Shown here: piece by piece, positions 1 through 64,000 of the stretch
Numbering within the stretch: position 1 is the first letter of the stretch
Layout: each line of letters opens with the position of its first letter
Assembly: GCA_013817245.1 (NCBI GenBank)
Contig: JACDDA010000002.1
Coordinates: forward strand, 280,252-344,251
DNA length: 64,000 bases
Direction of reading: 5' to 3'
Origin: Gammaproteobacteria bacterium
GTDB lineage: Bacteria; Pseudomonadota; Gammaproteobacteria; HTCC5015
The notes under the pieces: generated by a model
The model's input: the letters and a program-made list of their open reading frames with translations, nothing else
What the model was told of the DNA's origin: nothing
The model's database searches: none
Position numbers and translations under genes: made by a program

Positions 1-536
1 GTATCGTGCGTAATCGCTTGTGCGATTTTATTCAAAGGTAAATGCGTAGTCACTAAAGCAACTTTTAAACGCGGACAAGCTAACATCATGACGGGGTAAC
101 CACCGACACACTCAGCTAAAAATTCTGTGTGGCCCGTGAAAGCAATGCCTGCGTCATTAATCACACCTTTGTGCACAGGCGCTGTCACCATAGCGGCATA
201 ACGATTTTTTACGCAACCTTGCGCGGCTTCGCGTAAACAATCTAATACATACGGCGAGTTAGTCGCATCGAGTTTCCCTGCCGTCACAGTGGCACGTAAG
301 GGCAGAGATTTTATCCAGATATGACCGGGCATATTCGCGCGCGGTTCATCAGCGCTAGCATCACCAACCTCATGGAATTCGATTGATAAATCTAATTGGC
401 GCGCGCGTTTTTTAAATAAAGCAAAATTAGCGATGACTACCATCGGCCTTGGTAAGGCGTGTTGTGCTAATGCTAAAATAATATCAGGCCCTACGCCTGC
501 GGGTTCACCGGCGGTTACAGCGATGCAATATGTCAT
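1..536 (-). CDS. pdxA: 4-hydroxythreonine-4-phosphate dehydrogenase PdxA, N-terminal part
   Basis: Cytosolic enzyme of the DXP-dependent pyridoxal 5'-phosphate pathway; it oxidises 4-phosphohydroxy-L-threonine with NAD. About 178 residues are visible and the gene runs off the left edge of the window. The N-terminus reads MTYCIAVTAGEPAGVGPDII, the family's opening GEPAG(V/I)GP signature. Further in comes the metal/substrate-binding block PVHKGVIND...FTGHTEFLAE. The ATG at 534-536 is chosen because it places this signature at the usual distance from the start. It lies 43 bp downstream of surA on the same strand, matching the common lptD-surA-pdxA(-ksgA) operon. Identification is secure; the C-terminal half is not visible. 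Confidence 0.95.
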   Translation of the reverse strand, partial: MTYCIAVTAGEPAGVGPDIILALAQHALPRPMVVIANFALFKKRARQLDLSIEFHEVGDASADEPRANMPGHIWIKSLPLRATVTAGKLDATNSPYVLDCLREAAQGCVKNRYAAMVTAPVHKGVINDAGIAFTGHTEFLAECVGGYPVMMLACPRLKVALVTTHLPLNKIAQAITHD

Positions 537-579
537 TGGGTTATAGCGTACCTTTTTATATTAATGTTTTTTGTTAGCA

Positions 580-1908
580 TTATTTTTTATCGGTTTTGTT
601 ATCGATTTTCTTAGGGGCAGCATCTAAACGATAATCCACATACGCTTGTTCGCGAATTCGACGTATCCACAAATCTTCTTCTTCAGCGGCTTTGCGTTTA
701 AATAATAATTCACGTACTTGCGTGCGTTTCAGATCTTCGGTTTTATCGTATTGACGACGTTCCAGAACTTCGACGATATGCCAACCGTATTGAGATTGAA
801 AAGGTTCGCTGAGTTTTTTAAGGGGCAAACTATCCACTACAGAACGAAATGTAGGTACAAAAGTGGTGGATTCCGTCCAGCCTAAATCACCACCTTCGGT
901 GGCGCTGCCGTGATCTTCGGAATATTGTTTGGCTAATGCGGCAAAATCGCCACCGTTTGATAATTGGCGACGAATATCATTTAATTGTTGGCGTGCCTGA
1001 TTGTCATCTATGACTGCATTGGTTTTAATTAAAATATGTCTAGCGTGTAGTTGCGGCACGATTTGACGTTTATCGCCGCCACGAACATCTTCGAGTTTGA
1101 TTAAATGAAAACCGCTGGGACTGCGTAAGGGATGACTAAAGTCACCGGCTTTCATATTAATAAGTTCACGCGAAAATAGTTTAGGTAATTCGGCGCCTTT
1201 GCGCCAGCCTAAGGTGCCGCCTTCCAACGCATTTTGACTATTAGAATAAGTGGCGGCTAATTGATCAAACGGTTTTCCTGCTACTAAGTCTTTGTATAAA
1301 ACATCTGCTTGTTGTTCGGCTTGTTTGATTTTTTCAGCGGCAGTGTTTTCAGGAACGGCGATCAAAATATGTGATAACAAGTATTCGGCATTATCGCTGG
1401 CTTGTTGGCTAGCTAAAAATTCGTCGATTTCTTGTTCGGAAATAGTAATGCGGCTTGCAACCATACGTTGTGTTAAACGCGAAATGGCAATTTCTTTGCG
1501 TAAGTCTGCACGAAAAATTTCATAACTAATACCATCGGCGGCCAGTTGTTTGCTGAATTCTTCTAAAGACACGCGATTTTGCCGAGCAATTTGATTCATC
1601 GTTTCATTGAGCGTGAGATCATCTACTTCAATGCCACGGCGATTAGCTTCTTGTAATTGCAGCGTTTCTACAATCATGCGTTCTAACACTTGGCTGCGCA
1701 AACTTTCTTCTGGTGGCAAAGTAGTGCCGCGACTTTTAAGTTGTTTTTTAACTTGCGCTAATTGCTGATCGAGTTCGGTGGCTAAAATTACATCATCTTC
1801 AACCACCACCAGAATTCGATCCAGCGGTTGTACATTCGCGGCGAATCCGTATGGTGTGCTTAATATTAAAAATAGGGCTGTGCAGAATATTTTTGGGATT
1901 TTTATCAC
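580..1908 (-). CDS. surA: Periplasmic chaperone/peptidyl-prolyl isomerase SurA
   Basis: Chaperone that escorts unfolded outer-membrane proteins, LptD among them, across the periplasm to the BAM complex. The 442-residue protein starts with a Sec signal peptide (about residues 1-23, ending GFA-A). A helical SurA N-terminal domain (about 25-165) follows, then two tandem parvulin domains (about 175-275 and 288-385) that each carry the family's GG.LGW block (GGTLGWRKGAELP and GGDLGWTESTTFVP), and a C-terminal helical tail that is lysine-rich at the end. Length is close to the E. coli protein (428 aa). Its start overlaps the lptD stop by 4 nt, so the two are translationally coupled, which suits a chaperone and its main client. 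Confidence 0.96.
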   Translation of the reverse strand: MIKIPKIFCTALFLILSTPYGFAANVQPLDRILVVVEDDVILATELDQQLAQVKKQLKSRGTTLPPEESLRSQVLERMIVETLQLQEANRRGIEVDDLTLNETMNQIARQNRVSLEEFSKQLAADGISYEIFRADLRKEIAISRLTQRMVASRITISEQEIDEFLASQQASDNAEYLLSHILIAVPENTAAEKIKQAEQQADVLYKDLVAGKPFDQLAATYSNSQNALEGGTLGWRKGAELPKLFSRELINMKAGDFSHPLRSPSGFHLIKLEDVRGGDKRQIVPQLHARHILIKTNAVIDDNQARQQLNDIRRQLSNGGDFAALAKQYSEDHGSATEGGDLGWTESTTFVPTFRSVVDSLPLKKLSEPFQSQYGWHIVEVLERRQYDKTEDLKRTQVRELLFKRKAAEEEDLWIRRIREQAYVDYRLDAAPKKIDNKTDKK

Positions 1909-4085
1909 TTCAATGTTTCCTCAAAACCGATGACATTGCGTTCTAACAAGCCACCTAAATCATCGCCAAAACGCGTAAAGCCTTTTAGCACTAGTTGAAA
2001 ATAAATACCGTCTTTAAGTTCGCCATTATCGAGATAACGTCGACTGGCTAAGCGCACGCCATAACAACAACTTTCGTATTCAAGTCCCATTAATATTTCG
2101 GGGTCTTCTTCGCCAGCACGCAAACTGTGATTCCAGCGACCTAAAGCGTACCAATGCGCCGTAATAGGCCAGCGCAAAGAAATATCCGTTTGTTCTAATT
2201 CATCAATAAAATAGCGATAGCTGAAATTGATGACATGTTGTGCATCGGGTTTATACTGTGCTCGAAATAAACGTTGTTGATCGCTTTCGGTATCGGGATC
2301 ACGTACCCAAGTAGTGCTTAAATACCACACTTTTTGCAAACGTAACGCCGCTTCTGCTACCCAATCTGAATCGTGATCCTGTTGAATAATAGGTTCGTCA
2401 GGTAAGCGCACTTGTGGCGTGACGGCATAGTATATACGACCCACTTGAAAGCTGAATTGTTCTTCGCCGCTATTGGTATCTAACCAGCGGCTGCTTAATG
2501 CCACAGTCGTTTGTTGAGTATCACCAATCCGATCAGCGCCGGTATAACGATTGGTTGCAAACAGTTGACTAAAGCTGAATTCGCGTAAGTCAGTATCCAG
2601 TATCGGAATATCGTCTTGATTGCGGTAAGGTGTATGCAGATAAAAAATACGCGGCTCTAAAGTTTGTATCGTAGTGTCATTAAAGTCGCGTTCTAAAATA
2701 AAACCAGCATCCACGGATTGCACATTTAAATGACGTGAAAGAGTGCTCGTGTCATTTGCGGTGTTGGTGATGCGATATTCAGTGTAGCGAGGCGCAATCG
2801 CGGGTTCTATATACCAACCATGATCACCTAATCGATAACCTAAGCGAGTGTCGATGTCGGTGCGTAAGGTATCTGGATTAACGGGGTGTTGAAATTCAAT
2901 CATTTCTACGCTCGCATCGGAACGTAGCCCGCGCCAATCGGGAGGTAAACCGGTTAATTTAATTTGCGGCGCTAATCGATAAGGTTCGTCTTCCGCTGCA
3001 ATACTAGTATCGAGCGTTTGATAATCTAATACTTTAGTTTCAAGAATCCAACTGTCACCTTCACCCACTAAGCCAGCCGTGCGTTGCACATGAGTTAAAC
3101 TGCTTAAACTTAGTTCGTTACCTAAATCGCTAAAATACTCTGAGTCAGATACTTCTGTTGCATCTATGTAAGTGCGCCACCGATCAAAAAAGCGGCCCGA
3201 TAAATTACCATCGTGACGTAACCGTAGTAATTGTCGAGCATCGTTGGTTTTACGATCATCTAAATATTCAGCATCTAACTGATTATGACTCCAATTATTT
3301 AAATATCGCCATTCGGTTTGTGCTTGAAAACCGCGATTCGCCAAATAGTGCGAGGTTAATGTTGCATCTGCTTGTGCAGCGATATTCCAGTAATAAGGCA
3401 AACTAAATTCAAAACCTGATGCTGACGTGTGACCAAAAGTAGGTAATAAAAATCCTGACTTGCGTTTATCATCAATCGGAAAACTCATATAAGGAAAATA
3501 AAAAACAGGCACATCTTTTACAAACACCCGCATATGTTTAACGGTGCCGGTACCTTCGGTTTTATCTAAGGTGATTTTGCTGGCTTTTAAATACCAATCG
3601 CGTTCTTCTGGATCGCAGGTTGAATAAGTAGGTTCTTCTAAGGTAGTGACATTGTTTTCGCTGAAAATACGCGCTGCACTGCCATTAGCATTATGAGAAA
3701 AAATATAAAATTGGGCTTTTTGAAATTCAATACGTTCGCGTTCTTGCACAAAATCCATGCTGTTTGCTTGTGCTTGTAAATCCGCATTGCGGTAATTGAC
3801 ATTACCTTCTAACAAAAAATGTTGTTGAGTTAGATCATATTGCGCGGAATCTGCGCGCAATTCATCACTCATTCGAGAGAGCACCACGTGACCGGATAAC
3901 TCTGCGTGTTTTTTATCCACCCAGGTCATTTGATCCGCGGAAACAGATAATTCATCAAGGGTTTCAATTTGCGCACTGTTATTAAAAGGTTCGACCCAGC
4001 GCGGCAGATGGCAAAATGCCCAGTCGGCGGAGGCCGCGACCGGCAATAAAGCGCTAAAAACCAATAAATAGCGGAACCACATCAA
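1905..4085 (-). CDS. lptD: LPS-assembly outer-membrane protein LptD
   Basis: Outer-membrane beta-barrel that, plugged by LptE, inserts lipopolysaccharide into the outer leaflet. Seen: a signal peptide ending at residue 20 (VAASA), an N-terminal LptA-like beta-jellyroll (about 40-190, containing the SADQM and GNV blocks) and a long barrel with repeated alternating aromatic/polar strands to the C-terminus. The cysteines that form the alternating disulfides in E. coli LptD are all matched: C25, C157 and the adjacent pair C673-C674. At 726 residues it is slightly shorter than E. coli LptD (784). First gene of the lptD-surA-pdxA run. No convincing sigma-E type promoter was recognised upstream. Confidence 0.95.
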   Translation of the reverse strand: MMWFRYLLVFSALLPVAASADWAFCHLPRWVEPFNNSAQIETLDELSVSADQMTWVDKKHAELSGHVVLSRMSDELRADSAQYDLTQQHFLLEGNVNYRNADLQAQANSMDFVQERERIEFQKAQFYIFSHNANGSAARIFSENNVTTLEEPTYSTCDPEERDWYLKASKITLDKTEGTGTVKHMRVFVKDVPVFYFPYMSFPIDDKRKSGFLLPTFGHTSASGFEFSLPYYWNIAAQADATLTSHYLANRGFQAQTEWRYLNNWSHNQLDAEYLDDRKTNDARQLLRLRHDGNLSGRFFDRWRTYIDATEVSDSEYFSDLGNELSLSSLTHVQRTAGLVGEGDSWILETKVLDYQTLDTSIAAEDEPYRLAPQIKLTGLPPDWRGLRSDASVEMIEFQHPVNPDTLRTDIDTRLGYRLGDHGWYIEPAIAPRYTEYRITNTANDTSTLSRHLNVQSVDAGFILERDFNDTTIQTLEPRIFYLHTPYRNQDDIPILDTDLREFSFSQLFATNRYTGADRIGDTQQTTVALSSRWLDTNSGEEQFSFQVGRIYYAVTPQVRLPDEPIIQQDHDSDWVAEAALRLQKVWYLSTTWVRDPDTESDQQRLFRAQYKPDAQHVINFSYRYFIDELEQTDISLRWPITAHWYALGRWNHSLRAGEEDPEILMGLEYESCCYGVRLASRRYLDNGELKDGIYFQLVLKGFTRFGDDLGGLLERNVIGFEETLK

Positions 4086-4357
4086 CGCCGTATATACCTT
4101 ATAGATAGATGTTAAAAAGCCTAGCTAGTGTATCGGATTGGCAGGGCTGACAGAACTGCTGAATAAAGCGAGGTGATGCAAAGTTTAGCGATTTATTATT
4201 TTGCTATGGAGATGGAAATCGGATTGGTTCTGCGCTCTGTTGGCTGAGCGCTGCATTGTTTCAGGATTTTGAGGTTTGATAAGGCGGCTATAATGAATTT
4301 AATCCAGCGCCTGAATGTAGAAAAAGGGTTATCAATGTTGCAGAGTTTGGCTGGAGT

Positions 4358-5110
4358 TTAATCCGAAAAAATATCTATTTTTTCATCATCAGGCATATCT
4401 GCGGCAGGCGGTAACACACCATCATGAATTAAACTTTGACGCCGTTGCAAATAGGCTTCGCGGACAAAGGTATAGCGATCCAAGGCGGCCTCGTCGAGAA
4501 TGTCCGTTGCTTCTAATAAACTTGCCCGAACATCTACAAACGCAAGCGCATAAAGGGCATTTTGAGTGCCTTGATCATTTACGTATTGCAAAGGATCAAG
4601 ATATACAACGTCGACCCCTAAGCCAAAGCCATCACGTACCGTGCTGGGACCCAGGAAGGGCAAAACTACATAAGGCCCAGACGCTACGCCCCAATGTGCC
4701 AGGGTTTGACCAATATCTTCATGGTGTTTTTCTAAACCAACCTTGCTGGCAACATCGACCACACCTGCAATTCCCACCGTGGAGTTCAGCAAAAAACGGC
4801 CAAGATCAGCGCTGGCTTGGACGGGTTTTAATTGCAGTACGTCATTAACAAATACTTTTATATCCCACAGATTACTAAAAAAATTACTGACACCATGTTC
4901 GACCAGATTGGGCGTAATAGCACGGTAACCTTTGGCGACAGGTTCTAGCGCATAATGGTCGACGGTATCATTAAAGCTGTATATGCTGCGATTCATCCGC
5001 TCCCAAGGATCGTGTGATTCAGGTGTGTGATTCAATGACGCACAGCCTGATAACATCAGCAGATTCAGGATAATAAGCAAGTAAGAATATAAACGTAGTT
5101 TGGGTCGCAT
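4358..5110 (-). CDS. mlaA: Outer-membrane lipoprotein MlaA (VacJ)
   Basis: MlaA removes mislocalised phospholipids from the outer leaflet and hands them to periplasmic MlaC, keeping the outer membrane asymmetric. The 250-residue product has a lipoprotein signal with lipobox LSGC (lipidated Cys23). The VacJ core follows: DPWERMNRSIYSFND at about 35-50, then the hydrophobic helices and the GPYVVLPFLGPSTVRD block. It is transcribed divergently from mlaFEDCB, 131 bp away; in E. coli mlaA is unlinked, so here all Mla parts are together. The acidic C-terminal tail (PDDEKIDIFSD) is poorly conserved in the family. Confidence 0.95.
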   Translation of the reverse strand: MRPKLRLYSYLLIILNLLMLSGCASLNHTPESHDPWERMNRSIYSFNDTVDHYALEPVAKGYRAITPNLVEHGVSNFFSNLWDIKVFVNDVLQLKPVQASADLGRFLLNSTVGIAGVVDVASKVGLEKHHEDIGQTLAHWGVASGPYVVLPFLGPSTVRDGFGLGVDVVYLDPLQYVNDQGTQNALYALAFVDVRASLLEATDILDEAALDRYTFVREAYLQRRQSLIHDGVLPPAADMPDDEKIDIFSD

Positions 5111-5241
5111 AATGCTACTGAAAGTGTAAGAGTTTTAATTTTTTGAGCTCGTACAATGTGACACAATTATGCCATTATTCCAAGCGTAGCCTACGGCATT
5201 TCTGTGAGCCTCTTTTAAAGTGATGATGTGTAAAATTGCAT

Positions 5242-6054
5242 ATGGAATCTAATAACGACATATTAGTAAAAGTGCGTGGCTTGTCTTTTACGCGCGGCAA
5301 TAAAGTCATTTTTGAGAATGTAGATTTGGATATTCGTCGTGGCCAGATCACCGCTATCATGGGCCCCAGCGGTACTGGTAAAACTACTTTATTAAAAATT
5401 ATCGGCGGAGAATTACGTCCGCATGCCGGTAATGTCTGGGTGGATGGCCAAGATGTTCATCGCGTAGCACGCAAAGATTTATTTGAACTACGTAAGCGTA
5501 TGGGCATGTTGTTTCAAAGCGGCGCATTGTTAACGGATTTATCGGTATATGACAATGTGGCGTATCCATTGCGCGAACATACGCAATTATCGGCATCACT
5601 GATTCGTCATTTAGTATTAATGAAATTACATGCTGTGGGTTTACGAGGTGCACGGGACTTGATGCCAGCAGAATTGTCAGGCGGTATGGCGCGGCGTGTG
5701 GCATTAGCGCGTGCGATGGCATTAGACCCGATGATGATTATGTATGACGAACCTTTCACTGGCCAAGATCCCATTTCGATGGCGATGCTGGTTAAATTAA
5801 TTAAAACTGTTAATGCTTCTATGCAATTAACCAGTGTCATTGTTTCGCACGATGTGCCTGAAACATCATCTATAGCAGATTATGTTTATATCATTGCGGA
5901 AGGCAAAGTGATGTCACAAGGCACACCCGCAGAATTACATGCAACGCCTTCTGAGTGGGTTAATCAATTCATTCACGGATTACCGGATGGCCCTGTTAAT
6001 TTTCATTATCCCGCGCTTGATTATGCGCAGGATTTATTTACACCTATAAAATGA
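5242..6054 (+). CDS. mlaF: Phospholipid ABC transporter ATPase MlaF
   Basis: ATP-binding subunit of the inner-membrane MlaFEDB phospholipid transporter. Visible motifs: Walker A GPSGTGKTT, Q-loop (MLFQSGAL), ABC signature LSGGMARRVALARA, Walker B MIMYDEPF followed by TGQDP, and the switch His in SHD. The GMARR variant of the signature and the GQDP D-loop are typical of MlaF/Ttg2A. I chose ATG 5242 (MESNND...) over an in-frame TTG at 5236, giving 270 aa, the usual size. First gene of mlaFEDCB; mlaE follows within 20 bp. Confidence 0.95.
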   Translation: MESNNDILVKVRGLSFTRGNKVIFENVDLDIRRGQITAIMGPSGTGKTTLLKIIGGELRPHAGNVWVDGQDVHRVARKDLFELRKRMGMLFQSGALLTDLSVYDNVAYPLREHTQLSASLIRHLVLMKLHAVGLRGARDLMPAELSGGMARRVALARAMALDPMMIMYDEPFTGQDPISMAMLVKLIKTVNASMQLTSVIVSHDVPETSSIADYVYIIAEGKVMSQGTPAELHATPSEWVNQFIHGLPDGPVNFHYPALDYAQDLFTPIK

Positions 6055-6070
6055 ATAAGTGGAGTTAAGG

Positions 6071-6853
6071 GTGCTCGATAAAATTGCACAGATAGGGCGT
6101 TACGGTTTAGATGTATTGCAGCATCTTGGCCGCAGCTTACTATTTTTATTGCGCGTATTAGAAGGCGCGCCATCCGTTATGCTGCGCTGGGATTTATTAA
6201 TACGCCAATTATATTCCGTGGGCGTGCTTACCATCGTTATCATTTTTGTTGCTGGTGGTTTTGTCGGCATGGTGCTCGCGTTGCAAGGATATAACACCTT
6301 AGTGCGTTTTGGCGCTGAAGAATCCTTAGGTATTATTGTCGGATTATCCTTAGTGCGCGAATTAGGCCCAGTGGTAACCGCATTATTATTTGCAGGTCGT
6401 GCAGGTTCTGCATTAACCGCTGAAATTGGTTTAATGAAAACCACTGAACAATTATCCGCACTCGAAATGATGGCGATCGATCCTTACAAGCGTATATTTG
6501 CACCGCGATTTTTAGCAGGATTTATTTCTATGCCGTTGCTCGCGGCTATTTTTAGCGCGGTAGGTGTCATGGGCGGTTACATGATTGGCGTAGGATTGTT
6601 AGGTGTAGATGATGGCGCTTATTGGTCACAAATGCAGAACTCGGTAGATTTCCGCGAAGATGTAATGAGCGGTTTTATTAAAACCGTGGTGTTTGGTTGG
6701 GTTGCCACCTGGATCGCGCTTTATGAAGGTTTTAACGCCGTCCCGACTGCAGAAGGCGTCAGTCGTGCGACGACGCGAGGAGTAGTGCAAGCCTCGCTCG
6801 CAATATTGGGAATGAATTTTGTATTAACGGCATTAATGCTAACTGGGAACTAA
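6071..6853 (+). CDS. mlaE: Phospholipid ABC transporter permease MlaE
   Basis: Membrane permease (MlaE/YrbE family) of the Mla complex. It has a membrane-parallel N-terminal helix and about five transmembrane segments (for example around VGVLTIVIIFVAGGFVGMVL). The conserved cytoplasmic stretch contains ELGPVVTALLFAGRAGSALT and EQLSALEMMAIDP. An upstream GTG at 6059 is in frame, but GTG 6071 has a GGAG six bases ahead and yields MLDKIAQIGRYG, which aligns with the start of E. coli MlaE and gives the same length (260 aa). The gene lies 3 bp before mlaD. Confidence 0.94.
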   Translation: MLDKIAQIGRYGLDVLQHLGRSLLFLLRVLEGAPSVMLRWDLLIRQLYSVGVLTIVIIFVAGGFVGMVLALQGYNTLVRFGAEESLGIIVGLSLVRELGPVVTALLFAGRAGSALTAEIGLMKTTEQLSALEMMAIDPYKRIFAPRFLAGFISMPLLAAIFSAVGVMGGYMIGVGLLGVDDGAYWSQMQNSVDFREDVMSGFIKTVVFGWVATWIALYEGFNAVPTAEGVSRATTRGVVQASLAILGMNFVLTALMLTGN

Positions 6854-6856
6854 GTT

Positions 6857-7321
6857 ATGAACACACGCATCATAGAGATTTGGGTTGGATTATTTGTAGT
6901 GGGTGGTTTGGCGGCATTATTTATGCTGGCCATGAGCGTCAGTAATTTAACTGATTTTGATTCCTCGAAAGGTTATAAAGTAGTTGCGCGTTTTGAAAAT
7001 ATTGGCGGTCTAAAAGTGCGATCGTTAGTGAGCGCCAGCGGCGTTCGCGTCGGCCGCGTAACGGATATTCGTTATGACAATACCGGTTTTGAAGCAGAAG
7101 TAACCATGACACTAGAACCGCAGTATGTTTTCCCGAAAGATACATCGGCGAGTATTTACACGGCCGGATTGTTAGGCGAACAATATATTGGTTTACAACC
7201 CGGTGGTGAAGAAGAAAATCTAAAAGAAGGTGATCGTGTCGCTTTAACAGAATCAGCGATGGTGTTGGAAAGATTAATCAGCCAATTTTTATATAACAAA
7301 GCGTCTGGTGACAGCGAATAA
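6857..7321 (+). CDS. mlaD: Phospholipid transporter MCE-domain subunit MlaD
   Basis: Single-pass inner-membrane protein that forms the hexameric periplasmic MCE ring through which lipids pass between MlaC and MlaE. One transmembrane helix at about residues 7-28 (IWVGLFVVGGLAALFMLAM) is followed by the MCE domain (about 38-118). This has GYKVVARFENIGGL, the pore-loop type block VSASGVRVGRV, and TAGLLGEQYIGLQPG. At 154 aa it is a little shorter than E. coli MlaD (183), the C-terminal tail being reduced. Third gene of mlaFEDCB. Confidence 0.95.
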   Translation: MNTRIIEIWVGLFVVGGLAALFMLAMSVSNLTDFDSSKGYKVVARFENIGGLKVRSLVSASGVRVGRVTDIRYDNTGFEAEVTMTLEPQYVFPKDTSASIYTAGLLGEQYIGLQPGGEEENLKEGDRVALTESAMVLERLISQFLYNKASGDSE

Positions 7322-7371
7322 AAGTCCAGAATCTAATTTAGCGTTTATTTTAAAGTATAAGGAATCATCAT

Positions 7372-8010
7372 ATGTTAAGCCGTCTGTTTAGTTTGGTAGT
7401 TTTGATCGCGACGACAAGTATTAGTCCGGTGTTCGCCGTTGAGCATCAAGCGCCGCAACCATTGGTAGAAAACGTGACGCAAAAAGTATTAGCAGAATTG
7501 CGTCAACCGAAAGGCGCGGCAGTTAAGGACGCGAGTTTTTTAACGCAAAAAATAGAAGAACATATTGTCCCGCATGTTGATATGACAGCAATGTCAAAGT
7601 TGGTTTTGGGTAAACATTGGCGCGCTGCTACCGATGCGCAAAAAGAACAGTTCATGAATGAATTTAAAAAATTATTAATTCGTACTTATCAAAAATCATT
7701 ATCGGCTTACAGTAATGAAAAAATTGCTTTTGAACCGTTTCATCCTAGCGCGGAACCAAACAAGCTCGCTACTGTTAAGACCAAAATTGTGCGCGGCAAT
7801 GGCCCAAGCATTGCGATCGACTACGATTTAAGATTTAAAGCAGAAGATGGTTGGAAGTTATATGACATTACAGTGGAAAGTGTAAGTTTGGTGACTAATT
7901 ATCGCAGCAGCTTTTCAACTGAAGTTACTCAACAAGGTTTAGATCATTTAATCCAAACATTAAAAGATCGCAATGCTAAAGCGATAAGCGGCAATAACGC
8001 TAAAAAATAA
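7372..8010 (+). CDS. mlaC: Periplasmic phospholipid-binding protein MlaC
   Basis: Soluble carrier that shuttles phospholipids between MlaA and MlaD. The 212-residue protein has a Sec signal peptide (cleavage near residue 23, PVFA-VEH) and the MlaC/Ttg2D fold: VDMTAMSKLVLGKHWRAATDAQ, then the FKKLLIRTYQKSL helix and the strand region around KLYDITVESVSLVTNYRSSF. The gene follows mlaD after 50 bp with AAGGA upstream of the ATG, so it belongs to the same transcript. Confidence 0.95.
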   Translation: MLSRLFSLVVLIATTSISPVFAVEHQAPQPLVENVTQKVLAELRQPKGAAVKDASFLTQKIEEHIVPHVDMTAMSKLVLGKHWRAATDAQKEQFMNEFKKLLIRTYQKSLSAYSNEKIAFEPFHPSAEPNKLATVKTKIVRGNGPSIAIDYDLRFKAEDGWKLYDITVESVSLVTNYRSSFSTEVTQQGLDHLIQTLKDRNAKAISGNNAKK

Positions 8011-8045
8011 CTTATAAGTTAAATTTTTTAATAAGGCGTGTGCAA

Positions 8046-8363
8046 ATGGCGAGTTTGAACTCAGTGACTACAACTGCGGATAGTGCGGAGTTTGATTTGG
8101 CGGGCGAGCTTAATTTTGTCAGCGTTGCTGAACTCTGTGAAAAAATCCAACCCCTACTAGCTGCGCATGCGCTTATTACGATTAATCTTGTGAATGTAAC
8201 CCAGGCCAATAGCGCGGGTTTGGCGTTGTTACTCGAATGGCTAAAACGCGCTGCTCTTGCTCAAAAAAAGCTACAGTTTAAAAATATCCCCGTAAATTTA
8301 AAAAATATCGCGGAAGCGAGTGGCGTATTAGTCTTGTTGCCATTAGCGCCTGACACCATTTAA
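8046..8363 (+). CDS. mlaB: STAS-domain subunit MlaB
   Basis: Small cytosolic STAS-domain protein that binds MlaF and stimulates transporter activity. The 105-residue product has the expected beta/alpha pattern: FDLAGELNFVSVAELCEKIQ, then the loop VTQANSAGLALLLEWLKRA. The latter carries the Ser of the STAS phosphorylation/interaction site. An in-frame GTG exists at 8040, but ATG 8046 fits the AAGG at 8033-8036 better. Last gene of mlaFEDCB. A weak 7-bp hairpin spans its stop codon (8354-8374) without a U-tract. Confidence 0.88.
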   Translation: MASLNSVTTTADSAEFDLAGELNFVSVAELCEKIQPLLAAHALITINLVNVTQANSAGLALLLEWLKRAALAQKKLQFKNIPVNLKNIAEASGVLVLLPLAPDTI

Positions 8364-8451
8364 GTTTAATGGTGCCCGTGTGGCTAGATGCCAAATCGCT
8401 CAATTGTTTTTTTAAACATCCATTTTTCAAATAGTAACTAAAATAACCCAT

Positions 8452-8874
8452 ATGAAATTTAATAATATATTTTTCATATTTATTTTTATGTGTTTTTCTG
8501 TGCGCACATATGCAATTGAAAACAAAGCTGCTGTTAATGTTATGCCATTGCTGAAAACCACCCAGAGCTGGGATGGCAAACAAATTGTTTATCCAGCGGG
8601 GAAAGCAGAAATTACTAGCTTGTTAGTTGAAATCGCGCCCGGCGGTGAAACTGGCTGGCATCAACATCCGGTTCCTTCATTCGCTATGTTATTAGAAGGC
8701 ACATTAGAAATAACGCTTAAAGATGGCCGTGTTAAACGCTTGCAAGCGGGCGCCGCATTAGCGGAAGTAATTGATACTTTGCATAATGGTCGTAACGTAG
8801 GTGATGCGCCTGTAAAGATTTTGGTGGTTTATATGGGCGTGGTGGGCCAGCCCCTTGTCATAAAAGCGCAGTAA
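8452..8874 (+). CDS. Exported small cupin-domain protein
   Basis: The 140-residue protein has a clear signal peptide (residues 1-21, rich in Phe/Ile, ending TYA) and a single cupin barrel. The first cupin motif is present as GGETGWHQHP...LLEGTLEITLKDG, with HxH metal ligands. The second motif is weaker (LHNGRNVGDAPVKILVVYMG) but retains a His and the Gly/Pro frame. It is therefore probably a periplasmic metal-binding single-domain cupin; substrate and reaction cannot be told from sequence. It lies 88 bp after mlaB, so it may be transcribed with the mla genes, but there is no known functional tie. Confidence 0.75.
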   Translation: MKFNNIFFIFIFMCFSVRTYAIENKAAVNVMPLLKTTQSWDGKQIVYPAGKAEITSLLVEIAPGGETGWHQHPVPSFAMLLEGTLEITLKDGRVKRLQAGAALAEVIDTLHNGRNVGDAPVKILVVYMGVVGQPLVIKAQ

Positions 8875-9101
8875 ATCTATTTGTAAGCCATAAAACGCTT
8901 CATATAAAAAGTTACCGAATACATAAGCAGAATGCACTAAGGTCTCTATTTTAAAATGTTGAAGAGAGGGCTCAAAAATATCTAACTGGGCCTATTTAAA
9001 AAATCGCAGTCTGAAGTTTTGCGTCAAATAATGATCGATTTTTATCCGGCGCCTGCGTACAGTACGGTGGCTATAAAAACATTGTGGAGCACCTTGGCTA
9101 T

Positions 9102-10052
9102 ATGAGTATTGATCCAGTAGTCGCGTTTTTTGTTTTAGGATTGCTCGCCGGTTTGTTGCGTTCCGATCTTAAAATACCTGTAGCGCTATATGAAACGTTG
9201 AGTATTTATTTACTACTGGCGATTGGGCTAAAAGGTGGCATAGCGTTAGCGCAAATGAACGTCAGCGATATTTTGTTACCCTCATTGGTGATTATTTTAT
9301 CTGCAGCACTTATTCCTTTATTTGCATTTCCGATCTTGCGTTATTGGGGCAAATTGCCACGTGTTGATGCCGGCTCTATCGCTGCGCATTATGGTTCAGT
9401 CTCGGTGGTCACTTATGCTGTAGCGGTAACGTATTTATTAAATAAACAAGTTGATTACGAAGGTCACATGACCGTGTTTTTGGTCTTCCTCGAAATACCC
9501 GCGCTCTTGATTGGTGTTGTATTAGCGCGTGGTGTTAATAACAGTACGCGCTGGGGTGTCTTAATTCACGAAGTCTTATGTGGTAAAGCTATTGTGTTAT
9601 TACTCGGTGGTTTATTGATTGGTTGTTTAGCCGATCCCAATAAAATGAATGCATTAAATACGGTTTATATAGATCCGTTTAAAGGTATTTTGTCTTTGTT
9701 TTTATTAGAAATGGGTTTGGTTACGGCTTCGCGTTTTGCAAGTGTACGCAGTGCCGGTGTTTTTTTAATCGTGTTCGGCATCACCGTGCCAATATGTGCA
9801 GCCTTATTAGGCATCACGACGGGTTATTTATTAGACCTCTCCTTGGGCGGCACGACCTTATTAGCCGTGTTGTATGCCAGCGCATCTTATATTGCTGCAC
9901 CTGCCACCATGCGTATCGCTGTACCCGAAGCGAATCCGGCATTATCAATAGGCGCCGCCTTAGGTATTACTTTTCCTTTTAATATTGTGTTGGGCATACC
10001 CTTGTATTACTGGTTGGCAACACAACTGTATGCTTACGCAGGAGCGCATTAA
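9102..10052 (+). CDS. SbtA-family sodium-dependent bicarbonate transporter
   Basis: Integral membrane protein of the SbtA (DUF897) family, whose cyanobacterial founder imports bicarbonate with sodium. The 316-residue sequence is nearly all hydrophobic helices (about ten). It carries the family's ETLSIYLLLAIGLKGG near the start, AAHYGSVSVVTYAVA in the middle and YASASYIAAPATMR near the end. ATG 9102 is preferred to GTG 9084 because the protein then begins MSIDPVVAFF like its relatives. It overlaps the next gene by TAATG; that gene encodes the PII-like partner, supporting the assignment. Substrate in this organism is inferred; a role in anaplerotic or low-CO2 bicarbonate supply is plausible. 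Confidence 0.85.
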   Translation: MSIDPVVAFFVLGLLAGLLRSDLKIPVALYETLSIYLLLAIGLKGGIALAQMNVSDILLPSLVIILSAALIPLFAFPILRYWGKLPRVDAGSIAAHYGSVSVVTYAVAVTYLLNKQVDYEGHMTVFLVFLEIPALLIGVVLARGVNNSTRWGVLIHEVLCGKAIVLLLGGLLIGCLADPNKMNALNTVYIDPFKGILSLFLLEMGLVTASRFASVRSAGVFLIVFGITVPICAALLGITTGYLLDLSLGGTTLLAVLYASASYIAAPATMRIAVPEANPALSIGAALGITFPFNIVLGIPLYYWLATQLYAYAGAH

Positions 10053-10354
10053 TGAGCGATACATCTATTAAATTACTGACCTTAATCGCTGAACGCGAGT
10101 TAGAAAAAATATTATGCCAAGAAATTATTAAAGCCGGCGCCAAAGGTTACACCATCACCGATGTGCGCGGTCGTGGTAGTCGCGGCGTACAAGATGGATC
10201 GTGGGATTCAGCGAGTAATATTCGCATTGAAATAATATGCCCCGCGAGTATTGCTGATGGCATTATGCAAATCATCGCGCAGCGTTATTCAGAACATTAC
10301 GGTATTGTGATGTTTGTCGTAGACACTGAAGTCTGGCGTCGAGATAAGTTTTAA
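10052..10354 (+). CDS. SbtB-like PII-family regulator
   Basis: A 100-residue PII-like protein, translationally coupled to the SbtA-type transporter (start overlaps its stop in TAATG). The sequence reads as a ferredoxin-like beta-alpha-beta repeat with the nucleotide/T-loop region GYTITDVRGRGSRGVQDG, the stretch that marks SbtB rather than GlnB/GlnK. The C-terminal redox R-loop with paired cysteines found in many cyanobacterial SbtB proteins is absent; this one ends VVDTEVWRRDKF. By analogy it would bind adenine nucleotides and gate the transporter. Family is clear; ligand is inference. Confidence 0.85.
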   Translation: MSDTSIKLLTLIAERELEKILCQEIIKAGAKGYTITDVRGRGSRGVQDGSWDSASNIRIEIICPASIADGIMQIIAQRYSEHYGIVMFVVDTEVWRRDKF

Positions 10355-10429
10355 ATACGAGGGCAATCATTTCTAGATTGTATTTATAAAATTATTCGAA
10401 ATAGAAAATTAAAAAATGGCACGCGTAAA

Positions 10430-10453
10430 GTGGGTTAGCTTGTGCTAACCCAC
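10430..10453. terminator. Perfect 10-bp hairpin between convergent genes
   Basis: GTGGGTTAGC (10430-10439), loop TTGT, GCTAACCCAC (10444-10453). It sits between the 3' ends of the SbtB-like gene (+) and the DUF2059 gene (-). On the minus strand an A/T-rich tract with six consecutive T residues lies about 16 bp beyond the stem, so it may serve as a two-way terminator. The GTGGGTTAGC core also resembles palindromic REP-type repeats common in bacterial genomes. Confidence 0.55.
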
Positions 10454-10468
10454 CCTATTCAATAAATC

Positions 10469-11023
10469 TTACTTTTTCTTTTTGGCTTCTTTCTCGGCTT
10501 TTTTAGCTTCTTTTTCCGCAGCCGCCGCTTTGCTCTTTTGTAGTTCTGCAATCAACGCTTCTTGCTCGGCTTGTAATTTCGGCAACATGCTGCGCATCAT
10601 TTCTTGGGTCATAGTCATAGATTCGCGCATGACGTCAGGCATTTTGGCTAACATTTTTTTGCCGGTAGGCGATTCGTAAAAAACGATAATTTCTTTAACT
10701 TCTGCTTCGGTGTACACGCGCATATAAAGGTCAGTGAAAGGAACTTTGAGTTTGTCCCAACTCATTTCTTCTTTCATGATGGCGGATAATTTTTTTAGAT
10801 GCTTTTCAATAATCGGCCGGTCATTTTCTTCGAGGGGAGTGACGCTATTGGCTGATTGTAAAAAAGCTTGTTCTACTTGTGCATAAGCGGAGTTTAATAA
10901 ATTTTTGGTTTCCGTTACGTCGAGTAATTTTTCGACGGCGGCTTTATGGGAAGCCTCATCGGCATATGCATTACCGAGAGCAAGGAATGCGCAAAGCAAA
11001 ATAAATATCTGTTTCGTTTTCAT
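10469..11023 (-). CDS. Exported DUF2059-family protein
   Basis: A 184-residue protein with a signal peptide (MKTKQIFILLCAFLALGNAYA) and a helical DUF2059 domain. The domain includes the characteristic FYESPTGKKMLAKMPDVM block and the preceding YTEAEVKEIIVF. The tail is a lysine/alanine coil ending KKAEKEAKKKK. The reading frame extends upstream to 11086, but ATG 11023 is the start: it begins the signal peptide and has AAGG eight bases ahead. Probably periplasmic; no function is established for the family. It lies downstream of the suc operon terminator but reads in the same direction. Confidence 0.82.
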   Translation of the reverse strand: MKTKQIFILLCAFLALGNAYADEASHKAAVEKLLDVTETKNLLNSAYAQVEQAFLQSANSVTPLEENDRPIIEKHLKKLSAIMKEEMSWDKLKVPFTDLYMRVYTEAEVKEIIVFYESPTGKKMLAKMPDVMRESMTMTQEMMRSMLPKLQAEQEALIAELQKSKAAAAEKEAKKAEKEAKKKK

Positions 11024-11115
11024 GAAAATAGCCTTGTGATGAATAAAGTAAAAGTTAAGGTTGTTAATAGCCCGAACAGGTTTCAACAGTATGTCAGCGG
11101 CGGATATTCGTCAAT

Positions 11116-11141
11116 AAAAAGCCCGCATGTGCGGGCTTTTT
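11116..11141 (-). terminator. Rho-independent terminator after sucD
   Basis: AAAAAGCCCGC (11116-11126), loop ATGT, GCGGGCTTTTT (11131-11141): an 11-bp stem with a GC core flanked by A and T runs, so it can work on either strand. It lies 23 bp downstream of the sucD stop codon on the minus strand and closes the sucA-sucB-lpd-sucC-sucD transcript. Confidence 0.92.
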
Positions 11142-11164
11142 ATTTGCACGACGAAAATAAGAGC

Positions 11165-12040
11165 TTATTTCCAGCCAGTGACTTCTTTCAATTTACTGCC
11201 GATGTCCGCTAACGATTTGACGGTGTGCACGCCGGCTGCTTGGAGCGCGGCAAACTTTTCATCTGCTGTGCCTTTGCCACCGGAAATAATTGCACCTGCA
11301 TGTCCCATGCGTTTGCCTGCCGGTGCGGTAACACCTGCAATATAAGACACGACTTTTTTCGTAACGTTGGCTTTAATAAACTCAGCGGCTTCTTCTTCTG
11401 CGCTGCCGCCGATTTCACCGATCATGACAATGGCTTCGGTTTGTGGATCGTTTTGGAATAACTTCAAAATATCAATGAAGTTAGAGCCGGGAATTGGATC
11501 CCCACCAATGCCTACGCAAGTAGACTGACCAAAACCAAAATCAGTGGTTTGTTTAACCGCTTCATAAGTTAAGGTGCCAGAGCGCGACACGATACCGACT
11601 TTACCGGGTTGGTGAATGTGACCGGGCATGATGCCGATTTTGCATTCGCCAGGTGTAATGACGCCGGGGCAGTTAGGACCAATCAAGCGCACGCCGAGTA
11701 AATCGCAAGTGACTTTAACGTCAAGCATGTCCAGTGTTGGAATGCCTTCGGTAATGCACACAATTAATTTAATGCCTGCGTATGCCGCTTCTAAAATAGA
11801 GTCTTTGCAAAAAGGCGCGGGCACATAAATAACAGTAGCTTCGGCACCGGTTTGTTTAACGGCTTCAGCAACGGTGTTGAACACAGGTAGGTCTAAATGT
11901 TTTTGACCACCTTTGCCTGGCGTTACGCCGCCAACCATTTTAGTACCGTACGCAACGGCTTGCTCAGAATGGAATGTACCTTGTGAGCCGGTAAAACCTT
12001 GGCAAATCACTTTGGTATTTTTGTTAATTAAAATACTCAT
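11165..12040 (-). CDS. sucD: Succinyl-CoA synthetase alpha subunit
   Basis: Alpha subunit of the TCA-cycle enzyme that converts succinyl-CoA to succinate with formation of ATP/GTP. The 291-residue sequence starts with the CoA-binding Rossmann domain ([18 protein letters not shown]), followed by [12 protein letters not shown] and SRSGTLTYE. The phosphorylated histidine lies in [17 protein letters not shown] near residue 246. Start and stop overlap sucC by one base, so the two subunits are translationally coupled. It is the last gene before a strong terminator. Confidence 0.97.
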
Positions 12041-13206
12041 TATTTACTCTCCGCAGCGGCAACAACTTTCTTCGCAGCATCGGTAAGACTTTCCGCAGCG
12101 ATAATATTGAGACCAGATTCTTTTAATTTCTTTGCGCCAAGATCAGCGTTGTTGCCTTCTAAACGCACTACCACCGGAACTTTAACGCCAACTTCTTTGA
12201 CTGCGCCGATGATGCCTTCAGCAATCATGTCGCAACGCACAATGCCGCCGAAGATATTAACTAATACGGCTTTGACGCTGTCATCAGATAAAATAATTTT
12301 GAATGCTTCAGTAACGCGTTCTTTAGTTGCGCCGCCACCTACGTCCAAAAAGTTTGCTGGTGCGCCACCGTGTAATTTAACGATGTCCATCGTGCCCATC
12401 GCTAAACCTGCGCCGTTAACCATGCAACCAATGTTGCCGCCGAGTGCGACATAGTTGAGCTCCCAACGTGCTGCATGCGCTTCGCGTGCATCATCTTGTG
12501 ATGGATCGTGCATCGCTTTAAGTTTAGCTTGACGATACATTGCGTTGCCGTCGATGGTGATCTTCGCGTCTAAGCAATGCAGGTTGCCATCTTTTTTAAT
12601 GACTAACGGGTTTACTTCAAGCAACGCTAAATCATTCTCTTTGAATAATTTAGCTAAACCCAAAAAGATATTGGTGAATTGCTTAATTTGATCGCCTTGT
12701 AAACCGAGTTGGAACGCTAATTCACGGCCTTGATAAGGTTGGGCGCCATTTAAAGGATCGATTGTAGCCTTCAGAATTTTTTCAGGCGTGTCGTGTGCGA
12801 CTTTTTCAATTTCTACGCCGCCTTCAGTTGATGCCATGAAGACGATGCGACGTGAACTGCGATCAACAACGGCACCTAAATAAAGTTCTTGAGCAATATC
12901 GGTGCACGATTCAACCAAAATTTTACTTACGGGTTGACCGTTTTCATCTGTTTGATAAGTAACCAAACGTTGGCCTAACCATTTGTTAGCAAACTCTTCA
13001 ATGGCTTCGGCAGTTTTAACGAGTTTAACGCCACCCGCTTTACCACGACCACCTGCGTGTACCTGGGCTTTAACTACCCACTCGGTACCACCGATTTTTT
13101 TCGCGGCTTCGACTGCTTCTTTCGCGGTATCGCAGGCAAAGCCTATTGAAACCGGCAAGCCGTATTCAGCGAATAATTGTTTCCCCTGATACTCATGCAA
13201 ATTCAT
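12040..13206 (-). CDS. sucC: Succinyl-CoA synthetase beta subunit
   Basis: ATP-grasp beta subunit, which binds nucleotide and succinate. The 388-residue protein begins [18 protein letters not shown], the family signature, and carries [19 protein letters not shown] (nucleotide-binding loop), LEVNPLVI and [17 protein letters not shown] (phosphate/CoA site). Length equals that of E. coli SucC. GAGGA lies eight bases upstream of the ATG. It follows lpd after a 102-bp gap and overlaps sucD. Confidence 0.97.
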
Positions 13207-13308
13207 GTTTTCAGATCCTCTTGGCTTTTAAAAAAAAACCATCAAACACTTTCGTATCTCGCAACGTCTTGCTGTGTTGTGAGCGACGAAAGTTTTCGAC
13301 GGCAAATA

Positions 13309-14760
<1,452 letters not shown>

Positions 14761-15957
14761 TTAAACGTCGAGCAAAATACGCGCGGGGTCTTCCAACAAA
14801 TCTTTGATGGTGACCAAGAATTGCACTGCTTCACGACCATCAACAATACGATGATCATAAGACAATGCTAAGTACATCATGGGGCGAATGACGATTTGGC
14901 TATTGACTACCACAGGACGTTCTTGAATTTTGTGCATACCGAGAATGGCGCTTTGGGGTGGATTTAAAATCGGTGTGGAATTTAAGGAACCGAAAATGCC
15001 GCCATTAGAAATTGTGAACGTGCCGCCCGTCATATCTTCCATTGATAAGCTGCCGTTTTTTGATTTGTTACCGTACTCAACAATGCTGCTTTCAATCGTT
15101 GCTAAGCTCATGTTTTCGGTGCTGCGCAAAATCGGTACTACTAAACCACGCGGACCAGATACTGCAACACCAATATCACAATACGCGTGATAAACAATAT
15201 CGCTACCGTCAACCGAGGCGTTTACTTCTGGAAAACGTTTTAATGCTTCAGTCGTCGCTTTTACGAAAAAGGACATGAAGCCGAGTTTCACGCCGTGTTT
15301 TTTCTCGAATTGATCTTTGTATTGTGTGCGTAAATTCATTACGGGTTGCATATCGACTTCATTAAAAGTCGTCAACATAGCAGTCGTGTGTTTGGCTTCT
15401 AATAAACGTTCGGCAATGCGCGCGCGCATGCGGGTCATCGGCACACGCTTATCACTGCGTGCACCCAAACTAACGGGGCTCACCGCAGGAGCGGTTTTGC
15501 TGGTGGCGGGTTTTTCTAAATGATTAACAACGTCTTCTTTGCTAATACGACCGTCTTTGCCGGAACCAGCAATGTTGTTGGCATCTAATTTATTTTCGGC
15601 CATTAATTTGCGTGCAGCCGGTGCGGTAGCGGCTGCGCTGGCTGTTTCGGTTTTGGTTTCGTTAGCGGCTGCAGCGGCGGGTTTAGCAGCGGCTTTACTT
15701 GCAGTTGGCGCGGCAGCCGCGCCGGCTTCAATAATGGCGATGATTTGGCCAGCTTTAACGCTGCTGCCGGATTCAAATTTGATGGATGTTAAAACGCCAT
15801 CAGTGGGTGAGGGTACTTCAAGGACGACTTTATCGGTTTCTAAGTCCACGATATTTTCATCGCGGCGCACGGCGTCTCCCGGTTTTTTATGCCATGCGGC
15901 AACGGTGGCGTCGGAAACAGACTCGGGTAAAACCGGTACCTTCACTTCGATAGACAT
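14761..15957 (-). CDS. sucB: Dihydrolipoyl succinyltransferase (E2)
   Basis: Core of the 2-oxoglutarate dehydrogenase complex; it transfers succinyl groups to CoA. Domains seen: one N-terminal lipoyl domain (1-75) with the lipoylated Lys43 in LETDKVVLE, an Ala/Pro-rich linker (about 80-110), a peripheral-subunit-binding domain (about 112-150, [19 protein letters not shown]) and the catalytic acyltransferase domain. The latter ends with [17 protein letters not shown], which contains the catalytic His and Asp. Length 398 aa (E. coli 405). It is separated from sucA by an unusually long 345-bp gap for this operon. Confidence 0.97.
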
Positions 15958-16302
15958 GAACAGCGCATCCTTATATATGGCGTTGTCATTTAGAAAAAAC
16001 GTTGGCTAGGCGAACGGCACACGCTGTTTTCTATAATGTTTGTATTGCAATTTCGCTTATTGGCCCGTGTCTCTCATCTAAAAACCTAATGAGGAGAGTT
16101 TTTTACCGCGCGGGTAAATACCAAGGGTATGGTCGCTTGAGCGAGGGGCGCCATTTTACCTGACTTATGCGGTATAAAGAATACGTAGGAACACCGCGAG
16201 CAGCGGATTCTTATCTGGGCAAATGAAAACCTACGCGTCCGTGATGAATTACCGTTCGCCTCGCTCATGGCGTGTAAGTCATGAGCGAGGGTTTGCTTTA
16301 GT
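15958..16302 (-). other. 345-bp gap between sucA and sucB with an 11-bp hairpin
   Basis: No credible gene is present on either strand. The clearest element is an inverted repeat near the sucA stop: CCTCGCTCATG (16259-16269), ten-base loop, CATGAGCGAGG (16280-16290). It is not followed by a U-tract in either direction. Arms of a second, long-range inverted repeat (GGCGAACGG near 16006 and CCGTTCGCC at 16252-16260) lie 240 bp apart. The gap may hold an mRNA processing or attenuation element, or an independent sucB promoter; neither can be proved from sequence. Confidence 0.5.
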
Positions 16303-19131
16303 CTATTTGTCGAATGCGTCGTCGATTAACTGTTTTTGTTGTTGCGCGTGTAAACGAGCATAACCAACCGCCGGTGAGGCAGAAGCGGTGCGACCTGCGT
16401 ATTGCAAGGTTTGTTTCGGGGTCATGACGCGGCGAATCCGGTGTTGGCTTTGATACCAAGCGCCTTGGTTGGCGGGCTCTTCTTGACACCACACCACGCT
16501 GTCGGCTTGCGGATAACGCGCAACCGCTTGTTTTAATAAGGTTTCAGGGAAAGGATAGAGTTGTTCTAGACGAATAATTGCCACGTCATCCCGCGCAGTT
16601 TCTTCGCGTCTATCATCTAAATCGTAAAAAACTTTGCCGCTGCATAAAATAATGCGTTTTACTTTTTTCGGCTCACGAACCTGCGCGTCATCCAATATGG
16701 GTTGGAAACCACCACTGGATAAGTCATCCAAGCTATTGACCGCTTTTTTATGACGTAACAAGCTTTTGGGCGTCATGACGATCAAAGGTGCGCGCCAAGG
16801 TCGCAGCGCTTGACGACGCAACATGTGAAAACATTGCGCGGGCGTGCTGGGCACACAAACTTGCATATTGTGTTGCGCGCAGAGTTGTAAATAACGTTCC
16901 AAACGCGCGGACGAATGTTCCGGGCCTTGGCCTTCATAACCGTGCGGCAATAACATCACGAGGCCGGATAAACGTCCCCATTTTTGTTCACCAGAGCTAA
17001 TAAATTGATCAATGACGACTTGCGCGCCGTTGGCGAAATCACCGAATTGCGCTTCCCAAATGACCAAGGTTTTTGGATCATTCGTGGTATAGCCATACTC
17101 AAACGCTAACACGGCTTCTTCCGATAATACGGAGTCGATAACTAAAAACGGAGCCTGTTTTTCGTCTAAATGGCGTAATGGAATATGCGCATGGCCATCT
17201 AATTGATTGTGCAGTACCGAATGTCGATGGAAAAAAGTACCGCGACCAGAATCTTGCCCGGACAATCTGACCGGTGTGTTTTCAGTTACTAAGGTAGCGT
17301 ACGCCATAATTTCAGCAAAGCCCCAATCAATGGCTAATTCACCATCGGCCATTTTTTGTCGATCCGACACAACTTTTGCAACACGCGGATGCAGTTCAAA
17401 ATTTTCCGGCAATTGGCTCATGTTATTCGCTAATGCTTGAATACGTTTTTGACTGACGCTGGTGTCGAAAGGGGTTTCCCACGTGCTGCCAAAATACACT
17501 GACCAATCGACGACGAATTTTTTTTCTTCTTCGCTCATCACCGTCAGATATTGCTGCACACTTTCGCCTTTATCTAATTTCTGACGATAGGTCGCAATCA
17601 GTTCATCAGCTTCGGCGCTGCTGACTACGCCTTCGGCAATTAAACGATCTGCGTATAACTGGCGCGTGGTCGCTAAACTTTTAATTTTTTGATACATCAA
17701 CGGTTGGGTTGCAGAAGGTTCATCTGCTTCGTTATGACCGTGGCGGCGATAACACACCATGTCGATGACGACGTCTTTTTTAAATGTGCTTCGATAATCA
17801 ATCGCGACTTGTGTAACAAACGCAACGGCTTCTGGATCATCGCCGTTCACATGAAAAATTGGCGCACCCACCATTTTTGAAATATCGCTGCAATATAAAG
17901 TAGAACGCGCATCTTTTTGATTGCTAGTGGTGAAACCAATTTGATTATTAATAACAATGTGCACAGTGCCTTTGGTGGAATAACCACGCGACTGCGACAT
18001 GTTAAATGTTTCCATGACCACGCCTTGACCGGCAAATGCAGCGTCGCCATGAATGGTGATGGGTAATACTCGAATACCGTCTTTGTCATCACGTCGATCT
18101 TGGCGTGAACGTACCGAACCTTGTGCTACTGGGCTGACAATTTCTAAATGCGAAGGATTAAACGCTAACGCTAAATGTGTAGTGCCGCCGGACGTTGCAA
18201 CATCCGATGAAAAACCCATGTGATATTTAACGTCACCGGAGTAACGTTCGCCCAGCGATGACAAGCCGTCAAATTCTTTAAATAAATCGCCGGGATTCTT
18301 GCCCATGATATTAACTAATACATTGAGTCGGCCGCGATGCGCCATGGATATAACGCATTCACGCATACCGAGCTGACCTGCGCGTTGCAACATTTCTTGT
18401 AACATGGGAATTAACGATTCCCCGCCTTCTAATGAAAAGCGTTTTTGACCTACATATTTAGTGTGTAAATAACGCTCCAAACTTTCGCCAGCCGTTAAAT
18501 CGTGCAGCAATTGTTTTTTAAATTTTTGATCGTAGTTAGGTTTGCATTGCACGGATTCAATGTATTGTTGAATCCAACGTTTTTCTTTAGTGTCGACAAT
18601 GTGCATGTATTCTGCACCCACCGAACTGCAATAAGTGGTTTGCAAAATGTTAAGAATTTCTGCGAGCGTGGCTTTGTCTTTGCCCTGTAATGAGCCTGTG
18701 TCAAAAACGGTTTGCAAATCAGCGGTGCTTAATTCGTGATATTCCAAGGTTAAGTCGGGAATGTTGCTAACGTCGTTTAACGCTAAGGGATCGACTTTGG
18801 CTTGTTGGTGACCGCGAAAACGATAAGCATTAATTAATTGCAGAACGCGGACTTGTTTGCGCATGTGTTCAACTGACGCACTGTCGCCGGCATTTGCTGG
18901 TGCGCTGCTGAAATTGCGGAATTGTTCTTTGATGTCAGCATGTGCTTGTTCATACCCATTAACCGCGGGTAATTGTTTAAACACATCGCGCCATTCTGCG
19001 GCGACGCTGTTAGGGTCGCTTAAATAATTTTCGTATAGTGATTCAAGGTAAGCGGCGTTGCCGCCATCCAGATAAGCACTGGCTGTAAAAGCAGCCATGC
19101 TGCGAGCGGTTTCGGATGTTTTGCTAGACAT
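16303..19131 (-). CDS. sucA: 2-oxoglutarate dehydrogenase E1
   Basis: Thiamine-diphosphate E1 component that decarboxylates 2-oxoglutarate and succinylates the SucB lipoyl arm. The 942-residue protein (E. coli 933) starts with the SucB-binding segment (AYLESLYENYLSDPNSV). It carries the ThDP/Mg region around HGDAAFAGQGVVMETFNMSQ, the RRHGHNEADEPSATQP block, and the transketolase-like pyrimidine domain RLSGQDSGRGTFFHRHSVL. The C-terminal domain includes EEPANQGAWY. Transcribed in the same direction as adk, 86 bp upstream. Confidence 0.97.
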   Translation of the reverse strand: MSSKTSETARSMAAFTASAYLDGGNAAYLESLYENYLSDPNSVAAEWRDVFKQLPAVNGYEQAHADIKEQFRNFSSAPANAGDSASVEHMRKQVRVLQLINAYRFRGHQQAKVDPLALNDVSNIPDLTLEYHELSTADLQTVFDTGSLQGKDKATLAEILNILQTTYCSSVGAEYMHIVDTKEKRWIQQYIESVQCKPNYDQKFKKQLLHDLTAGESLERYLHTKYVGQKRFSLEGGESLIPMLQEMLQRAGQLGMRECVISMAHRGRLNVLVNIMGKNPGDLFKEFDGLSSLGERYSGDVKYHMGFSSDVATSGGTTHLALAFNPSHLEIVSPVAQGSVRSRQDRRDDKDGIRVLPITIHGDAAFAGQGVVMETFNMSQSRGYSTKGTVHIVINNQIGFTTSNQKDARSTLYCSDISKMVGAPIFHVNGDDPEAVAFVTQVAIDYRSTFKKDVVIDMVCYRRHGHNEADEPSATQPLMYQKIKSLATTRQLYADRLIAEGVVSSAEADELIATYRQKLDKGESVQQYLTVMSEEEKKFVVDWSVYFGSTWETPFDTSVSQKRIQALANNMSQLPENFELHPRVAKVVSDRQKMADGELAIDWGFAEIMAYATLVTENTPVRLSGQDSGRGTFFHRHSVLHNQLDGHAHIPLRHLDEKQAPFLVIDSVLSEEAVLAFEYGYTTNDPKTLVIWEAQFGDFANGAQVVIDQFISSGEQKWGRLSGLVMLLPHGYEGQGPEHSSARLERYLQLCAQHNMQVCVPSTPAQCFHMLRRQALRPWRAPLIVMTPKSLLRHKKAVNSLDDLSSGGFQPILDDAQVREPKKVKRIILCSGKVFYDLDDRREETARDDVAIIRLEQLYPFPETLLKQAVARYPQADSVVWCQEEPANQGAWYQSQHRIRRVMTPKQTLQYAGRTASASPAVGYARLHAQQQKQLIDDAFDK

Positions 19132-19217
19132 GGTATGGGGCGTTCCTCGCGCCGCGAACTAACAGCAGGTTAAATATTAAAATCTTAAGTTTAAAGTAGG
19201 GTGAATAATTTACGTAT

Positions 19218-19868
19218 TTAGTGTGACTCGACCGCTTGGCAAACAGTTGCAAATATAGCGTCAATATTGCCTTGGCCTTTAACCGTAGTTAAGAGTTTTT
19301 GCTGTTCATAAAACGCGATTAAGGGCGCAGTTTGTTTTTGATATACATCTAAACGATTGCGTACAGTTGCTTCATTATCATCCGCACGATGTTGTAAATC
19401 GGTAGAGCCGCACTTGTCGCAGATATCCGCTTGGCGCGGCGCAGAAAAATAGGTGTTATAAATGGCGCCGCACTGGCCGCAGGTACGTCGACCGGTAATA
19501 CGTTTGACGATTTCTTCGAAATCAACTTGAAAATGTACCGCCACATCTAAAGGCGTTTTGAGATTTTGTAACAAAACATCAAGCGCTTCGGCTTGCACTA
19601 AATTGCGCGGGAAGCCGTCTAAAATGAAACCATTTTTAGAGGCCGGTTCGCTGAGTTTTTCGCGAATCATACCTAGCACAATTTCATCGGGGACTAATTC
19701 GCCCGCATCCATTAGGGATTTAGCTTTTTTGCCTAATTCGGTGCCAGCTGCTACGGCGGCGCGGAGTAAATCACCGGTGGAAATTTGCACGATTTGATAT
19801 TTTTCGACCAATTTCTTGGCTTGAGTGCCTTTGCCTGACCCTGGCGCGCCTAATAATACGATTCTCAT
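19218..19868 (-). CDS. adk: Adenylate kinase, zinc-LID type
   Basis: Interconverts ATP + AMP and 2 ADP. The 216-residue sequence has the P-loop GAPGSGKGTQAKKL, the AMP-binding STGDLLRAAV and GFPRNLVQA, and a long LID whose zinc site is complete: CGQC (about 130-133) and CDKC (about 150-153). E. coli Adk lacks these cysteines, so this is the metal-bearing version. It precedes sucA on the same strand and is divergent from ppa. Confidence 0.96.
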   Translation of the reverse strand: MRIVLLGAPGSGKGTQAKKLVEKYQIVQISTGDLLRAAVAAGTELGKKAKSLMDAGELVPDEIVLGMIREKLSEPASKNGFILDGFPRNLVQAEALDVLLQNLKTPLDVAVHFQVDFEEIVKRITGRRTCGQCGAIYNTYFSAPRQADICDKCGSTDLQHRADDNEATVRNRLDVYQKQTAPLIAFYEQQKLLTTVKGQGNIDAIFATVCQAVESH

Positions 19869-20049
19869 GTGCTTCAGTTCCCCGCAGAACCCCGTTTAAA
19901 ATGGACGGCCATGATAGGCGATGGCGGCGGCCTAGGGAAGGCGTTTGCTGGAGTTGTTAGAGATTGCGGGTCTGCTTGAGGATTTGCGCTGATTTGCCTG
20001 CGCAACATCCAGATTGTTGGTTTCTTCGGCAGCGCGCAGAGGTTGTGGG

Positions 20050-20055
20050 TATAAT
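20050..20055 (+). promoter_or_regulatory. Possible -10 element for ppa
   Basis: A consensus TATAAT lies 55 bp upstream of the ppa start codon in the adk-ppa divergent region. No good -35 hexamer is seen at 16-18 bp spacing, so the call rests on the -10 box and position alone. Confidence 0.4.
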
Positions 20056-20110
20056 GCGCCAGTCCTATATATAGGGTTCCAATCGATTTTAATTGAGGAG
20101 TGTAGGCCCG

Positions 20111-20668
20111 ATGTTCTTAGATAATCTGAGCCCCGGTGAGAAATTGCCTGAAGAAGTGAATGTGGTTATTGAAATTCCGGCGCAGGCAGCCCCGGTGAAG
20201 TATGAAATGGATAAAGACAGTGGCGCGTTAGTGGTGGATCGTTTCATCAACGTGGCAATGTACTATCCCTGTAATTATGGTTTTGTGCCCCACACTTTGT
20301 CGGAAGACGGTGATCCGGTGGATGTGTTGGTGATTTCGCCGCAGCCTATTATCAGCGGTGCCGTCATTGCAACACGCCCCATTGGTATGTTGAAAATGAC
20401 CGATGAAAAAGGGCCTGATGCGAAAATTTTAGCGGTGCCTATTTCTAAATTAAGCACCATGTACGATAACGTCAAGAAGACTGAAGATTTACCCAAAGAA
20501 TTGTTAGCGCAAATCGAACATTTCTTCCAACACTATAAATTGTTGGAAAAAAATAAATGGGTCAAATTAGACGGTTGGGCCGGCCCTGAAGAAGCTAAAG
20601 CAGAAATTGTTTCTAGCTTGGAGCGTTACGGTCATAAGCCTTATGTGAAAGACGCTAAAAAAGCGTAA
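20111..20668 (+). CDS. ppa: Inorganic pyrophosphatase (family I)
   Basis: Soluble Mg-dependent pyrophosphatase that pulls biosynthetic reactions forward by hydrolysing PPi. The 185-residue sequence carries VVIEIPAQ...[16 protein letters not shown] and the metal-binding signature [10 protein letters not shown] (about 65-75). Lysine/aspartate residues of the active site are present in [10 protein letters not shown] and KKWVKLDGW-type positions near the C-terminus. A TTG at 20093 is in frame, but ATG 20111 with GAGGAG at 20096-20101 gives the standard N-terminus. Followed by its own terminator. Confidence 0.96.
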
Positions 20669-20678
20669 TCATTTCGTG

Positions 20679-20708
20679 AAAAGGCCGGGGTTACGACTCC
20701 GGCCTTTT
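20679..20708 (+). terminator. Rho-independent terminator after ppa
   Basis: AAAAGGCCGG (20679-20688), ten-base loop, CCGGCCTTTT (20699-20708). It begins 11 bp after the ppa stop and ends 15 bp before the mrdA start codon, so the rod operon promoter would have to overlap it or lie inside ppa, or rely on readthrough. Confidence 0.9.
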
Positions 20709-20722
20709 GCGTTCGTGGGCGA

Positions 20723-22609
20723 ATGGCATACCGTGTAACTTTACAAGATCGGTTTCGGGAGCTGGAAATTTATCGCGCCCGAGCTTGGTTTGCGTTGTTC
20801 TTTTGCGCGTTTTTTTTATTGGTCTTGATCGGTCGTTTGTTTTATTTGCAAATCGTTCATCACGAATTATTTTCTACCCAATCACAAAATAATCGCGTTC
20901 GTTTAAAAGCGTTGCCGCCACCGCGCGGTTTAATTTTTGATCGTTATGGTCGCGTGCTCGCAGAAAACATTCCAAATTTTCAATTAGAGATAACCCCTGA
21001 AGAAGTGCCTGATGTCACGGCGACGTTAACTGCGCTGCGTGAAATTATTGAATTAAGTGACAATGATATTGAACGGTTTAAAAAAGAATTAAAGCAACAA
21101 CGCAAATTCAACGATATCCCTTTACGCTTTAATTTAAATGAAGAAGAAGTCGCACGTTTTGCGGTGAATCGTTATAAATTTCCGGGTGTTGACGTCGTCG
21201 CGCGCTTAGCGCGTTATTATCCTTATGGCGCCGCGACCGTACATGCTTTAGGTTATGTTGGGCGTATTGATGAAGCTGATTTAAAGAATCTTGATGAAGC
21301 TAATTACAGTGGCACTACGCATACCGGTAAATTAGGCATTGAAAAATCTTATGAAGCTGAATTACACGGTAAAGCTGGTTATACACAAATTGAAATTAAT
21401 GCGGAAGGGCGTTTATTGCGCGAACTCGATACGGTAGTAGCGCAACCCGGTTTGGATTTAATGTTAACTATCGATGTTGATTTGCAGCAAATCGCACAAG
21501 AAGCATTAGGTGAATTTAATGGCGCGGTGGTGGCCATTGAACCGAGCACCGGCGCAGTCCGTGCGTTAGTGAGTAGACCAGGATTTGATCCGCAATTATT
21601 TGTAAACGGTATTTCGCAAGTAAATTACAGCGCTTTACAAAATGATGATAACAATCCTTTGTTTGATCGAGCATTGCGCGGTCAGTATCCGCCAGGTTCA
21701 ACCGTAAAACCCATGTATGGTTTTTCGGGTTTAGAAAGTGGTCATACAACGGCGCAGCGCAGTGTATTTTGTCAGGGTTTTTTCCGCTTAGGTGGCGTGG
21801 GTCGTCGCTATCGAGATTGGAAAGAAACCGGACATGGCAGCGTTAATTACGATGAAGCGGTAACGCAATCGTGTGATATTTTTTTTTATGATCTTGCTAA
21901 TCGCATGGGTATTACAGAGCTTAGTGCGTGGATGGCGCGTTTTGGTGTGGGGCGTGTTACTGGTATTGATGTGCCCGGCGAAAAAAGTGGCATCTTGCCT
22001 AGCGATGAATGGAAACGAAAACGATTTAAGGATCGTTGGTACGCGGGTGAAACCTTGAGCGTTGGTATTGGGCAAGGTTATCTATTAATGACGCCATTAC
22101 AATTAGCGCAAATGACCGTAGTGCTGGCGAATCGTGGTGTTGCTTATAAACCGCATTTTATTCACGACATGCAAGATAGTCTTACGGGTAAAAGTGTGTA
22201 TGTTTATAAGCCGCAACAAACTTTAAGTATTGTCGCAAAAAATCCAAAACATTGGGATATGATCCAAAGTGCAATGGTTAATGTAGTGCACGGTGAACGT
22301 GGTACTGCACGCGCAGCGGGTAAAGACGCTGAATATAAAATTGCGGGTAAAACGGGTACTGCACAAGTGATTGGCATTGGACAAAACGTAAAGTACGACG
22401 CGAAAAAAATTAATGTAAAACATCGTGATCATGCCTGGTTTATTGCATTTGCACCCGCAGAAGCCCCGCGCTTAGCGATTGCGGTGTTAGTGGAAAATGG
22501 AGGCCACGGTGGTTCTGCCGCCGCACCGATTGCGCGCAAAGTGTTTGATCGTTATTTTGCGCCCGGCCCTAGTGAATCATTGGAAGAAGAGTCACCTGAT
22601 GGCACTTAA
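20723..22609 (+). CDS. mrdA: Penicillin-binding protein 2 (elongasome transpeptidase)
   Basis: Class B PBP that cross-links peptidoglycan during side-wall elongation together with RodA. The 628-residue protein has an N-terminal membrane anchor (about 24-44, ALFFCAFFLLVLIGRLFYL), a pedestal domain beginning RVRLKALPPPRGLIFDRYGR, and the transpeptidase domain. All three catalytic motifs are intact: SxxK in GSTVKPMYG, SCD in TQSCDIFFY and KTG in AGKTGTAQV. First gene of the rod operon; it overlaps rodA by 11 nt. Confidence 0.97.
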   Translation: MAYRVTLQDRFRELEIYRARAWFALFFCAFFLLVLIGRLFYLQIVHHELFSTQSQNNRVRLKALPPPRGLIFDRYGRVLAENIPNFQLEITPEEVPDVTATLTALREIIELSDNDIERFKKELKQQRKFNDIPLRFNLNEEEVARFAVNRYKFPGVDVVARLARYYPYGAATVHALGYVGRIDEADLKNLDEANYSGTTHTGKLGIEKSYEAELHGKAGYTQIEINAEGRLLRELDTVVAQPGLDLMLTIDVDLQQIAQEALGEFNGAVVAIEPSTGAVRALVSRPGFDPQLFVNGISQVNYSALQNDDNNPLFDRALRGQYPPGSTVKPMYGFSGLESGHTTAQRSVFCQGFFRLGGVGRRYRDWKETGHGSVNYDEAVTQSCDIFFYDLANRMGITELSAWMARFGVGRVTGIDVPGEKSGILPSDEWKRKRFKDRWYAGETLSVGIGQGYLLMTPLQLAQMTVVLANRGVAYKPHFIHDMQDSLTGKSVYVYKPQQTLSIVAKNPKHWDMIQSAMVNVVHGERGTARAAGKDAEYKIAGKTGTAQVIGIGQNVKYDAKKINVKHRDHAWFIAFAPAEAPRLAIAVLVENGGHGGSAAAPIARKVFDRYFAPGPSESLEEESPDGT

Positions 22610-23723
22610 TTTTAATAATCGTTCGGAATCATTTGTGCGCGTGCTGCTGCACGCATTTAAGCTTGATTACACTTTATCAATGGCACTGTTTAGTTTGGTT
22701 TCGGTTGGCTTAATTATTCTTTATAGCGCGTCGGGCGAAGATGTCGGCGTGTTGTTGCGACAAATATTCCGACTAGGTCTGGCCTTTGCTTTGTTGGTTT
22801 TTGTGGCGCAGATTACACCGCATCAGTTAAAACTGTGGACGCCGTGGGTTTATGTTTTTGGTGTGTTGATGTTAGTTGCAGTATTTTTATTTGGTGATAT
22901 TGGTAAAGGTGCGCAACGTTGGTTGAATTTAGGCATCGTGCGTTTTCAACCTTCCGAGATGATGAAGATCGCGGTGCCTATGATGGTCGCGTGGTATTTA
23001 TCCGAGCGTTCGGTGCCGCCGCGTTTTTGGGATGTGGTGGTTGCGGTAATTATTGTGTTGGTACCTATGGTGTTAATTGTTGAGCAACCTGATTTAGGCA
23101 CGGCTTTGTTAGTGGGTGCGGCGGGTTTTTTGGCTTTGTTTTTGGCGGGTATCAGTTGGCGAATCATGATTACGGGTGGTGTGTTAGCCGCGGCAGCTGT
23201 GCCCTTGATGTGGTTTAAATTTATGCATGATTATCAGCGTCAACGCGTGTTAACTTTTTTAAATCCAGAAAGCGATCCCTTGGGTTCTGGTTATCACATT
23301 ATTCAATCAAAAATCGCGATTGGTTCTGGTGGTGTTTACGGTAAAGGTTGGACTAATGGTACCCAATCACATTTGGATTTTTTACCAGAGCGTTCTACCG
23401 ATTTTATTTTTGCGGTATTTGGCGAAGAGTTTGGTTGGTTCGGTGCAGTGATTTTATTGGGCATGTATGCGTTTTTGATTTATCGTTGTTGGCGCATTGC
23501 ATTGCGTGCTCGTGATCGTTATAGCCGAGTGCTGGGCGGTGCATTAACACTGACTTTTTTTGTTTATGTATTTGTGAATGTGGGCATGGTTATTGGTTTA
23601 TTGCCAGTAGTGGGCGTGCCTTTACCTTTGATTAGTTATGGCGGCACTTCTATGGTTACCTTAATGGCAGGTTTTGGGATGTTAATGTCGATTAATTCTG
23701 ATAGACGATTGAGTCAAGGCTGA
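22599..23723 (+). CDS. rodA: SEDS glycosyltransferase RodA
   Basis: Peptidoglycan polymerase of the elongasome, paired with PBP2. The 374-residue protein has about ten transmembrane helices. SEDS signatures are GKGAQRWLNLG, RFQPSEMMKIA, EQPDLGTALL, the late loop PERSTDFIFAVFGEEFG, and VVGVPLPLISYGG with the conserved terminal helix. The open frame extends upstream into mrdA, but ATG 22599 (MALNFNNRSES) with an AG-rich SD (GAAGAAG) is the natural start, overlapping the mrdA stop. It couples to mltB through TGATG. Confidence 0.97.
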   Translation: MALNFNNRSESFVRVLLHAFKLDYTLSMALFSLVSVGLIILYSASGEDVGVLLRQIFRLGLAFALLVFVAQITPHQLKLWTPWVYVFGVLMLVAVFLFGDIGKGAQRWLNLGIVRFQPSEMMKIAVPMMVAWYLSERSVPPRFWDVVVAVIIVLVPMVLIVEQPDLGTALLVGAAGFLALFLAGISWRIMITGGVLAAAAVPLMWFKFMHDYQRQRVLTFLNPESDPLGSGYHIIQSKIAIGSGGVYGKGWTNGTQSHLDFLPERSTDFIFAVFGEEFGWFGAVILLGMYAFLIYRCWRIALRARDRYSRVLGGALTLTFFVYVFVNVGMVIGLLPVVGVPLPLISYGGTSMVTLMAGFGMLMSINSDRRLSQG

Positions 23724-24814
23724 TGTTACAACGTTATTTTATAGTTGTTTGCCTATTGCTGTGCAGTACGTCGATGCTGCAGGCCGATGAAGCAGTGATA
23801 GAAATTCCGCCCGAAGTTATTCGTTATTGCGATCGGGATGATGTACGCCTCTTTATTAATGAAATGGTGGCTCAGCAGAAATTTAATCGGGCTGAATTAA
23901 TGCGTTTGTTTCGTGACGCAGTCCGCGTTGATAGTGTCTTAGAGTCCATCGCCAAACCCGCCGAGCGCAAATTAACGTGGGAAGAATATCGTGCCATTTT
24001 TATCGATGAAAAACGTGTGCAAGCAGGCGCTGATTTTTGGCATGCGCACGCAGAAATGTTGCAGAAAGTTTCGCAAGAGTACGGTGTTCCACCCGAAATT
24101 ATTTTAGCAATTTTGGCTGTTGAAACTCGTTATGGAAACTATACGGGCAGACATCGAGTATTAGATTCTTTAATTACATTAGCCTTTGACGGTAAATCTA
24201 GACAAAGTTTTTTTCGTGAAGAATTAAAAGCATTTTTGTTATTAGCGCGCGAAGAACATTTAGACCCGCGCCTTATTAAAGGCTCTTATGCAGGGGCGAT
24301 GGGGATGCCGCAATTTATTTCATCGAGTTATCGTCAATATGCGGTGGATTATGATGGTGATGGGCAGCGCGATTTATGGAATAGTGATGCGGATATTTTA
24401 GCGAGCGTTGCTAATTATTTTAAAAAACACGGTTGGGCAATGAACCAGCCCGTGGTATTGCAAGCTTTGTCAGCGACCGATGCGGCCGCTGAAATTGCGG
24501 TAGGACGTGGGCGTGTTGGGCTGAAGCCGGAAAAAACTTTAGCTGAATTACGCGCGCTCGGCGTTGAGTGGGATAAAAAAGCACAAACGGCTAGCGATAA
24601 AACGTTAGCAACATTAATGGTGCTTGATAAAAAAGACGGCACGCTTGAGTATTGGTTAGGGCTGCAAAATTTTTATGTGATTACGCGTTATAATCATAGC
24701 TCAATGTATGCGATGGCTGCGTATCAGCTCAGTCAATTAATTAAGGCGCGCGCTGAAGTTTCAAAAGATTTTAATATGCGGGGCAACACTTCGTCGTCAG
24801 GTAATAAGCGCTAA
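23723..24814 (+). CDS. mltB: Lytic murein transglycosylase B
   Basis: Cleaves the MurNAc-GlcNAc bond to anhydro-MurNAc. The 363-residue product has a cleavable signal peptide (about 1-21, LLLCSTSMLQA-DE) with no lipobox at that site. The catalytic domain holds the general-acid Glu in AVETRYGNYTGRH, then GSYAGAMGMPQFISSSYRQYA and YDGDGQRDLW. The C-terminal block ...LGLQNFYVITRYNHSSMYAMAAYQL is the MltB hallmark. Start overlaps the rodA stop. Confidence 0.95.
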   Translation: MLQRYFIVVCLLLCSTSMLQADEAVIEIPPEVIRYCDRDDVRLFINEMVAQQKFNRAELMRLFRDAVRVDSVLESIAKPAERKLTWEEYRAIFIDEKRVQAGADFWHAHAEMLQKVSQEYGVPPEIILAILAVETRYGNYTGRHRVLDSLITLAFDGKSRQSFFREELKAFLLLAREEHLDPRLIKGSYAGAMGMPQFISSSYRQYAVDYDGDGQRDLWNSDADILASVANYFKKHGWAMNQPVVLQALSATDAAAEIAVGRGRVGLKPEKTLAELRALGVEWDKKAQTASDKTLATLMVLDKKDGTLEYWLGLQNFYVITRYNHSSMYAMAAYQLSQLIKARAEVSKDFNMRGNTSSSGNKR

Positions 24815-24815
24815 T

Positions 24816-25616
24816 ATGTATTCTAAGAAAATTAGTATCGTAATAATGTTTGCTGTTGTGTTGTCAGCTTGTGGTGGTACGACAGTAGTGAGTAAACCGC
24901 AGCGTACGGCTGAGGTTGTGCCCGTAGCTGAACCGCGTAGTAAATATGGCAACCCCGCGTCTTATGTGGTATTGGGCAAGCGCTATTATGTTTTACAGAG
25001 TGCGGCTGGTTATAAAGACAAAGGTATTGCGTCTTGGTATGGCCCAAATTTTCACGGCAAACGCGCTTCTAGCGGTGAAACTTATAATATGAATGCTATG
25101 ACTGCGGCGCATAAAACATTGCCCTTGCCTACTTATGTGCGCGTTAGTAATTTAGAAAATGGCCGGAGCATTATTGTTAAAGTAAATGATCGCGGACCGT
25201 TTCATGATAATCGCATTATTGATTTATCTAAAGCCGCAGCCACTCAGTTAGATGTAGTGCGCACTGGCACGGCGTTGGTGCAAGTTGAAGTAGTGAGCAG
25301 TAGTGCGCCTAGCAACACTGTTGATCTCAGTAACGTCAGCAAATCAAAAGCAACCATTGATCTAGTGAGCCAACAAAGTCAAAATTTTATTTATATCCAG
25401 CTCGGCGCATTTAGCGCCAAACAAAATGCTGAACAATTATTAGGCCGATTGTTATTAAGTAATGTGGGTGGTGCCGCAATTACGGAAAGCGAAAATAATG
25501 GCAATCTTATATATCGTGTCCGCATAGGACCTTTGTCTTCTGTAGCGATAACCGATCAGGTGGCGGCTAAATTAGACACTTTAGGTTTTTCCGAATATCA
25601 AATTGTTATTGAGTAA
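24816..25616 (+). CDS. rlpA: Septal-ring lipoprotein RlpA, SPOR domain
   Basis: Outer-membrane lipoprotein, a lytic transglycosylase acting on denuded glycan in Pseudomonas. The 266-residue product has a lipobox LSAC near residue 19. A double-psi beta barrel follows (about 68-160), with ASWYGPNFHGKRASSGETY at the start and VKVNDRGPF at the catalytic Asp region, ending IIDLSKAAA. A C-terminal SPOR domain (about 190-266, IYIQLGAFSAKQNAEQLL) would bind denuded peptidoglycan. Located between mltB and the Dac-like gene, as in many gammaproteobacteria. Confidence 0.95.
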   Translation: MYSKKISIVIMFAVVLSACGGTTVVSKPQRTAEVVPVAEPRSKYGNPASYVVLGKRYYVLQSAAGYKDKGIASWYGPNFHGKRASSGETYNMNAMTAAHKTLPLPTYVRVSNLENGRSIIVKVNDRGPFHDNRIIDLSKAAATQLDVVRTGTALVQVEVVSSSAPSNTVDLSNVSKSKATIDLVSQQSQNFIYIQLGAFSAKQNAEQLLGRLLLSNVGGAAITESENNGNLIYRVRIGPLSSVAITDQVAAKLDTLGFSEYQIVIE

Positions 25617-26785
25617 TGGGCATGTTGAATAAGCAAACATTTTTTAAATACGTAGTTTTGTTAAACGTAGTGTTGAGCGCGCCGCATGGGCTGGCAATTG
25701 AAGTAGTGCCGCCACGTTTGGATCTTAGCGCCTATGTGTTAATGGACGCAGATAGCGGTCAAGTGCTCGCAGCGGATAATCTAGATGAGCAAATAGGCGT
25801 TGCTGGCTTAACTAAATTAATGACGACGTATGTGATTTTTGATGCAGTGCAGCAACAAAAGTTAACGCCGGATACGGTAATTGATATCGCTGAAATAGGC
25901 GCACACACGACGACGCCGGAAGTTTTGAAAAGTGGTCCGCGCATGTTTTTGCAATCCCATAGCAAAATTACGCTAGCCGACTTGTTAAAAGGTTTAATTA
26001 TTCAAAACGGCAATGATGCTGCTTTAGTATTAGCACAGCACATAGCGGGAAATGAATTGGCTTTTGTAGAGCGCATGAATGCAGTCGCGAAAAAGCTAGG
26101 TATGAGTAAAACCCATTTTAATAACGTTGCAGGGGTTGCCGGCCGTGAGCATTATTCAACAGCATTTGATTTGGCGCTGCTGTCACGTGCTTTGATTCGT
26201 AATCATGCTAGTTCATACGCAATGTTTGCTGAGAAACAATTTGTTTACAATAACATCCAGCAAACTAGCCGAAATAATTTGTTGTGGAAAAACACGGGCG
26301 TAGATGGGTTGCAAACTAGCTACTCCATTGCCGAAGGTTATTGCGCGGCTATTTCTGCGAAGCGTAACAATATGCGCTTGATCGCAATTGTATTAGGTGC
26401 CGGCAATGAACGCGAATGGACCACTGCGGTTGATGCTTTATTAGAATGGGGTTACCGTTATTTTGAAACGCATAAATTGTATAGCGCAGAGCAAGTGTTG
26501 TATCGTGCGGCTATAAGCGACGGCAACATGCGAAAAGTTGCATTGCGCTTAGCAGAAGATTTGTATGTAACGGTACCGCATGGTCATTATGAAGAACTAA
26601 CACTCAACATGGCGGTGCAAAAAAACTTAATGGCGCCTGTGGCCGAACGCGCGGTGATAGGGCGCGTAGAAGTTATGTTAGCAAATGAAGTATTAAAGTC
26701 GCCAGCTTTAATAGCGGCACAAGCGGTGCCACAGGGCAATGCTGTGCAACGATTATTTAACGATGTGATGAGTATGTTTGAATGA
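25616..26785 (+). CDS. PBP5/DacA-like protein with all three catalytic motifs lost
   Basis: Full-length (389 aa) homologue of D-alanyl-D-alanine carboxypeptidases. It has a signal peptide (about 1-27), the peptidase S11 domain, the PBP5 C-terminal beta domain and a terminal amphipathic segment (QRLFNDVMSMF) like the PBP5 membrane anchor. The active-site motifs are altered: SLTK is GLTK at 64-67 (nucleophile Ser64 is Gly, codon GGC), SGN is NGN at 131-133, and KTG is QTS at 233-235. Surrounding sequence is otherwise well conserved (ADLLKGLIIQ, FDLALLSRALI, NLLWKNTGVDGL). It therefore should not form an acyl-enzyme or bind beta-lactam covalently. The frame is open and coupled to rlpA (TAATG) and dat (ATGA). 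A structural or regulatory role is inferred. Confidence 0.9.
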   Translation: MGMLNKQTFFKYVVLLNVVLSAPHGLAIEVVPPRLDLSAYVLMDADSGQVLAADNLDEQIGVAGLTKLMTTYVIFDAVQQQKLTPDTVIDIAEIGAHTTTPEVLKSGPRMFLQSHSKITLADLLKGLIIQNGNDAALVLAQHIAGNELAFVERMNAVAKKLGMSKTHFNNVAGVAGREHYSTAFDLALLSRALIRNHASSYAMFAEKQFVYNNIQQTSRNNLLWKNTGVDGLQTSYSIAEGYCAAISAKRNNMRLIAIVLGAGNEREWTTAVDALLEWGYRYFETHKLYSAEQVLYRAAISDGNMRKVALRLAEDLYVTVPHGHYEELTLNMAVQKNLMAPVAERAVIGRVEVMLANEVLKSPALIAAQAVPQGNAVQRLFNDVMSMFE

Positions 26786-27633
26786 GTATTGTGTATTTAA
26801 ATGGTCAATTTTTACCTTTGTTAGATGCAAGAATTTCTGTATTAGATCGCGGTTTTTTATTTGCGGATGGTGTCTATGAAGTGATTCCTGCTTATAACGG
26901 AAAATTATTTCGTCTCGAACACCATTTAGAGCGCTTGGATAACAGTATGCGCGGAATTCATTTAAGCAACCCACTGTCTAATGCGCAGTGGAGCGATGTT
27001 TTAAATGCATTGGTGGAACGTAATGGCGGCGGCAATATTTCGGTGTATTTGCATGTTACGCGCGGCGCAGATGAAAAGCGCGATCATTTATATTCTGCCA
27101 GTACTGAACAAACGATTTTTGTTATGACCACCCCTATTAAACCGGTGTCTGCGCATTTATTAGAACAAGGCGCCAAACTCATTGTGTTAGATGATATTCG
27201 TTGGCAGCACTGCAACTTAAAAACTATCGCATTATTACCAAACGTGATGTTGCGCAATCAAGCGCATGCCGCGGGTGCTGACGAAGCGATTTTGGTGCGC
27301 GATGGTTATGCTACTGAAGCCACCGTCAGTAATTTTTTTGTTGTGAAAGATGGTGTGGTGTTAACGCCACCTAAAAGTGAGTTTCTATTGCCCGGCATCA
27401 CCCGAGATTTAGTATTAGAGCTAGCGCGAGATCATGGTATGCCTTGTGAAGAAACCAGCATTGGTCGTGAAATGTTGTATGACGCAGATGAAATTTGGAT
27501 AACGAGCTCCACCAAAGAAGTAGTAGCAGCCACCCGTTTAGATGGCGAGTATGTAGGTGATGGTTTGCCGGGACCTATGTGGAAATTAATGCTACGGTAT
27601 TATCAAGAATATAAAATGCAATTAAAAAATTAA
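26782..27633 (+). CDS. dat: D-amino acid aminotransferase-like PLP enzyme
   Basis: Fold-type IV PLP aminotransferase, 283 residues. Features: YLNGQFLPLLDARISVLDRGFLFADGVYEV at the N-terminus, Arg/His-rich RLEHHLERL, the Schiff-base lysine in HCNLKTIALLPNV (about residue 146), and the PLP-phosphate/Glu region DEAILVRDGYATEATVSNFFV. This pattern fits D-alanine aminotransferase better than IlvE or PabC. In the cell it could interconvert D-Ala and D-Glu using 2-oxo acids, supplying or recovering wall D-amino acids. It overlaps the Dac-like gene (ATGA), which fits wall metabolism, and is followed by ybeD. Confidence 0.85.
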   Translation: MSIVYLNGQFLPLLDARISVLDRGFLFADGVYEVIPAYNGKLFRLEHHLERLDNSMRGIHLSNPLSNAQWSDVLNALVERNGGGNISVYLHVTRGADEKRDHLYSASTEQTIFVMTTPIKPVSAHLLEQGAKLIVLDDIRWQHCNLKTIALLPNVMLRNQAHAAGADEAILVRDGYATEATVSNFFVVKDGVVLTPPKSEFLLPGITRDLVLELARDHGMPCEETSIGREMLYDADEIWITSSTKEVVAATRLDGEYVGDGLPGPMWKLMLRYYQEYKMQLKN

Positions 27634-27669
27634 TGCGCCTTTAATGACTGCTTCACGATACTTTCACTT

Positions 27670-27942
27670 ATGACAGAACACGATTCAGATAGTTTAATAG
27701 AATACCCATGTCGGTTTCCGATCAAAATTGTTTGTCGTGCACTCGTAGGCATTGAGCAGACAATGGTGAGTTTGGTGCGTATGCATGCGCCGGATTTAAA
27801 TGATTACGATGTGCGCTCACGTGAAAGCAATGGTGGTAAATATATAGGGATAACCGTGGTGGTGACGGCAGTGAATCGTGTGCAGTTAGATGCGATTTAT
27901 CAAATGCTCAGTGATCATCCTGACGTCATCATGGCGTTGTGA
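27670..27942 (+). CDS. ybeD: YbeD/DUF493 family protein
   Basis: A 90-residue protein of the DUF493 (YbeD) family with an ACT-like alpha/beta fold: YPCRFPIKIVCRA, then VRSRESNGGKYIGITVVV and a final helix LDAIYQMLSDHPDVIMAL. These are the family's landmarks. Biochemical function is not established. Position between dat/dacA and lipB is the conserved place for this gene in gammaproteobacteria, and its stop overlaps the lipB start (TGATG). Confidence 0.93.
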   Translation: MTEHDSDSLIEYPCRFPIKIVCRALVGIEQTMVSLVRMHAPDLNDYDVRSRESNGGKYIGITVVVTAVNRVQLDAIYQMLSDHPDVIMAL

Positions 27943-28610
27943 TGCAGACGCCCCAAATAATGCAGTTGCGCGATTTTGGGTCTTGTGATTACGCCGCGTT
28001 AGCGCAAGCTATGCAAGAATTTACTGCGGCACGCACTGCAGAAACGATAGATGAATTATGGTTAGTAGAGCATCCACCCGTTTATACCTTAGGTGTTGGT
28101 GCAAAAGCGGAACATCTATTGGATGTACGCGACATTGCGATTGTTCAATCAAATCGCGGCGGTCAAGTTACTTATCATGGCCCCGGTCAACTAGTAGTGT
28201 ATGTCTTGTTTGATTTGCGACGTTTACATTTAGGTGTGCGCAAATTTGTCATAGCATTAGAACAAATTATTATTCGCTTATTAAGCGAGTATGAGATTCA
28301 CGCAGAAGGTCGGCGTGATGCACCCGGTGTCTATGTTGATGGACGTAAAATTGCGTCACTTGGTTTACGCGTGAGTAATAGCTGTACTTATCATGGCTTG
28401 AGTTTAAATATTGATATGGATTTAAATCCTTTTAAATATATTAACCCTTGTGGTTATCCCGGATTAATCGTCACCCAAATGGCGGCGGAATCGCCACAAG
28501 TGGTGAACTTTGGCGTAGTAAAACAGCGCTTGGTAGAGATTCTGGCCCAAGATTTGGGCTATACTGCGAGCCCCGCTACTGCTGCCATTGCTGAGTTACG
28601 TCATGGTTGA
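27942..28610 (+). CDS. lipB: Octanoyl-ACP:protein octanoyltransferase LipB
   Basis: Transfers octanoate from ACP to the lipoyl domains of E2 proteins and GcvH, the first step of lipoate synthesis. The 222-residue sequence contains [18 protein letters not shown], and the catalytic pair is present: Lys in [11 protein letters not shown] and Cys in [12 protein letters not shown] 27942 is taken over GTG 27939 because it gives the tight TGATG coupling with ybeD. Its natural targets, SucB for example, are encoded in this window. Confidence 0.96.
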
Positions 28611-29568
28611 TTACACCGCCCACTCCCGCCAAGATCCTGAAGGTCATCAGCGTGGCGCTGATAAAGTTTCTAAAATTAAAATTAAAGTAGAGCGCACCAT
28701 TCAAGCGCCGCGCAAACCCGATTGGATCCGCGCGAAAGCACATAACTCGCCGCAAGTTGCTCGCATCAAGCAAATTTTACGCGAACGTAATTTACATACC
28801 GTCTGCGAAGAAGCGAGTTGCCCAAATTTAGGTGAGTGTTTTGGCAAAGGCACTGCGACGTTTATGATCATGGGTGATATTTGCACGCGTCGTTGTCCGT
28901 TTTGTGATGTGTCACATGGTCATCCAGAGCCTTTAGATTTGAATGAGCCGCAGCATTTAGCAACGACTATTGCGGAATTAGGTTTGAGTTACGTTGTTAT
29001 TACTTCAGTTGATCGCGATGATTTAAAAGATGGCGGCGCCGGACATTTTGCTGCTTGTATTCGCGAAGTCCGCGAATTAAATCCGCAAACGCGTATTGAA
29101 GTATTAGTGCCGGATTTTCGTTCTCGTATGGAACGTGCATTAGCTTGTTTTGGTGATGTAGTGCCTGATGTGTTTAATCACAATATTGAAACCGTACCGC
29201 GTTTATATCGTGCGGCGCGCCCCGGCGGTGACTATGAATGGTCTTTGTTATTATTAAAAACGTTTAAGTCTCAGCACCCAGCCGTACGGACAAAATCCGG
29301 CATCATGTTAGGTTTAGGCGAAGAGATGGAAGAAGTTTATCAAGTCATGCGAGATTTACGTACACATGATGTTGATATGTTAACGGTAGGGCAATATTTA
29401 CAACCCAGTTTAGAACATCTGCCCATTAAACGCTTTGTGCATCCTGATGAATTTAAGCAGATTGAAATCTTAGGTTATGAAATGGGTTTCAAACATGTAG
29501 CCAGTGGCCCGATGGTGCGTTCTTCGTATCATGCGGATCAACAAGCCGAGCATGTATTGCAAGATTAA
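28603..29568 (+). CDS. lipA: Lipoyl synthase LipA (radical SAM)
   Basis: Inserts two sulfurs into protein-bound octanoyl groups. Both iron-sulfur clusters are visible: the auxiliary cluster [12 protein letters not shown] and the radical-SAM CTRRCPFC. The C-terminal RSSYHADQ includes the Ser that ligates the auxiliary cluster. ATG 28603 gives [10 protein letters not shown] and 321 residues, the E. coli length; an upstream in-frame TTG at 28588 is less likely. The start overlaps lipB by 8 nt. Last gene of the rod/lip run; it ends 6 bp from the convergent thioesterase gene. Confidence 0.97.
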
Positions 29569-29574
29569 ATAAGT

Positions 29575-29958
29575 TTAGCTCGCAATCAACAATGCCGGTT
29601 CTACGCCTTGCCCGTGCGGCATGGGTTTGCCGTTTTCATCAATGCAAACAAATACAATCTTGTCGATTTTCAAAATTGTTTGCTGTGTAAATTTATTGCG
29701 CACTTCGCAGCACATGGAAATTGAGGTAGTTCCGAATTTGGTGGTTTCAAAACCGAATTCAATAATATCGCCTGCGCGAGCTGAACTGATGAAGTTGATG
29801 TCAGTAATCAGTCTTGTGACCATCTTGTTGGTTTTCAATTGGCAGGTGGCAAAAATAGAAGCCTCTTCATCTATCCAATACAACAAAGTACCGCCAAATA
29901 AGTTTTGAGCCGGATTTAAATCTTCGGGTTTAATAATGCGACGACTAAAAAATTTCAT
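29575..29958 (-). CDS. Hotdog-fold acyl-CoA thioesterase (YciA-like)
   Basis: A 127-residue single hotdog domain. The motif NLFGGTLLYWIDEEASIFA, with the Asp and Glu on the long helix, matches the YciA/ACOT acyl-CoA hydrolase group. FISSARAGDIIEFGFETTKFGTTS supplies the second half of the fold. YciA-type enzymes hydrolyse a broad range of acyl-CoAs. The context (convergent with lipA) does not reveal the substrate. Confidence 0.82.
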   Translation of the reverse strand: MKFFSRRIIKPEDLNPAQNLFGGTLLYWIDEEASIFATCQLKTNKMVTRLITDINFISSARAGDIIEFGFETTKFGTTSISMCCEVRNKFTQQTILKIDKIVFVCIDENGKPMPHGQGVEPALLIAS

Positions 29959-30066
29959 GACCTACCTCGATAAGCTATTAACGCTGATGCACGAGTAGAG
30001 CACAACTTATGCCAATTGCTAAGTTATTGAATGGGCAGCATTATTTCAGAAATATGACAGCGATTG

Positions 30067-30114
30067 AGCACCAACTTAGTACATAAAAAGTGTCGCGTGA
30101 TACGAGTTGGTGCT
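30067..30114. repeat. Perfect 10-bp inverted repeat with 28-nt loop
   Basis: AGCACCAACT (30067-30076) and AGTTGGTGCT (30105-30114), eight bases downstream of the LpxA-like gene's stop on the minus strand. No U-tract follows on either side. It could end the lpxA-like transcript with Rho help, stabilise a 3' end, or be a protein-binding dyad. Confidence 0.5.
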
Positions 30115-30122
30115 TGTGATGA

Positions 30123-30920
30123 TTAATCTTCTTCAGTCTGGGTATGATTAATTCGATTAAATGCGGTTAGACCGCGTTTGGATTTTTGCGCCAGCCAATG
30201 ATAGAGATACTGTAAGTGAGGATCGGTGGAGTGGGTGTCTGGAGAAATTTTTTCTTGCGCACGTAAAGCGCGAAACACGTGTTCAATTTCGCGGTAAGTC
30301 TCGCCGCGTATACCGGCGCGCCGCAAACCTACTTTATTTAAGCTGTGATGTTTGGCGGGATGTCCTGCAACCATGCTGAAAGGCAGCGCATCGCGGCGTA
30401 ATACTATTCCTCCCGCTAACATGGCATAAGCGCCCACGCGACAGAATTGGTGCACGCCTGTGTGACCGCCAATGATCGCGCGCTCATCAACTTGGACATG
30501 CCCACCGAGTGAAACAGCATTCGTTAAAATCACGCGATCGGCCACTTGGCAATCATGTGCAATATGCGCGTGCGCCATTAAAAAACAATGTGATCCTAGG
30601 CGAGTAGGTTGTTCGATTTTGGTAGCACGATGAATAGTCGAAAATTCGCGTAATACATTATGGTCACCAATTTCTATCCACGTGTCGGCATTATTAAAAG
30701 AAATATCTTGCGGCGTATTTCCTAACACGACATGTGCATGAATTTGATTAAACGCACCTATGCGGCTATGGTGATGAATCACGGCGTGCGGCCCAATGAT
30801 AGTACCTGGTCCAATTTCAACTTGATCCTCAATAATGGCGTAAGGACCGACGATGACGTCATCGGCTAATTGAGCGCCACTTGCCACAATAGCGGTTGGA
30901 TGTATTTTAGCAGCGACCAT
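30123..30920 (-). CDS. Stand-alone LpxA-family UDP-GlcNAc acyltransferase homologue
   Basis: A left-handed beta-helix acyltransferase of 265 residues built of hexapeptide repeats (IHPTAIVASGAQLADDVIVG and onward). It has the LpxA features HIAHDCQVADRVILTNAV (catalytic His) and GGHTGVHQFCRVGAYAML, plus a C-terminal helical domain (GLRRAGIRGETYREIEHVFRAL). LpxA adds the 3-O-acyl chain to UDP-GlcNAc in lipid A synthesis. The gene is not next to lpxD, fabZ or lpxB but beside the murU-amgK pair, so this could be a second paralogue. Whether it is the organism's main LpxA cannot be told from this window. Confidence 0.85.
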   Translation of the reverse strand: MVAAKIHPTAIVASGAQLADDVIVGPYAIIEDQVEIGPGTIIGPHAVIHHHSRIGAFNQIHAHVVLGNTPQDISFNNADTWIEIGDHNVLREFSTIHRATKIEQPTRLGSHCFLMAHAHIAHDCQVADRVILTNAVSLGGHVQVDERAIIGGHTGVHQFCRVGAYAMLAGGIVLRRDALPFSMVAGHPAKHHSLNKVGLRRAGIRGETYREIEHVFRALRAQEKISPDTHSTDPHLQYLYHWLAQKSKRGLTAFNRINHTQTEED

Positions 30921-30981
30921 AATTATCCTGATTATTTTGGTGAAGTTACGAATGCACGATCAAGCAAAAGTGTAAAAAGAA

Positions 30982-31662
30982 TCATAAGCGTGTGTTCAGG
31001 TTTTTTTTTAAATCCGCATTTAGTTTAGCTAATCTTTCTATCGTTCCAATATCCTGCCATTCACCCGCATAATGTTCTGCACCAATTATTTTTTGTGCAA
31101 TCCCTGTATCTAATACTGATTTTAGCGTACGTTTTCCTGGCGCTAAGGATTTAAATAAGTCTGGATGATAAAGCGCAATGCCACTAAAGGTAAATTTAGG
31201 CGTAGCCTTCAATGAAGCATGGTTTTGTTCAATACCAAAATCACCCTGCGGATGTTGACTTGGATTGTTAACTAAGACTAATTGCGCTAATAAATTTTTT
31301 GCTAAAGCGAGTTGATGCAAAGGGTAATCACACCAAATATCTGCATTAGTTACCACAAAAGCTTGCGTGCCTAATAAAGGCAATGCTTGCACGATACCGC
31401 CCGCCGTTTCGAGTGGTTCATCACCTTCATCACTGTAAATAATATTCGCGCCGAGTGTTTTGCCATCGCCTAAGTGTTGACGAATCATATCGCGCAAATA
31501 CGCAATATTAACCACAATCTCCGTAATGCCCGCCGCGACCAGTGCGGCGATGCGATGTTCAATTAAGGTACGTGAGCCGACCATTAATAAAGGTTTCGGT
31601 GTGGTGGCCGTAAGCGGCAACATGCGCTCACCGCGGCCGGCGGCCAGAATAAGCGCTTTCAT
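30982..31662 (-). CDS. murU: N-acetylmuramate 1-phosphate uridylyltransferase MurU
   Basis: Nucleotidyltransferase (226 aa) with the sugar-nucleotide signature LILAAGRGERMLPLTATTPK, the VTNADIW metal site and a C-terminal GEWQDIGTIERL. With AmgK it forms the peptidoglycan recycling bypass described in Pseudomonas: MurNAc is phosphorylated at C1, and MurU makes UDP-MurNAc, avoiding the fosfomycin-sensitive MurA step. It overlaps amgK by ATGA, which supports MurU over a glucose-1-phosphate enzyme. Confidence 0.9.
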   Translation of the reverse strand: MKALILAAGRGERMLPLTATTPKPLLMVGSRTLIEHRIAALVAAGITEIVVNIAYLRDMIRQHLGDGKTLGANIIYSDEGDEPLETAGGIVQALPLLGTQAFVVTNADIWCDYPLHQLALAKNLLAQLVLVNNPSQHPQGDFGIEQNHASLKATPKFTFSGIALYHPDLFKSLAPGKRTLKSVLDTGIAQKIIGAEHYAGEWQDIGTIERLAKLNADLKKNLNTRL

Positions 31663-32651
31663 GCAGCGAGCCGTTCAGCGATCTTATGGTGCTTAAATAA
31701 TGTGGCTAAATCATGTAGCTCCATGTGTGTATTGCAAACGCTATCTAAATAATTAAAAGTCCGTGGAATATCGTTTAAATAACCGCTTTTGCCGTCGCGA
31801 TAATTTAAACGTGAAAAAATACCGATGGCTTTAAGATGGCGTTGTGCACCCATCAAATCAAACAAATATTGGAACATGACTAAACGAGTATTGGTAATGC
31901 CGGCATTTTGTAAGCGAATAAAGTAGCGTTCAACCCAGTGATCAATTTTATTTTGTGGCCATTCAATATAACAATCGCGCAACAAGGAAACCAAATCATA
32001 AGTGACCGGCCCCAATACGGCGTCTTGAAAATCTAAAATCCCCGGATTCTTATCGTCCGTTACCATTAAGTTGCGTGAATGATAATCGCGGTGCACAAAA
32101 ACCTGTGGTTGATTAATGGCGGCATAAATCAAAATTTCAAAACTGGTTTTAAGCGTAGCTAATTCAGCGCCGCTTAATTCGATGCCTAAATGCCGTCGCA
32201 AAAACCATTCTTCAAATAAATGCATTTCTCGTTCGAGCATAGCTTTGTCGTACAAAGGAAGGCCTAAAGGCGGCACTCGTGTTTGGATTTTAAATAATGC
32301 GTCTAAGGCATCGCCATACAGTTGCTCAACATTTGTATCAGACAAGACATTTAAATACTGAGTGCTGCCTAAATCGCTGAGCAATAAAAAACCGTGTTCA
32401 ACATGACTGTCGTAAATATGCGGCACGTTTAAATCATGTTCTTCTAATAAACGCGCAATGCTACTAAAGGGTTCTAGCTTTTCGTGTTCCGGCGGTGCAT
32501 CCATAACGATGTAACTGCCATGTTGTGTGCTAGCACGGAAATAACGGCGGAAACTTGCATCTACCGAGGCCGGCGTTAGTGTCGCCGAATGTAATTCAGC
32601 ATTTTCTGCTAACCAGTGTTGGATCAAGTCGAGACGCGGATCATGAGGCAT
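31659..32651 (-). CDS. amgK: Anomeric MurNAc/GlcNAc kinase AmgK
   Basis: APH-fold sugar kinase of 330 residues. The catalytic loop HRDYHSRNLMV (Asp and Asn) and the Mg-binding GILDFQDAVLGP are in the usual order, preceded by the N-lobe with FRRYFRAS and YIVMDAPPE. AmgK phosphorylates recycled MurNAc and GlcNAc at the anomeric carbon. It couples to murU (ATGA). In Pseudomonas the pair sits beside lptD; here it is about 28 kb away. Confidence 0.92.
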   Translation of the reverse strand: MPHDPRLDLIQHWLAENAELHSATLTPASVDASFRRYFRASTQHGSYIVMDAPPEHEKLEPFSSIARLLEEHDLNVPHIYDSHVEHGFLLLSDLGSTQYLNVLSDTNVEQLYGDALDALFKIQTRVPPLGLPLYDKAMLEREMHLFEEWFLRRHLGIELSGAELATLKTSFEILIYAAINQPQVFVHRDYHSRNLMVTDDKNPGILDFQDAVLGPVTYDLVSLLRDCYIEWPQNKIDHWVERYFIRLQNAGITNTRLVMFQYLFDLMGAQRHLKAIGIFSRLNYRDGKSGYLNDIPRTFNYLDSVCNTHMELHDLATLFKHHKIAERLAA

Positions 32652-32690
32652 GGTGTTTATCTATCAGTAAAGAGGATTTTTGTAACAGCA

Positions 32691-32699
32691 TGCTATAAT
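32691..32699 (+). promoter_or_regulatory. Extended -10 promoter element for the YfaZ-like gene
   Basis: TGCTATAAT at 32691-32699 is an exact extended -10 (TGnTATAAT), in the divergent region between amgK and the outer-membrane protein gene, 92 bp upstream of ATG 32792. No strong -35 box is seen, as is allowed for extended -10 promoters. The transcript would have a leader of roughly 85 nt. Confidence 0.55.
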
Positions 32700-32791
32700 G
32701 CCGCAGCGCTGCCAGTGGGGCAACGGGTGATTAACACTTGATTGTAAGCGGCAGCAAATAATGATGGTCGTAATTCATAAAGGTGGGAACT

Positions 32792-33379
32792 ATGTTACAG
32801 CGCATATTGGTAAGTTTAATGTTATTGGTAATGAGTGTATATGCTCAAGCACAAGGCATCGACTTTCGTTTGAGTTCAGAATCAGCAGAATTTAATTATT
32901 TAATGAAAACCACCACTAAGATTGGGGTGGGCGGTGCCGATGTCGGTATGGGTCTATTTTGGAATGAGAATGATGATCTGTTGGCAAATTTTAAAGGCAC
33001 TGTATCCGGTGCATTAACTGGCACTAATCGTTCGGTGAGTATCGGTGGCGGCATCAAATTTGTATTGGGTAAAGTAGATCGTTTAGACGATGATAGTGAC
33101 AATGAGATTGGCTCATTAGCCATTGGCGGCAAGATAGCCTATATATTCCCTGCAACGACGCCGATGAGCGTGTATGTGGAAGGTTTTTATGCACCCGATG
33201 TTACCTCCTTCGCTGATAATAAAAGCTTCACCGAATTAAATATCGGTTTTGATGTTGAAGTCGCCGCGCAAAGTAGATTGTATGTCGGTTATCACAAAAT
33301 GGAAGTGGATTTTGAAGATGGCCTTAGCGATTATGAATTAGATGATAATTTGCACGTTGGTGTTCAATTAAGTTTTTAA
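32792..33379 (+). CDS. YfaZ-like outer-membrane protein
   Basis: A 195-residue exported protein with a signal peptide (MLQRILVSLMLLVMSVYAQA). The body is an all-beta alternation ending in a C-terminal aromatic residue (HVGVQLSF), as in outer-membrane barrels. The layout (FRLSSESAEFNYLM... GLFWNENDDLLANFKGTVSG...YVGYHKMEVDFEDG) matches the YfaZ family. Function is unknown in the family. ATG 32792, with AGGTGG just upstream, is preferred to GTG 32783. It is divergent from amgK and followed by a hairpin terminator. Confidence 0.78.
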   Translation: MLQRILVSLMLLVMSVYAQAQGIDFRLSSESAEFNYLMKTTTKIGVGGADVGMGLFWNENDDLLANFKGTVSGALTGTNRSVSIGGGIKFVLGKVDRLDDDSDNEIGSLAIGGKIAYIFPATTPMSVYVEGFYAPDVTSFADNKSFTELNIGFDVEVAAQSRLYVGYHKMEVDFEDGLSDYELDDNLHVGVQLSF

Positions 33380-33410
33380 TTTTTCGTAATGAGCAGACTC
33401 CGTAACTACC

Positions 33411-33438
33411 AAAGCGATTGGTTCACGCCAGTCGCTTT
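33411..33438 (+). terminator. Hairpin terminator after the YfaZ-like gene
   Basis: AAAGCGATTGG (33411-33421), loop TTCACG, CCAGTCGCTTT (33428-33438): an 11-bp stem with one T-G wobble, followed by a short pyrimidine run (CTCT). It lies between the YfaZ-like gene and mazG. Confidence 0.65.
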
Positions 33439-33457
33439 CTCTGAATAAATATCTTTT

Positions 33458-34264
33458 ATGCACACACTCAATGATTTATTAACTATTATGACGCGTTTGC
33501 GAGACCCGCAAACCGGCTGTCCCTGGGATAAGCAACAATCGTTTAATACGATTGCGCCTTATACTATTGAAGAAGCGTATGAAGTGGTCGATGCCATTGA
33601 ACGATTCGACATGAGTGATTTACGTGATGAGCTAGGAGATTTATTGTTTCAAGTTGTTTATCACGCACAAATAGCCCAAGAGCAGGATCATTTTAATTTT
33701 AATGAAGTCGTGCATGCAATATGTGAAAAAATGCTACGTCGTCATCCACATGTGTTTGGTGCTGCACAAGAGCGCCCCATTAATGAAATAAAACAAAATT
33801 GGGAAGCTGAAAAAGCACGCGAACGTGCCAATAAAAATTCAGCTGAGTTATCCGCCGAATTAGCAACGGGCACCTTGACGGGGATTGCTTTAGCGTTGCC
33901 GGCATTAAAACGTGCAATGAAATTGCAAAAACGAGCGGCTCAAGTAGGTTTTGATTGGCCTTCAGTCGACGGCGTGTTTGCAAAGTGCGTGGAAGAATTG
34001 CAAGAAGTACGCGCCACTCATCTTGATGATAAAGTTGCACTGCAAGAAGAGCTGGGAGATTTGTTGTTTAGCTGTGTCAATCTCGCGCGGCATTTAGAAG
34101 TTGATCCGGAAGAAGCTTTGCGCAAAGGCAATCATAAGTTTGAACGACGTTTTGCGGCGGTTGAAGAATATTTACACGCACAAAATATTGAGCTGCGTAA
34201 TGCTAGCGTAGAACAAATGAATCATGCTTGGGATATGATTAAACAGGCGGAGAAAGCGATATGA
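33458..34264 (+). CDS. mazG: Nucleoside triphosphate pyrophosphohydrolase MazG
   Basis: House-cleaning enzyme that hydrolyses (d)NTPs to NMP and PPi. The 268-residue protein has two tandem MazG domains. The N-terminal one is MTRLRDPQTGCPWDKQQSF...EEAYEVVDAIE...DELGDLLFQVVYHA; the C-terminal one is VGFDWPSVDGVFAKCVEELQEV...EELGDLLFSCVNLARHL. Each carries the EExxE/ELGD metal-binding helices. It overlaps the next gene by 4 nt (ATGA). Confidence 0.95.
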   Translation: MHTLNDLLTIMTRLRDPQTGCPWDKQQSFNTIAPYTIEEAYEVVDAIERFDMSDLRDELGDLLFQVVYHAQIAQEQDHFNFNEVVHAICEKMLRRHPHVFGAAQERPINEIKQNWEAEKARERANKNSAELSAELATGTLTGIALALPALKRAMKLQKRAAQVGFDWPSVDGVFAKCVEELQEVRATHLDDKVALQEELGDLLFSCVNLARHLEVDPEEALRKGNHKFERRFAAVEEYLHAQNIELRNASVEQMNHAWDMIKQAEKAI

Positions 34265-35016
34265 TGTTTGGTTACGGTTTTTTAATGATATTAGTTCAAG
34301 TTGTATTTGGTATTCATGCTTATAAAACGGGACGCATGTCGCCATGGTTGTGGTTTATTGTGTTAGTCCCGGTGATTGGGTGTCTATTATATTTCTTAAT
34401 CGAAATGTTGCCAGAATTAGCACGCTCGCGAGTGATCGGAAAAACGCAACGCGGCGTTGAAAAACTATTAAACCCCGAAAAAAATTTAAAAAACTATTCG
34501 CAGCAGCTCGAAGTGTCAAATAATGTGGGCAATACATTAAAGCTAAGCGAAGAAATGTTGAGCAAAGGACTTTATAGCAACGCTTTAGAAATAATAAAAA
34601 AAGCGCGTAAAGGTTTATTTGAAGATGACCCCGTTTTGTTATTAAACCAAGCGCGAGCGGAGTTTCAGTTGGCCTTATATGCTGACAGTAAAGCCACCTT
34701 GGATTATTTAATTGCACGTAATCCTGATTTTAAATCTGAACAAGGTCATCTTTTATACGCACGAAATTTTGAAGCCTTGCGGCAAGACCCTCAAGCACTG
34801 CACGAATATCAGGCATTAATTAAGTATGCGGCTGGCGCAGAAATTCGTTACCGCTATGCGGTCTTGCTGCATCGTATGGGTCAGCTGGAGCAGGCGCAAA
34901 AAGAATTGCAAGAACTGTTGTTAAGCGCGCGAAATTCGCCTGGCCATTATAGAAAGCGCAATGAAGAGTGGTTAAGTTTAAGTGAGCGCGAATTGCAGGC
35001 GATAAAACGCAGCTGA
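34261..35016 (+). CDS. Membrane-anchored TPR-like protein
   Basis: A 251-residue protein with two N-terminal transmembrane helices (about 3-20 and 29-48). The pattern, with GRMSPWLWFIVLVPVIGCLLY, resembles the PLDc_N-type hairpin found ahead of various domains. A cytoplasmic helical part (about 85-250) reads as TPR-like repeats (LSKGLYSNALEIIKKARKG; LYADSKATLDYLIARNP; RMGQLEQAQKELQELL). No catalytic motif is seen. It is translationally coupled to mazG, but a link in function is not known. Confidence 0.7.
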   Translation: MMFGYGFLMILVQVVFGIHAYKTGRMSPWLWFIVLVPVIGCLLYFLIEMLPELARSRVIGKTQRGVEKLLNPEKNLKNYSQQLEVSNNVGNTLKLSEEMLSKGLYSNALEIIKKARKGLFEDDPVLLLNQARAEFQLALYADSKATLDYLIARNPDFKSEQGHLLYARNFEALRQDPQALHEYQALIKYAAGAEIRYRYAVLLHRMGQLEQAQKELQELLLSARNSPGHYRKRNEEWLSLSERELQAIKRS

Positions 35017-35029
35017 TCATAGACAGTTT

Positions 35030-35164
35030 ATGCGCACGCCAGCAATTTTAATTCATTATCGTGCAGTTTATTTGGCGAGAGAAAACTATCCGGCGGCGAT
35101 GTGGAGTAGCACGGCGTGTTTATCGGGCACTGGGTATCTCGATTTACGCCCAACAGATTTATGA
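35030..35164 (+). other. Possible 44-codon open frame in the 35.0-35.3 kb gap
   Basis: The 288-bp gap between the TPR gene and hvfC contains an ATG-initiated frame (begins MRTPAILIHYRAVYLAR) with native-looking codon choice. It has no Shine-Dalgarno sequence and no recognised homology. It may be a decayed gene remnant or chance; nothing else is seen in the gap beyond an oligo-T run near 35231. Confidence 0.2.
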
Positions 35165-35304
35165 AGGCTTGATGCTTATGAAGGTGCTGCATATAAGCGG
35201 ACAAAACGGTTAACGTGTTGGGCGAATAATCAGATTTTTTTTTTGGTATATCGTTTGCGAAGCAATCAACGACGTGTGGATAGAAGGCCCTGGGTTTTTA
35301 CATC

Positions 35305-36084
35305 TTAAATATTTAATCCACCTAGAATCACGCCCGCCGCTTGTAACTTTTGTAACTCTATCGTGCCGCCTTGAAGCACAACCATTGGGTTGGGGTGCTG
35401 TAATTCAAGTGCTATTTTTTCTAGTATTTGTTGTCCGGTTAATTTTGCGGCGTTGTGCTCGTTTTGAATAAGTTGCACCAAACGCGCAGTGACCGGATTG
35501 AGATTGATAAAATGAATTAAGTCTTGGCGATCGCGATAAACAATCAGATGGGTTATTTGTGCCGGCGGCTCTTGCGGTTGATAGTCTGGACTTAGTTGAT
35601 GTACCGGCCATTGATAACTTAATAAGCAGGCTAACGATGATAAAATGGGCGTTGTGTGTAATAAATTCGCATTGGGATTAATATTTTCGAAATTATTGGT
35701 TTCATCTTGTACCGATAGCGCTATTTCAATCCATTCATAATGCGCGAGCTCATGCAAAAAAGGAGGGTCGCATGGCTTTGCTATATGTTCAGTGTTAAGG
35801 AAATACAAAAACTCTTGAGCAATTTCCAGAAAATAGGGCGAGTGATTTTGATGGCGATGCATGAAGTCACGCACCATTGCATGCCAGTCCGCATCTGAAT
35901 ATAGTTTACGTAAGACCGGAAAGCCGGTTGCGATAAAATTTTCTAGATTGTTATAAAACAATTCTCGATAGATCTTCATGCGCCGATCTTCAACATCAGC
36001 AGGCGCAGGATTTTTATCAGGATGACGCAGATGCGCTGAAAATTCATATTGCAGGGTTTTAAAATCACGCACGAGGTTTTTCAT
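35305..36084 (-). CDS. hvfC: HvfC/BufC-type DUF2063 partner of the RiPP oxygenase
   Basis: A 259-residue protein whose N-terminal half is a DUF2063 (RiPP recognition-like) domain: VEDRRMKIYRELFYNNLENFIATGFPVLRKLYSDADWHAM. The family's YF.EI.QEF and HELAHYEWIE blocks follow, and the C-terminal domain ends in a winged-helix-like region (NPVTARLVQLIQNE). In the Haemophilus Hvf system this partner delivers the precursor peptide to the DUF692 oxygenase. It is the last gene of the operon, 5 bp after hvfD. Databases often mislabel it as DNA-binding. Confidence 0.88.
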   Translation of the reverse strand: MKNLVRDFKTLQYEFSAHLRHPDKNPAPADVEDRRMKIYRELFYNNLENFIATGFPVLRKLYSDADWHAMVRDFMHRHQNHSPYFLEIAQEFLYFLNTEHIAKPCDPPFLHELAHYEWIEIALSVQDETNNFENINPNANLLHTTPILSSLACLLSYQWPVHQLSPDYQPQEPPAQITHLIVYRDRQDLIHFINLNPVTARLVQLIQNEHNAAKLTGQQILEKIALELQHPNPMVVLQGGTIELQKLQAAGVILGGLNI

Positions 36085-36089
36085 ATTTT

Positions 36090-36692
36090 TTAATTAGGTG
36101 ATAAATATTTTTTAAGCCAGTAGTCCGCGCTGATCCAGCGACCACCGCCTAAACAAAACAGCGCGAGCAACATAATAAAATAAGTAGCCGCCCATTCGAT
36201 ACCATTATTTAAAATAACAAAGTTGCCTGTTTCGGTCAGCCATTCGTAATCGGTGTGTTGATATAAAGTTTCTTTGGCGTAATTTAAGCGCTGCATGGCA
36301 CCGGCTAAATTGGCGGAGGCAAAAGGCGAAGCTCCGTCATGCACTGCTTGCCAACCATGTTGCCAGTGTACTGTAAACATAGCGACTAACATGGTTATCA
36401 TTAAAGGAATAGAAATCCAACGCGTTGCTAGGCCTAGTAATAATAAAATAGCGCCTCCCATTTCAGTAGCGGTGGCGAGAAATGCCAATAATTGTGGGAA
36501 TGGTAAACCGAGTCCACCGTCACCAAACCACGCAACCGTATCACTAAAGTGCATCATTTTATTGCTGCCCGCCAACCAAAAAATCGGCACCAGATAACAG
36601 CGCAACACTAGTGGCGCCAAGAAATCTAATTGCTGCACAATGTTTAATAAAAAATTGTTGGCCTGTTGCGCATAACGTAATAACAATGACAT
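36090..36692 (-). CDS. hvfD: DoxX-family membrane protein of the hvf operon
   Basis: A 200-residue DoxX-family protein with four transmembrane helices. APLVLRCYLVPIFWLAGSNKM and GLPFPQLLAFLATATEMGGAILLLLGL are family landmarks, and a long periplasmic insert runs about 100-160. DoxX genes accompany DUF692/DUF2063 in hvf and bufferin loci, but their role is not established (quinone-linked redox or export are possibilities). A TATAAT-like hexamer on the minus strand (36719-36724), in the 58-bp gap before it, could be an internal promoter but lacks a -35 box. Confidence 0.85.
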   Translation of the reverse strand: MSLLLRYAQQANNFLLNIVQQLDFLAPLVLRCYLVPIFWLAGSNKMMHFSDTVAWFGDGGLGLPFPQLLAFLATATEMGGAILLLLGLATRWISIPLMITMLVAMFTVHWQHGWQAVHDGASPFASANLAGAMQRLNYAKETLYQHTDYEWLTETGNFVILNNGIEWAATYFIMLLALFCLGGGRWISADYWLKKYLSPN

Positions 36693-36750
36693 AAGTAAAC
36701 CTTTGGCTGAGAGTTTATATTATACGTGGCATTCGGAGAATTGGATGCGT

Positions 36751-38274
36751 TTAAGCGGCCGCATCATTGCGTGTGTTTATTTGCGCAACCGGTGGATACA
36801 ATTCGCTAAAAGGTTTTGAGTGGCCATAGCTTACGACAATGCGTACATGTTTGCGGGTCAAGTGACGGGGATCTTCGACGCCACAAGAATGCGCAATATT
36901 GCCAATACCCAATAACATATTTTTTACATAGTTTGCGATACGTTCAGATTTTAAACGGGGATCTAAACCTTTTTGCAGTTTGACATTGTGCGTCGTGATG
37001 CCGGTAGGACAGGTATTGCGATTGCATTGCAACGCTTGAATGCAACCCAATGCGAACATAAAACCGCGTGCCGAAGAAATAAAGTCTGCACCTACGCACA
37101 GTGCCCAACAAGCGCCAGCAGGTGTGATCATTTTGCCGGAGGCAATAATTTTAATGCGTTCGCGTATTTGATGGCGTGATAATAAATCAATCACTCGCGG
37201 TAAACTTTCTTGAATTGGCAAACCAACATAATCCATTAAGCTTTGTGGCGCAGCACCTGAACCGCCATCACCGGAATCGATGGTGATAAAATCCGGTGCA
37301 GATTCAATGCCGCGTTTTTTTATTTCGCCGCACAAATCATCTAGCCATTCAGTGTCACCGATTACCGTTTTAAAACCACACGGTTTGCCGGTGACTTGGC
37401 GAATTCGGGCGATTAAATTTAATAATTCACTCACATTAGAAACGTCAATGTGTCGATTGGGGCTATGACACGTTTCGCCAACGGTAATGCCGCGGATCGC
37501 AGCAATTTCAGGCGTAACTTTATCGCCGGGTAATAAACCACCCATACCGGCTTTAGCGCCTTGACTTAGTTTTACTTCAAACATTTTAATACAATCATTC
37601 GCGCCTAATTCGCGCAATTTATTGTCATTTAAATCGCCGTTAATATCACGCACGCCAAATTTGGCAGTACCTAATTGAAATACGATATCGGGTTTATAAG
37701 CGAGATGGTATTTTGATAAACCGCCTTCGCCCGTGTTGAGCCAACAACCTGCTTTAGCTGCACCTTCCGATAAAGCCAGCACGGCGGGTTTTGAAATAGC
37801 GCCATAACTCATGGCTGACATATTAAAAAGCGAACGCGCTAAATAAGGTTTTTCGCAATACGGCCCAATTGTAACGGGTGCGGTTTCAACGGCATCTATG
37901 CCTAAGGTCGGAAATGCTGTATTAGGAAAAATTACCGCGCCAGGTTTGGTTAAATCATAGGTAGAACCAAACGCGATGGTGTTATCTAAATTTTTAGCAG
38001 CGCGATAAACCCACGCGCGTTCGGCGCGATTAAAAGGCATTTCTTCGCGATCTTGCGAGAAAAAATATTGCCGAAAAAACTCACCTAAGTGTTCAAATAA
38101 ATACCGAAAGCGACCAATAACCGGAAAGTTATAACGCACGGCTTGAGTAGTTTGGGTTTTATCAATAATGTAAATAACGATAATGCTTAATACGCCTACG
38201 CCGATGGCAACAATAAACAACACCGCCATGACGGCGAGGGCTTGTAATAAATAGAGGGATAATTCGTTATTCAT
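36751..38274 (-). CDS. Membrane-anchored FMN glutamate-synthase-like oxidoreductase
   Basis: A 507-residue protein of the Glu_synthase (GltB central/FMN domain) family without the glutaminase domain. One N-terminal transmembrane helix (about 9-37) precedes the catalytic barrel. The barrel shows MSAMSYGAISKPAVLALSEGA, NTGEGGLSKYH, KLSQGAKAGMGGLLPG, ITIDSGDGGSGAAP, and the cluster motif CIQALQCNRNTCPTG with the C-x5-C-x4-C spacing that holds [3Fe-4S] in glutamate synthase. ATG 38274 has AAGGAA seven bases ahead. It sits 29 bp after hvfB and 58 bp before hvfD. An electron-transfer role for the RiPP pathway is inferred only; the alternative is an unrelated glutamate-forming or ferredoxin-linked oxidoreductase. 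Confidence 0.85.
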   Translation of the reverse strand: MNNELSLYLLQALAVMAVLFIVAIGVGVLSIIVIYIIDKTQTTQAVRYNFPVIGRFRYLFEHLGEFFRQYFFSQDREEMPFNRAERAWVYRAAKNLDNTIAFGSTYDLTKPGAVIFPNTAFPTLGIDAVETAPVTIGPYCEKPYLARSLFNMSAMSYGAISKPAVLALSEGAAKAGCWLNTGEGGLSKYHLAYKPDIVFQLGTAKFGVRDINGDLNDNKLRELGANDCIKMFEVKLSQGAKAGMGGLLPGDKVTPEIAAIRGITVGETCHSPNRHIDVSNVSELLNLIARIRQVTGKPCGFKTVIGDTEWLDDLCGEIKKRGIESAPDFITIDSGDGGSGAAPQSLMDYVGLPIQESLPRVIDLLSRHQIRERIKIIASGKMITPAGACWALCVGADFISSARGFMFALGCIQALQCNRNTCPTGITTHNVKLQKGLDPRLKSERIANYVKNMLLGIGNIAHSCGVEDPRHLTRKHVRIVVSYGHSKPFSELYPPVAQINTRNDAAA

Positions 38275-38303
38275 GAACACTTCCTTGTTGCTATGCAGCA
38301 GAA

Positions 38304-39149
38304 TCAGCTGGCGGCACTGTGTTGTTGTGCTTGAGCTTGGAGCTGATGAATCTTATCGACCTCGGCGAGTAATTCCTGAGTAGCGGGGAAATTAAAATCA
38401 CGTTCAAGTAAGGTGGGGAACACGCCTACGAGTTGGTAAGCGGTTTCTAGCAGTTGCCAAACCGGGTCAATAACATCTGCGCCATGGGTGTCGACGCGTA
38501 AATCTTCGGCTTCGACATAGTGCCCTGCGATATGGGCGTAGGCGATTCGTTGTAAAGGCAGCGCTTTTAAAAATGCGTGGGCATCGTAATGATGGTTAAT
38601 AGAATTCACATAGATATTGTTAAGGTCTAATAATAAATCGCAATCAGCGCGGCTGATGACGGCGTTGATGAAATCAATCTCAGTCATTTCTTGGCCGGGC
38701 GCAGCATAATAAGACACGTTTTCAATCGCGATGCGCTGTCCCAATAATTCTTGTACCCGCATGATACGCGCAGCGACATGGTCAACCGCAGCTTCGGTAA
38801 AAGGGATCGGCATTAAGTCGTATAAATGCCCGTCATCGGAGCAATAACTTAAATGTTCTGAATAACAACGGATTTGATGGGTATTAAGAAACTCTTTGAT
38901 ATCGAGCACCAGGCTCTCATCCAACGGTGCAGGACTGCCTAGCGATAACGATAAACCATGACAAACAAAAGGATAACGTTCGGTAAATTTACGTAACTCT
39001 TTACCCCAGCGGCCGCCCACGCGAATCCAATTTTCCGGCGCGACTTCCATGAAATTAACTTGTGACGGATAAGGATCTGAGAGCGGGCCCGTGAGAGCCC
39101 GTCTCAAACCTAAACCCGCACCAGTAACGCTATAGCGAGGGATTTGCAT
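38304..39149 (-). CDS. hvfB: DUF692 multinuclear non-heme iron oxygenase HvfB
   Basis: MNIO (MbnB/TglH/HvfB) family enzyme, a TIM-barrel iron oxygenase that rewrites cysteine in a peptide substrate. In Haemophilus HvfB it makes copper-binding oxazolone/thioamide pairs at EGKCG sites. The 281-residue sequence carries the family's metal-ligand blocks in order: GAGLGLRR (10-17), CHGLSLSLGS with H64, SEHLSY (E98, H99), IENVSYY (E143, N144), LLDLNNIYVN (D175, N177, N178), HIAGH (H206, H210), DTHG (D220, H222) and LLERDFN. It lies 29 bp after the precursor gene hvfA. Confidence 0.93.
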   Translation of the reverse strand: MQIPRYSVTGAGLGLRRALTGPLSDPYPSQVNFMEVAPENWIRVGGRWGKELRKFTERYPFVCHGLSLSLGSPAPLDESLVLDIKEFLNTHQIRCYSEHLSYCSDDGHLYDLMPIPFTEAAVDHVAARIMRVQELLGQRIAIENVSYYAAPGQEMTEIDFINAVISRADCDLLLDLNNIYVNSINHHYDAHAFLKALPLQRIAYAHIAGHYVEAEDLRVDTHGADVIDPVWQLLETAYQLVGVFPTLLERDFNFPATQELLAEVDKIHQLQAQAQQHSAAS

Positions 39150-39178
39150 AAGGTATAAAACCTACCTAATGAGGATGA

Positions 39179-39577
39179 CTATTTCTTTACTGCAGCTTTG
39201 GGTTCTTCTTTCTTCATGTCAGCGCCGCACTTGCCTTCGCCACATTTGCCTTCAACCGCTGTTTTAGCTTCTGCGCCGCCTTTACCAGCAACACCTTGCT
39301 TCGTGTCACTTCCTGCTTTTTTGTCAGCGCCGCACTTGCCTTCGCCACATTTGCCTTCGCCACATTTGCCTTCAGCATGTTTTGCATCGTCTTTTTTCTT
39401 AGCGCCGCATTTGCCTTCGCCGCATTTACCTTCGGCGCCTGCAACCATGTAGCCGCTGCTCATTTCGGTCATGCCGAAAGGATTTTGTTCAGCTGAAACA
39501 GGTGCTGCTGCTAAAGAAGCTAACAGGGTTACGCCCAAAGCAGAGGCGATCGGGCTAAGCTTGTTTTTATGGTTCAT
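39179..39577 (-). CDS. hvfA: HvfA-type RiPP precursor with seven EGKCG motifs
   Basis: A 132-residue precursor with a Sec signal peptide (about 1-29, cleavage VSA-EQ). A short linker follows, then a Lys/Ala/Gly-rich core with seven EGKCG pentapeptides at 49-53, 54-58, 69-73, 74-78, 79-83, 109-113 and 114-118. They fall in blocks of two, three and two. EGKCG is the motif modified by HvfB/HvfC in Haemophilus influenzae to a copper-binding oxazolone/thioamide pair. AGKGG at 97-101 looks like an eighth unit that lost its Cys. GGAG lies upstream of the ATG, and a 295-bp gene-free region precedes the operon. Predicted role: secreted copper chelator or buffer. Confidence 0.93.
   Translation of the reverse strand: MNHKNKLSPIASALGVTLLASLAAAPVSAEQNPFGMTEMSSGYMVAGAEGKCGEGKCGAKKKDDAKHAEGKCGEGKCGEGKCGADKKAGSDTKQGVAGKGGAEAKTAVEGKCGEGKCGADMKKEEPKAAVKK
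39224..39433 (-). repeat. 15-nt coding repeats for EGKCG
   Basis: The hvfA core contains tandem or near-tandem 15-nt units coding Glu-Gly-Lys-Cys-Gly in a 2-3-2 arrangement, nearly identical in DNA. Such an array can expand or contract by slippage or recombination, changing the number of copper sites. Confidence 0.85.
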
Positions 39578-39872
39578 GAAAATTTCTCCAAAATGATGAA
39601 ATGATAATTTAATAGATCAATGTGACTGGATAACGCTTCAAGCCATCTTACTAAAGGAAAGCTAACGCTAAAGCTAAAGTAAGGCAGCCAGTGTACCTAT
39701 TTCAATACGCATGAAAACTCTTTTTGGATGCTACGGAATAAGATCCCGCAATCAGGGCAGGCTTAATTAAGGCGAAATAAATGGAGAGTAGAAAGATAAA
39801 GCTAAATAAATTCAAGGAGTTGTGGCTTGTGCGAAGTGCAAAAGCCACCGCTCAGACGATCAATACATTTAT

Positions 39873-40211
39873 TTATAATAGAAAAATAAAAGTCGCTATG
39901 ACGACCGCGAGTTGTACAGGCACCATTACTTTGTAATTTTTAGATACCACAATCATTAATAAGGTAAGCGCGCAGGCGATACCTAATAAAACTTTAGCGT
40001 CCAAGGGGCTGAAATTATTAATCGCAATCCGCGCGGCTAGATATAAGCCCAATCCGGCTACAACGCCGCTAATAGCAGGCAGCACGGCCAATTTATAAGA
40101 CTTGGCATTAGCAGGCAGCGGGCCCATTATAATTAATGCAGGTACGTTAACCACAAACATGGCCAGTAAAATGGCGGCCAACGCTAATACGACAAAAACG
40201 AAGTAACCCAT
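39873..40211 (-). CDS. Small four-helix membrane protein, unknown
   Basis: A 112-residue, very hydrophobic protein with about four predicted transmembrane helices (around 3-28, 42-65, 75-90 and 93-112). No motif or family is recognised. ATG 40211 is preceded by a GGAGAA-type site. It lies between hvfA and nth on the same strand as both, 295 bp upstream of hvfA, so it is probably not part of the hvf operon. Codon use matches the neighbours, and the gene is likely real. Confidence 0.65.
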   Translation of the reverse strand: MGYFVFVVLALAAILLAMFVVNVPALIIMGPLPANAKSYKLAVLPAISGVVAGLGLYLAARIAINNFSPLDAKVLLGIACALTLLMIVVSKNYKVMVPVQLAVVIATFIFLL

Positions 40212-40304
40212 GGGTAGTTCTCCAGCGTGAGGGTCTTAAATCAGAGGTGGCGATTATGGGTTTGTCGGGCGAGGTGAGCAAGTAGAAGTTGCGGAAGTGG
40301 CTAG

Positions 40305-40940
40305 TTAGTCTTCGGCTTTATCAGGGTAAGCGCATAGATCTTCAATGAGGCAGGCACCGCAGCGCGGTTTACGGGCGACACAGGTATATCGACCATGCAA
40401 GATCAGCCAGTGATGCGCGTCTTGTTTAAATTCAACAGGCACACGTTTTTCTAATTGCTGCTCTACTTCGATGACATTTTTGCCCGGCGCTAAACCGGTG
40501 CGATTGGCTACTCTAAAAATATGTGTATCAACCGCAATGGTAGGCTGACCAAAAGCGGTGTTTAACACCACATTGGCGGTTTTACGACCCACGCCAGGCA
40601 GCGCTTCCAAAGCCTCACGAGATGCCGGCACTTGGCCGTCATGTTTTTCTAATAATAAAGCGCAAGTTTTTAGAATATTGCGGGCTTTGGTATTAAACAA
40701 ACCGATGGTTTGAATGTATTTTTTTAAACCACGCTCACCGAGTTTTAAAATAGTTGCTGGCGTATTGGCGACGGGAAATAATTTTGCCGTGGCTTTGTTA
40801 ACGCCGACATCTGTCGCTTGCGCCGATAAGATAACGGCAATTAATAATTCAAAAGAGTTTTGATAATTTAATTCAGTCGTCGGCGTAGGGTTAGCAGCGC
40901 GTAAACGTGTAAACATAATGCGACGTTGGCGGGCGTTCAT
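40305..40940 (-). CDS. nth: Endonuclease III
   Basis: DNA glycosylase/AP lyase that removes oxidised pyrimidines. The 211-residue sequence has the helix-hairpin-helix LEALPGVGRKTANVVLNTAFG with catalytic Lys, the catalytic Asp in IAVDTHIFRVANR, and a C-terminal [4Fe-4S] site C-x6-C-x2-C-x5-C in CVARKPRCGACLIEDLC. It is coupled to rsxE through ATGA, the standard rsx-nth arrangement. Confidence 0.97.
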   Translation of the reverse strand: MNARQRRIMFTRLRAANPTPTTELNYQNSFELLIAVILSAQATDVGVNKATAKLFPVANTPATILKLGERGLKKYIQTIGLFNTKARNILKTCALLLEKHDGQVPASREALEALPGVGRKTANVVLNTAFGQPTIAVDTHIFRVANRTGLAPGKNVIEVEQQLEKRVPVEFKQDAHHWLILHGRYTCVARKPRCGACLIEDLCAYPDKAED

Positions 40941-41593
40941 GTTTTAGATAGCCGCAAAGCTATGCGCGCATCAATCATATTTTTTACAGCGATTAATAGA
41001 CCTAAAATAATAAAAGCGCCCGGCGGTAAAATTGCTAATAAGAAACCGCGGTAATCAGTGTTCAGCTCAAATACAAAATCATTTGCTGCTGCACCGAAAA
41101 TCAAACCTGCATGGGCGAACAAAGTACCAAACCCGATGAGTTCACGCAAACTGCCTAGTGTTACTAGCGCCAATGCAAAACCAACACCCATGCTTAAAGC
41201 ATCAACGGCAGCGGCTAATGTTGAGTTTTTAATAGCAAATGATTCGGCGCGGCTGATGACAATACCATTGATAATAATCAACGGCACAAAAATACCTAAG
41301 CTTAAATACAGCTCATGCCAAAATGCATTCATCAATAATTCAATAGCGCTGACCACCGTGGCGATGATTAATAAAAAAACCGGCCTGCATATTTCGGGAC
41401 GTACGATATGACGCAGAAGTGAAATGCTAATATTCGACATCAGCAAGGTTAATAAAGTGGCTAGCGCTAAACCCAAAGCCGTAATAGCCGTATTGCTGAC
41501 CGCTAACAAAGGGCATAAACCTAAGAGCTGTACTAAGCCGGGATTGTTATGCCAGATATCGTCGCATAGTTTGTTTTTAATCAAGCTAGTCAT
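40937..41593 (-). CDS. rsxE: Electron transport complex subunit RsxE/RnfE
   Basis: Inner-membrane subunit (218 aa, six helices) of the Rsx/Rnf complex. It opens with the conserved NPGLVQLLGLCPLLAVSNTAITALGLALAT and contains NGIVISRAESFA, both diagnostic of RnfE. Rsx uses NADH-derived electrons to reduce ferredoxin and keeps SoxR reduced in E. coli. Overlaps rsxG and nth. Confidence 0.95.
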   Translation of the reverse strand: MTSLIKNKLCDDIWHNNPGLVQLLGLCPLLAVSNTAITALGLALATLLTLLMSNISISLLRHIVRPEICRPVFLLIIATVVSAIELLMNAFWHELYLSLGIFVPLIIINGIVISRAESFAIKNSTLAAAVDALSMGVGFALALVTLGSLRELIGFGTLFAHAGLIFGAAANDFVFELNTDYRGFLLAILPPGAFIILGLLIAVKNMIDARIALRLSKT

Positions 41594-42243
41594 GGCGTCC
41601 GCGCCGCTGTATTTTTTATTACAGTATTAGGAGAAAAAATAACAGCATGATGAGTTTTGGCGTATTGCAAAGTAGTGTAAATCGCCAGCACCACGGCGCG
41701 CGGTGTAATAGTTGCGCCTACAAAAGCATCAAAATCGCCGCCATCTGGTTTTACTTTCCATTGTGATGCTGCCGGATTGTTTAAGCTTAAACCACTAAAT
41801 TGTTGGATCCAATCAGAGCGCGTTATATCAATTGCATCGCCTAAGCCGCGCGTTTCACGATGCGTGATGACCCGTACGCCCGCAAGACTATGGTCAACAT
41901 TAATACCAATCAATAGTTGAATGTTGCCACCATACCCATTCGGTGCAGCGGTAAAAAATAATGCAGCAACCGGGTTTTCATTTAGATGCGCGCGATGAAC
42001 GATAACGGATTGTTTAGTACCTAAAGCAGGATCTTGCAACACGATAACATCGTTAAGTAAATCATTGTCATAACGATGGTTTGGAATAATTTCATTTAAT
42101 ATTTTTAACTGAGCTACATGTTGGTTATGCGAGATTCGATCTTGCGTTGCATTATTGAGCCACCACAAAAAGCTAATCGACAATAGTGCGCAGATACTGA
42201 AAAAAGCGCTGTTCATGATAATGGGCGAGATACGAAACTTCAT
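41590..42243 (-). CDS. rsxG: Electron transport complex subunit RsxG/RnfG
   Basis: Periplasmic FMN-binding subunit (217 aa) with one N-terminal membrane anchor (about 11-29). The covalent flavinylation site is visible as DAFVGATITPRAV (Thr178). ETRGLGDAID is another family mark. It needs the flavin transferase ApbE, not seen in this window. Overlaps rsxD and rsxE by 4 nt each. Confidence 0.94.
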   Translation of the reverse strand: MKFRISPIIMNSAFFSICALLSISFLWWLNNATQDRISHNQHVAQLKILNEIIPNHRYDNDLLNDVIVLQDPALGTKQSVIVHRAHLNENPVAALFFTAAPNGYGGNIQLLIGINVDHSLAGVRVITHRETRGLGDAIDITRSDWIQQFSGLSLNNPAASQWKVKPDGGDFDAFVGATITPRAVVLAIYTTLQYAKTHHAVIFSPNTVIKNTAARTP

Positions 42244-43265
42244 GTTCTGCCGAATACGCGAGGTTTGGTAAAGTAATCTAACGCTGGCGCGGTTGAATTC
42301 ATCAGTAATACAGCAAAAGCGATGCCGTCAGAATAAGCGCCAAAGGTACGAATAAAATAAATCAATATACCAATGCCAGCGCCGTAAATAATTTTGCCCT
42401 TGTTGCTAGTGCAAGCTGAGACAGGATCGGTTGCAATAAAAAATGCCGCGAGCAGGGTGCTACTGGCGGTGATATGAAACAGTGGTGAAGGATAAACATT
42501 GTCATTAACCAACCAAAAAATACTGGCGACAATCGTAAGTGCGAGTAATAAGCTTATGGGTATATGCCACGTAATAATGCGTCGCCATAATAATAATAGG
42601 CCGCCGCATAACCACGCCAACGAAATAAATTCCCAGCCATAACCGCTCACATATCCAAAGAGTGGGCGAGTTACAATATGGCGAACATATTGATTTAAAT
42701 TTACGTTAGTTTTTAATGTGTCTAAAGGCGTTGCGCCGCTAATAGCATCCCAATTGGCTGTCGGTAATTGCTGTTGGAATACCGCTAAATACGTTTCGTA
42801 AAATGATAAATGATAATGCGCTAAACCTTGCGGCAAAATCCATTGACTCATATCTTTGGGAAACGAAACTAACAATACTGCATAACCCAGCATCGCAGGA
42901 TTAAACGGGTTGTAACCTAAACCACCGTATAATTGTTTGCCACATATAATGGCAAATCCGCAGCCGACCGTCGTTAACCACCACGGCGCTAAAGGCGGCA
43001 AAGCCAGTGCTAATAACCACGCGCAAACAAATGCGGAACCATCTTGTAGCGTGTCGAATATGGCGCGTCGCCGTAGCTTTAAAACACAAGCTTCTGCCAC
43101 GCATGCCACCATGCTGGCAATGACGATATTAAATAATACGCCCCAACCAAAAAAATAAATCATAAAGACACTGCCGGGAATCAGCGCGGCTATAACCCAC
43201 AACATAAGATGCTTAATGCGATTACCCGAATGGATATGCGGCGAACTAAGTGTTTTAAATTTCAT
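42240..43265 (-). CDS. rsxD: Electron transport complex subunit RsxD/RnfD
   Basis: Membrane subunit of 341 residues related to NqrB, with about nine helices. The start is the usual SSPHIHSGNRIKHLMLWVI. The periplasmic covalent FMN site is present as ISGATPLDTLK (Thr179), and GGLGYNPFNPAMLGYAVLL is the conserved helical hairpin. Overlaps rsxC by 4 nt and rsxG by 4 nt. Confidence 0.95.
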   Translation of the reverse strand: MKFKTLSSPHIHSGNRIKHLMLWVIAALIPGSVFMIYFFGWGVLFNIVIASMVACVAEACVLKLRRRAIFDTLQDGSAFVCAWLLALALPPLAPWWLTTVGCGFAIICGKQLYGGLGYNPFNPAMLGYAVLLVSFPKDMSQWILPQGLAHYHLSFYETYLAVFQQQLPTANWDAISGATPLDTLKTNVNLNQYVRHIVTRPLFGYVSGYGWEFISLAWLCGGLLLLWRRIITWHIPISLLLALTIVASIFWLVNDNVYPSPLFHITASSTLLAAFFIATDPVSACTSNKGKIIYGAGIGILIYFIRTFGAYSDGIAFAVLLMNSTAPALDYFTKPRVFGRT

Positions 43266-44848
43266 TCGGTTTCGTCATTTTGAAATGCTATTTTTTTCTT
43301 AGCGTTAACACGCGCTAATGCAGCTTGAATGTCCACTTGCGCGCCTAGGCTGGTAGTTTTTTGAGTTTCTAAAGCTTGCTTTTTTTGTTGCAACATTTCT
43401 TGCTTAATACGTTCTTCAGCGTCTAAACGCGCTTGCCTAGCTTCAAAACGCGCACGTGCGATATTGGATTTTTGATGGTTATAATTAATCTGAGTAATTT
43501 CTGTTTTGGCAAAACGATAATATTGAACCAGAGGAATTTCGCTAGGGCATACATAAGAGCAGCAACCGCATTCTATGCAGTCAAATAAATGCTGAGATTC
43601 AGCTTTAGCGAAGTCTTGTGTTTTGGCGTGCCAATATAATTGTTGTGGTAATAAATTAACTGGACATACTTGTTCGCAGGCGCCGCAGCGAATGCAACTT
43701 TTCTCGCCAACAGATTCAATTTCAAGATCAGAGGTGTAAACTAAAATACAGTTAGTTGATTTAATAACGGGCAGTTCATCACTAGTTAATGCAAAACCCA
43801 TCATCGGTCCGCCCATGATGAGTTGATAAATATTTTGTTGATAACCGCCGCAATGCATAATTAAATGCTCTATAGGCGTACCGAACAACACATCTATATT
43901 ATGCGCTTGTCGTATGCCATCGCCGCAAACAGTAACAACGCGGGAAATCAACGGTTCATTGTGTTCGATAGCGCGATGGATAGCATATACCGTCGCCACG
44001 TTATGACACATCAATCCAAACGCCGCCGGTAAGTCATCATGCGGAATTTCTAATCCAGTTAACGCTTTAATTAATTGTTTCTCATCGCCGCTAGGGTAAC
44101 GCGCAGGAATTATTTTGAGCTCGATATTGGTGGTTTTATTTTCTTGTAGCGCTAATTTTAAAGCGTGATACGCTTCTGGTTTGTTATCGGCTAAAGCAAT
44201 AAAACAATTTTTTACATTTAAGGCGTGTTGCAAAATACGAATGCCGGCAATAATGCCGTGTGCGTGTTCACGTATCAGCGCCTCATCGCAACAAATATAA
44301 GGTTCACATTCTATTGCATTAATAATTAATGTCTGAAGGGGGTTGTTAGCGCAAGAATTAAGTTTAACGGCGGTAGGGAAAGCCGCTCCGCCTAAACCAA
44401 CAATTCCGGCCTTATGAATTTTTTCGAAAATCTCAGTTGCGGAGAAAGCTGTAAAGTTTGTAATCGGTGTGCGTGTGATCCACTGTTCTGCGCCATCGGG
44501 CTCGATGATCATGCACGGCGTGATTAAACCTAAAGGATGAGATACGGCGCAATCTTCAATGGCGAATATTTTTCCGGAAGTAGGCGCGTGCAATCTTATG
44601 CTCATCTCCTCTTGCGTGTCAGCAATCAGTTGACCTTTAAGAACCGAATCGCCGATTTTCACTAGCGGCACAGCAGCGCTGCCTTTGTGTTGTTGCAAAG
44701 GTAAAATTAATCGTTTCGGCAAACTAATCGTTTTGATGGGTTCAGATAATGCAGCGCTATTGTTAATAGCAAAATATAAACCGCCATGTAATTCATGTGA
44801 CGTGGTTTGCTTAGTAATATTAAGCGGTATTTTAATGTTTACGCCCAC
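43262..44848 (-). CDS. rsxC: Electron transport complex subunit RsxC/RnfC
   Basis: Peripheral NADH-accepting subunit with FMN and two [4Fe-4S] clusters. The open frame runs up to 44938, overlapping rsxB by 73 bp, but homology starts at HELHGGLYF. I place the start at GTG 44848 (GVNIKIPLNI..., 528 aa), with GAGA upstream. Features: the HAPTSGK lipoyl-like block, the NADH-site region KAGIVGLGGAAFPTAVKL, and the ferredoxin-type CIRCGACEQVCP and CIECGCCSYVCP. The C-terminus is a charged coiled-coil of about 60 residues without the long Ala-rich repeats of E. coli RsxC. Confidence 0.92.
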   Translation of the reverse strand: MGVNIKIPLNITKQTTSHELHGGLYFAINNSAALSEPIKTISLPKRLILPLQQHKGSAAVPLVKIGDSVLKGQLIADTQEEMSIRLHAPTSGKIFAIEDCAVSHPLGLITPCMIIEPDGAEQWITRTPITNFTAFSATEIFEKIHKAGIVGLGGAAFPTAVKLNSCANNPLQTLIINAIECEPYICCDEALIREHAHGIIAGIRILQHALNVKNCFIALADNKPEAYHALKLALQENKTTNIELKIIPARYPSGDEKQLIKALTGLEIPHDDLPAAFGLMCHNVATVYAIHRAIEHNEPLISRVVTVCGDGIRQAHNIDVLFGTPIEHLIMHCGGYQQNIYQLIMGGPMMGFALTSDELPVIKSTNCILVYTSDLEIESVGEKSCIRCGACEQVCPVNLLPQQLYWHAKTQDFAKAESQHLFDCIECGCCSYVCPSEIPLVQYYRFAKTEITQINYNHQKSNIARARFEARQARLDAEERIKQEMLQQKKQALETQKTTSLGAQVDIQAALARVNAKKKIAFQNDETE

Positions 44849-44865
44849 GCTAATTATTCTCAGTG

Positions 44866-45450
44866 TTAATTTGCATGAGGCAAGTGTAAAGATGCTACAT
44901 GGATAGGAATAATTTTTGGTTGGGTTGGAAATGGCCACGCGGGTAGATTATTTTCCACCGGCACCATTAGAATGCAATCGACAGGACAAGGCGCGACACA
45001 TAATTTGCAGCCCGTACATTCTTGCGCGATAACGGTGTGCATTTGTTTGCTGGCACCAAGTATCGCATCTACTGGACAGGCTTTAATGCAGAGCGTGCAG
45101 CCGATGCAAATGTTTTCATCAATCACAGCGAGTAGCGAAACCTTTTCTTCAACGCCATTGGCGGGATTGAGCGGTTTACTCTCACGACTTAATAAATGGG
45201 CTAGTGCCTTAATAGTGGCGCTGCCGCCGGGTGGACATTGATTGATATCAGCATTGCCTTGTGTAATAGCAGTAGCGTAAGGACGGCAGCCGGGGAATGA
45301 GCATTGGCCACATTGTGTTTGAGGTAACAAGGCATCGATTTGATTAATGAGTTGGTCATTATTTTTTATTTTCAAATGAAGTGTCATATACGCTAACAAA
45401 GCGCCAATCAGCGCGATGATGCTACTAACAATAATAATAGATAGCCACAT
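44866..45450 (-). CDS. rsxB: Electron transport complex subunit RsxB/RnfB
   Basis: Ferredoxin-like subunit (194 aa) anchored by an N-terminal helix (about 3-24). It carries an N-terminal CGQCSFPGCRPYATAI cluster domain and two [4Fe-4S] motifs, CIGCTLCIKACPVDAI and CTGCKLCVAPCPVDCI. It passes electrons between RsxC and the membrane subunits or ferredoxin. Two bases separate it from rsxA; rsxC starts 17 bp after its stop. Confidence 0.96.
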   Translation of the reverse strand: MWLSIIIVSSIIALIGALLAYMTLHLKIKNNDQLINQIDALLPQTQCGQCSFPGCRPYATAITQGNADINQCPPGGSATIKALAHLLSRESKPLNPANGVEEKVSLLAVIDENICIGCTLCIKACPVDAILGASKQMHTVIAQECTGCKLCVAPCPVDCILMVPVENNLPAWPFPTQPKIIPIHVASLHLPHAN

Positions 45451-45452
45451 AA

Positions 45453-46034
45453 TTAGGTTTTAATAAATCCAGCGAAGCCTAAAAACGCTAATGACATAAT
45501 GCCAACGGTGATTAATGTTAACGGTGCGCCTTTAAAGGGCGCAGGCGCATCAGTCACGCTTAAGCGTTCGTGCATTGCCGCAAACAATACTAACACCACT
45601 AAAAATCCTAGCGCGGCACCAAAACCATAAACCGCCGCCTGCAGGAAGTTCTGCGCTTGTTGTATGTTCAATAAAGTGACGCCTAAGATCGCGCAGTTGG
45701 TAGTAATCAAAGCTAGAAAAATTCCTAGCGTATCGTGTAAGGCAGGTTTTATTTTACGTATTGCCATATCAGTGGATTGCACGATGACTAAAATTATTAA
45801 AATAAATATTAAAGTGCGTAAATAGGATAGATCTAAAGGAATCAAAATATATTGATATAGTAAATAATTAACTATCGAAGACAAGGTCAACACCAAGGCG
45901 GTCGCTAAGCCTACGCCTAATGCTGTTTTAATTGGGTATGGCGCGCGTATGAATGAACCTGCGCCTAAAAAATTAATTAAGACGATATTATTTACTAAGA
46001 CGGTACTGAGTAAAATCAGGAAATAGTCGGTCAT
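45453..46034 (-). CDS. rsxA: Electron transport complex subunit RsxA/RnfA
   Basis: Six-helix membrane subunit (193 aa) of the Rsx complex, first gene of rsxABCDGE. Signature blocks: LLSTVLVNNIVLINFLG near the N-terminus and TTNCAILGV in the middle. RsxA and RsxE form an inverted pair holding a membrane [2Fe-2S] cluster in Rnf complexes. A 131-bp gap separates it from the M48 protease gene upstream. Confidence 0.96.
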   Translation of the reverse strand: MTDYFLILLSTVLVNNIVLINFLGAGSFIRAPYPIKTALGVGLATALVLTLSSIVNYLLYQYILIPLDLSYLRTLIFILIILVIVQSTDMAIRKIKPALHDTLGIFLALITTNCAILGVTLLNIQQAQNFLQAAVYGFGAALGFLVVLVLFAAMHERLSVTDAPAPFKGAPLTLITVGIMSLAFLGFAGFIKT

Positions 46035-46165
46035 AACGGCGCGGAATCGATTAATAACAGAGGCAGACTATAGCAAAACTGCCTCGGCGGTTTAAGATAT
46101 TTTTGCTAACCGCGAGGGAGATAATGAATGTGTGTACGGGATTTTAATGAAATTTTAAGCGGCTG

Positions 46166-48031
46166 TTATGAGGGTTTTAGCGGAGGCACTGGACAATCAA
46201 TCGTTGCGGCAATGGCGCGCAATAGTTCAATTTCTTCGGCTTGTACAACGCCGTCGCTATTAATTGCTGCACATAAGGCTTTGAGAAATTTGGGTTTGGC
46301 CAGCGGTTTAAGCTGCGCTAAATTAGTTAAAGCAGTTTCTACTTGAGTATGGCGTAATAAATTTTTTGGTGTTAATTCGATAGTGAGCTCGGCAAGTTTA
46401 GCGGCTTGCTGAAAGGCTAAAGTTGCATCTTGATTACGATAAGCGAGCAAAGAAAAAATAATAGCGCAATCGTCGGCTAGTTCTTTAATGTCATTAAACC
46501 GCACGGCAGCAGGTTTGGTTTGACGTAAACCCAGATCGATTAATCGATATAAGGCCCATTCCCATAATTCAAAACGCTGATCGGCATTAATAGCGTGTTT
46601 TAAATGATTTTGTAATTCATCGATTTCGCTTGCTGATAATTCTTTGAGCGCAGCTAAACATAATTCCATAATGGGCAGGCGTTGTTCAATGGATGTTTCG
46701 TTTAATGCGGGTAACAAATTTTCTAATTGCGCGAGCAAAGTCGCTGGCAAAGAATTGCCGATTACATTTAAATTAGCTGTGCGTTGGCTGGCGGTGCTGC
46801 CTAACATAAGTCCTACCAGTGTTGCGGATGCAGCGGCGGGTGTATTGGTGGCTGTATGTAAGACGCTGGGAATGTTAGCAATGAGTTGATGCGCGTAAGC
46901 AACGTGTTCCGCAGTCGGCATGCCCGTTTGATCAAGCACATGCTGCAACACCGCGGCCGTCGGTATGATCGCGGCAAGTTTATCGCGCGGTGAATTTTTA
47001 TTGTCTTGAGCAGTAGATTTTGTTGCATCAGGTTTGATTGTGGAAGTAGTGCTGATGTATTTTCCATCCCAACGTTTATCAATACGTCGAATCCGTTCGC
47101 TTAATGGTGGATGCGTTGCAAATAAACCTTGTAAGCTCATGCTGGTGCCGCTAGCGATATAACAATGACTGAATTCCGCTGCGTTGGCATGCACTAATTG
47201 CGAACCTGTCCCGACGCTGCCAATTTTTTTCAAGGCGCCACCAATACCTTCGGGATTGCGCGTGTATTGCACGGCGGACGCATCCGCTAAAAATTCGCGT
47301 TGTCGACTAATCGCGGCTTTGATTAAGTTGCCAAACAATAATCCACCATAACCGATCGCCATAAAACCAACGCCCATTAACACCACAGGCATGCTATTTT
47401 TGGAGCGTGAAAAGCGCATGCTCATTAACAAGCGTTGGCCAATCAAAGCGACAAATAAAATACCAAATAACAAACCAACTAAACGTAAATTAATGCGCAT
47501 ATCACCATTAAAAATATGCGAGAACTCATGCGCAACTACGCCTTGTAATTCATCGCGGCTTAATAATTCCATGGTGCCGCGCGTAACACCAATGATGGCA
47601 TCGTGAGGGCCGTAACCCGCGGCAAAAGCATTGATGGACTTGTCTTCTAAAATATAAATGGCGGGCACCGGTGTGCCAGAGGCAATAGCCATTTCTTCTA
47701 CTACATTCACCAATTTGCGTTCGTGAATATTTTTAGTAGCACGATCCAGCAATTTTCCATCTAGCGCTAACGCAACTGCTTTGCCGCCTTGATTTAATTC
47801 ACTGAATTTATAAAGGCTGGCTAAGGCAATAACCACGCAGATGCCGACAGCGATGCCAATATAAGCAGAAAGCGATAAGGTAATAGGATGCTCAGATTCT
47901 GCGGAAAATTTAAGCAGCGCTATAATTAATAATTCACTGAGCGCGACTAGCGAAATAATAGCCGCAACAAATAGCAGTGCTAGACGTGTAGTGTTACGTC
48001 TAGCTGCCGCTTGTTGTTCAAAAAAATTCAT
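46166..48031 (-). CDS. M48 membrane metallopeptidase with long C-terminal extension
   Basis: A 621-residue protein. Residues 1-320 are an M48 (HtpX/Oma1-like) zinc protease: two N-terminal helices (about 15-36, 50-66), PVPAIYILEDKSINAFAAGY, the HExxH site in GVVAHEFSHIFNGD and a second helix pair (about 185-240). The distal ligand region contains REFLADASAVQYTRNPEG, and THPPLSERIRRI closes the domain. The rest (about 340-621) is cytoplasmic and Ala/Leu-rich; its last 40 residues (FLKALCAAINSDGVVQAEEIELL) resemble a TerB-type acidic helix pair. E. coli HtpX has only about 290 residues. It follows lemA, a frequent partner of M48 proteases. Confidence 0.88.
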   Translation of the reverse strand: MNFFEQQAAARRNTTRLALLFVAAIISLVALSELLIIALLKFSAESEHPITLSLSAYIGIAVGICVVIALASLYKFSELNQGGKAVALALDGKLLDRATKNIHERKLVNVVEEMAIASGTPVPAIYILEDKSINAFAAGYGPHDAIIGVTRGTMELLSRDELQGVVAHEFSHIFNGDMRINLRLVGLLFGILFVALIGQRLLMSMRFSRSKNSMPVVLMGVGFMAIGYGGLLFGNLIKAAISRQREFLADASAVQYTRNPEGIGGALKKIGSVGTGSQLVHANAAEFSHCYIASGTSMSLQGLFATHPPLSERIRRIDKRWDGKYISTTSTIKPDATKSTAQDNKNSPRDKLAAIIPTAAVLQHVLDQTGMPTAEHVAYAHQLIANIPSVLHTATNTPAAASATLVGLMLGSTASQRTANLNVIGNSLPATLLAQLENLLPALNETSIEQRLPIMELCLAALKELSASEIDELQNHLKHAINADQRFELWEWALYRLIDLGLRQTKPAAVRFNDIKELADDCAIIFSLLAYRNQDATLAFQQAAKLAELTIELTPKNLLRHTQVETALTNLAQLKPLAKPKFLKALCAAINSDGVVQAEEIELLRAIAATIDCPVPPLKPS

Positions 48032-48054
48032 GAATCATTAATCACTTAGCAAAA

Positions 48055-48651
48055 TTAAAAACTAATCTTAGGCGCTTCTTGAATGGCCACGCGATCTTCA
48101 AATTCTAATAATGTTGCATTTTGGTTGTGGCCAAACATATTAGCTAAAAACACCGGCGGAAAACTTTGGCGGTAAATGTTGTAAGCCATGACCGCATCAT
48201 TAAATGCTTGACGCGAAAAAGAAATTTTGTTTTCCGTGCTGGTTAATTCTTCGCTGACTTGCATCATGTTTTGATTAGCTTTTAAATCAGGATACGCTTC
48301 CATGACGACATTTAACCGTCCCATCGCGCCGGCGAGTGAGCCTTCGGCATCGCCCAATTGTTTTAAAGCCGCAGGATCGCCCGGATTAGCGCTAGCCGCT
48401 TTAAGACCGGCCATGGCTTGATTACGTGCCGCGATCACGGCTTCTAACGTACCACTTTCGTGTTTTAAATACGCTTTGGCGGTTTCAACCAGATTGGGGA
48501 TAAGATCGTAACGGCGTTTTAGTTGCACATCAATTTGTGCAAAAGCGTTTTGAAATTGATTCTTTAAAGCGACTAAGCGATTGTAGACGCTGATGCCGTA
48601 TAAAATAATCACAATAAAAATAATCGGAAAAGCAATAGCACCAATCGACAT
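48055..48651 (-). CDS. lemA: LemA family protein
   Basis: A 198-residue LemA protein with an N-terminal transmembrane helix (about 4-22) and a helical-bundle domain. It carries the family core VYNRLVALKNQFQNAFAQIDVQLKRRYDLIPNLVETAKAY, with the sequence AYPDLKANQNMMQ later. Its biochemical role is not settled. It lies 23 bp before the M48 protease gene on the same strand, the usual pairing. Confidence 0.95.
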   Translation of the reverse strand: MSIGAIAFPIIFIVIILYGISVYNRLVALKNQFQNAFAQIDVQLKRRYDLIPNLVETAKAYLKHESGTLEAVIAARNQAMAGLKAASANPGDPAALKQLGDAEGSLAGAMGRLNVVMEAYPDLKANQNMMQVSEELTSTENKISFSRQAFNDAVMAYNIYRQSFPPVFLANMFGHNQNATLLEFEDRVAIQEAPKISF

Positions 48652-48686
48652 GATAAAACTCCTTTATGAAGGTTATATAGTATTCG

Positions 48687-50711
48687 TTATTTAATCCGCA
48701 TGCCCGGCTCTGCACCGCTATCGGGCGTTAATATAAAAATTTCTTTATTGCCGGCACCCGCTGCTAATACCATGCCTTCTGATAAACCAAACTTCATTTT
48801 GCGTGGCGCTAAATTTGCAACCACCACTGTAAGTCGTCCGATTAAATCGGCTGGCTCGTAAGCTGCTTTAATGCCGGAAAATATCTGCCGAGTTTCACCG
48901 CCGAGATCAACGGTGAGTTTTAATAATTTATCAGCGCCCTCGACTAATTCCGCGTTGAGGATCTTCGCTACACGCAAATCGATTTTATTAAAATCATCAA
49001 TACTGATTTCGGCTGCTAAAGGTTGGTTAGTAAGCGCTGTTGCAGTGACAGTATTCTGTGGCGATAAATTTTCTTTGGAGTCTTCAATCATAGCGGCAAT
49101 CTTCTCTGGGTCGACACGCGTCATCAAGGGCGTGAAGTTGTTAATACGATGATCTAATAAAGCGTGCGATACCGTCGCCCAGCTCAGCGCCGGTACATTT
49201 AAGAATTGCTCAGATGCATGTGACAACATGGGCAGCACGGGTTTTAAATACGCAATTAAAACACGATATAAATTTATACCTTGGGTGCAAATTGCATGCA
49301 CTTGCTCTGATTGTTCGGGATCTTTAGCTAAGACCCAGGGTTTTTTCTCATCTATATATTGGTTAGCTTTGTCAGCCAACAACATAATTTCGCGCATGGC
49401 TTGTGAATAATTGCGCGCTTCATATAAGGCCGAGATAGATTCACTAGCGGCAATAAAATGTTGAAAAAGTGCAGGCTCGGGTAATTGGGTTGCGAGTTTA
49501 TTATCGAAGCGCTTATTAATAAATCCTGCGCAACGGCTAGCAATGTTAACGAGTTTGCCCACTAAGTCGCTATTAATGCGCGCAACAAAGTCTTCTAAAT
49601 TTAAATCAATATCATCGACACCCGAACTTAATTTTGCCGCCATGTAATAACGGTAATATTCGGGCTCTAAATGTTGTAAATAGGTTTGCGCCATAATAAA
49701 AGTGCCGCGTGATTTAGACATTTTTTGACCGTTAACGGTTAAAAATCCGTGGCAATACACGGCAGTTGGTAAGCGTAGATTGGCGCCTTCTAACATGGCG
49801 GGCCAAAAGAGCGTATGGAAATACGCGATATCTTTGCCAATAAAATGATATAGCTCGGTGGTGCTATTGCGATCCCAGTATTCATTAAAATTTAGATTGT
49901 GTTGATCGCAGTAATTTTTAAAACTGGCCATGTAACCAATCGGCGCATCTAACCACACATAAAAATATTTACCTGGCGCGTCTGGAATTTCAAAACCAAA
50001 ATAAGGCGCATCACGAGAAATATCCCAATCTTGCAAACCATCTTCAAACCAGTCATTTAATTTGTTGGCAATTTCACTTTGCACATGCTGCGCAGTCCAT
50101 TTTTTTAAAAACTTTTCAAAATTGCCGAGTTTAAAAAAATAATGTTCAGATGCCTTGGTGATAGGCGTAACGCCGGTAATAGCAGAGACTGGATTTTTTA
50201 AATCAGTAGGACTGTAAGTCGCGCCGCAGACTTCACATGAATCACCGTATTGATCTTTTGCACCACAGCGCGGACATTCACCTTTAATAAAACGATCAGG
50301 CAAAAACATATTTGCTTTTGGATCGAAGGCTTGTTCAATTGTGCGTGTTTCGATATGGCCTGCTTGTTTGAGACTTTTATAAATCAGGCTAGCGAATTCG
50401 CGATTTTCAGGTGAATGAGTGGAGTAATAATTATCAAAGTTGATATGGAAACCGGCAAAATCACGACGATGCGCGATATTGTAATTTTCGATCAGGGCTT
50501 CAGGGGTAATACCTTCTTTTTGCGCACGCAACATAATCGGTGTGCCGTGCGCATCATCGGCGCATACATATAAACAATCATGTCCGCGCATTTTCTGAAA
50601 GCGCACCCAAATATCAGTTTGGATATATTCGACCAAATGGCCTAAATGAATGTGGCCATTGGCGTAAGGCAGAGCGCTGGTTACCAGTATTTTGCGAGGC
50701 ATCGTGTTCAT
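48687..50711 (-). CDS. metG: Methionyl-tRNA synthetase
   Basis: Class I synthetase, 674 residues. Visible: [13 protein letters not shown] (HIGH motif), the zinc knuckle [27 protein letters not shown] (KMSKS), the anticodon-binding helical domain, and a C-terminal tRNA-binding/dimerisation domain (about 570-674, [19 protein letters not shown]). All parts are intact. In many gammaproteobacteria metG is directly divergent from mrp; here a nine-gene cluster lies between them. Confidence 0.97.
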
Positions 50712-50787
50712 ACAAATAATAGATTCATAATTAAACAGTAAAAGAAGAGAAGGCTAAAGTAGCAAATTTTGGTAGTACGCGGCAGCC

Positions 50788-51492
50788 TTATTCAGCGGGT
50801 TGGGCGTTTTTTTGTAATGTCAGCTGCCAATGTTGGGTCGCGCTCAGCGGATAAGCTTGCTGGATGTGAGTTTGTGGTGATGCTAAAGCTGACCAAATAT
50901 CGTCCGGTACTAAGGTATTGTGAGCCAGCAATGTAGAGGCGGCCAATTTTATTTCGCAGTGTATTTGCCACGTTGCGGCAGAAGTTGTCGTCGTATCATT
51001 GTTGACATAAAAAAAACTACATTCGCCAGTTTGAGATTCACTTCCATCTTCGTCAACAAAACCAATTAATGCCGTTTGGGTAGTGGAGGCATCAAGATAA
51101 TGTTGAGCAAGCCATAAAGTATTAACAAATGCGGAGGGTGTTGCGCTCAGCAATAATGTTTGCTGGGGCTGTAAAGCTAAGGCATTTGCTAAATGCAACA
51201 AGGCCATATTGTGTTGAGTATTCATTAATGTAAATGGCATGGGCGGAGAGTTATCCGCCATCACTTGTTTTATCGCCGTTTTACAATCACTTAATGCGCC
51301 GTGTCGTGAACACACAATGAGCGCCGTGTTGTGCGGCAGTGGTGCTTGATTTTTTAAACACGCTAAAGCGCCGCCAATTAGTAATTCAGTTAAACGATTA
51401 GTGCGTCGCAAGTTCAGTCCTGTTTGTTGTTCTAAGGCGCGACGCTCAGGTTGTTCTGCTAAAACATGTTGATGCCAAGTTATGAGTTTCAT
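50788..51492 (-). CDS. Short ketosynthase-like (chain-length-factor type) protein
   Basis: A 234-residue protein that resembles the Ketoacyl-synt_2 / chain-length-factor proteins of aryl-polyene and resorcinol clusters: an N-terminal RRTNRLTELLIGGALACL, then PMPFTLMNTQHNMALLHLANALAL. At the position where a ketosynthase has its active Cys this protein has LLLSATPSAF, so it should not be a condensing enzyme by itself. It overlaps the full ketosynthase gene by 4 nt, suggesting a heterodimer. Last gene of the cluster. Confidence 0.7.
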   Translation of the reverse strand: MKLITWHQHVLAEQPERRALEQQTGLNLRRTNRLTELLIGGALACLKNQAPLPHNTALIVCSRHGALSDCKTAIKQVMADNSPPMPFTLMNTQHNMALLHLANALALQPQQTLLLSATPSAFVNTLWLAQHYLDASTTQTALIGFVDEDGSESQTGECSFFYVNNDTTTTSAATWQIHCEIKLAASTLLAHNTLVPDDIWSALASPQTHIQQAYPLSATQHWQLTLQKNAQPAE

Positions 51493-52631
51493 TGCTTAGG
51501 CCCTATGCGTACTGCAATGCTACTCAGGCTGCCGCCAAACCCTAAAATATTACACAATAAATGGTGCGTTTGATTCTCTAATAAAAAGTGCTCGCGTAAT
51601 GGTTGCAGCGGCAGTAATGGATCTGCGTGTTGTAAGCCACGCGTGCCGGGTAAAAACCCTGCTTCTGCACAGCCTAATAACAAGGTTAGCTCTGCTAAAC
51701 CACTCGCGCCTAAACAATGTCCTAAATAAGCTTTTAATGACGCAATTTTAGTGTTCGTATCAAATAACATCGCCAGACCTTGCGCTTCAGCAAGATCATT
51801 TAAAGCGCTGCCACTGGCTTGCGCTTTAATGTAAGTGATGTCGCTGCTTTGTAAACCACTGTTTGCTAAACATTGTTGCAGCAACGTGATAACACTGCTG
51901 CCATCTTCTTTTAAACCGGTTTGATGCGCTTTGTCTAAAAATTGCGCGCCGCCTAATAATAAACACGATGGTTTGTTGGGATGTGGATGACGACTTAATA
52001 CTATTCCCGCAACTGCTTCACCTAACACCATTCCATCACGTTGTTGATCGAAGGGTTTCATGTTGTTGGCAGATAACAAGCCCATGCCGCCAAAGCCTGC
52101 TAATGCGGTGCGATTAAATAAATCTAAACCGATAATGGTGACGTGTTCTGCGCCGCCACTGGCGATTAAACGTTGCGCAAATAACAACGCATTTAAACTC
52201 GAGGTGCACGCAGTGCTAATGGTTAAAGCGGGGCCTTGCCAATCTAATAATGTGCAGAGGTCATTGGCGATACTAGATAAATTGAGCGTTTGTAAATGCG
52301 GAAAGTTTTGTTCACCTGCGCCGACGTTTAACGCAGAAGAGGCCAATAAAATAGTGTGGGTGCGTAGTGCGTCTATAGAAAGGCCACTGCTGATAGCGCA
52401 TTCAGTAAGGCACTGCGTTAACAGATAATTTTTGCGTTGCTGCCAATCCGCGTTTACATAATTAATTGCGTAATAAGGCGCATCGTAATCTAGCGGCGGT
52501 GGCAGGCGATGGCTAACGATGTGCGGTGCTTGTTGGTTTTGCACGGTGCAGACCGCGTCACGTAAAGATAAGCCGCAGGCGCTGATGTGACTCAGGCCGC
52601 GAATGTGAGCAGGAAAATGTGCAGTGTTCAT
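51489..52631 (-). CDS. KAS I/II-type beta-ketoacyl-ACP synthase with Cys-Gln-His triad
   Basis: A 380-residue thiolase-fold ketosynthase. The nucleophile is present (ISTACTSSLNAL, Cys142), and the second catalytic His with its Lys is present (LKAYLGHCLGASG, Lys300, His305). The first catalytic His, normally in a GxxHGTxT-type motif, is Gln271 in KAQASGSALNDLAEA (codon CAA). Loss of this His would be expected to weaken malonyl decarboxylation. It may work with the short KS-like partner, or transfer acyl groups rather than elongate them. Flanked by the ACP gene upstream. Confidence 0.88.
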   Translation of the reverse strand: MNTAHFPAHIRGLSHISACGLSLRDAVCTVQNQQAPHIVSHRLPPPLDYDAPYYAINYVNADWQQRKNYLLTQCLTECAISSGLSIDALRTHTILLASSALNVGAGEQNFPHLQTLNLSSIANDLCTLLDWQGPALTISTACTSSLNALLFAQRLIASGGAEHVTIIGLDLFNRTALAGFGGMGLLSANNMKPFDQQRDGMVLGEAVAGIVLSRHPHPNKPSCLLLGGAQFLDKAHQTGLKEDGSSVITLLQQCLANSGLQSSDITYIKAQASGSALNDLAEAQGLAMLFDTNTKIASLKAYLGHCLGASGLAELTLLLGCAEAGFLPGTRGLQHADPLLPLQPLREHFLLENQTHHLLCNILGFGGSLSSIAVRIGPKQ

Positions 52632-52662
52632 GAATGACGTGCGTTAATCAATTTTAATTGGA

Positions 52663-52929
52663 TTATTTTGGCGGTAGCGATAATAAATAATCCGCTAAGT
52701 TATTAACCGATGATAAGACGCGACGCGTTTCTTTGCTGTCAGCTAAACGTACGCCGTATTTTTTTTGCAAAGCCATCGATAATTGCAGAGCATCTAAAGA
52801 ATCTAAGCCCAAACGTGCGGTAGGGCCAAATAATAATTCTTCATCTTGAAAGCCATCGCTTGGCGCAGGTTTGTCGCACACTTCTAAAATGAGCGTTTTT
52901 AAATCAGCAATTAATTCGGATTTATTCAT
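52663..52929 (-). CDS. Acyl carrier protein
   Basis: An 88-residue ACP with the phosphopantetheine serine in LGLDSLDALQL (Ser44) and the usual four-helix pattern. The frame extends upstream into the permease gene, but ATG 52929 (MNKSELIADL...) is the natural start and leaves a 19-bp gap to the permease stop. It is the likely carrier for the DarB-like and KAS enzymes of this cluster and corresponds in role to DarC. Confidence 0.9.
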   Translation of the reverse strand: MNKSELIADLKTLILEVCDKPAPSDGFQDEELLFGPTARLGLDSLDALQLSMALQKKYGVRLADSKETRRVLSSVNNLADYLLSLPPK

Positions 52930-52948
52930 AAAGATTTCGCTATTAATA

Positions 52949-54172
52949 TCAGCTAGTAAATTGACGACGTTGATAAAGCCACGTAGCAAATAACGCGCAC
53001 ACAATACCAAAAGTGCTTAGCATGGCTAATTGCGGTGCGACATCTGTTACCGTGGCTTGCCGCAACAAAGTATCAAGCGACGCTTCTAGTCCCCACGCCA
53101 TCGGTGAGATTTGAGTGAGGGCTTGCATAAAATCGGGCATCACAAATTTCGGCACCATGACGCCACCAATAGCGCCTAACAAAATATTGCTAGTGCCACT
53201 AAGCACGGTAGCTTGTTCGGGTGTTTTGGCTAAGGTTGCGATTAATAAACCAAAACCTACGGCAGCAAAACTAACCGCCGTTAATACCATCCATAATACA
53301 AAAAAGTTATTACCAATACGCAACGCATCGCCGCCGGCTAATGGCACAAGATAAATACCAACTAATAACATCATTGCGGCTTGTAATTGATTAATCACCG
53401 CATAAGGTAAGGTTTTCGCCAACAACATCATTAAAGGATGTATGTGCAAACTAGATAAGCGCGCCAGCGTGCCTTGTTTGTTTTCAGTAACTAATAATGT
53501 ACCCATGGGTATCGCAACAAAAAACATGGCGAAAACTAACCATGCCGGTACATTTTGTTGTACTGAAGAAGAAGGATTTATTTTATAAATAGAAGATGAA
53601 TCAGCATTCGGCGCAAAATATTCAATGTTCATAAGATTTTTATAGGCATCGCCGCCTTGTTTGCTAGCGTTGTTGCCCATGCCTAATGGGAAAAACGCCG
53701 TCAATATTTTTTCAGTACGTAATTGCGCTAAGGCTGATTGGATCACGGTTGAAAATAAAGAAACGCGCGCAGTGTTAATAGCCGGATCAATGACGATAGT
53801 TATAATGCTGCGCTCAATTAGCTGGGTAGGATCGGCTAAGGTTGCGGCAAACTCTTTATTTAAAATGACGATGAAATCTAATTTTTTACTGCGCAGCGCT
53901 TGTTCGGCATCTTTGCGCGACAAGATATTTTCTTGCGCGGCGCCGATGGGTTGAGTGGCAAGCAAATCGATAAACTGTTGCGTGGCCGAGCTGGGCTGAT
54001 CCACTAACACGACATACCGATTTAATTCGGCGGCGCGATTACTGTGGAAAGTGTCTTGTAAAGCTAAGGACATAATTAAAATAAAAGCCGCAGGCATAGC
54101 AAACAACACCGCTAAGCCGTGCATATCACGTGACAATATTAAGAATTCTTTTTTAATTAAAGCAGTAAACAT
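52949..54172 (-). CDS. ABC-2 type export permease
   Basis: A 407-residue ABC-2 family permease. One N-terminal helix (about 20-40) precedes a large extracytoplasmic domain (about 45-225). Five further helices fill the C-terminal half, with the conserved region GTLLVTENKQGTLARLSSLHIHPLMMLLAKTL. It pairs with the ATPase encoded 3 bp upstream. It would export or flip the lipid-like product of the cluster; the substrate is inferred from context only. Confidence 0.88.
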   Translation of the reverse strand: MFTALIKKEFLILSRDMHGLAVLFAMPAAFILIMSLALQDTFHSNRAAELNRYVVLVDQPSSATQQFIDLLATQPIGAAQENILSRKDAEQALRSKKLDFIVILNKEFAATLADPTQLIERSIITIVIDPAINTARVSLFSTVIQSALAQLRTEKILTAFFPLGMGNNASKQGGDAYKNLMNIEYFAPNADSSSIYKINPSSSVQQNVPAWLVFAMFFVAIPMGTLLVTENKQGTLARLSSLHIHPLMMLLAKTLPYAVINQLQAAMMLLVGIYLVPLAGGDALRIGNNFFVLWMVLTAVSFAAVGFGLLIATLAKTPEQATVLSGTSNILLGAIGGVMVPKFVMPDFMQALTQISPMAWGLEASLDTLLRQATVTDVAPQLAMLSTFGIVCALFATWLYQRRQFTS

Positions 54173-54175
54173 GGC

Positions 54176-55096
54176 TTAGTCTCGTAAAGAGCGTTGCGTG
54201 AATTGCATGAACAGACTTTCCAGTGATTGATGACCATACTGCAAAGACTGCACTATTAATCCGAGTTGTTGCAATTTTTCAAGTAGATGACTTAGATCGG
54301 CAGGATCTGTAATGCTGCCCGTGTAAAGCGCGGGCGTCAGCGGCGCTAAATTAAATTCTTGAGTAAGGCGAGCGCGGATTAATTCGGCAGGTGCTTGAGA
54401 AAAAGTAACTTGAACCGTAGCGGCACTGCGCTTGAGTAAAGTGCTTAATTCGCCTTCGCAGATAACTTGACCGTGATCAATAATAGCAATGCGATCACAC
54501 AAATATTCTATTTCTTCCATGTAATGACTGGAGTAAATAACTGTTTTGCCGGAGGCTTTTAATTCGCGGGTAGCATCAAGAATAAAGCTGCGTGATTGTG
54601 GGTCAATGCCGACAGTAGGTTCATCGAGCAATAAATAATCAGGATCGCCGATTAAGCCGATCGCTAAATTCAATCGGCGTTTTAGTCCGCCGGAAAGGTG
54701 TTCCGCCGGTTTTTTAAGCACATGTTGTAACTGCGCGAAATTGATGCAGTAATCAATACGTGTCGTCGCGTGTTTGCCCAGCGCACAAACGCCGGCAAAA
54801 AACGCTAAATTTTCATAACAAGTTAACATTGGATAAAAAGCATATTGTTGCGGAACGATCGCGATACGACGTGGTTGTTGTTTATTTGCCATTTGCAACG
54901 CTATGCCGTCCAGCAATATGGCGCCTTGTTGTACGCGTAAGATGCTGGCCAACAAAGATAACAAAGTGGTTTTGCCTGCGCCATTGGGTCCAAGCAGACC
55001 AAAAATTTCGCCTGCGCCAATGGTTAGATTAATGTCATTAAGCGCAACTTGATCGGCTCGCTCATATTGATGCACAATATTTTGAATGTTGAGCAT
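54176..55096 (-). CDS. ABC exporter ATP-binding protein
   Basis: A 306-residue ABC ATPase of the drug/lipid export group. Walker A is GLLGPNGAGKTTLLSLL, the signature is LSGGLKRRLNLAIGL, Walker B is DYLLLDEPTVGIDP and the switch His is in YSSHYMEE. The roughly 80-residue C-terminal extension is typical of partners of ABC-2 permeases. It lies 3 bp before the permease and 4 bp after the BtrH-like gene. Confidence 0.93.
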   Translation of the reverse strand: MLNIQNIVHQYERADQVALNDINLTIGAGEIFGLLGPNGAGKTTLLSLLASILRVQQGAILLDGIALQMANKQQPRRIAIVPQQYAFYPMLTCYENLAFFAGVCALGKHATTRIDYCINFAQLQHVLKKPAEHLSGGLKRRLNLAIGLIGDPDYLLLDEPTVGIDPQSRSFILDATRELKASGKTVIYSSHYMEEIEYLCDRIAIIDHGQVICEGELSTLLKRSAATVQVTFSQAPAELIRARLTQEFNLAPLTPALYTGSITDPADLSHLLEKLQQLGLIVQSLQYGHQSLESLFMQFTQRSLRD

Positions 55097-55100
55097 AGAC

Positions 55101-56102
55101 TTATTTCACATCTTGTTTTAATTGGTTAAAGAAAATTTTCTCAGCATCGGCAATAGCGACTAATTGTTGGCTTAATGCACTAGCGTCAAATGCTTTGCGT
55201 GCTTTACACATGAGCGCTGCATTTAACGCAAATTCACGCCATTGATCACCAATGACAACTAAATTATCAGCATGTTTTTCAAAACGCGGATCATTTAATA
55301 GCTTCGCTACTTCTTGTAAAAATGCGGCGTAAATAAATCGAAAGCCTGCTCCGCCCGTGCCAATTTCTTCTTGCATCCGCACGATATGACCAATGTACAT
55401 TTTATTAAATGTCAGATCGTCGGCTTTTAGTTTGGCGATGCGCCGCGCTAACATACGAATGCCTTTGACACCAATAATCGGTAACGGTGTGTAGAGCATT
55501 ACTTTTACCGTATTCCAGATAGCCGTGCGCAGCATTTTTTCGGTGATAGTTGCTTGGCTTAAGGGCGCTGGATAATACAACAAACCTTTTGGCGCTAAGG
55601 TGCCTTTGGCAAAACGCGCACGTTCTAAATCCGCACGTGCGCATCGAACCGTCATTTCTGCTACTGGATCGCTAATCAGATATTCATCGCCGTCGCGGCC
55701 ATACACAATTAAATTGTGCGCATTAAAATGAAAGCGCATATTTTCAGGAAAATAGGGCAACCAAAATACGGAGGTTTGTAAACCAACCACTTGGCCTTGT
55801 GCTAACAATTCATCTAAACGCGCCATGCCTTTCGTGGGACTGCGAAAAGTTTCAGAATGCATGCGCACGCCTAAAGATTTTTGCAAACCTTTAACGATTG
55901 ATTTTGGCGGCATGCGATAGGCAATTAAAGGTAGCCCCGCAATTTTAATAAATGGCAGATAAGCAAACGATAAACTACTGGATAAACCAAACGCCATAGG
56001 TTCGGAAATATCTAAACCATAATGGCGTAATAAAGAAGTAATCGCACCGCTTTCGCAATGCGCGGCTTGCCGATGTTCAAAATCAGCGGCGGAAGTTTGC
56101 AT
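55101..56102 (-). CDS. BtrH_N/DUF4872-domain protein, putative acyltransferase or peptidase
   Basis: A 333-residue protein whose N-terminal half is BtrH_N, a papain-like fold. The probable triad is Cys16 (AAHCESGAITSLLRHYG), His129 (FNAHNLIVYG) and Asp145 (YLISDPVAE). The C-terminal half is the DUF4872-type helical domain. BtrH in butirosin synthesis transfers an acyl group from an ACP to an aminoglycoside, so transfer from the neighbouring ACP to an unknown acceptor is a reasonable guess. Five bases downstream of the 131-residue gene. Confidence 0.8.
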   Translation of the reverse strand: MQTSAADFEHRQAAHCESGAITSLLRHYGLDISEPMAFGLSSSLSFAYLPFIKIAGLPLIAYRMPPKSIVKGLQKSLGVRMHSETFRSPTKGMARLDELLAQGQVVGLQTSVFWLPYFPENMRFHFNAHNLIVYGRDGDEYLISDPVAEMTVRCARADLERARFAKGTLAPKGLLYYPAPLSQATITEKMLRTAIWNTVKVMLYTPLPIIGVKGIRMLARRIAKLKADDLTFNKMYIGHIVRMQEEIGTGGAGFRFIYAAFLQEVAKLLNDPRFEKHADNLVVIGDQWREFALNAALMCKARKAFDASALSQQLVAIADAEKIFFNQLKQDVK

Positions 56103-56107
56103 TGATA

Positions 56108-56503
56108 TTAGTCCAGTGCAGTTAAAGTGGTAACGCTGATGCCGAGTGCGTCGGCGTAACGTTGCAGCAATGCGGCGGATAATTTTTTGAAAATCCGTGG
56201 TTGGAAGTGACGTTTAATACGCCATTGAAATAATCCCGTGCTTTGCGCTAACAACACGAGATCCATGCGTTGCTTGTACATATGAAACATTAATGGTGAA
56301 ACGGTATTTTGCAAACAGGCTTGTTTTGCAGCGGCGGCTTTTTCTTTGAAATCATCAACTGCTTGCAGGGTTACAATTTCTTCTGCTTGCCAGCCACTAG
56401 AACTAACAATATGAATGTTGCCATCAGCGCCGCGTGCATATACGGCTTTTCGATGTCCACCTAAAGCGATGTTCGCATCTTGAGGCACGTCCTGATCGCG
56501 CAC
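56108..56503 (-). CDS. Small cluster-specific protein, HTH-like C-terminus
   Basis: A 131-residue protein starting at GTG 56503, with GAGG eight bases upstream inside the end of the DarB-like gene. The C-terminal 50 residues (LAQSTGLFQWRIKRHFQPRI, then LLQRYADALGISVTTLTAL) look like an XRE-type helix-turn-helix. The N-terminal part shows GGHRKAVYARGADGN. It directly abuts its neighbours, so it belongs to the operon. It could be a local regulator or a structural partner of the enzymes; no family name is recognised. Confidence 0.65.
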   Translation of the reverse strand: MRDQDVPQDANIALGGHRKAVYARGADGNIHIVSSSGWQAEEIVTLQAVDDFKEKAAAAKQACLQNTVSPLMFHMYKQRMDLVLLAQSTGLFQWRIKRHFQPRIFKKLSAALLQRYADALGISVTTLTALD

Positions 56504-57652
56504 TTACACAACCTCTAAATAAACATAACCGCTGGAGAAACGTCCGCTTTCGGGAATGTACATCAAAATGGTTTCGCCGGTTTTTAATTTGCCACTGTGA
56601 AATAATTCATCGAGCATGATATACGCGGAGGCAGAACCAGTATTGCCTTTGGTCGCTAAGTTAGTAAACCAACGTTCTTGCGGAATAGGAAAATTCGCGG
56701 CTTCTAAATGTTTGATAATGAGTTTGCGAAAATATTCCGATGACATATGCGGCAAAAACCAAGTGACATCATCGGGGCGAATGCCGCGTTTTGTTTGCAG
56801 ATGCAACATCGGTATTTCAACTGTTTGTTCCATGACGTTTTCATTTAATAAACGAACATCTTGTTTGGTGCTGAAAATGGAACGTTGCGCCCATTCATCG
56901 GGCGTGAAATGCGCCCAGCCTTTCATGCTGCCATCGGCTTGTTGTTCGCAACCGGCATACATACAAGCAGGCATTACATGTGCTTGCGATATTATGTCTA
57001 TCCATTTAATTTTTAATGATGGACCTTGCGTGTTGGGTTTGTTTTGTAATAAACAGGCGCCAGCACCGTCTGATAACATCCAGCGTAAAAAATCTTTTTC
57101 AAAAGCAATTTCTGGACGTTCTTGTAAGGCCGCAACATTATGTTCGCTTTCGGCTTGATAATGACGCGCTTGCGCCTGTAAAGATGCGAGTTCGGAACCG
57201 GTTGCTACGGCACATTGTGCTTCGCCGGCGCGCACGGCTAACCAGGTATATTTCAATGCGGATATTCCGGATAAACAAACACCGGCCATGGAAACAATTT
57301 CGCAACGGGGCAGACCTAATTCGCCATGCACCATCACGCCATGATTAGGCAATAACTGATCTGCAATCGATGTGCCGGTAGCTAAGCAATCAATTTTATT
57401 GATATCAAGACCTTGTTGCGCAAAAGCGCGGATGGCTTCTGCGGTTAATTGGGCATTCGTGTGAGTAAATTCACCCGTAGTAGCATCAACTGCATAATGA
57501 CGACTGCGAATTCCATTGCTGCGCAAGACTAAAGCGCGCGCGCGCGAAGGTTTGCCATTAACAATACCTAAACGTTGTTCCATTTCATCATTAGAAACTG
57601 GCGCGTTCGGCATAAAGCTAGCGGTGTGCGTAATATAAACAGCAGAATCCAT
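56504..57652 (-). CDS. darB: DarB-like KAS III ketosynthase
   Basis: A 382-residue KAS III homologue with a full catalytic triad: Cys126 in SMAGVCLSGI, His302 in WFLPHMSSEY and Asn337 in TKGNTGSAS. The N-terminal SNDEMEQRLG...NGKPSRARALVLRSNGIRSRHYA strongly resembles DarB of dialkylresorcinol and flexirubin clusters, which condenses two acyl chains and closes the resorcinol ring. ATG 57652 is used; an in-frame GTG is 12 bp upstream. The DarA-like gene is immediately upstream. Symbol given by similarity; product unverified. Confidence 0.85.
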   Translation of the reverse strand: MDSAVYITHTASFMPNAPVSNDEMEQRLGIVNGKPSRARALVLRSNGIRSRHYAVDATTGEFTHTNAQLTAEAIRAFAQQGLDINKIDCLATGTSIADQLLPNHGVMVHGELGLPRCEIVSMAGVCLSGISALKYTWLAVRAGEAQCAVATGSELASLQAQARHYQAESEHNVAALQERPEIAFEKDFLRWMLSDGAGACLLQNKPNTQGPSLKIKWIDIISQAHVMPACMYAGCEQQADGSMKGWAHFTPDEWAQRSIFSTKQDVRLLNENVMEQTVEIPMLHLQTKRGIRPDDVTWFLPHMSSEYFRKLIIKHLEAANFPIPQERWFTNLATKGNTGSASAYIMLDELFHSGKLKTGETILMYIPESGRFSSGYVYLEVV

Positions 57653-57730
57653 AATAATGACCACGTTAAATTAATTTAAAAAAAATAGTTACATACGTGC
57701 TGAGTGCGGAGGTAGATTTTTTCAGTGTAT

Positions 57731-58648
57731 TTAATTACCCGAAGGCATTTCATAATAATGGCGCAACGTCTTGAGCCGTTGTTGGCGCAATGGACGTAGC
57801 AGACGTTGTATCAATAAGCTAAGTGGTACAACGGTTATAATTAAACAAATTAAAAAAATAATATAAACAATCAATATTGGCCAACGGCGTTTTTGTCCTG
57901 CGCGACCGATGCGCCGAATCAAGCCACCCCAAATACGGAAACTCCGAAAAGCGGCGGTTTCACTGATTAATAATTCAGGTTTTGCGGTTACCGCGCCTAA
58001 GTTTTGCAATAAAGCTTCCGGGCCACGTTCTTTGTCAGCGCGTAATGCTTGCTGCAAGGCATGACCAAATCGATCGCACGCTTGAATATCGCCTGCGGCT
58101 ATACCGGCGGCAGGCAGTCCCCAAAAAGCGTTGCGTTTGCCGGTTAATAACCAGCGTGGGGTGGTAATTAAACTGGCGATAGCACTGCCTTGATCGGTGA
58201 GCACGATGTTAGCACACAAGCGCGCACCTAAATTTGATAGTAGTTTTTTCATGGTTTCTTGCGCGATCAACCACATATTGCGACAAGCGATAACGGTGAC
58301 CACCGGTTTATTGCGTAATACCTGCGCCGCTTGTGGGCTTTGCAGAAATGCCGTAATGGGTTGAGACGGTGAGATGTACCAGACCTGATAGCCGATGATA
58401 ATCAAATCAAACTCTTCAGTGCCTTGCAACGTTAAGGGTTTAATTGGCGCGGGATCGAGATAGACGGATTCTGGAAATGCATCAAAAAAGCGCAAAATAG
58501 GCCACGGAAATGGCGGCGGATTTTGCGGTTGGATGATTTCCACATGCAGACTAATGTCCTCAGCGTCGGCTAATGGCTGCAAGACCCGCTGCATGACCTG
58601 ATGCAATTGACCGGTTTGGGAATAATAAATAGCGAGGACGCGTTTCAT
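57731..58648 (-). CDS. darA: DarA-like protein (flavodoxin-like fold, membrane-anchored)
   Basis: A 305-residue protein beginning MKRVLAIYYSQTGQLHQVMQ, a flavodoxin-type phosphate loop, and continuing with a flavodoxin-like alpha/beta core (FDLIIIGYQVWYISPSQPI, VVTVIACRNMW). A transmembrane helix lies near the C-terminus (about 260-282), followed by a basic tail. This matches the DarA proteins that accompany DarB in dialkylresorcinol/flexirubin loci and are thought to aromatise the ring. First gene of the nine-gene operon, with a 209-bp divergent region to mrp. Confidence 0.82.
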   Translation of the reverse strand: MKRVLAIYYSQTGQLHQVMQRVLQPLADAEDISLHVEIIQPQNPPPFPWPILRFFDAFPESVYLDPAPIKPLTLQGTEEFDLIIIGYQVWYISPSQPITAFLQSPQAAQVLRNKPVVTVIACRNMWLIAQETMKKLLSNLGARLCANIVLTDQGSAIASLITTPRWLLTGKRNAFWGLPAAGIAAGDIQACDRFGHALQQALRADKERGPEALLQNLGAVTAKPELLISETAAFRSFRIWGGLIRRIGRAGQKRRWPILIVYIIFLICLIITVVPLSLLIQRLLRPLRQQRLKTLRHYYEMPSGN

Positions 58649-58857
58649 GCGCGCATTTTAAAGATTTTTATCAACATAACCAGCTTTATACGGGCAGGTT
58701 GTGCCGTTGGTCACATGCAGCGGTACAGGACCGAAATGCTAAGGGAGGCGCGCTAGCAAAATAGACGCTATTTCAAGCTTATTACGCCTTATTGTGACTG
58801 AAGCTAGCGTGTAGAATGCCGACCCCGACGTATCAATAGCCTATTTAGGTGGCCGCG

Positions 58858-59946
58858 ATGGCAAATGTAACTTATGAACAAGTGAAGCAGGTGTTGGCCG
58901 AGTACCAAGACCCTTATTTGGGTACCGATTTGGTTAGCGCGCATGCGCTCAAAAATATCGAGTTGGCTGACGGCAACATTAAGGTGCAAATTCAATTAGG
59001 CTTTCCGGCTAAAACCTACGCCGATGAATTGGCAAGCAATCTGCGCGACGTCATTTCTGCGTTGGCCGGTGTTGCCTCGGTGGTGGTCGACGTGAGTTGG
59101 CAAACCAGCGCGCATGCGGTACAAAAAACCTTAAAACATTTCGATAATATTAAAAATATTATTGCGATTGCATCCGGTAAAGGCGGCGTAGGTAAATCCA
59201 CTACCGCTGTTAATTTAGCATTGGCGTTGGCCGCCGAAGGCGCGCGCGTAGGTATTTTAGACGCTGATATTTACGGGCCCTCAATGCCGCAAATGTTGGG
59301 CATTACCGGCAAACCAGATACTGATGGTAAAGGCATGTCGCCGAAAAATGCACATGGCATTCAAGCGATGTCGATTGGTTTTTTGGTGGATGAAGACACG
59401 CCGATGATTTGGCGCGGACCCATGGTCAGTCAAGCCTTAGAACAATTATTACGAGATACTCGTTGGGATGATTTAGATTATTTAATTATCGATTTACCAC
59501 CCGGCACCGGCGATACACAGCTCACGTTATCACAAAAAATTCCCGTGTCAGGCGCGGTGATTGTTACTACGCCGCAAGATATTGCGTTACTGGATGCGCG
59601 TAAAGCACTCAAGATGTTTCAAAAAGTAGAAGTGCCCGTGTTAGGCATCGTCGAAAATATGAGTTTGCATATTTGCACGCAGTGCGGACATGAAGAAGCT
59701 ATTTTTGGTAGCGGCGGCGGTGACAAAATGGCGCACGATTATGGCATCACTTTGTTGGGGCAATTACCTTTAGCGATGCAGATTCGTGAACAGGCTGATA
59801 ATGGTAATCCCACCGTCGTTGCAGATCCGAATGGTCGCATTGCGCATATTTATCGAGACATCGCGCGCAAAGTATCGGCACGCTTATCGCGTCGCGGTCG
59901 TGACTACGCAGCGAAATTTCCAAAAATTGTCATTCAAAACGATTAA
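58858..59946 (+). CDS. mrp: Iron-sulfur cluster carrier Mrp/ApbC
   Basis: P-loop NTPase that binds and delivers Fe-S clusters. The 362-residue protein has an N-terminal MIP18/DUF59 domain (about 1-85, [20 protein letters not shown]), the deviant Walker [21 protein letters not shown] and [12 protein letters not shown]. The cluster-bridging CxxC is in [13 protein letters not shown] 58858 with AGGTGG just upstream is preferred over GTG 58849. It precedes dcd by 35 bp. Confidence 0.96.
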
Positions 59947-59981
59947 TTTTTTATTTACCCATAAAACAACAGAAGGTTGTT

Positions 59982-60548
59982 ATGAGCATAAAGTCAGATC
60001 ATTGGATTCGCCGCATGGCGCAAACCCACAATATGATTAGTCCTTTTGAAGCAGGTCAAGTGCGGCATCGTGACGAACAACGAATTATTTCTTACGGCAC
60101 ATCGAGTTACGGTTACGACGTGCGTTGCGCCGATGAATTTAAAGTATTCACCAACATCAACAGCACCATTGTGGACCCCAAAGCATTTGATGAAAAAAGT
60201 TTTGTCGATTTTAAAAGCGACTGCTGCATCATTCCGCCAAATTCTTTTGCGCTTGCTCGCACCGTTGAGTATTTTCGCATACCCCGCAGCGTGTTAACGG
60301 TTTGCTTAGGCAAGTCTACTTATGCGCGTTGCGGCATTATCGTCAACGTCACGCCGTTAGAACCAGAATGGGAAGGTCACGTGACCTTAGAGTTTTCCAA
60401 TACAACCCCACTGCCTGCAAAAATTTATGCTAACGAAGGCGTAGCGCAAATGTTATTTTTTGAATCAGATGAAGTTTGTGACGTGTCGTACAAAGATCGT
60501 GGCGGAAAATACCAAGGGCAACGTGGAGTGACCTTGCCAAAAACGTGA
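59982..60548 (+). CDS. dcd: dCTP deaminase
   Basis: Deaminates dCTP to dUTP, the main source of dUMP for thymidylate. The 188-residue sequence starts [19 protein letters not shown] and has [42 protein letters not shown] (Ser/Arg and the catalytic Glu) and the C-terminal [17 protein letters not shown]. Full length compared with E. coli (193). Probably co-transcribed with mrp. Confidence 0.97.
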
Positions 60549-60655
60549 AGAGTCTATTAATAGAAAGCGTTATCCCAATAAAAAAATGCTGAATTACATA
60601 ACGTTATTTGTGCGTTTACAGAAATAAAAAATGTCTAGATGAAGTAATATTATTT

Positions 60656-62989
60656 CTATACTTCTCTCATCACTTGCATATTCGTTATAACCGCTGCTAG
60701 CGCTTTATCGAATAAATTGTCTTCATTAATAATTCGTGAACGCTCGCAATCTAATTCATCTAAAAATTCTGCAATGTCTTTGAGCTCGGCGTGTGAGCCG
60801 ATGCTGTCAACAAAAATTAATTGCGTGGTTTCTTTTAGAACAGAGGAAAGCTTTAAGCGGCGATGAGGTTTGTCGCGTCCCATATAAACTTCGCACCAGG
60901 TGCCGGGCGTGAGTTCAGGCGGAATTTGCGCTAATAACGTTTCGATGTCGGGTTGTGTGGGCAGTGCGTCTTGCAAGGTAATATCGCCGACGTCATCGCC
61001 GTAATCAAATGGATCGCTCTTGTCATCAATCAAACCATATTCTTGATCGGCTTGCGGCGAGAATTTAAGCGTGTCGTATTCGCGTTCTTTTTCGGCGTAG
61101 AAATTTTCCAAGCCCGCCAACAAATTCGTGTCGCTGCGCGCTTGTTGGATTTTGGTTAAGGCTTGTTTAGCTTTTTTGATGACCGCCGCTTTGCGATCAA
61201 CAATAACGGATAATTGGTTTTGTGATTTTCCGGGTTGCGCGCTTTCTATGATTTGGCGAAATAAATCCACCGATGCGCGCCATTCATCACTGTCTTCGCC
61301 GAAGCGACGTTGAGTGTGTAGAAATAAAGGGGCAAACCCTTTTAAGACTAAGCTATGTAGCAAGCTCGGCAGTTCTTTGCCTTTTAAGAATTTGCGGATT
61401 TGTTGAATGACAATTTTTTTTATGTAGAGTAATTTCGCTTGGCTTTCCGCTTTAGTCCGCGTTTGATTTTCTTGTGCGAAAACAGTCTGTAATTCTTGTG
61501 TGGAAATATTACGCAGTTCATTTAACTGTTCAGTAAATATCGTTAAATCGTCAGTAAAGTTTTGGACAATATATTCGGTAGTAGCTTTTAGGCGTTGATA
61601 GATTGGGTCTTGGTGGTCTTCAATACCAATGCCCAGTTGCGCCATGTCGTTTAACAATAAACGCGCAGGATGCGTTTCTTGTTTTAGCAGTGTCACATCA
61701 AGTAGTGCTGCTTTTAAATACGGTATTTGCAAACGACTGAGCTGTACTTTGACGGGATCAGAAAGATCGGGGTCTTCTAAAATGGCGATGAAGATTTGGT
61801 TTACTAATTCGATAACATTTGATTCGGGTGTTGATAAGCGTTTTGCTTGGCTGTTAACGAATTGTTTAATATCGTTTTTGATGCGTGCCGCAATCGCTTC
61901 GGGATCGTGAATTTCTTCGGCTCCTGCGGGTGCGCTGCTTTGCAGATTGGACAACATGCCCATGAGGTCTGCGGTATCAATGGCCGGTGAGTTGGGATCG
62001 TAATCCGGTACTGAACTGGTGCCTTGATGTTTACCGGATAAAAAATCGTATAACAAACGCGAAAACGCGCTGTCTTGAAATGCATTGGCTTGTAGTTGGC
62101 CGGCCGCGAGCGGCACGATGTTGGACGGCATGATAAAACCACCACCCGCATGGCCACTACCAATATTCATTCCTGCCGGTAAGGCTTGCGGTGTTGCAAT
62201 GTTAGCGTAGCTACCGGGAGGCGCTTGATTTGCAAATGAAGGTGGTTGCGCGCTAGCTTGCACAGTTGGAATAGCCGCTGTGGCAGCTTGTTGGCTACTC
62301 TCTTGTTGTTTTTGTTGCTCAATGCGGAATTGATAAATCATTTCAAAATCCGGCGAGCTCGGATTTTCTTTTTCATTAATATAACCATTGTCTTGCAAGC
62401 TCGTCAGCACGCCTGCATAAATGGTTTTTAAATCACTAAAAGCTTGCTCAGAAAATGCTTTATAAATGGATCGGCGATCCACATGCGGAACGTCATGTTC
62501 TTCTAACAAACCTTGGAATAATAAAAGAATCCGTTGTGGCAAAATCGCGTCGGGTTCGGGTTGGTGTTTGAGCTCACGGCTTAAACGTACTAGCCCCCGT
62601 TTGATGGCGCGAATTTCGGGATCGTATTTTTCATGAATGCGGCCACCTAAGTCGCCGATCATGATGGACTCTTCGAGTGTGTCGTCTTCTATTAAAGATA
62701 AATTTAACGCATTGGGGTCATTTTCTACTGGAAGTTCGCTGCCTTCTAAAAAGGCGCGATAACGATGCATGAAACTTTTGGTGAGCGCCGGCCCCCAACT
62801 GGTTACATCTGAAACAGTTTTTGGTGCTGCGATGACGGCGTCCGGACTGATCGTTTCATCGTCTGCATAATCGTGACGGCCGCTGAGTTTTCCTAGGGTG
62901 TGTTGGATCAGTTTGCCGAATTGAACTGCGGCAAAATCACGGATTTCGAAAAAGGCTTTTTCTTGTTTGGTCTGCTGTTTTGTTGCCAT
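60656..62989 (-). CDS. DUF1631-family protein
   Basis: A 777-residue cytoplasmic protein of the DUF1631 family: an N-terminal conserved helical part (about 15-215), a Gln/Ala/Pro-rich low-complexity linker (about 225-300), then a long helical region. The C-terminal segment (about 685-770, TPGTWCEVYMGRDKPHRRLKLSSVLKETTQLIFVDSIG) is PilZ-like in appearance but lacks the RxxxR/DxSxxG pair for cyclic-di-GMP. Function unknown; the family is widespread in Pseudomonas and Xanthomonas relatives. Convergent with dcd. Confidence 0.8.
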   Translation of the reverse strand: MATKQQTKQEKAFFEIRDFAAVQFGKLIQHTLGKLSGRHDYADDETISPDAVIAAPKTVSDVTSWGPALTKSFMHRYRAFLEGSELPVENDPNALNLSLIEDDTLEESIMIGDLGGRIHEKYDPEIRAIKRGLVRLSRELKHQPEPDAILPQRILLLFQGLLEEHDVPHVDRRSIYKAFSEQAFSDLKTIYAGVLTSLQDNGYINEKENPSSPDFEMIYQFRIEQQKQQESSQQAATAAIPTVQASAQPPSFANQAPPGSYANIATPQALPAGMNIGSGHAGGGFIMPSNIVPLAAGQLQANAFQDSAFSRLLYDFLSGKHQGTSSVPDYDPNSPAIDTADLMGMLSNLQSSAPAGAEEIHDPEAIAARIKNDIKQFVNSQAKRLSTPESNVIELVNQIFIAILEDPDLSDPVKVQLSRLQIPYLKAALLDVTLLKQETHPARLLLNDMAQLGIGIEDHQDPIYQRLKATTEYIVQNFTDDLTIFTEQLNELRNISTQELQTVFAQENQTRTKAESQAKLLYIKKIVIQQIRKFLKGKELPSLLHSLVLKGFAPLFLHTQRRFGEDSDEWRASVDLFRQIIESAQPGKSQNQLSVIVDRKAAVIKKAKQALTKIQQARSDTNLLAGLENFYAEKEREYDTLKFSPQADQEYGLIDDKSDPFDYGDDVGDITLQDALPTQPDIETLLAQIPPELTPGTWCEVYMGRDKPHRRLKLSSVLKETTQLIFVDSIGSHAELKDIAEFLDELDCERSRIINEDNLFDKALAAVITNMQVMREV

Positions 62990-63054
62990 TCAATTCACCG
63001 ATTATTTCCCTAGAGTTTAGTATTGCCGGGCTGTGCTAGAGAAAATGTGTGCTC

Positions 63055-63723
63055 CTAATCTCGCAAACTGATGCAAGACCAGCCACGTTGTTCAGCGAGT
63101 GATCGCAGCCGTTCGTCTGGGTCTACCGCGACTGGGTGGGTAACGACATTTAATAGCGGCGCATCATTGTGCGAATCAGAATAAAACCAGCTGTGATCGA
63201 GGGTGGCTTGGTGTTCGCTTAACCATTGTTGCAGTCGTAAGACTTTGCCATTTTGAAAGCACGGGATACCGCTGACGCGACCGGTATAAGCGCCGTTGAT
63301 ACATTCGGGGTCGGTGGCTAATAAATGAGGAATGCCTAATCGTTGCGCAATGGGTTCAGTGATGAACCGATGAGTTGCGGTGATAATCATTAAAGTATGT
63401 TGCTGCGCACGGTGTTCGGCGATCAGTGCTTCGGCTTTGGGTAAAATCATCGGCGTAATGATATCGCGCATAAAGATTTCGCGTAATTGTAATAAATGCG
63501 CTAATGGATGTTGTGTCAGGGGTTGTAGCGCAAACGCGAGGAATTCATGAATGTTGAGTACGCCGCTTTGATACTGTTCGTAGTAGTGGCGGTTTTTGCT
63601 TTCGTAAGTTGCGCCATCAACCAAACCCTGCGCAACTAAAAAGCATCCCCAGCTGTAGTCGCTGTCGCCGTGTAGTAAAGTGTTGTCTAAATCAAAAATG
63701 GCTAATGGTGCTGTGATTGACAT
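63055..63723 (-). CDS. HAD-IB family phosphatase
   Basis: A 222-residue HAD phosphatase, SerB-like subgroup IB. Motif I is LAIFDLDNTLLHGDSD, motif II is the Thr in LMIITATHRFI, motif III is the Lys in GKVLRLQQWL and motif IV is FYSDSHNDAPLL. The helical cap lies between motifs I and II. The frame extends to 63888, but ATG 63723 (MSITAPLAIFDLDN) is the sensible start and clears the rppH start by 115 bp. Linkage to rppH is common in gammaproteobacteria. The substrate is unknown (a phosphoserine-like small molecule is possible). Confidence 0.9.
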   Translation of the reverse strand: MSITAPLAIFDLDNTLLHGDSDYSWGCFLVAQGLVDGATYESKNRHYYEQYQSGVLNIHEFLAFALQPLTQHPLAHLLQLREIFMRDIITPMILPKAEALIAEHRAQQHTLMIITATHRFITEPIAQRLGIPHLLATDPECINGAYTGRVSGIPCFQNGKVLRLQQWLSEHQATLDHSWFYSDSHNDAPLLNVVTHPVAVDPDERLRSLAEQRGWSCISLRD

Positions 63724-63838
63724 AGGACGAAAGACTCGCGTGTAACGGGTTTGCTGCATACTCGGCTTTGTGAAAAAATGCCGCGTGGCAATGTAAGGAT
63801 GCAGCGTGTGTGGCAGTATAACCTCAAAGGATGCGCAA

Positions 63839-64000
63839 GTGATTGATTCTGATGGATATCGTTTTAATGTCGGTATCATTATTTGCAATGCCGCAGGCGC
63901 TTTGTTGTGGTGTCGGCGGCGCGGTCAAGAGGCGTGGCAGTTTCCGCAAGGCGGCATGAAAGCTCAAGAAACACCGGAGCGCGCAATGTATCGCGAGCTA
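63839..64000 (+). CDS. rppH: RNA pyrophosphohydrolase RppH, N-terminal part
   Basis: Nudix enzyme that removes pyrophosphate from 5'-triphosphate mRNA ends and so triggers decay. The 54 visible codons read (V/M)[19 protein letters not shown]..., then [22 protein letters not shown], the beginning of the Nudix box. The start is GTG 63839, with AAGGA seven bases upstream. The gene continues beyond the right edge. Confidence 0.95.

Follow-up and report, generated by a model that had tools for sequence, protein, structure and literature searches.

A nine-gene dar operon between metG and mrp in a gammaproteobacterial genome: the probable dialkylresorcinol half of a split aryl polyene-dialkylresorcinol pathway

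Described dialkylresorcinol systems and the dar operon

The dar cluster of Azoarcus sp. BH72 has been tabulated as darA, darB, darD, darE (BtrH-like), darF (ABC ATPase), a PHD/PilT pair, darI (permease), darC (ACP), darJ (ketosynthase), and darK (PMC3949708). The dialkylresorcinol (DAR) proteins of this strain formed DAR 7 in E. coli, and arcuflavin consists of DAR 7 and a xanthomonadin-like polyene, for which an ester linkage was proposed (PMC3949708). Azoarcus BH72 has two polyene loci, which are physically unlinked (PMC3949708). In Pseudomonas, a DAR cluster is joined to an aryl polyene (APE) cluster of the E. coli/V. fischeri type (PMC10165715). In flexirubin biosynthesis, the ligase-like FlxW, not a BtrH protein, was proposed to join the two halves (Schoner et al.).

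The window analyzed here (the whole stretch of 64,000 nucleotides) carries nine intact and tightly spaced ORFs on the minus strand, running from 58648 down to 50788 with intergenic gaps of -4 to +66 bp. The first-pass annotation described a single-direction nine-gene block between metG and mrp, and this was borne out. The order, darA-B-D-E-F-I-C-J-K, is the same as that of the nine dar genes of Azoarcus sp. BH72 (azo0283-azo0293; PMC3949708); this correspondence comes from comparing gene order and annotation. A match to a characterized cluster with a known product, which the first-pass annotation had named as an outcome that would count against it, has in this sense been found. Gene letters follow the Azoarcus naming (NCBI DarG is Azoarcus darD, and NCBI DarH is Azoarcus darE). 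The genes and their flanks are as follows.

metG, 48687-50711, minus strand: flanking gene, 76 bp downstream of darK and in the same direction
darK, 50788..51492, minus strand: chain-length-factor-like protein, 234 aa; no family match above cut-off
darJ, 51489..52631, minus strand: ketosynthase-like protein; PF02801/PF00109; best-scoring solved structure 7f28_B
darC, 52663..52929, minus strand: acyl carrier protein, 88 aa from ATG; PF00550 E 1.8e-6
darI, 52949..54172, minus strand: ABC-2 type permease; PF12698 E 9.9e-31
darF, 54176..55096, minus strand: ABC transporter ATPase, DrrA/NodI type; PF00005 E 3.8e-32; TIGR01188 216 bits, below cut-off
darE (NCBI "DarH"), 55101..56102, minus strand: probable BtrH-type acyltransferase, 333 aa; PF14399, PF16169, NF053550
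darD (NCBI "DarG family"), 56108..56503, minus strand: 131 aa; NF053536 166 bits, cut-off 70
darB, 56504..57664, minus strand: StlD/DarB-family ketosynthase, 386 aa; NF005293 601 bits, cut-off 450
darA, 57731..58648, minus strand: first gene of the operon, 305 aa; flavodoxin-like DAR aromatase/condensing protein
mrp (apbC-like P-loop protein), 58849-59946, plus strand: flanking gene, divergent from darA across a 200 bp gap

Neighboring darA and darB genes of DAR-forming families mark the block as a DAR cluster. In DarB, Cys130-His306-Asn341 is kept in at least 95% of 73 alignment rows. DarA has weak flavodoxin HMM matches (Pfam/NCBIfam) and no curated family above cut-off; it occupies the place of Azoarcus darA and was assigned because it has 44-55% identity to the gene preceding darB in relatives and is adjacent to darB there. 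The DarD product, previously called HTH-like, has no HTH family match and belongs to the DarG/DarD family, which is conserved in 79 alignment rows. The start of darC is probably the ATG at 52929 rather than the listed TTG at 53010, which overlaps darI. DarC keeps the serine of the DSL motif (D43 and S44 are conserved in 67 rows), and DarK is named chain-length-factor-like because its position is conserved. Promoter- and terminator-like sites were no more frequent than in shuffled sequences.

Relatives were collected by scanning genome contigs with the DarE alignment, which gave at least 567 confirmed loci, of which 80 were kept. The order darA-B-D-E is as in the window in 70 of these 80, which together with the DarB score upholds the earlier identification of dialkylresorcinol genes. 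Since the first eight genes (darA-B-D-E-F-I-C-J) keep the order of the window in 37/80 kept relatives (of at least 567; darK was also detected in nine), the arrangement of the block is not due to chance. In 23/80 (again of at least 567), including Pseudomonas and Marinobacter, darF-I-C-J is inverted, and the collinear layout is the usual one in Betaproteobacteria.

A second biosynthetic operon, of the HvfABC/bufferin-like RiPP kind, lies in the window at 35305-39577 on the minus strand. Its precursor (39179-39577, 132 aa) appears to carry a signal peptide and contains repeats of an EGKCG motif. The operon also encodes an MbnB/TglH/ChrH-type enzyme (PF05114, 350 bits) and a DUF2063 partner (PF09836); DoxX-like and FMN glutamate-synthase-like proteins, both assigned by eye, are in between.

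The unlinked aryl polyene cluster and the aromatic starter acid

The same genome holds an aryl polyene FAS-like gene set, as expected for a polyene-DAR hybrid. This nearly complete ape-type cluster is on another contig (G000:C1:40597-53621, which is L008 4597-17621), and its genes are in the following order.

First part: CLF (PF13723), LPLAT, two ACPs, COG4648-like membrane protein (label given by position; the sole match, IspA, is sub-threshold), AMP ligase, dehydratase, GT/LPLAT fusion
Second part: thioesterase, LolA-like protein, FAD oxidoreductase, DUF3261, KS, ApeP-like dehydratase (PF22817), FabG2, KS

The order is the same as that of E. coli ApeC-R (PMC8253772), with a FAD-dependent oxidoreductase in place of the ApeM exporter. 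ApeM is absent from the cluster, and the MMPL matches of the genome are on other contigs. No equivalents of ApeA or ApeB were seen before the first gene of the cluster. Taken by itself, the block had been judged not to be an aryl polyene or a full flexirubin cluster on the grounds that ketoreductase, dehydratase, and LPLAT genes were missing; such genes are present in the cluster on the other contig, and that reading does not hold for the genome. One block read alone can therefore mislead, as polyene genes judged absent may sit elsewhere in the genome.

We consider it likely that the dar operon supplies the DAR moiety in a pigment pathway of the arcuflavin/flexirubin kind whose aryl polyene and dialkylresorcinol halves are encoded at separate loci. 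The first-pass annotation favored a free dialkylresorcinol-type lipid as the product, but with an ape cluster in the same genome, a resorcinol-polyene ester is more likely. The alternative would be that a free dialkylresorcinol, acting as a signal, antifungal, or membrane lipid, is exported by DarF/DarI, that the BtrH protein adds an ordinary fatty acyl group, and that the ape cluster is independent. DAR-only systems do exist, including darABC of P. chlororaphis (PMC6403133) and DarABC/PauR signaling in Photorhabdus; an exporter pair is encoded within the block, and the dar and ape loci are on different contigs. However, the P. chlororaphis cluster is listed as darABC plus regulators, with no BtrH gene (PMC6403133), and Azoarcus, with the same gene set and unlinked polyene loci, has a DAR that ends in a conjugate (PMC3949708). 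Co-occurrence also argues against a free product. DarH was above cut-off in 18 genomes of a class sample (n = 369), and all 18 have the GT-LPLAT polyene marker, compared with 5 of 32 DarH-negative genomes (E 1e-20; Fisher p 2e-9, kinship ignored), although this marker is not confined strictly to ape clusters and weak hits could represent glycosyltransferases or acyltransferases of other kinds. Aryl polyene genes lie side by side with dar (within 10 kb) in 14/80 kept relatives (of at least 567). On balance, a free dialkylresorcinol as the end product is quite improbable.

A point against the split pathway is that no ammonia lyase, XanB2, or UbiC match, which could account for the polyene starter acid, was obtained in the genome. 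The searches covered aromatic ammonia lyase (PF00221; control search positive in five genomes), XanB2-type chorismatase (PF21168; positive in 7/20 genomes, including G312 of the same family), and UbiC (PF04345; positive in E. coli). 4-Hydroxybenzoate may come from an enzyme family other than these. Since the starter enzymes (TAL/HAL, XanB2, UbiC) are without a match, the polyene-DAR hybrid is given as the most likely working assignment, not as proven membership.

In genome G312, a single contig (L137, G312:C262) carries dar genes, ape genes, and a XanB2-type chorismatase together, unlike the genome of the window.

Predicted roles of DarE and of DarJ, DarK, and DarC

CtaG and CcbD use carrier-protein-bound acyl groups to acylate amines. 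A sequence search of solved structures with DarE gave no match, and its structural relatives came from a fold search with an AlphaFold2 model (pLDDT 88, pTM 0.89). The model matched CtaG over 293 residues (Z 25.9, 3.0 A), AziU3/U2 (Z 25.4), and CcbD (Z 21.7), with nearly the whole chain matched; general papain-like folds scored well below these (Z about 12). The titles of the matched PDB entries mention the CtaG variants C11A, H128A, and D144N, a complex with PHBA, and CcbD together with a carrier-protein domain. Family scores agree: PF14399 E 3.9e-51, PF16169 E 2.5e-49, and NF053550 ("BtrH-related acyltransferase DarH") 486 bits with a cut-off of 300. No variation occurs at DarE residues C16, H129, and D145 among 25 diverse sequences.

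The modeled DarE fold is that of CtaG (closthioamide), AziU3/U2 (azinomycin), and CcbD (lincosamide) (Z 21-26), and DarE has the invariant Cys, His, and Asp. Sequence identity to these proteins is 10-15%, and the acceptor expected for DarE is a phenol, not an amine. With its BtrH_N domain, conserved Cys/His/Asp set, and a predicted fold that matches, DarE has the features of BtrH-type carrier-protein acyltransferases, and it is probably a carrier-protein-dependent acyltransferase. The earlier suggestion that the BtrH protein is an acyl-transfer enzyme is in this way made probable by its families (PF14399/PF16169, NF053550) and by the CtaG-type fold of the model. From family, fold, and co-occurrence, we infer that DarE transfers the aryl polyenoyl chain carried by an ape ACP onto the resorcinol. 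The concrete prediction, which departs from the FlxW proposal for flexirubin, is that a BtrH-type protein with a CtaG/CcbD fold forms the polyene-resorcinol ester.

By analogy with homologues, DarB would convert two fatty-acid-derived thioesters to a cyclohexanedione, and DarA would aromatize this to a 2,5-dialkylresorcinol, with DarC as the carrier. As in relatives, the unlinked ape cluster would assemble the aryl polyene on ACPs that it encodes itself. The papain-like DarE, with its Cys-His-Asp set, would then join the carrier-bound aryl polyene to a phenolic OH of the resorcinol as an ester. Judging again from relatives, DarF/DarI and the Lol-like ape proteins may carry the ester in the direction of the outer membrane, and polyene-DAR pigments would serve there as lipid-phase antioxidants. 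DarJ, DarK, and DarC would form a ketosynthase/CLF-like accessory set.

DarJ retains Cys142 and His305, and the first ketosynthase active-site His is replaced by Gln271. The motif count covered 62 other loci. At this site, Gln is present in 30 and His in 8 of 38 collinear relatives, and His is present in 23/23 of the inverted type (80 kept of at least 567). Because 30/38 collinear relatives have Gln, the substitution is a lineage trait and not decay. It weakly suggests transfer or holding of acyl chains, rather than condensation of malonyl units, as the more likely function of DarJ. A further idea, which we regard as speculative and unlikely, is that in the collinear (mainly betaproteobacterial) clusters, including the window, DarJ is non-condensing (it keeps the Cys and the second His and has Gln, in a Q-A-[AS]-G motif, in place of the first His) and works with DarK/DarC as an acyl-transfer/docking module that passes polyene or resorcinol precursors to DarE, so that the halves would be joined by a two-enzyme relay that is so far undescribed. 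It is highly improbable that the dar operon and ape cluster are silent or relict loci that yield no product after loss of the aromatic starter enzyme: the missing ammonia lyase, XanB2, and UbiC and the loss of one catalytic His in darJ could be read in this way, but the nine ORFs are intact and closely spaced, the active-site residues of DarB, DarC, and DarE are retained, the Gln form of DarJ is common in collinear relatives, and the starter may have another source.

Insertion, origin, and comparison with known systems

The order was represented by four genomes in the comparison of the metG-mrp site. In G086 of the same family (98% complete; L141), mrp and metG are divergent and 134 bp apart with no dar block, and no DarB was above cut-off. 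In G312, the dar genes are beside ape genes elsewhere, and another gene precedes mrp. Neither metG nor mrp was found in the dar locus of any of the 80 kept relatives (of at least 567), 50 of whose loci span at least 19 kb. Given these layouts in G086 and G312 and the absence of metG and mrp from the dar loci of the 80 relatives, the site appears particular to the lineage of the window. Across the four genomes of the order, a small sample, gain of dar at metG-mrp plausibly fits better than repeated loss, and the first-pass impression of an inserted block is plausible.

The DarB of the window groups with Betaproteobacteria (SH-aLRT 97 in a quick-method tree; end branch 0.51), and the DarB of G312 is elsewhere in the tree on a long branch; these positions are consistent with separate acquisition of dar in the two genomes. 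Best matches of the dar genes are mostly betaproteobacterial, and those of the ape genes are from other Proteobacteria, mostly gammaproteobacterial, among the loci compared, a comparison that is biased because the fetched loci are all near dar. A DarB phylogeny had been suggested as a check for a Bacteroidota grouping. DarB joins the betaproteobacterial group, away from four plasmid outgroup rows (three Bacteroidota), and a Bacteroidota origin of darB was not supported by the sequences compared; the Bacteroidota rows in this tree are orphan plasmid DarB-like proteins only, with no flexirubin-cluster sequences. Base composition is not foreign (GC 0.443 for dar and 0.439 for the window). As for traces of a mobile element, there is no tRNA in the window, and no repeat is shared by both block edges. 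No plasmid-borne dar operon was seen (plasmid matches to DarB have <60% identity, and four that were inspected are without a dar operon). Megablast against E. coli genomes gave no match.

Orphan DarB-like ketosynthases are encoded on Bacteroides, Prevotella, and Phocaeicola plasmids (L180 8001-9143, L181 9007-10143, and L182 6004-7146), directly after an HTH or TetR-type regulator, and no annotated darA or BtrH gene is nearby.

Flexirubin clusters of Chitinophaga pinensis and Flavobacterium johnsoniae (PMC3992019) share DarA/DarB and polyene FAS-like genes with the genome of the window, and their product is a DAR-polyene ester. They encode Bacteroidota proteins, and C. pinensis has a tyrosine ammonia-lyase that was not found in the window's genome. 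Scores against the Bacteroidota flexirubin families are below cut-off in the window (DarB NF053539 504 bits, cut-off 550; DarG NF053545 125 bits, cut-off 170).

Marine Pseudomonas hybrid APE-DAR V1 clusters (PMC10165715; compared by description) and the Pseudomonas/Marinobacter/Porticoccaceae loci L075, L090, L104, L107, L109, L110, L112, and L115 combine E. coli/V. fischeri-type ape genes with DAR genes, as in the genome of the window. In this type of hybrid locus the two halves are adjacent and darF-I-C-J is inverted, whereas in the window the dar genes are collinear and ape is on another contig.

In Azoarcus BH72, as in the genome of the window, polyene genes are at loci separate from dar. 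The PHD/PilT toxin-antitoxin pair between darF and darI of BH72 is absent from the window. BH72 has xanthomonadin-type arc polyene genes and a XanB2-type chorismatase; in the window's genome the polyene cluster is of the E. coli/Vibrio type, and no XanB2 was found. What this analysis usefully adds is the unlinked ape cluster, evidence from the modeled fold of DarE, and the Gln motif of DarJ. The dar operon is itself ordinary and well conserved, with a known counterpart, and it provides a further example of a Betaproteobacteria-type dar operon that occurs together with an unlinked aryl polyene cluster of the E. coli/Vibrio type.
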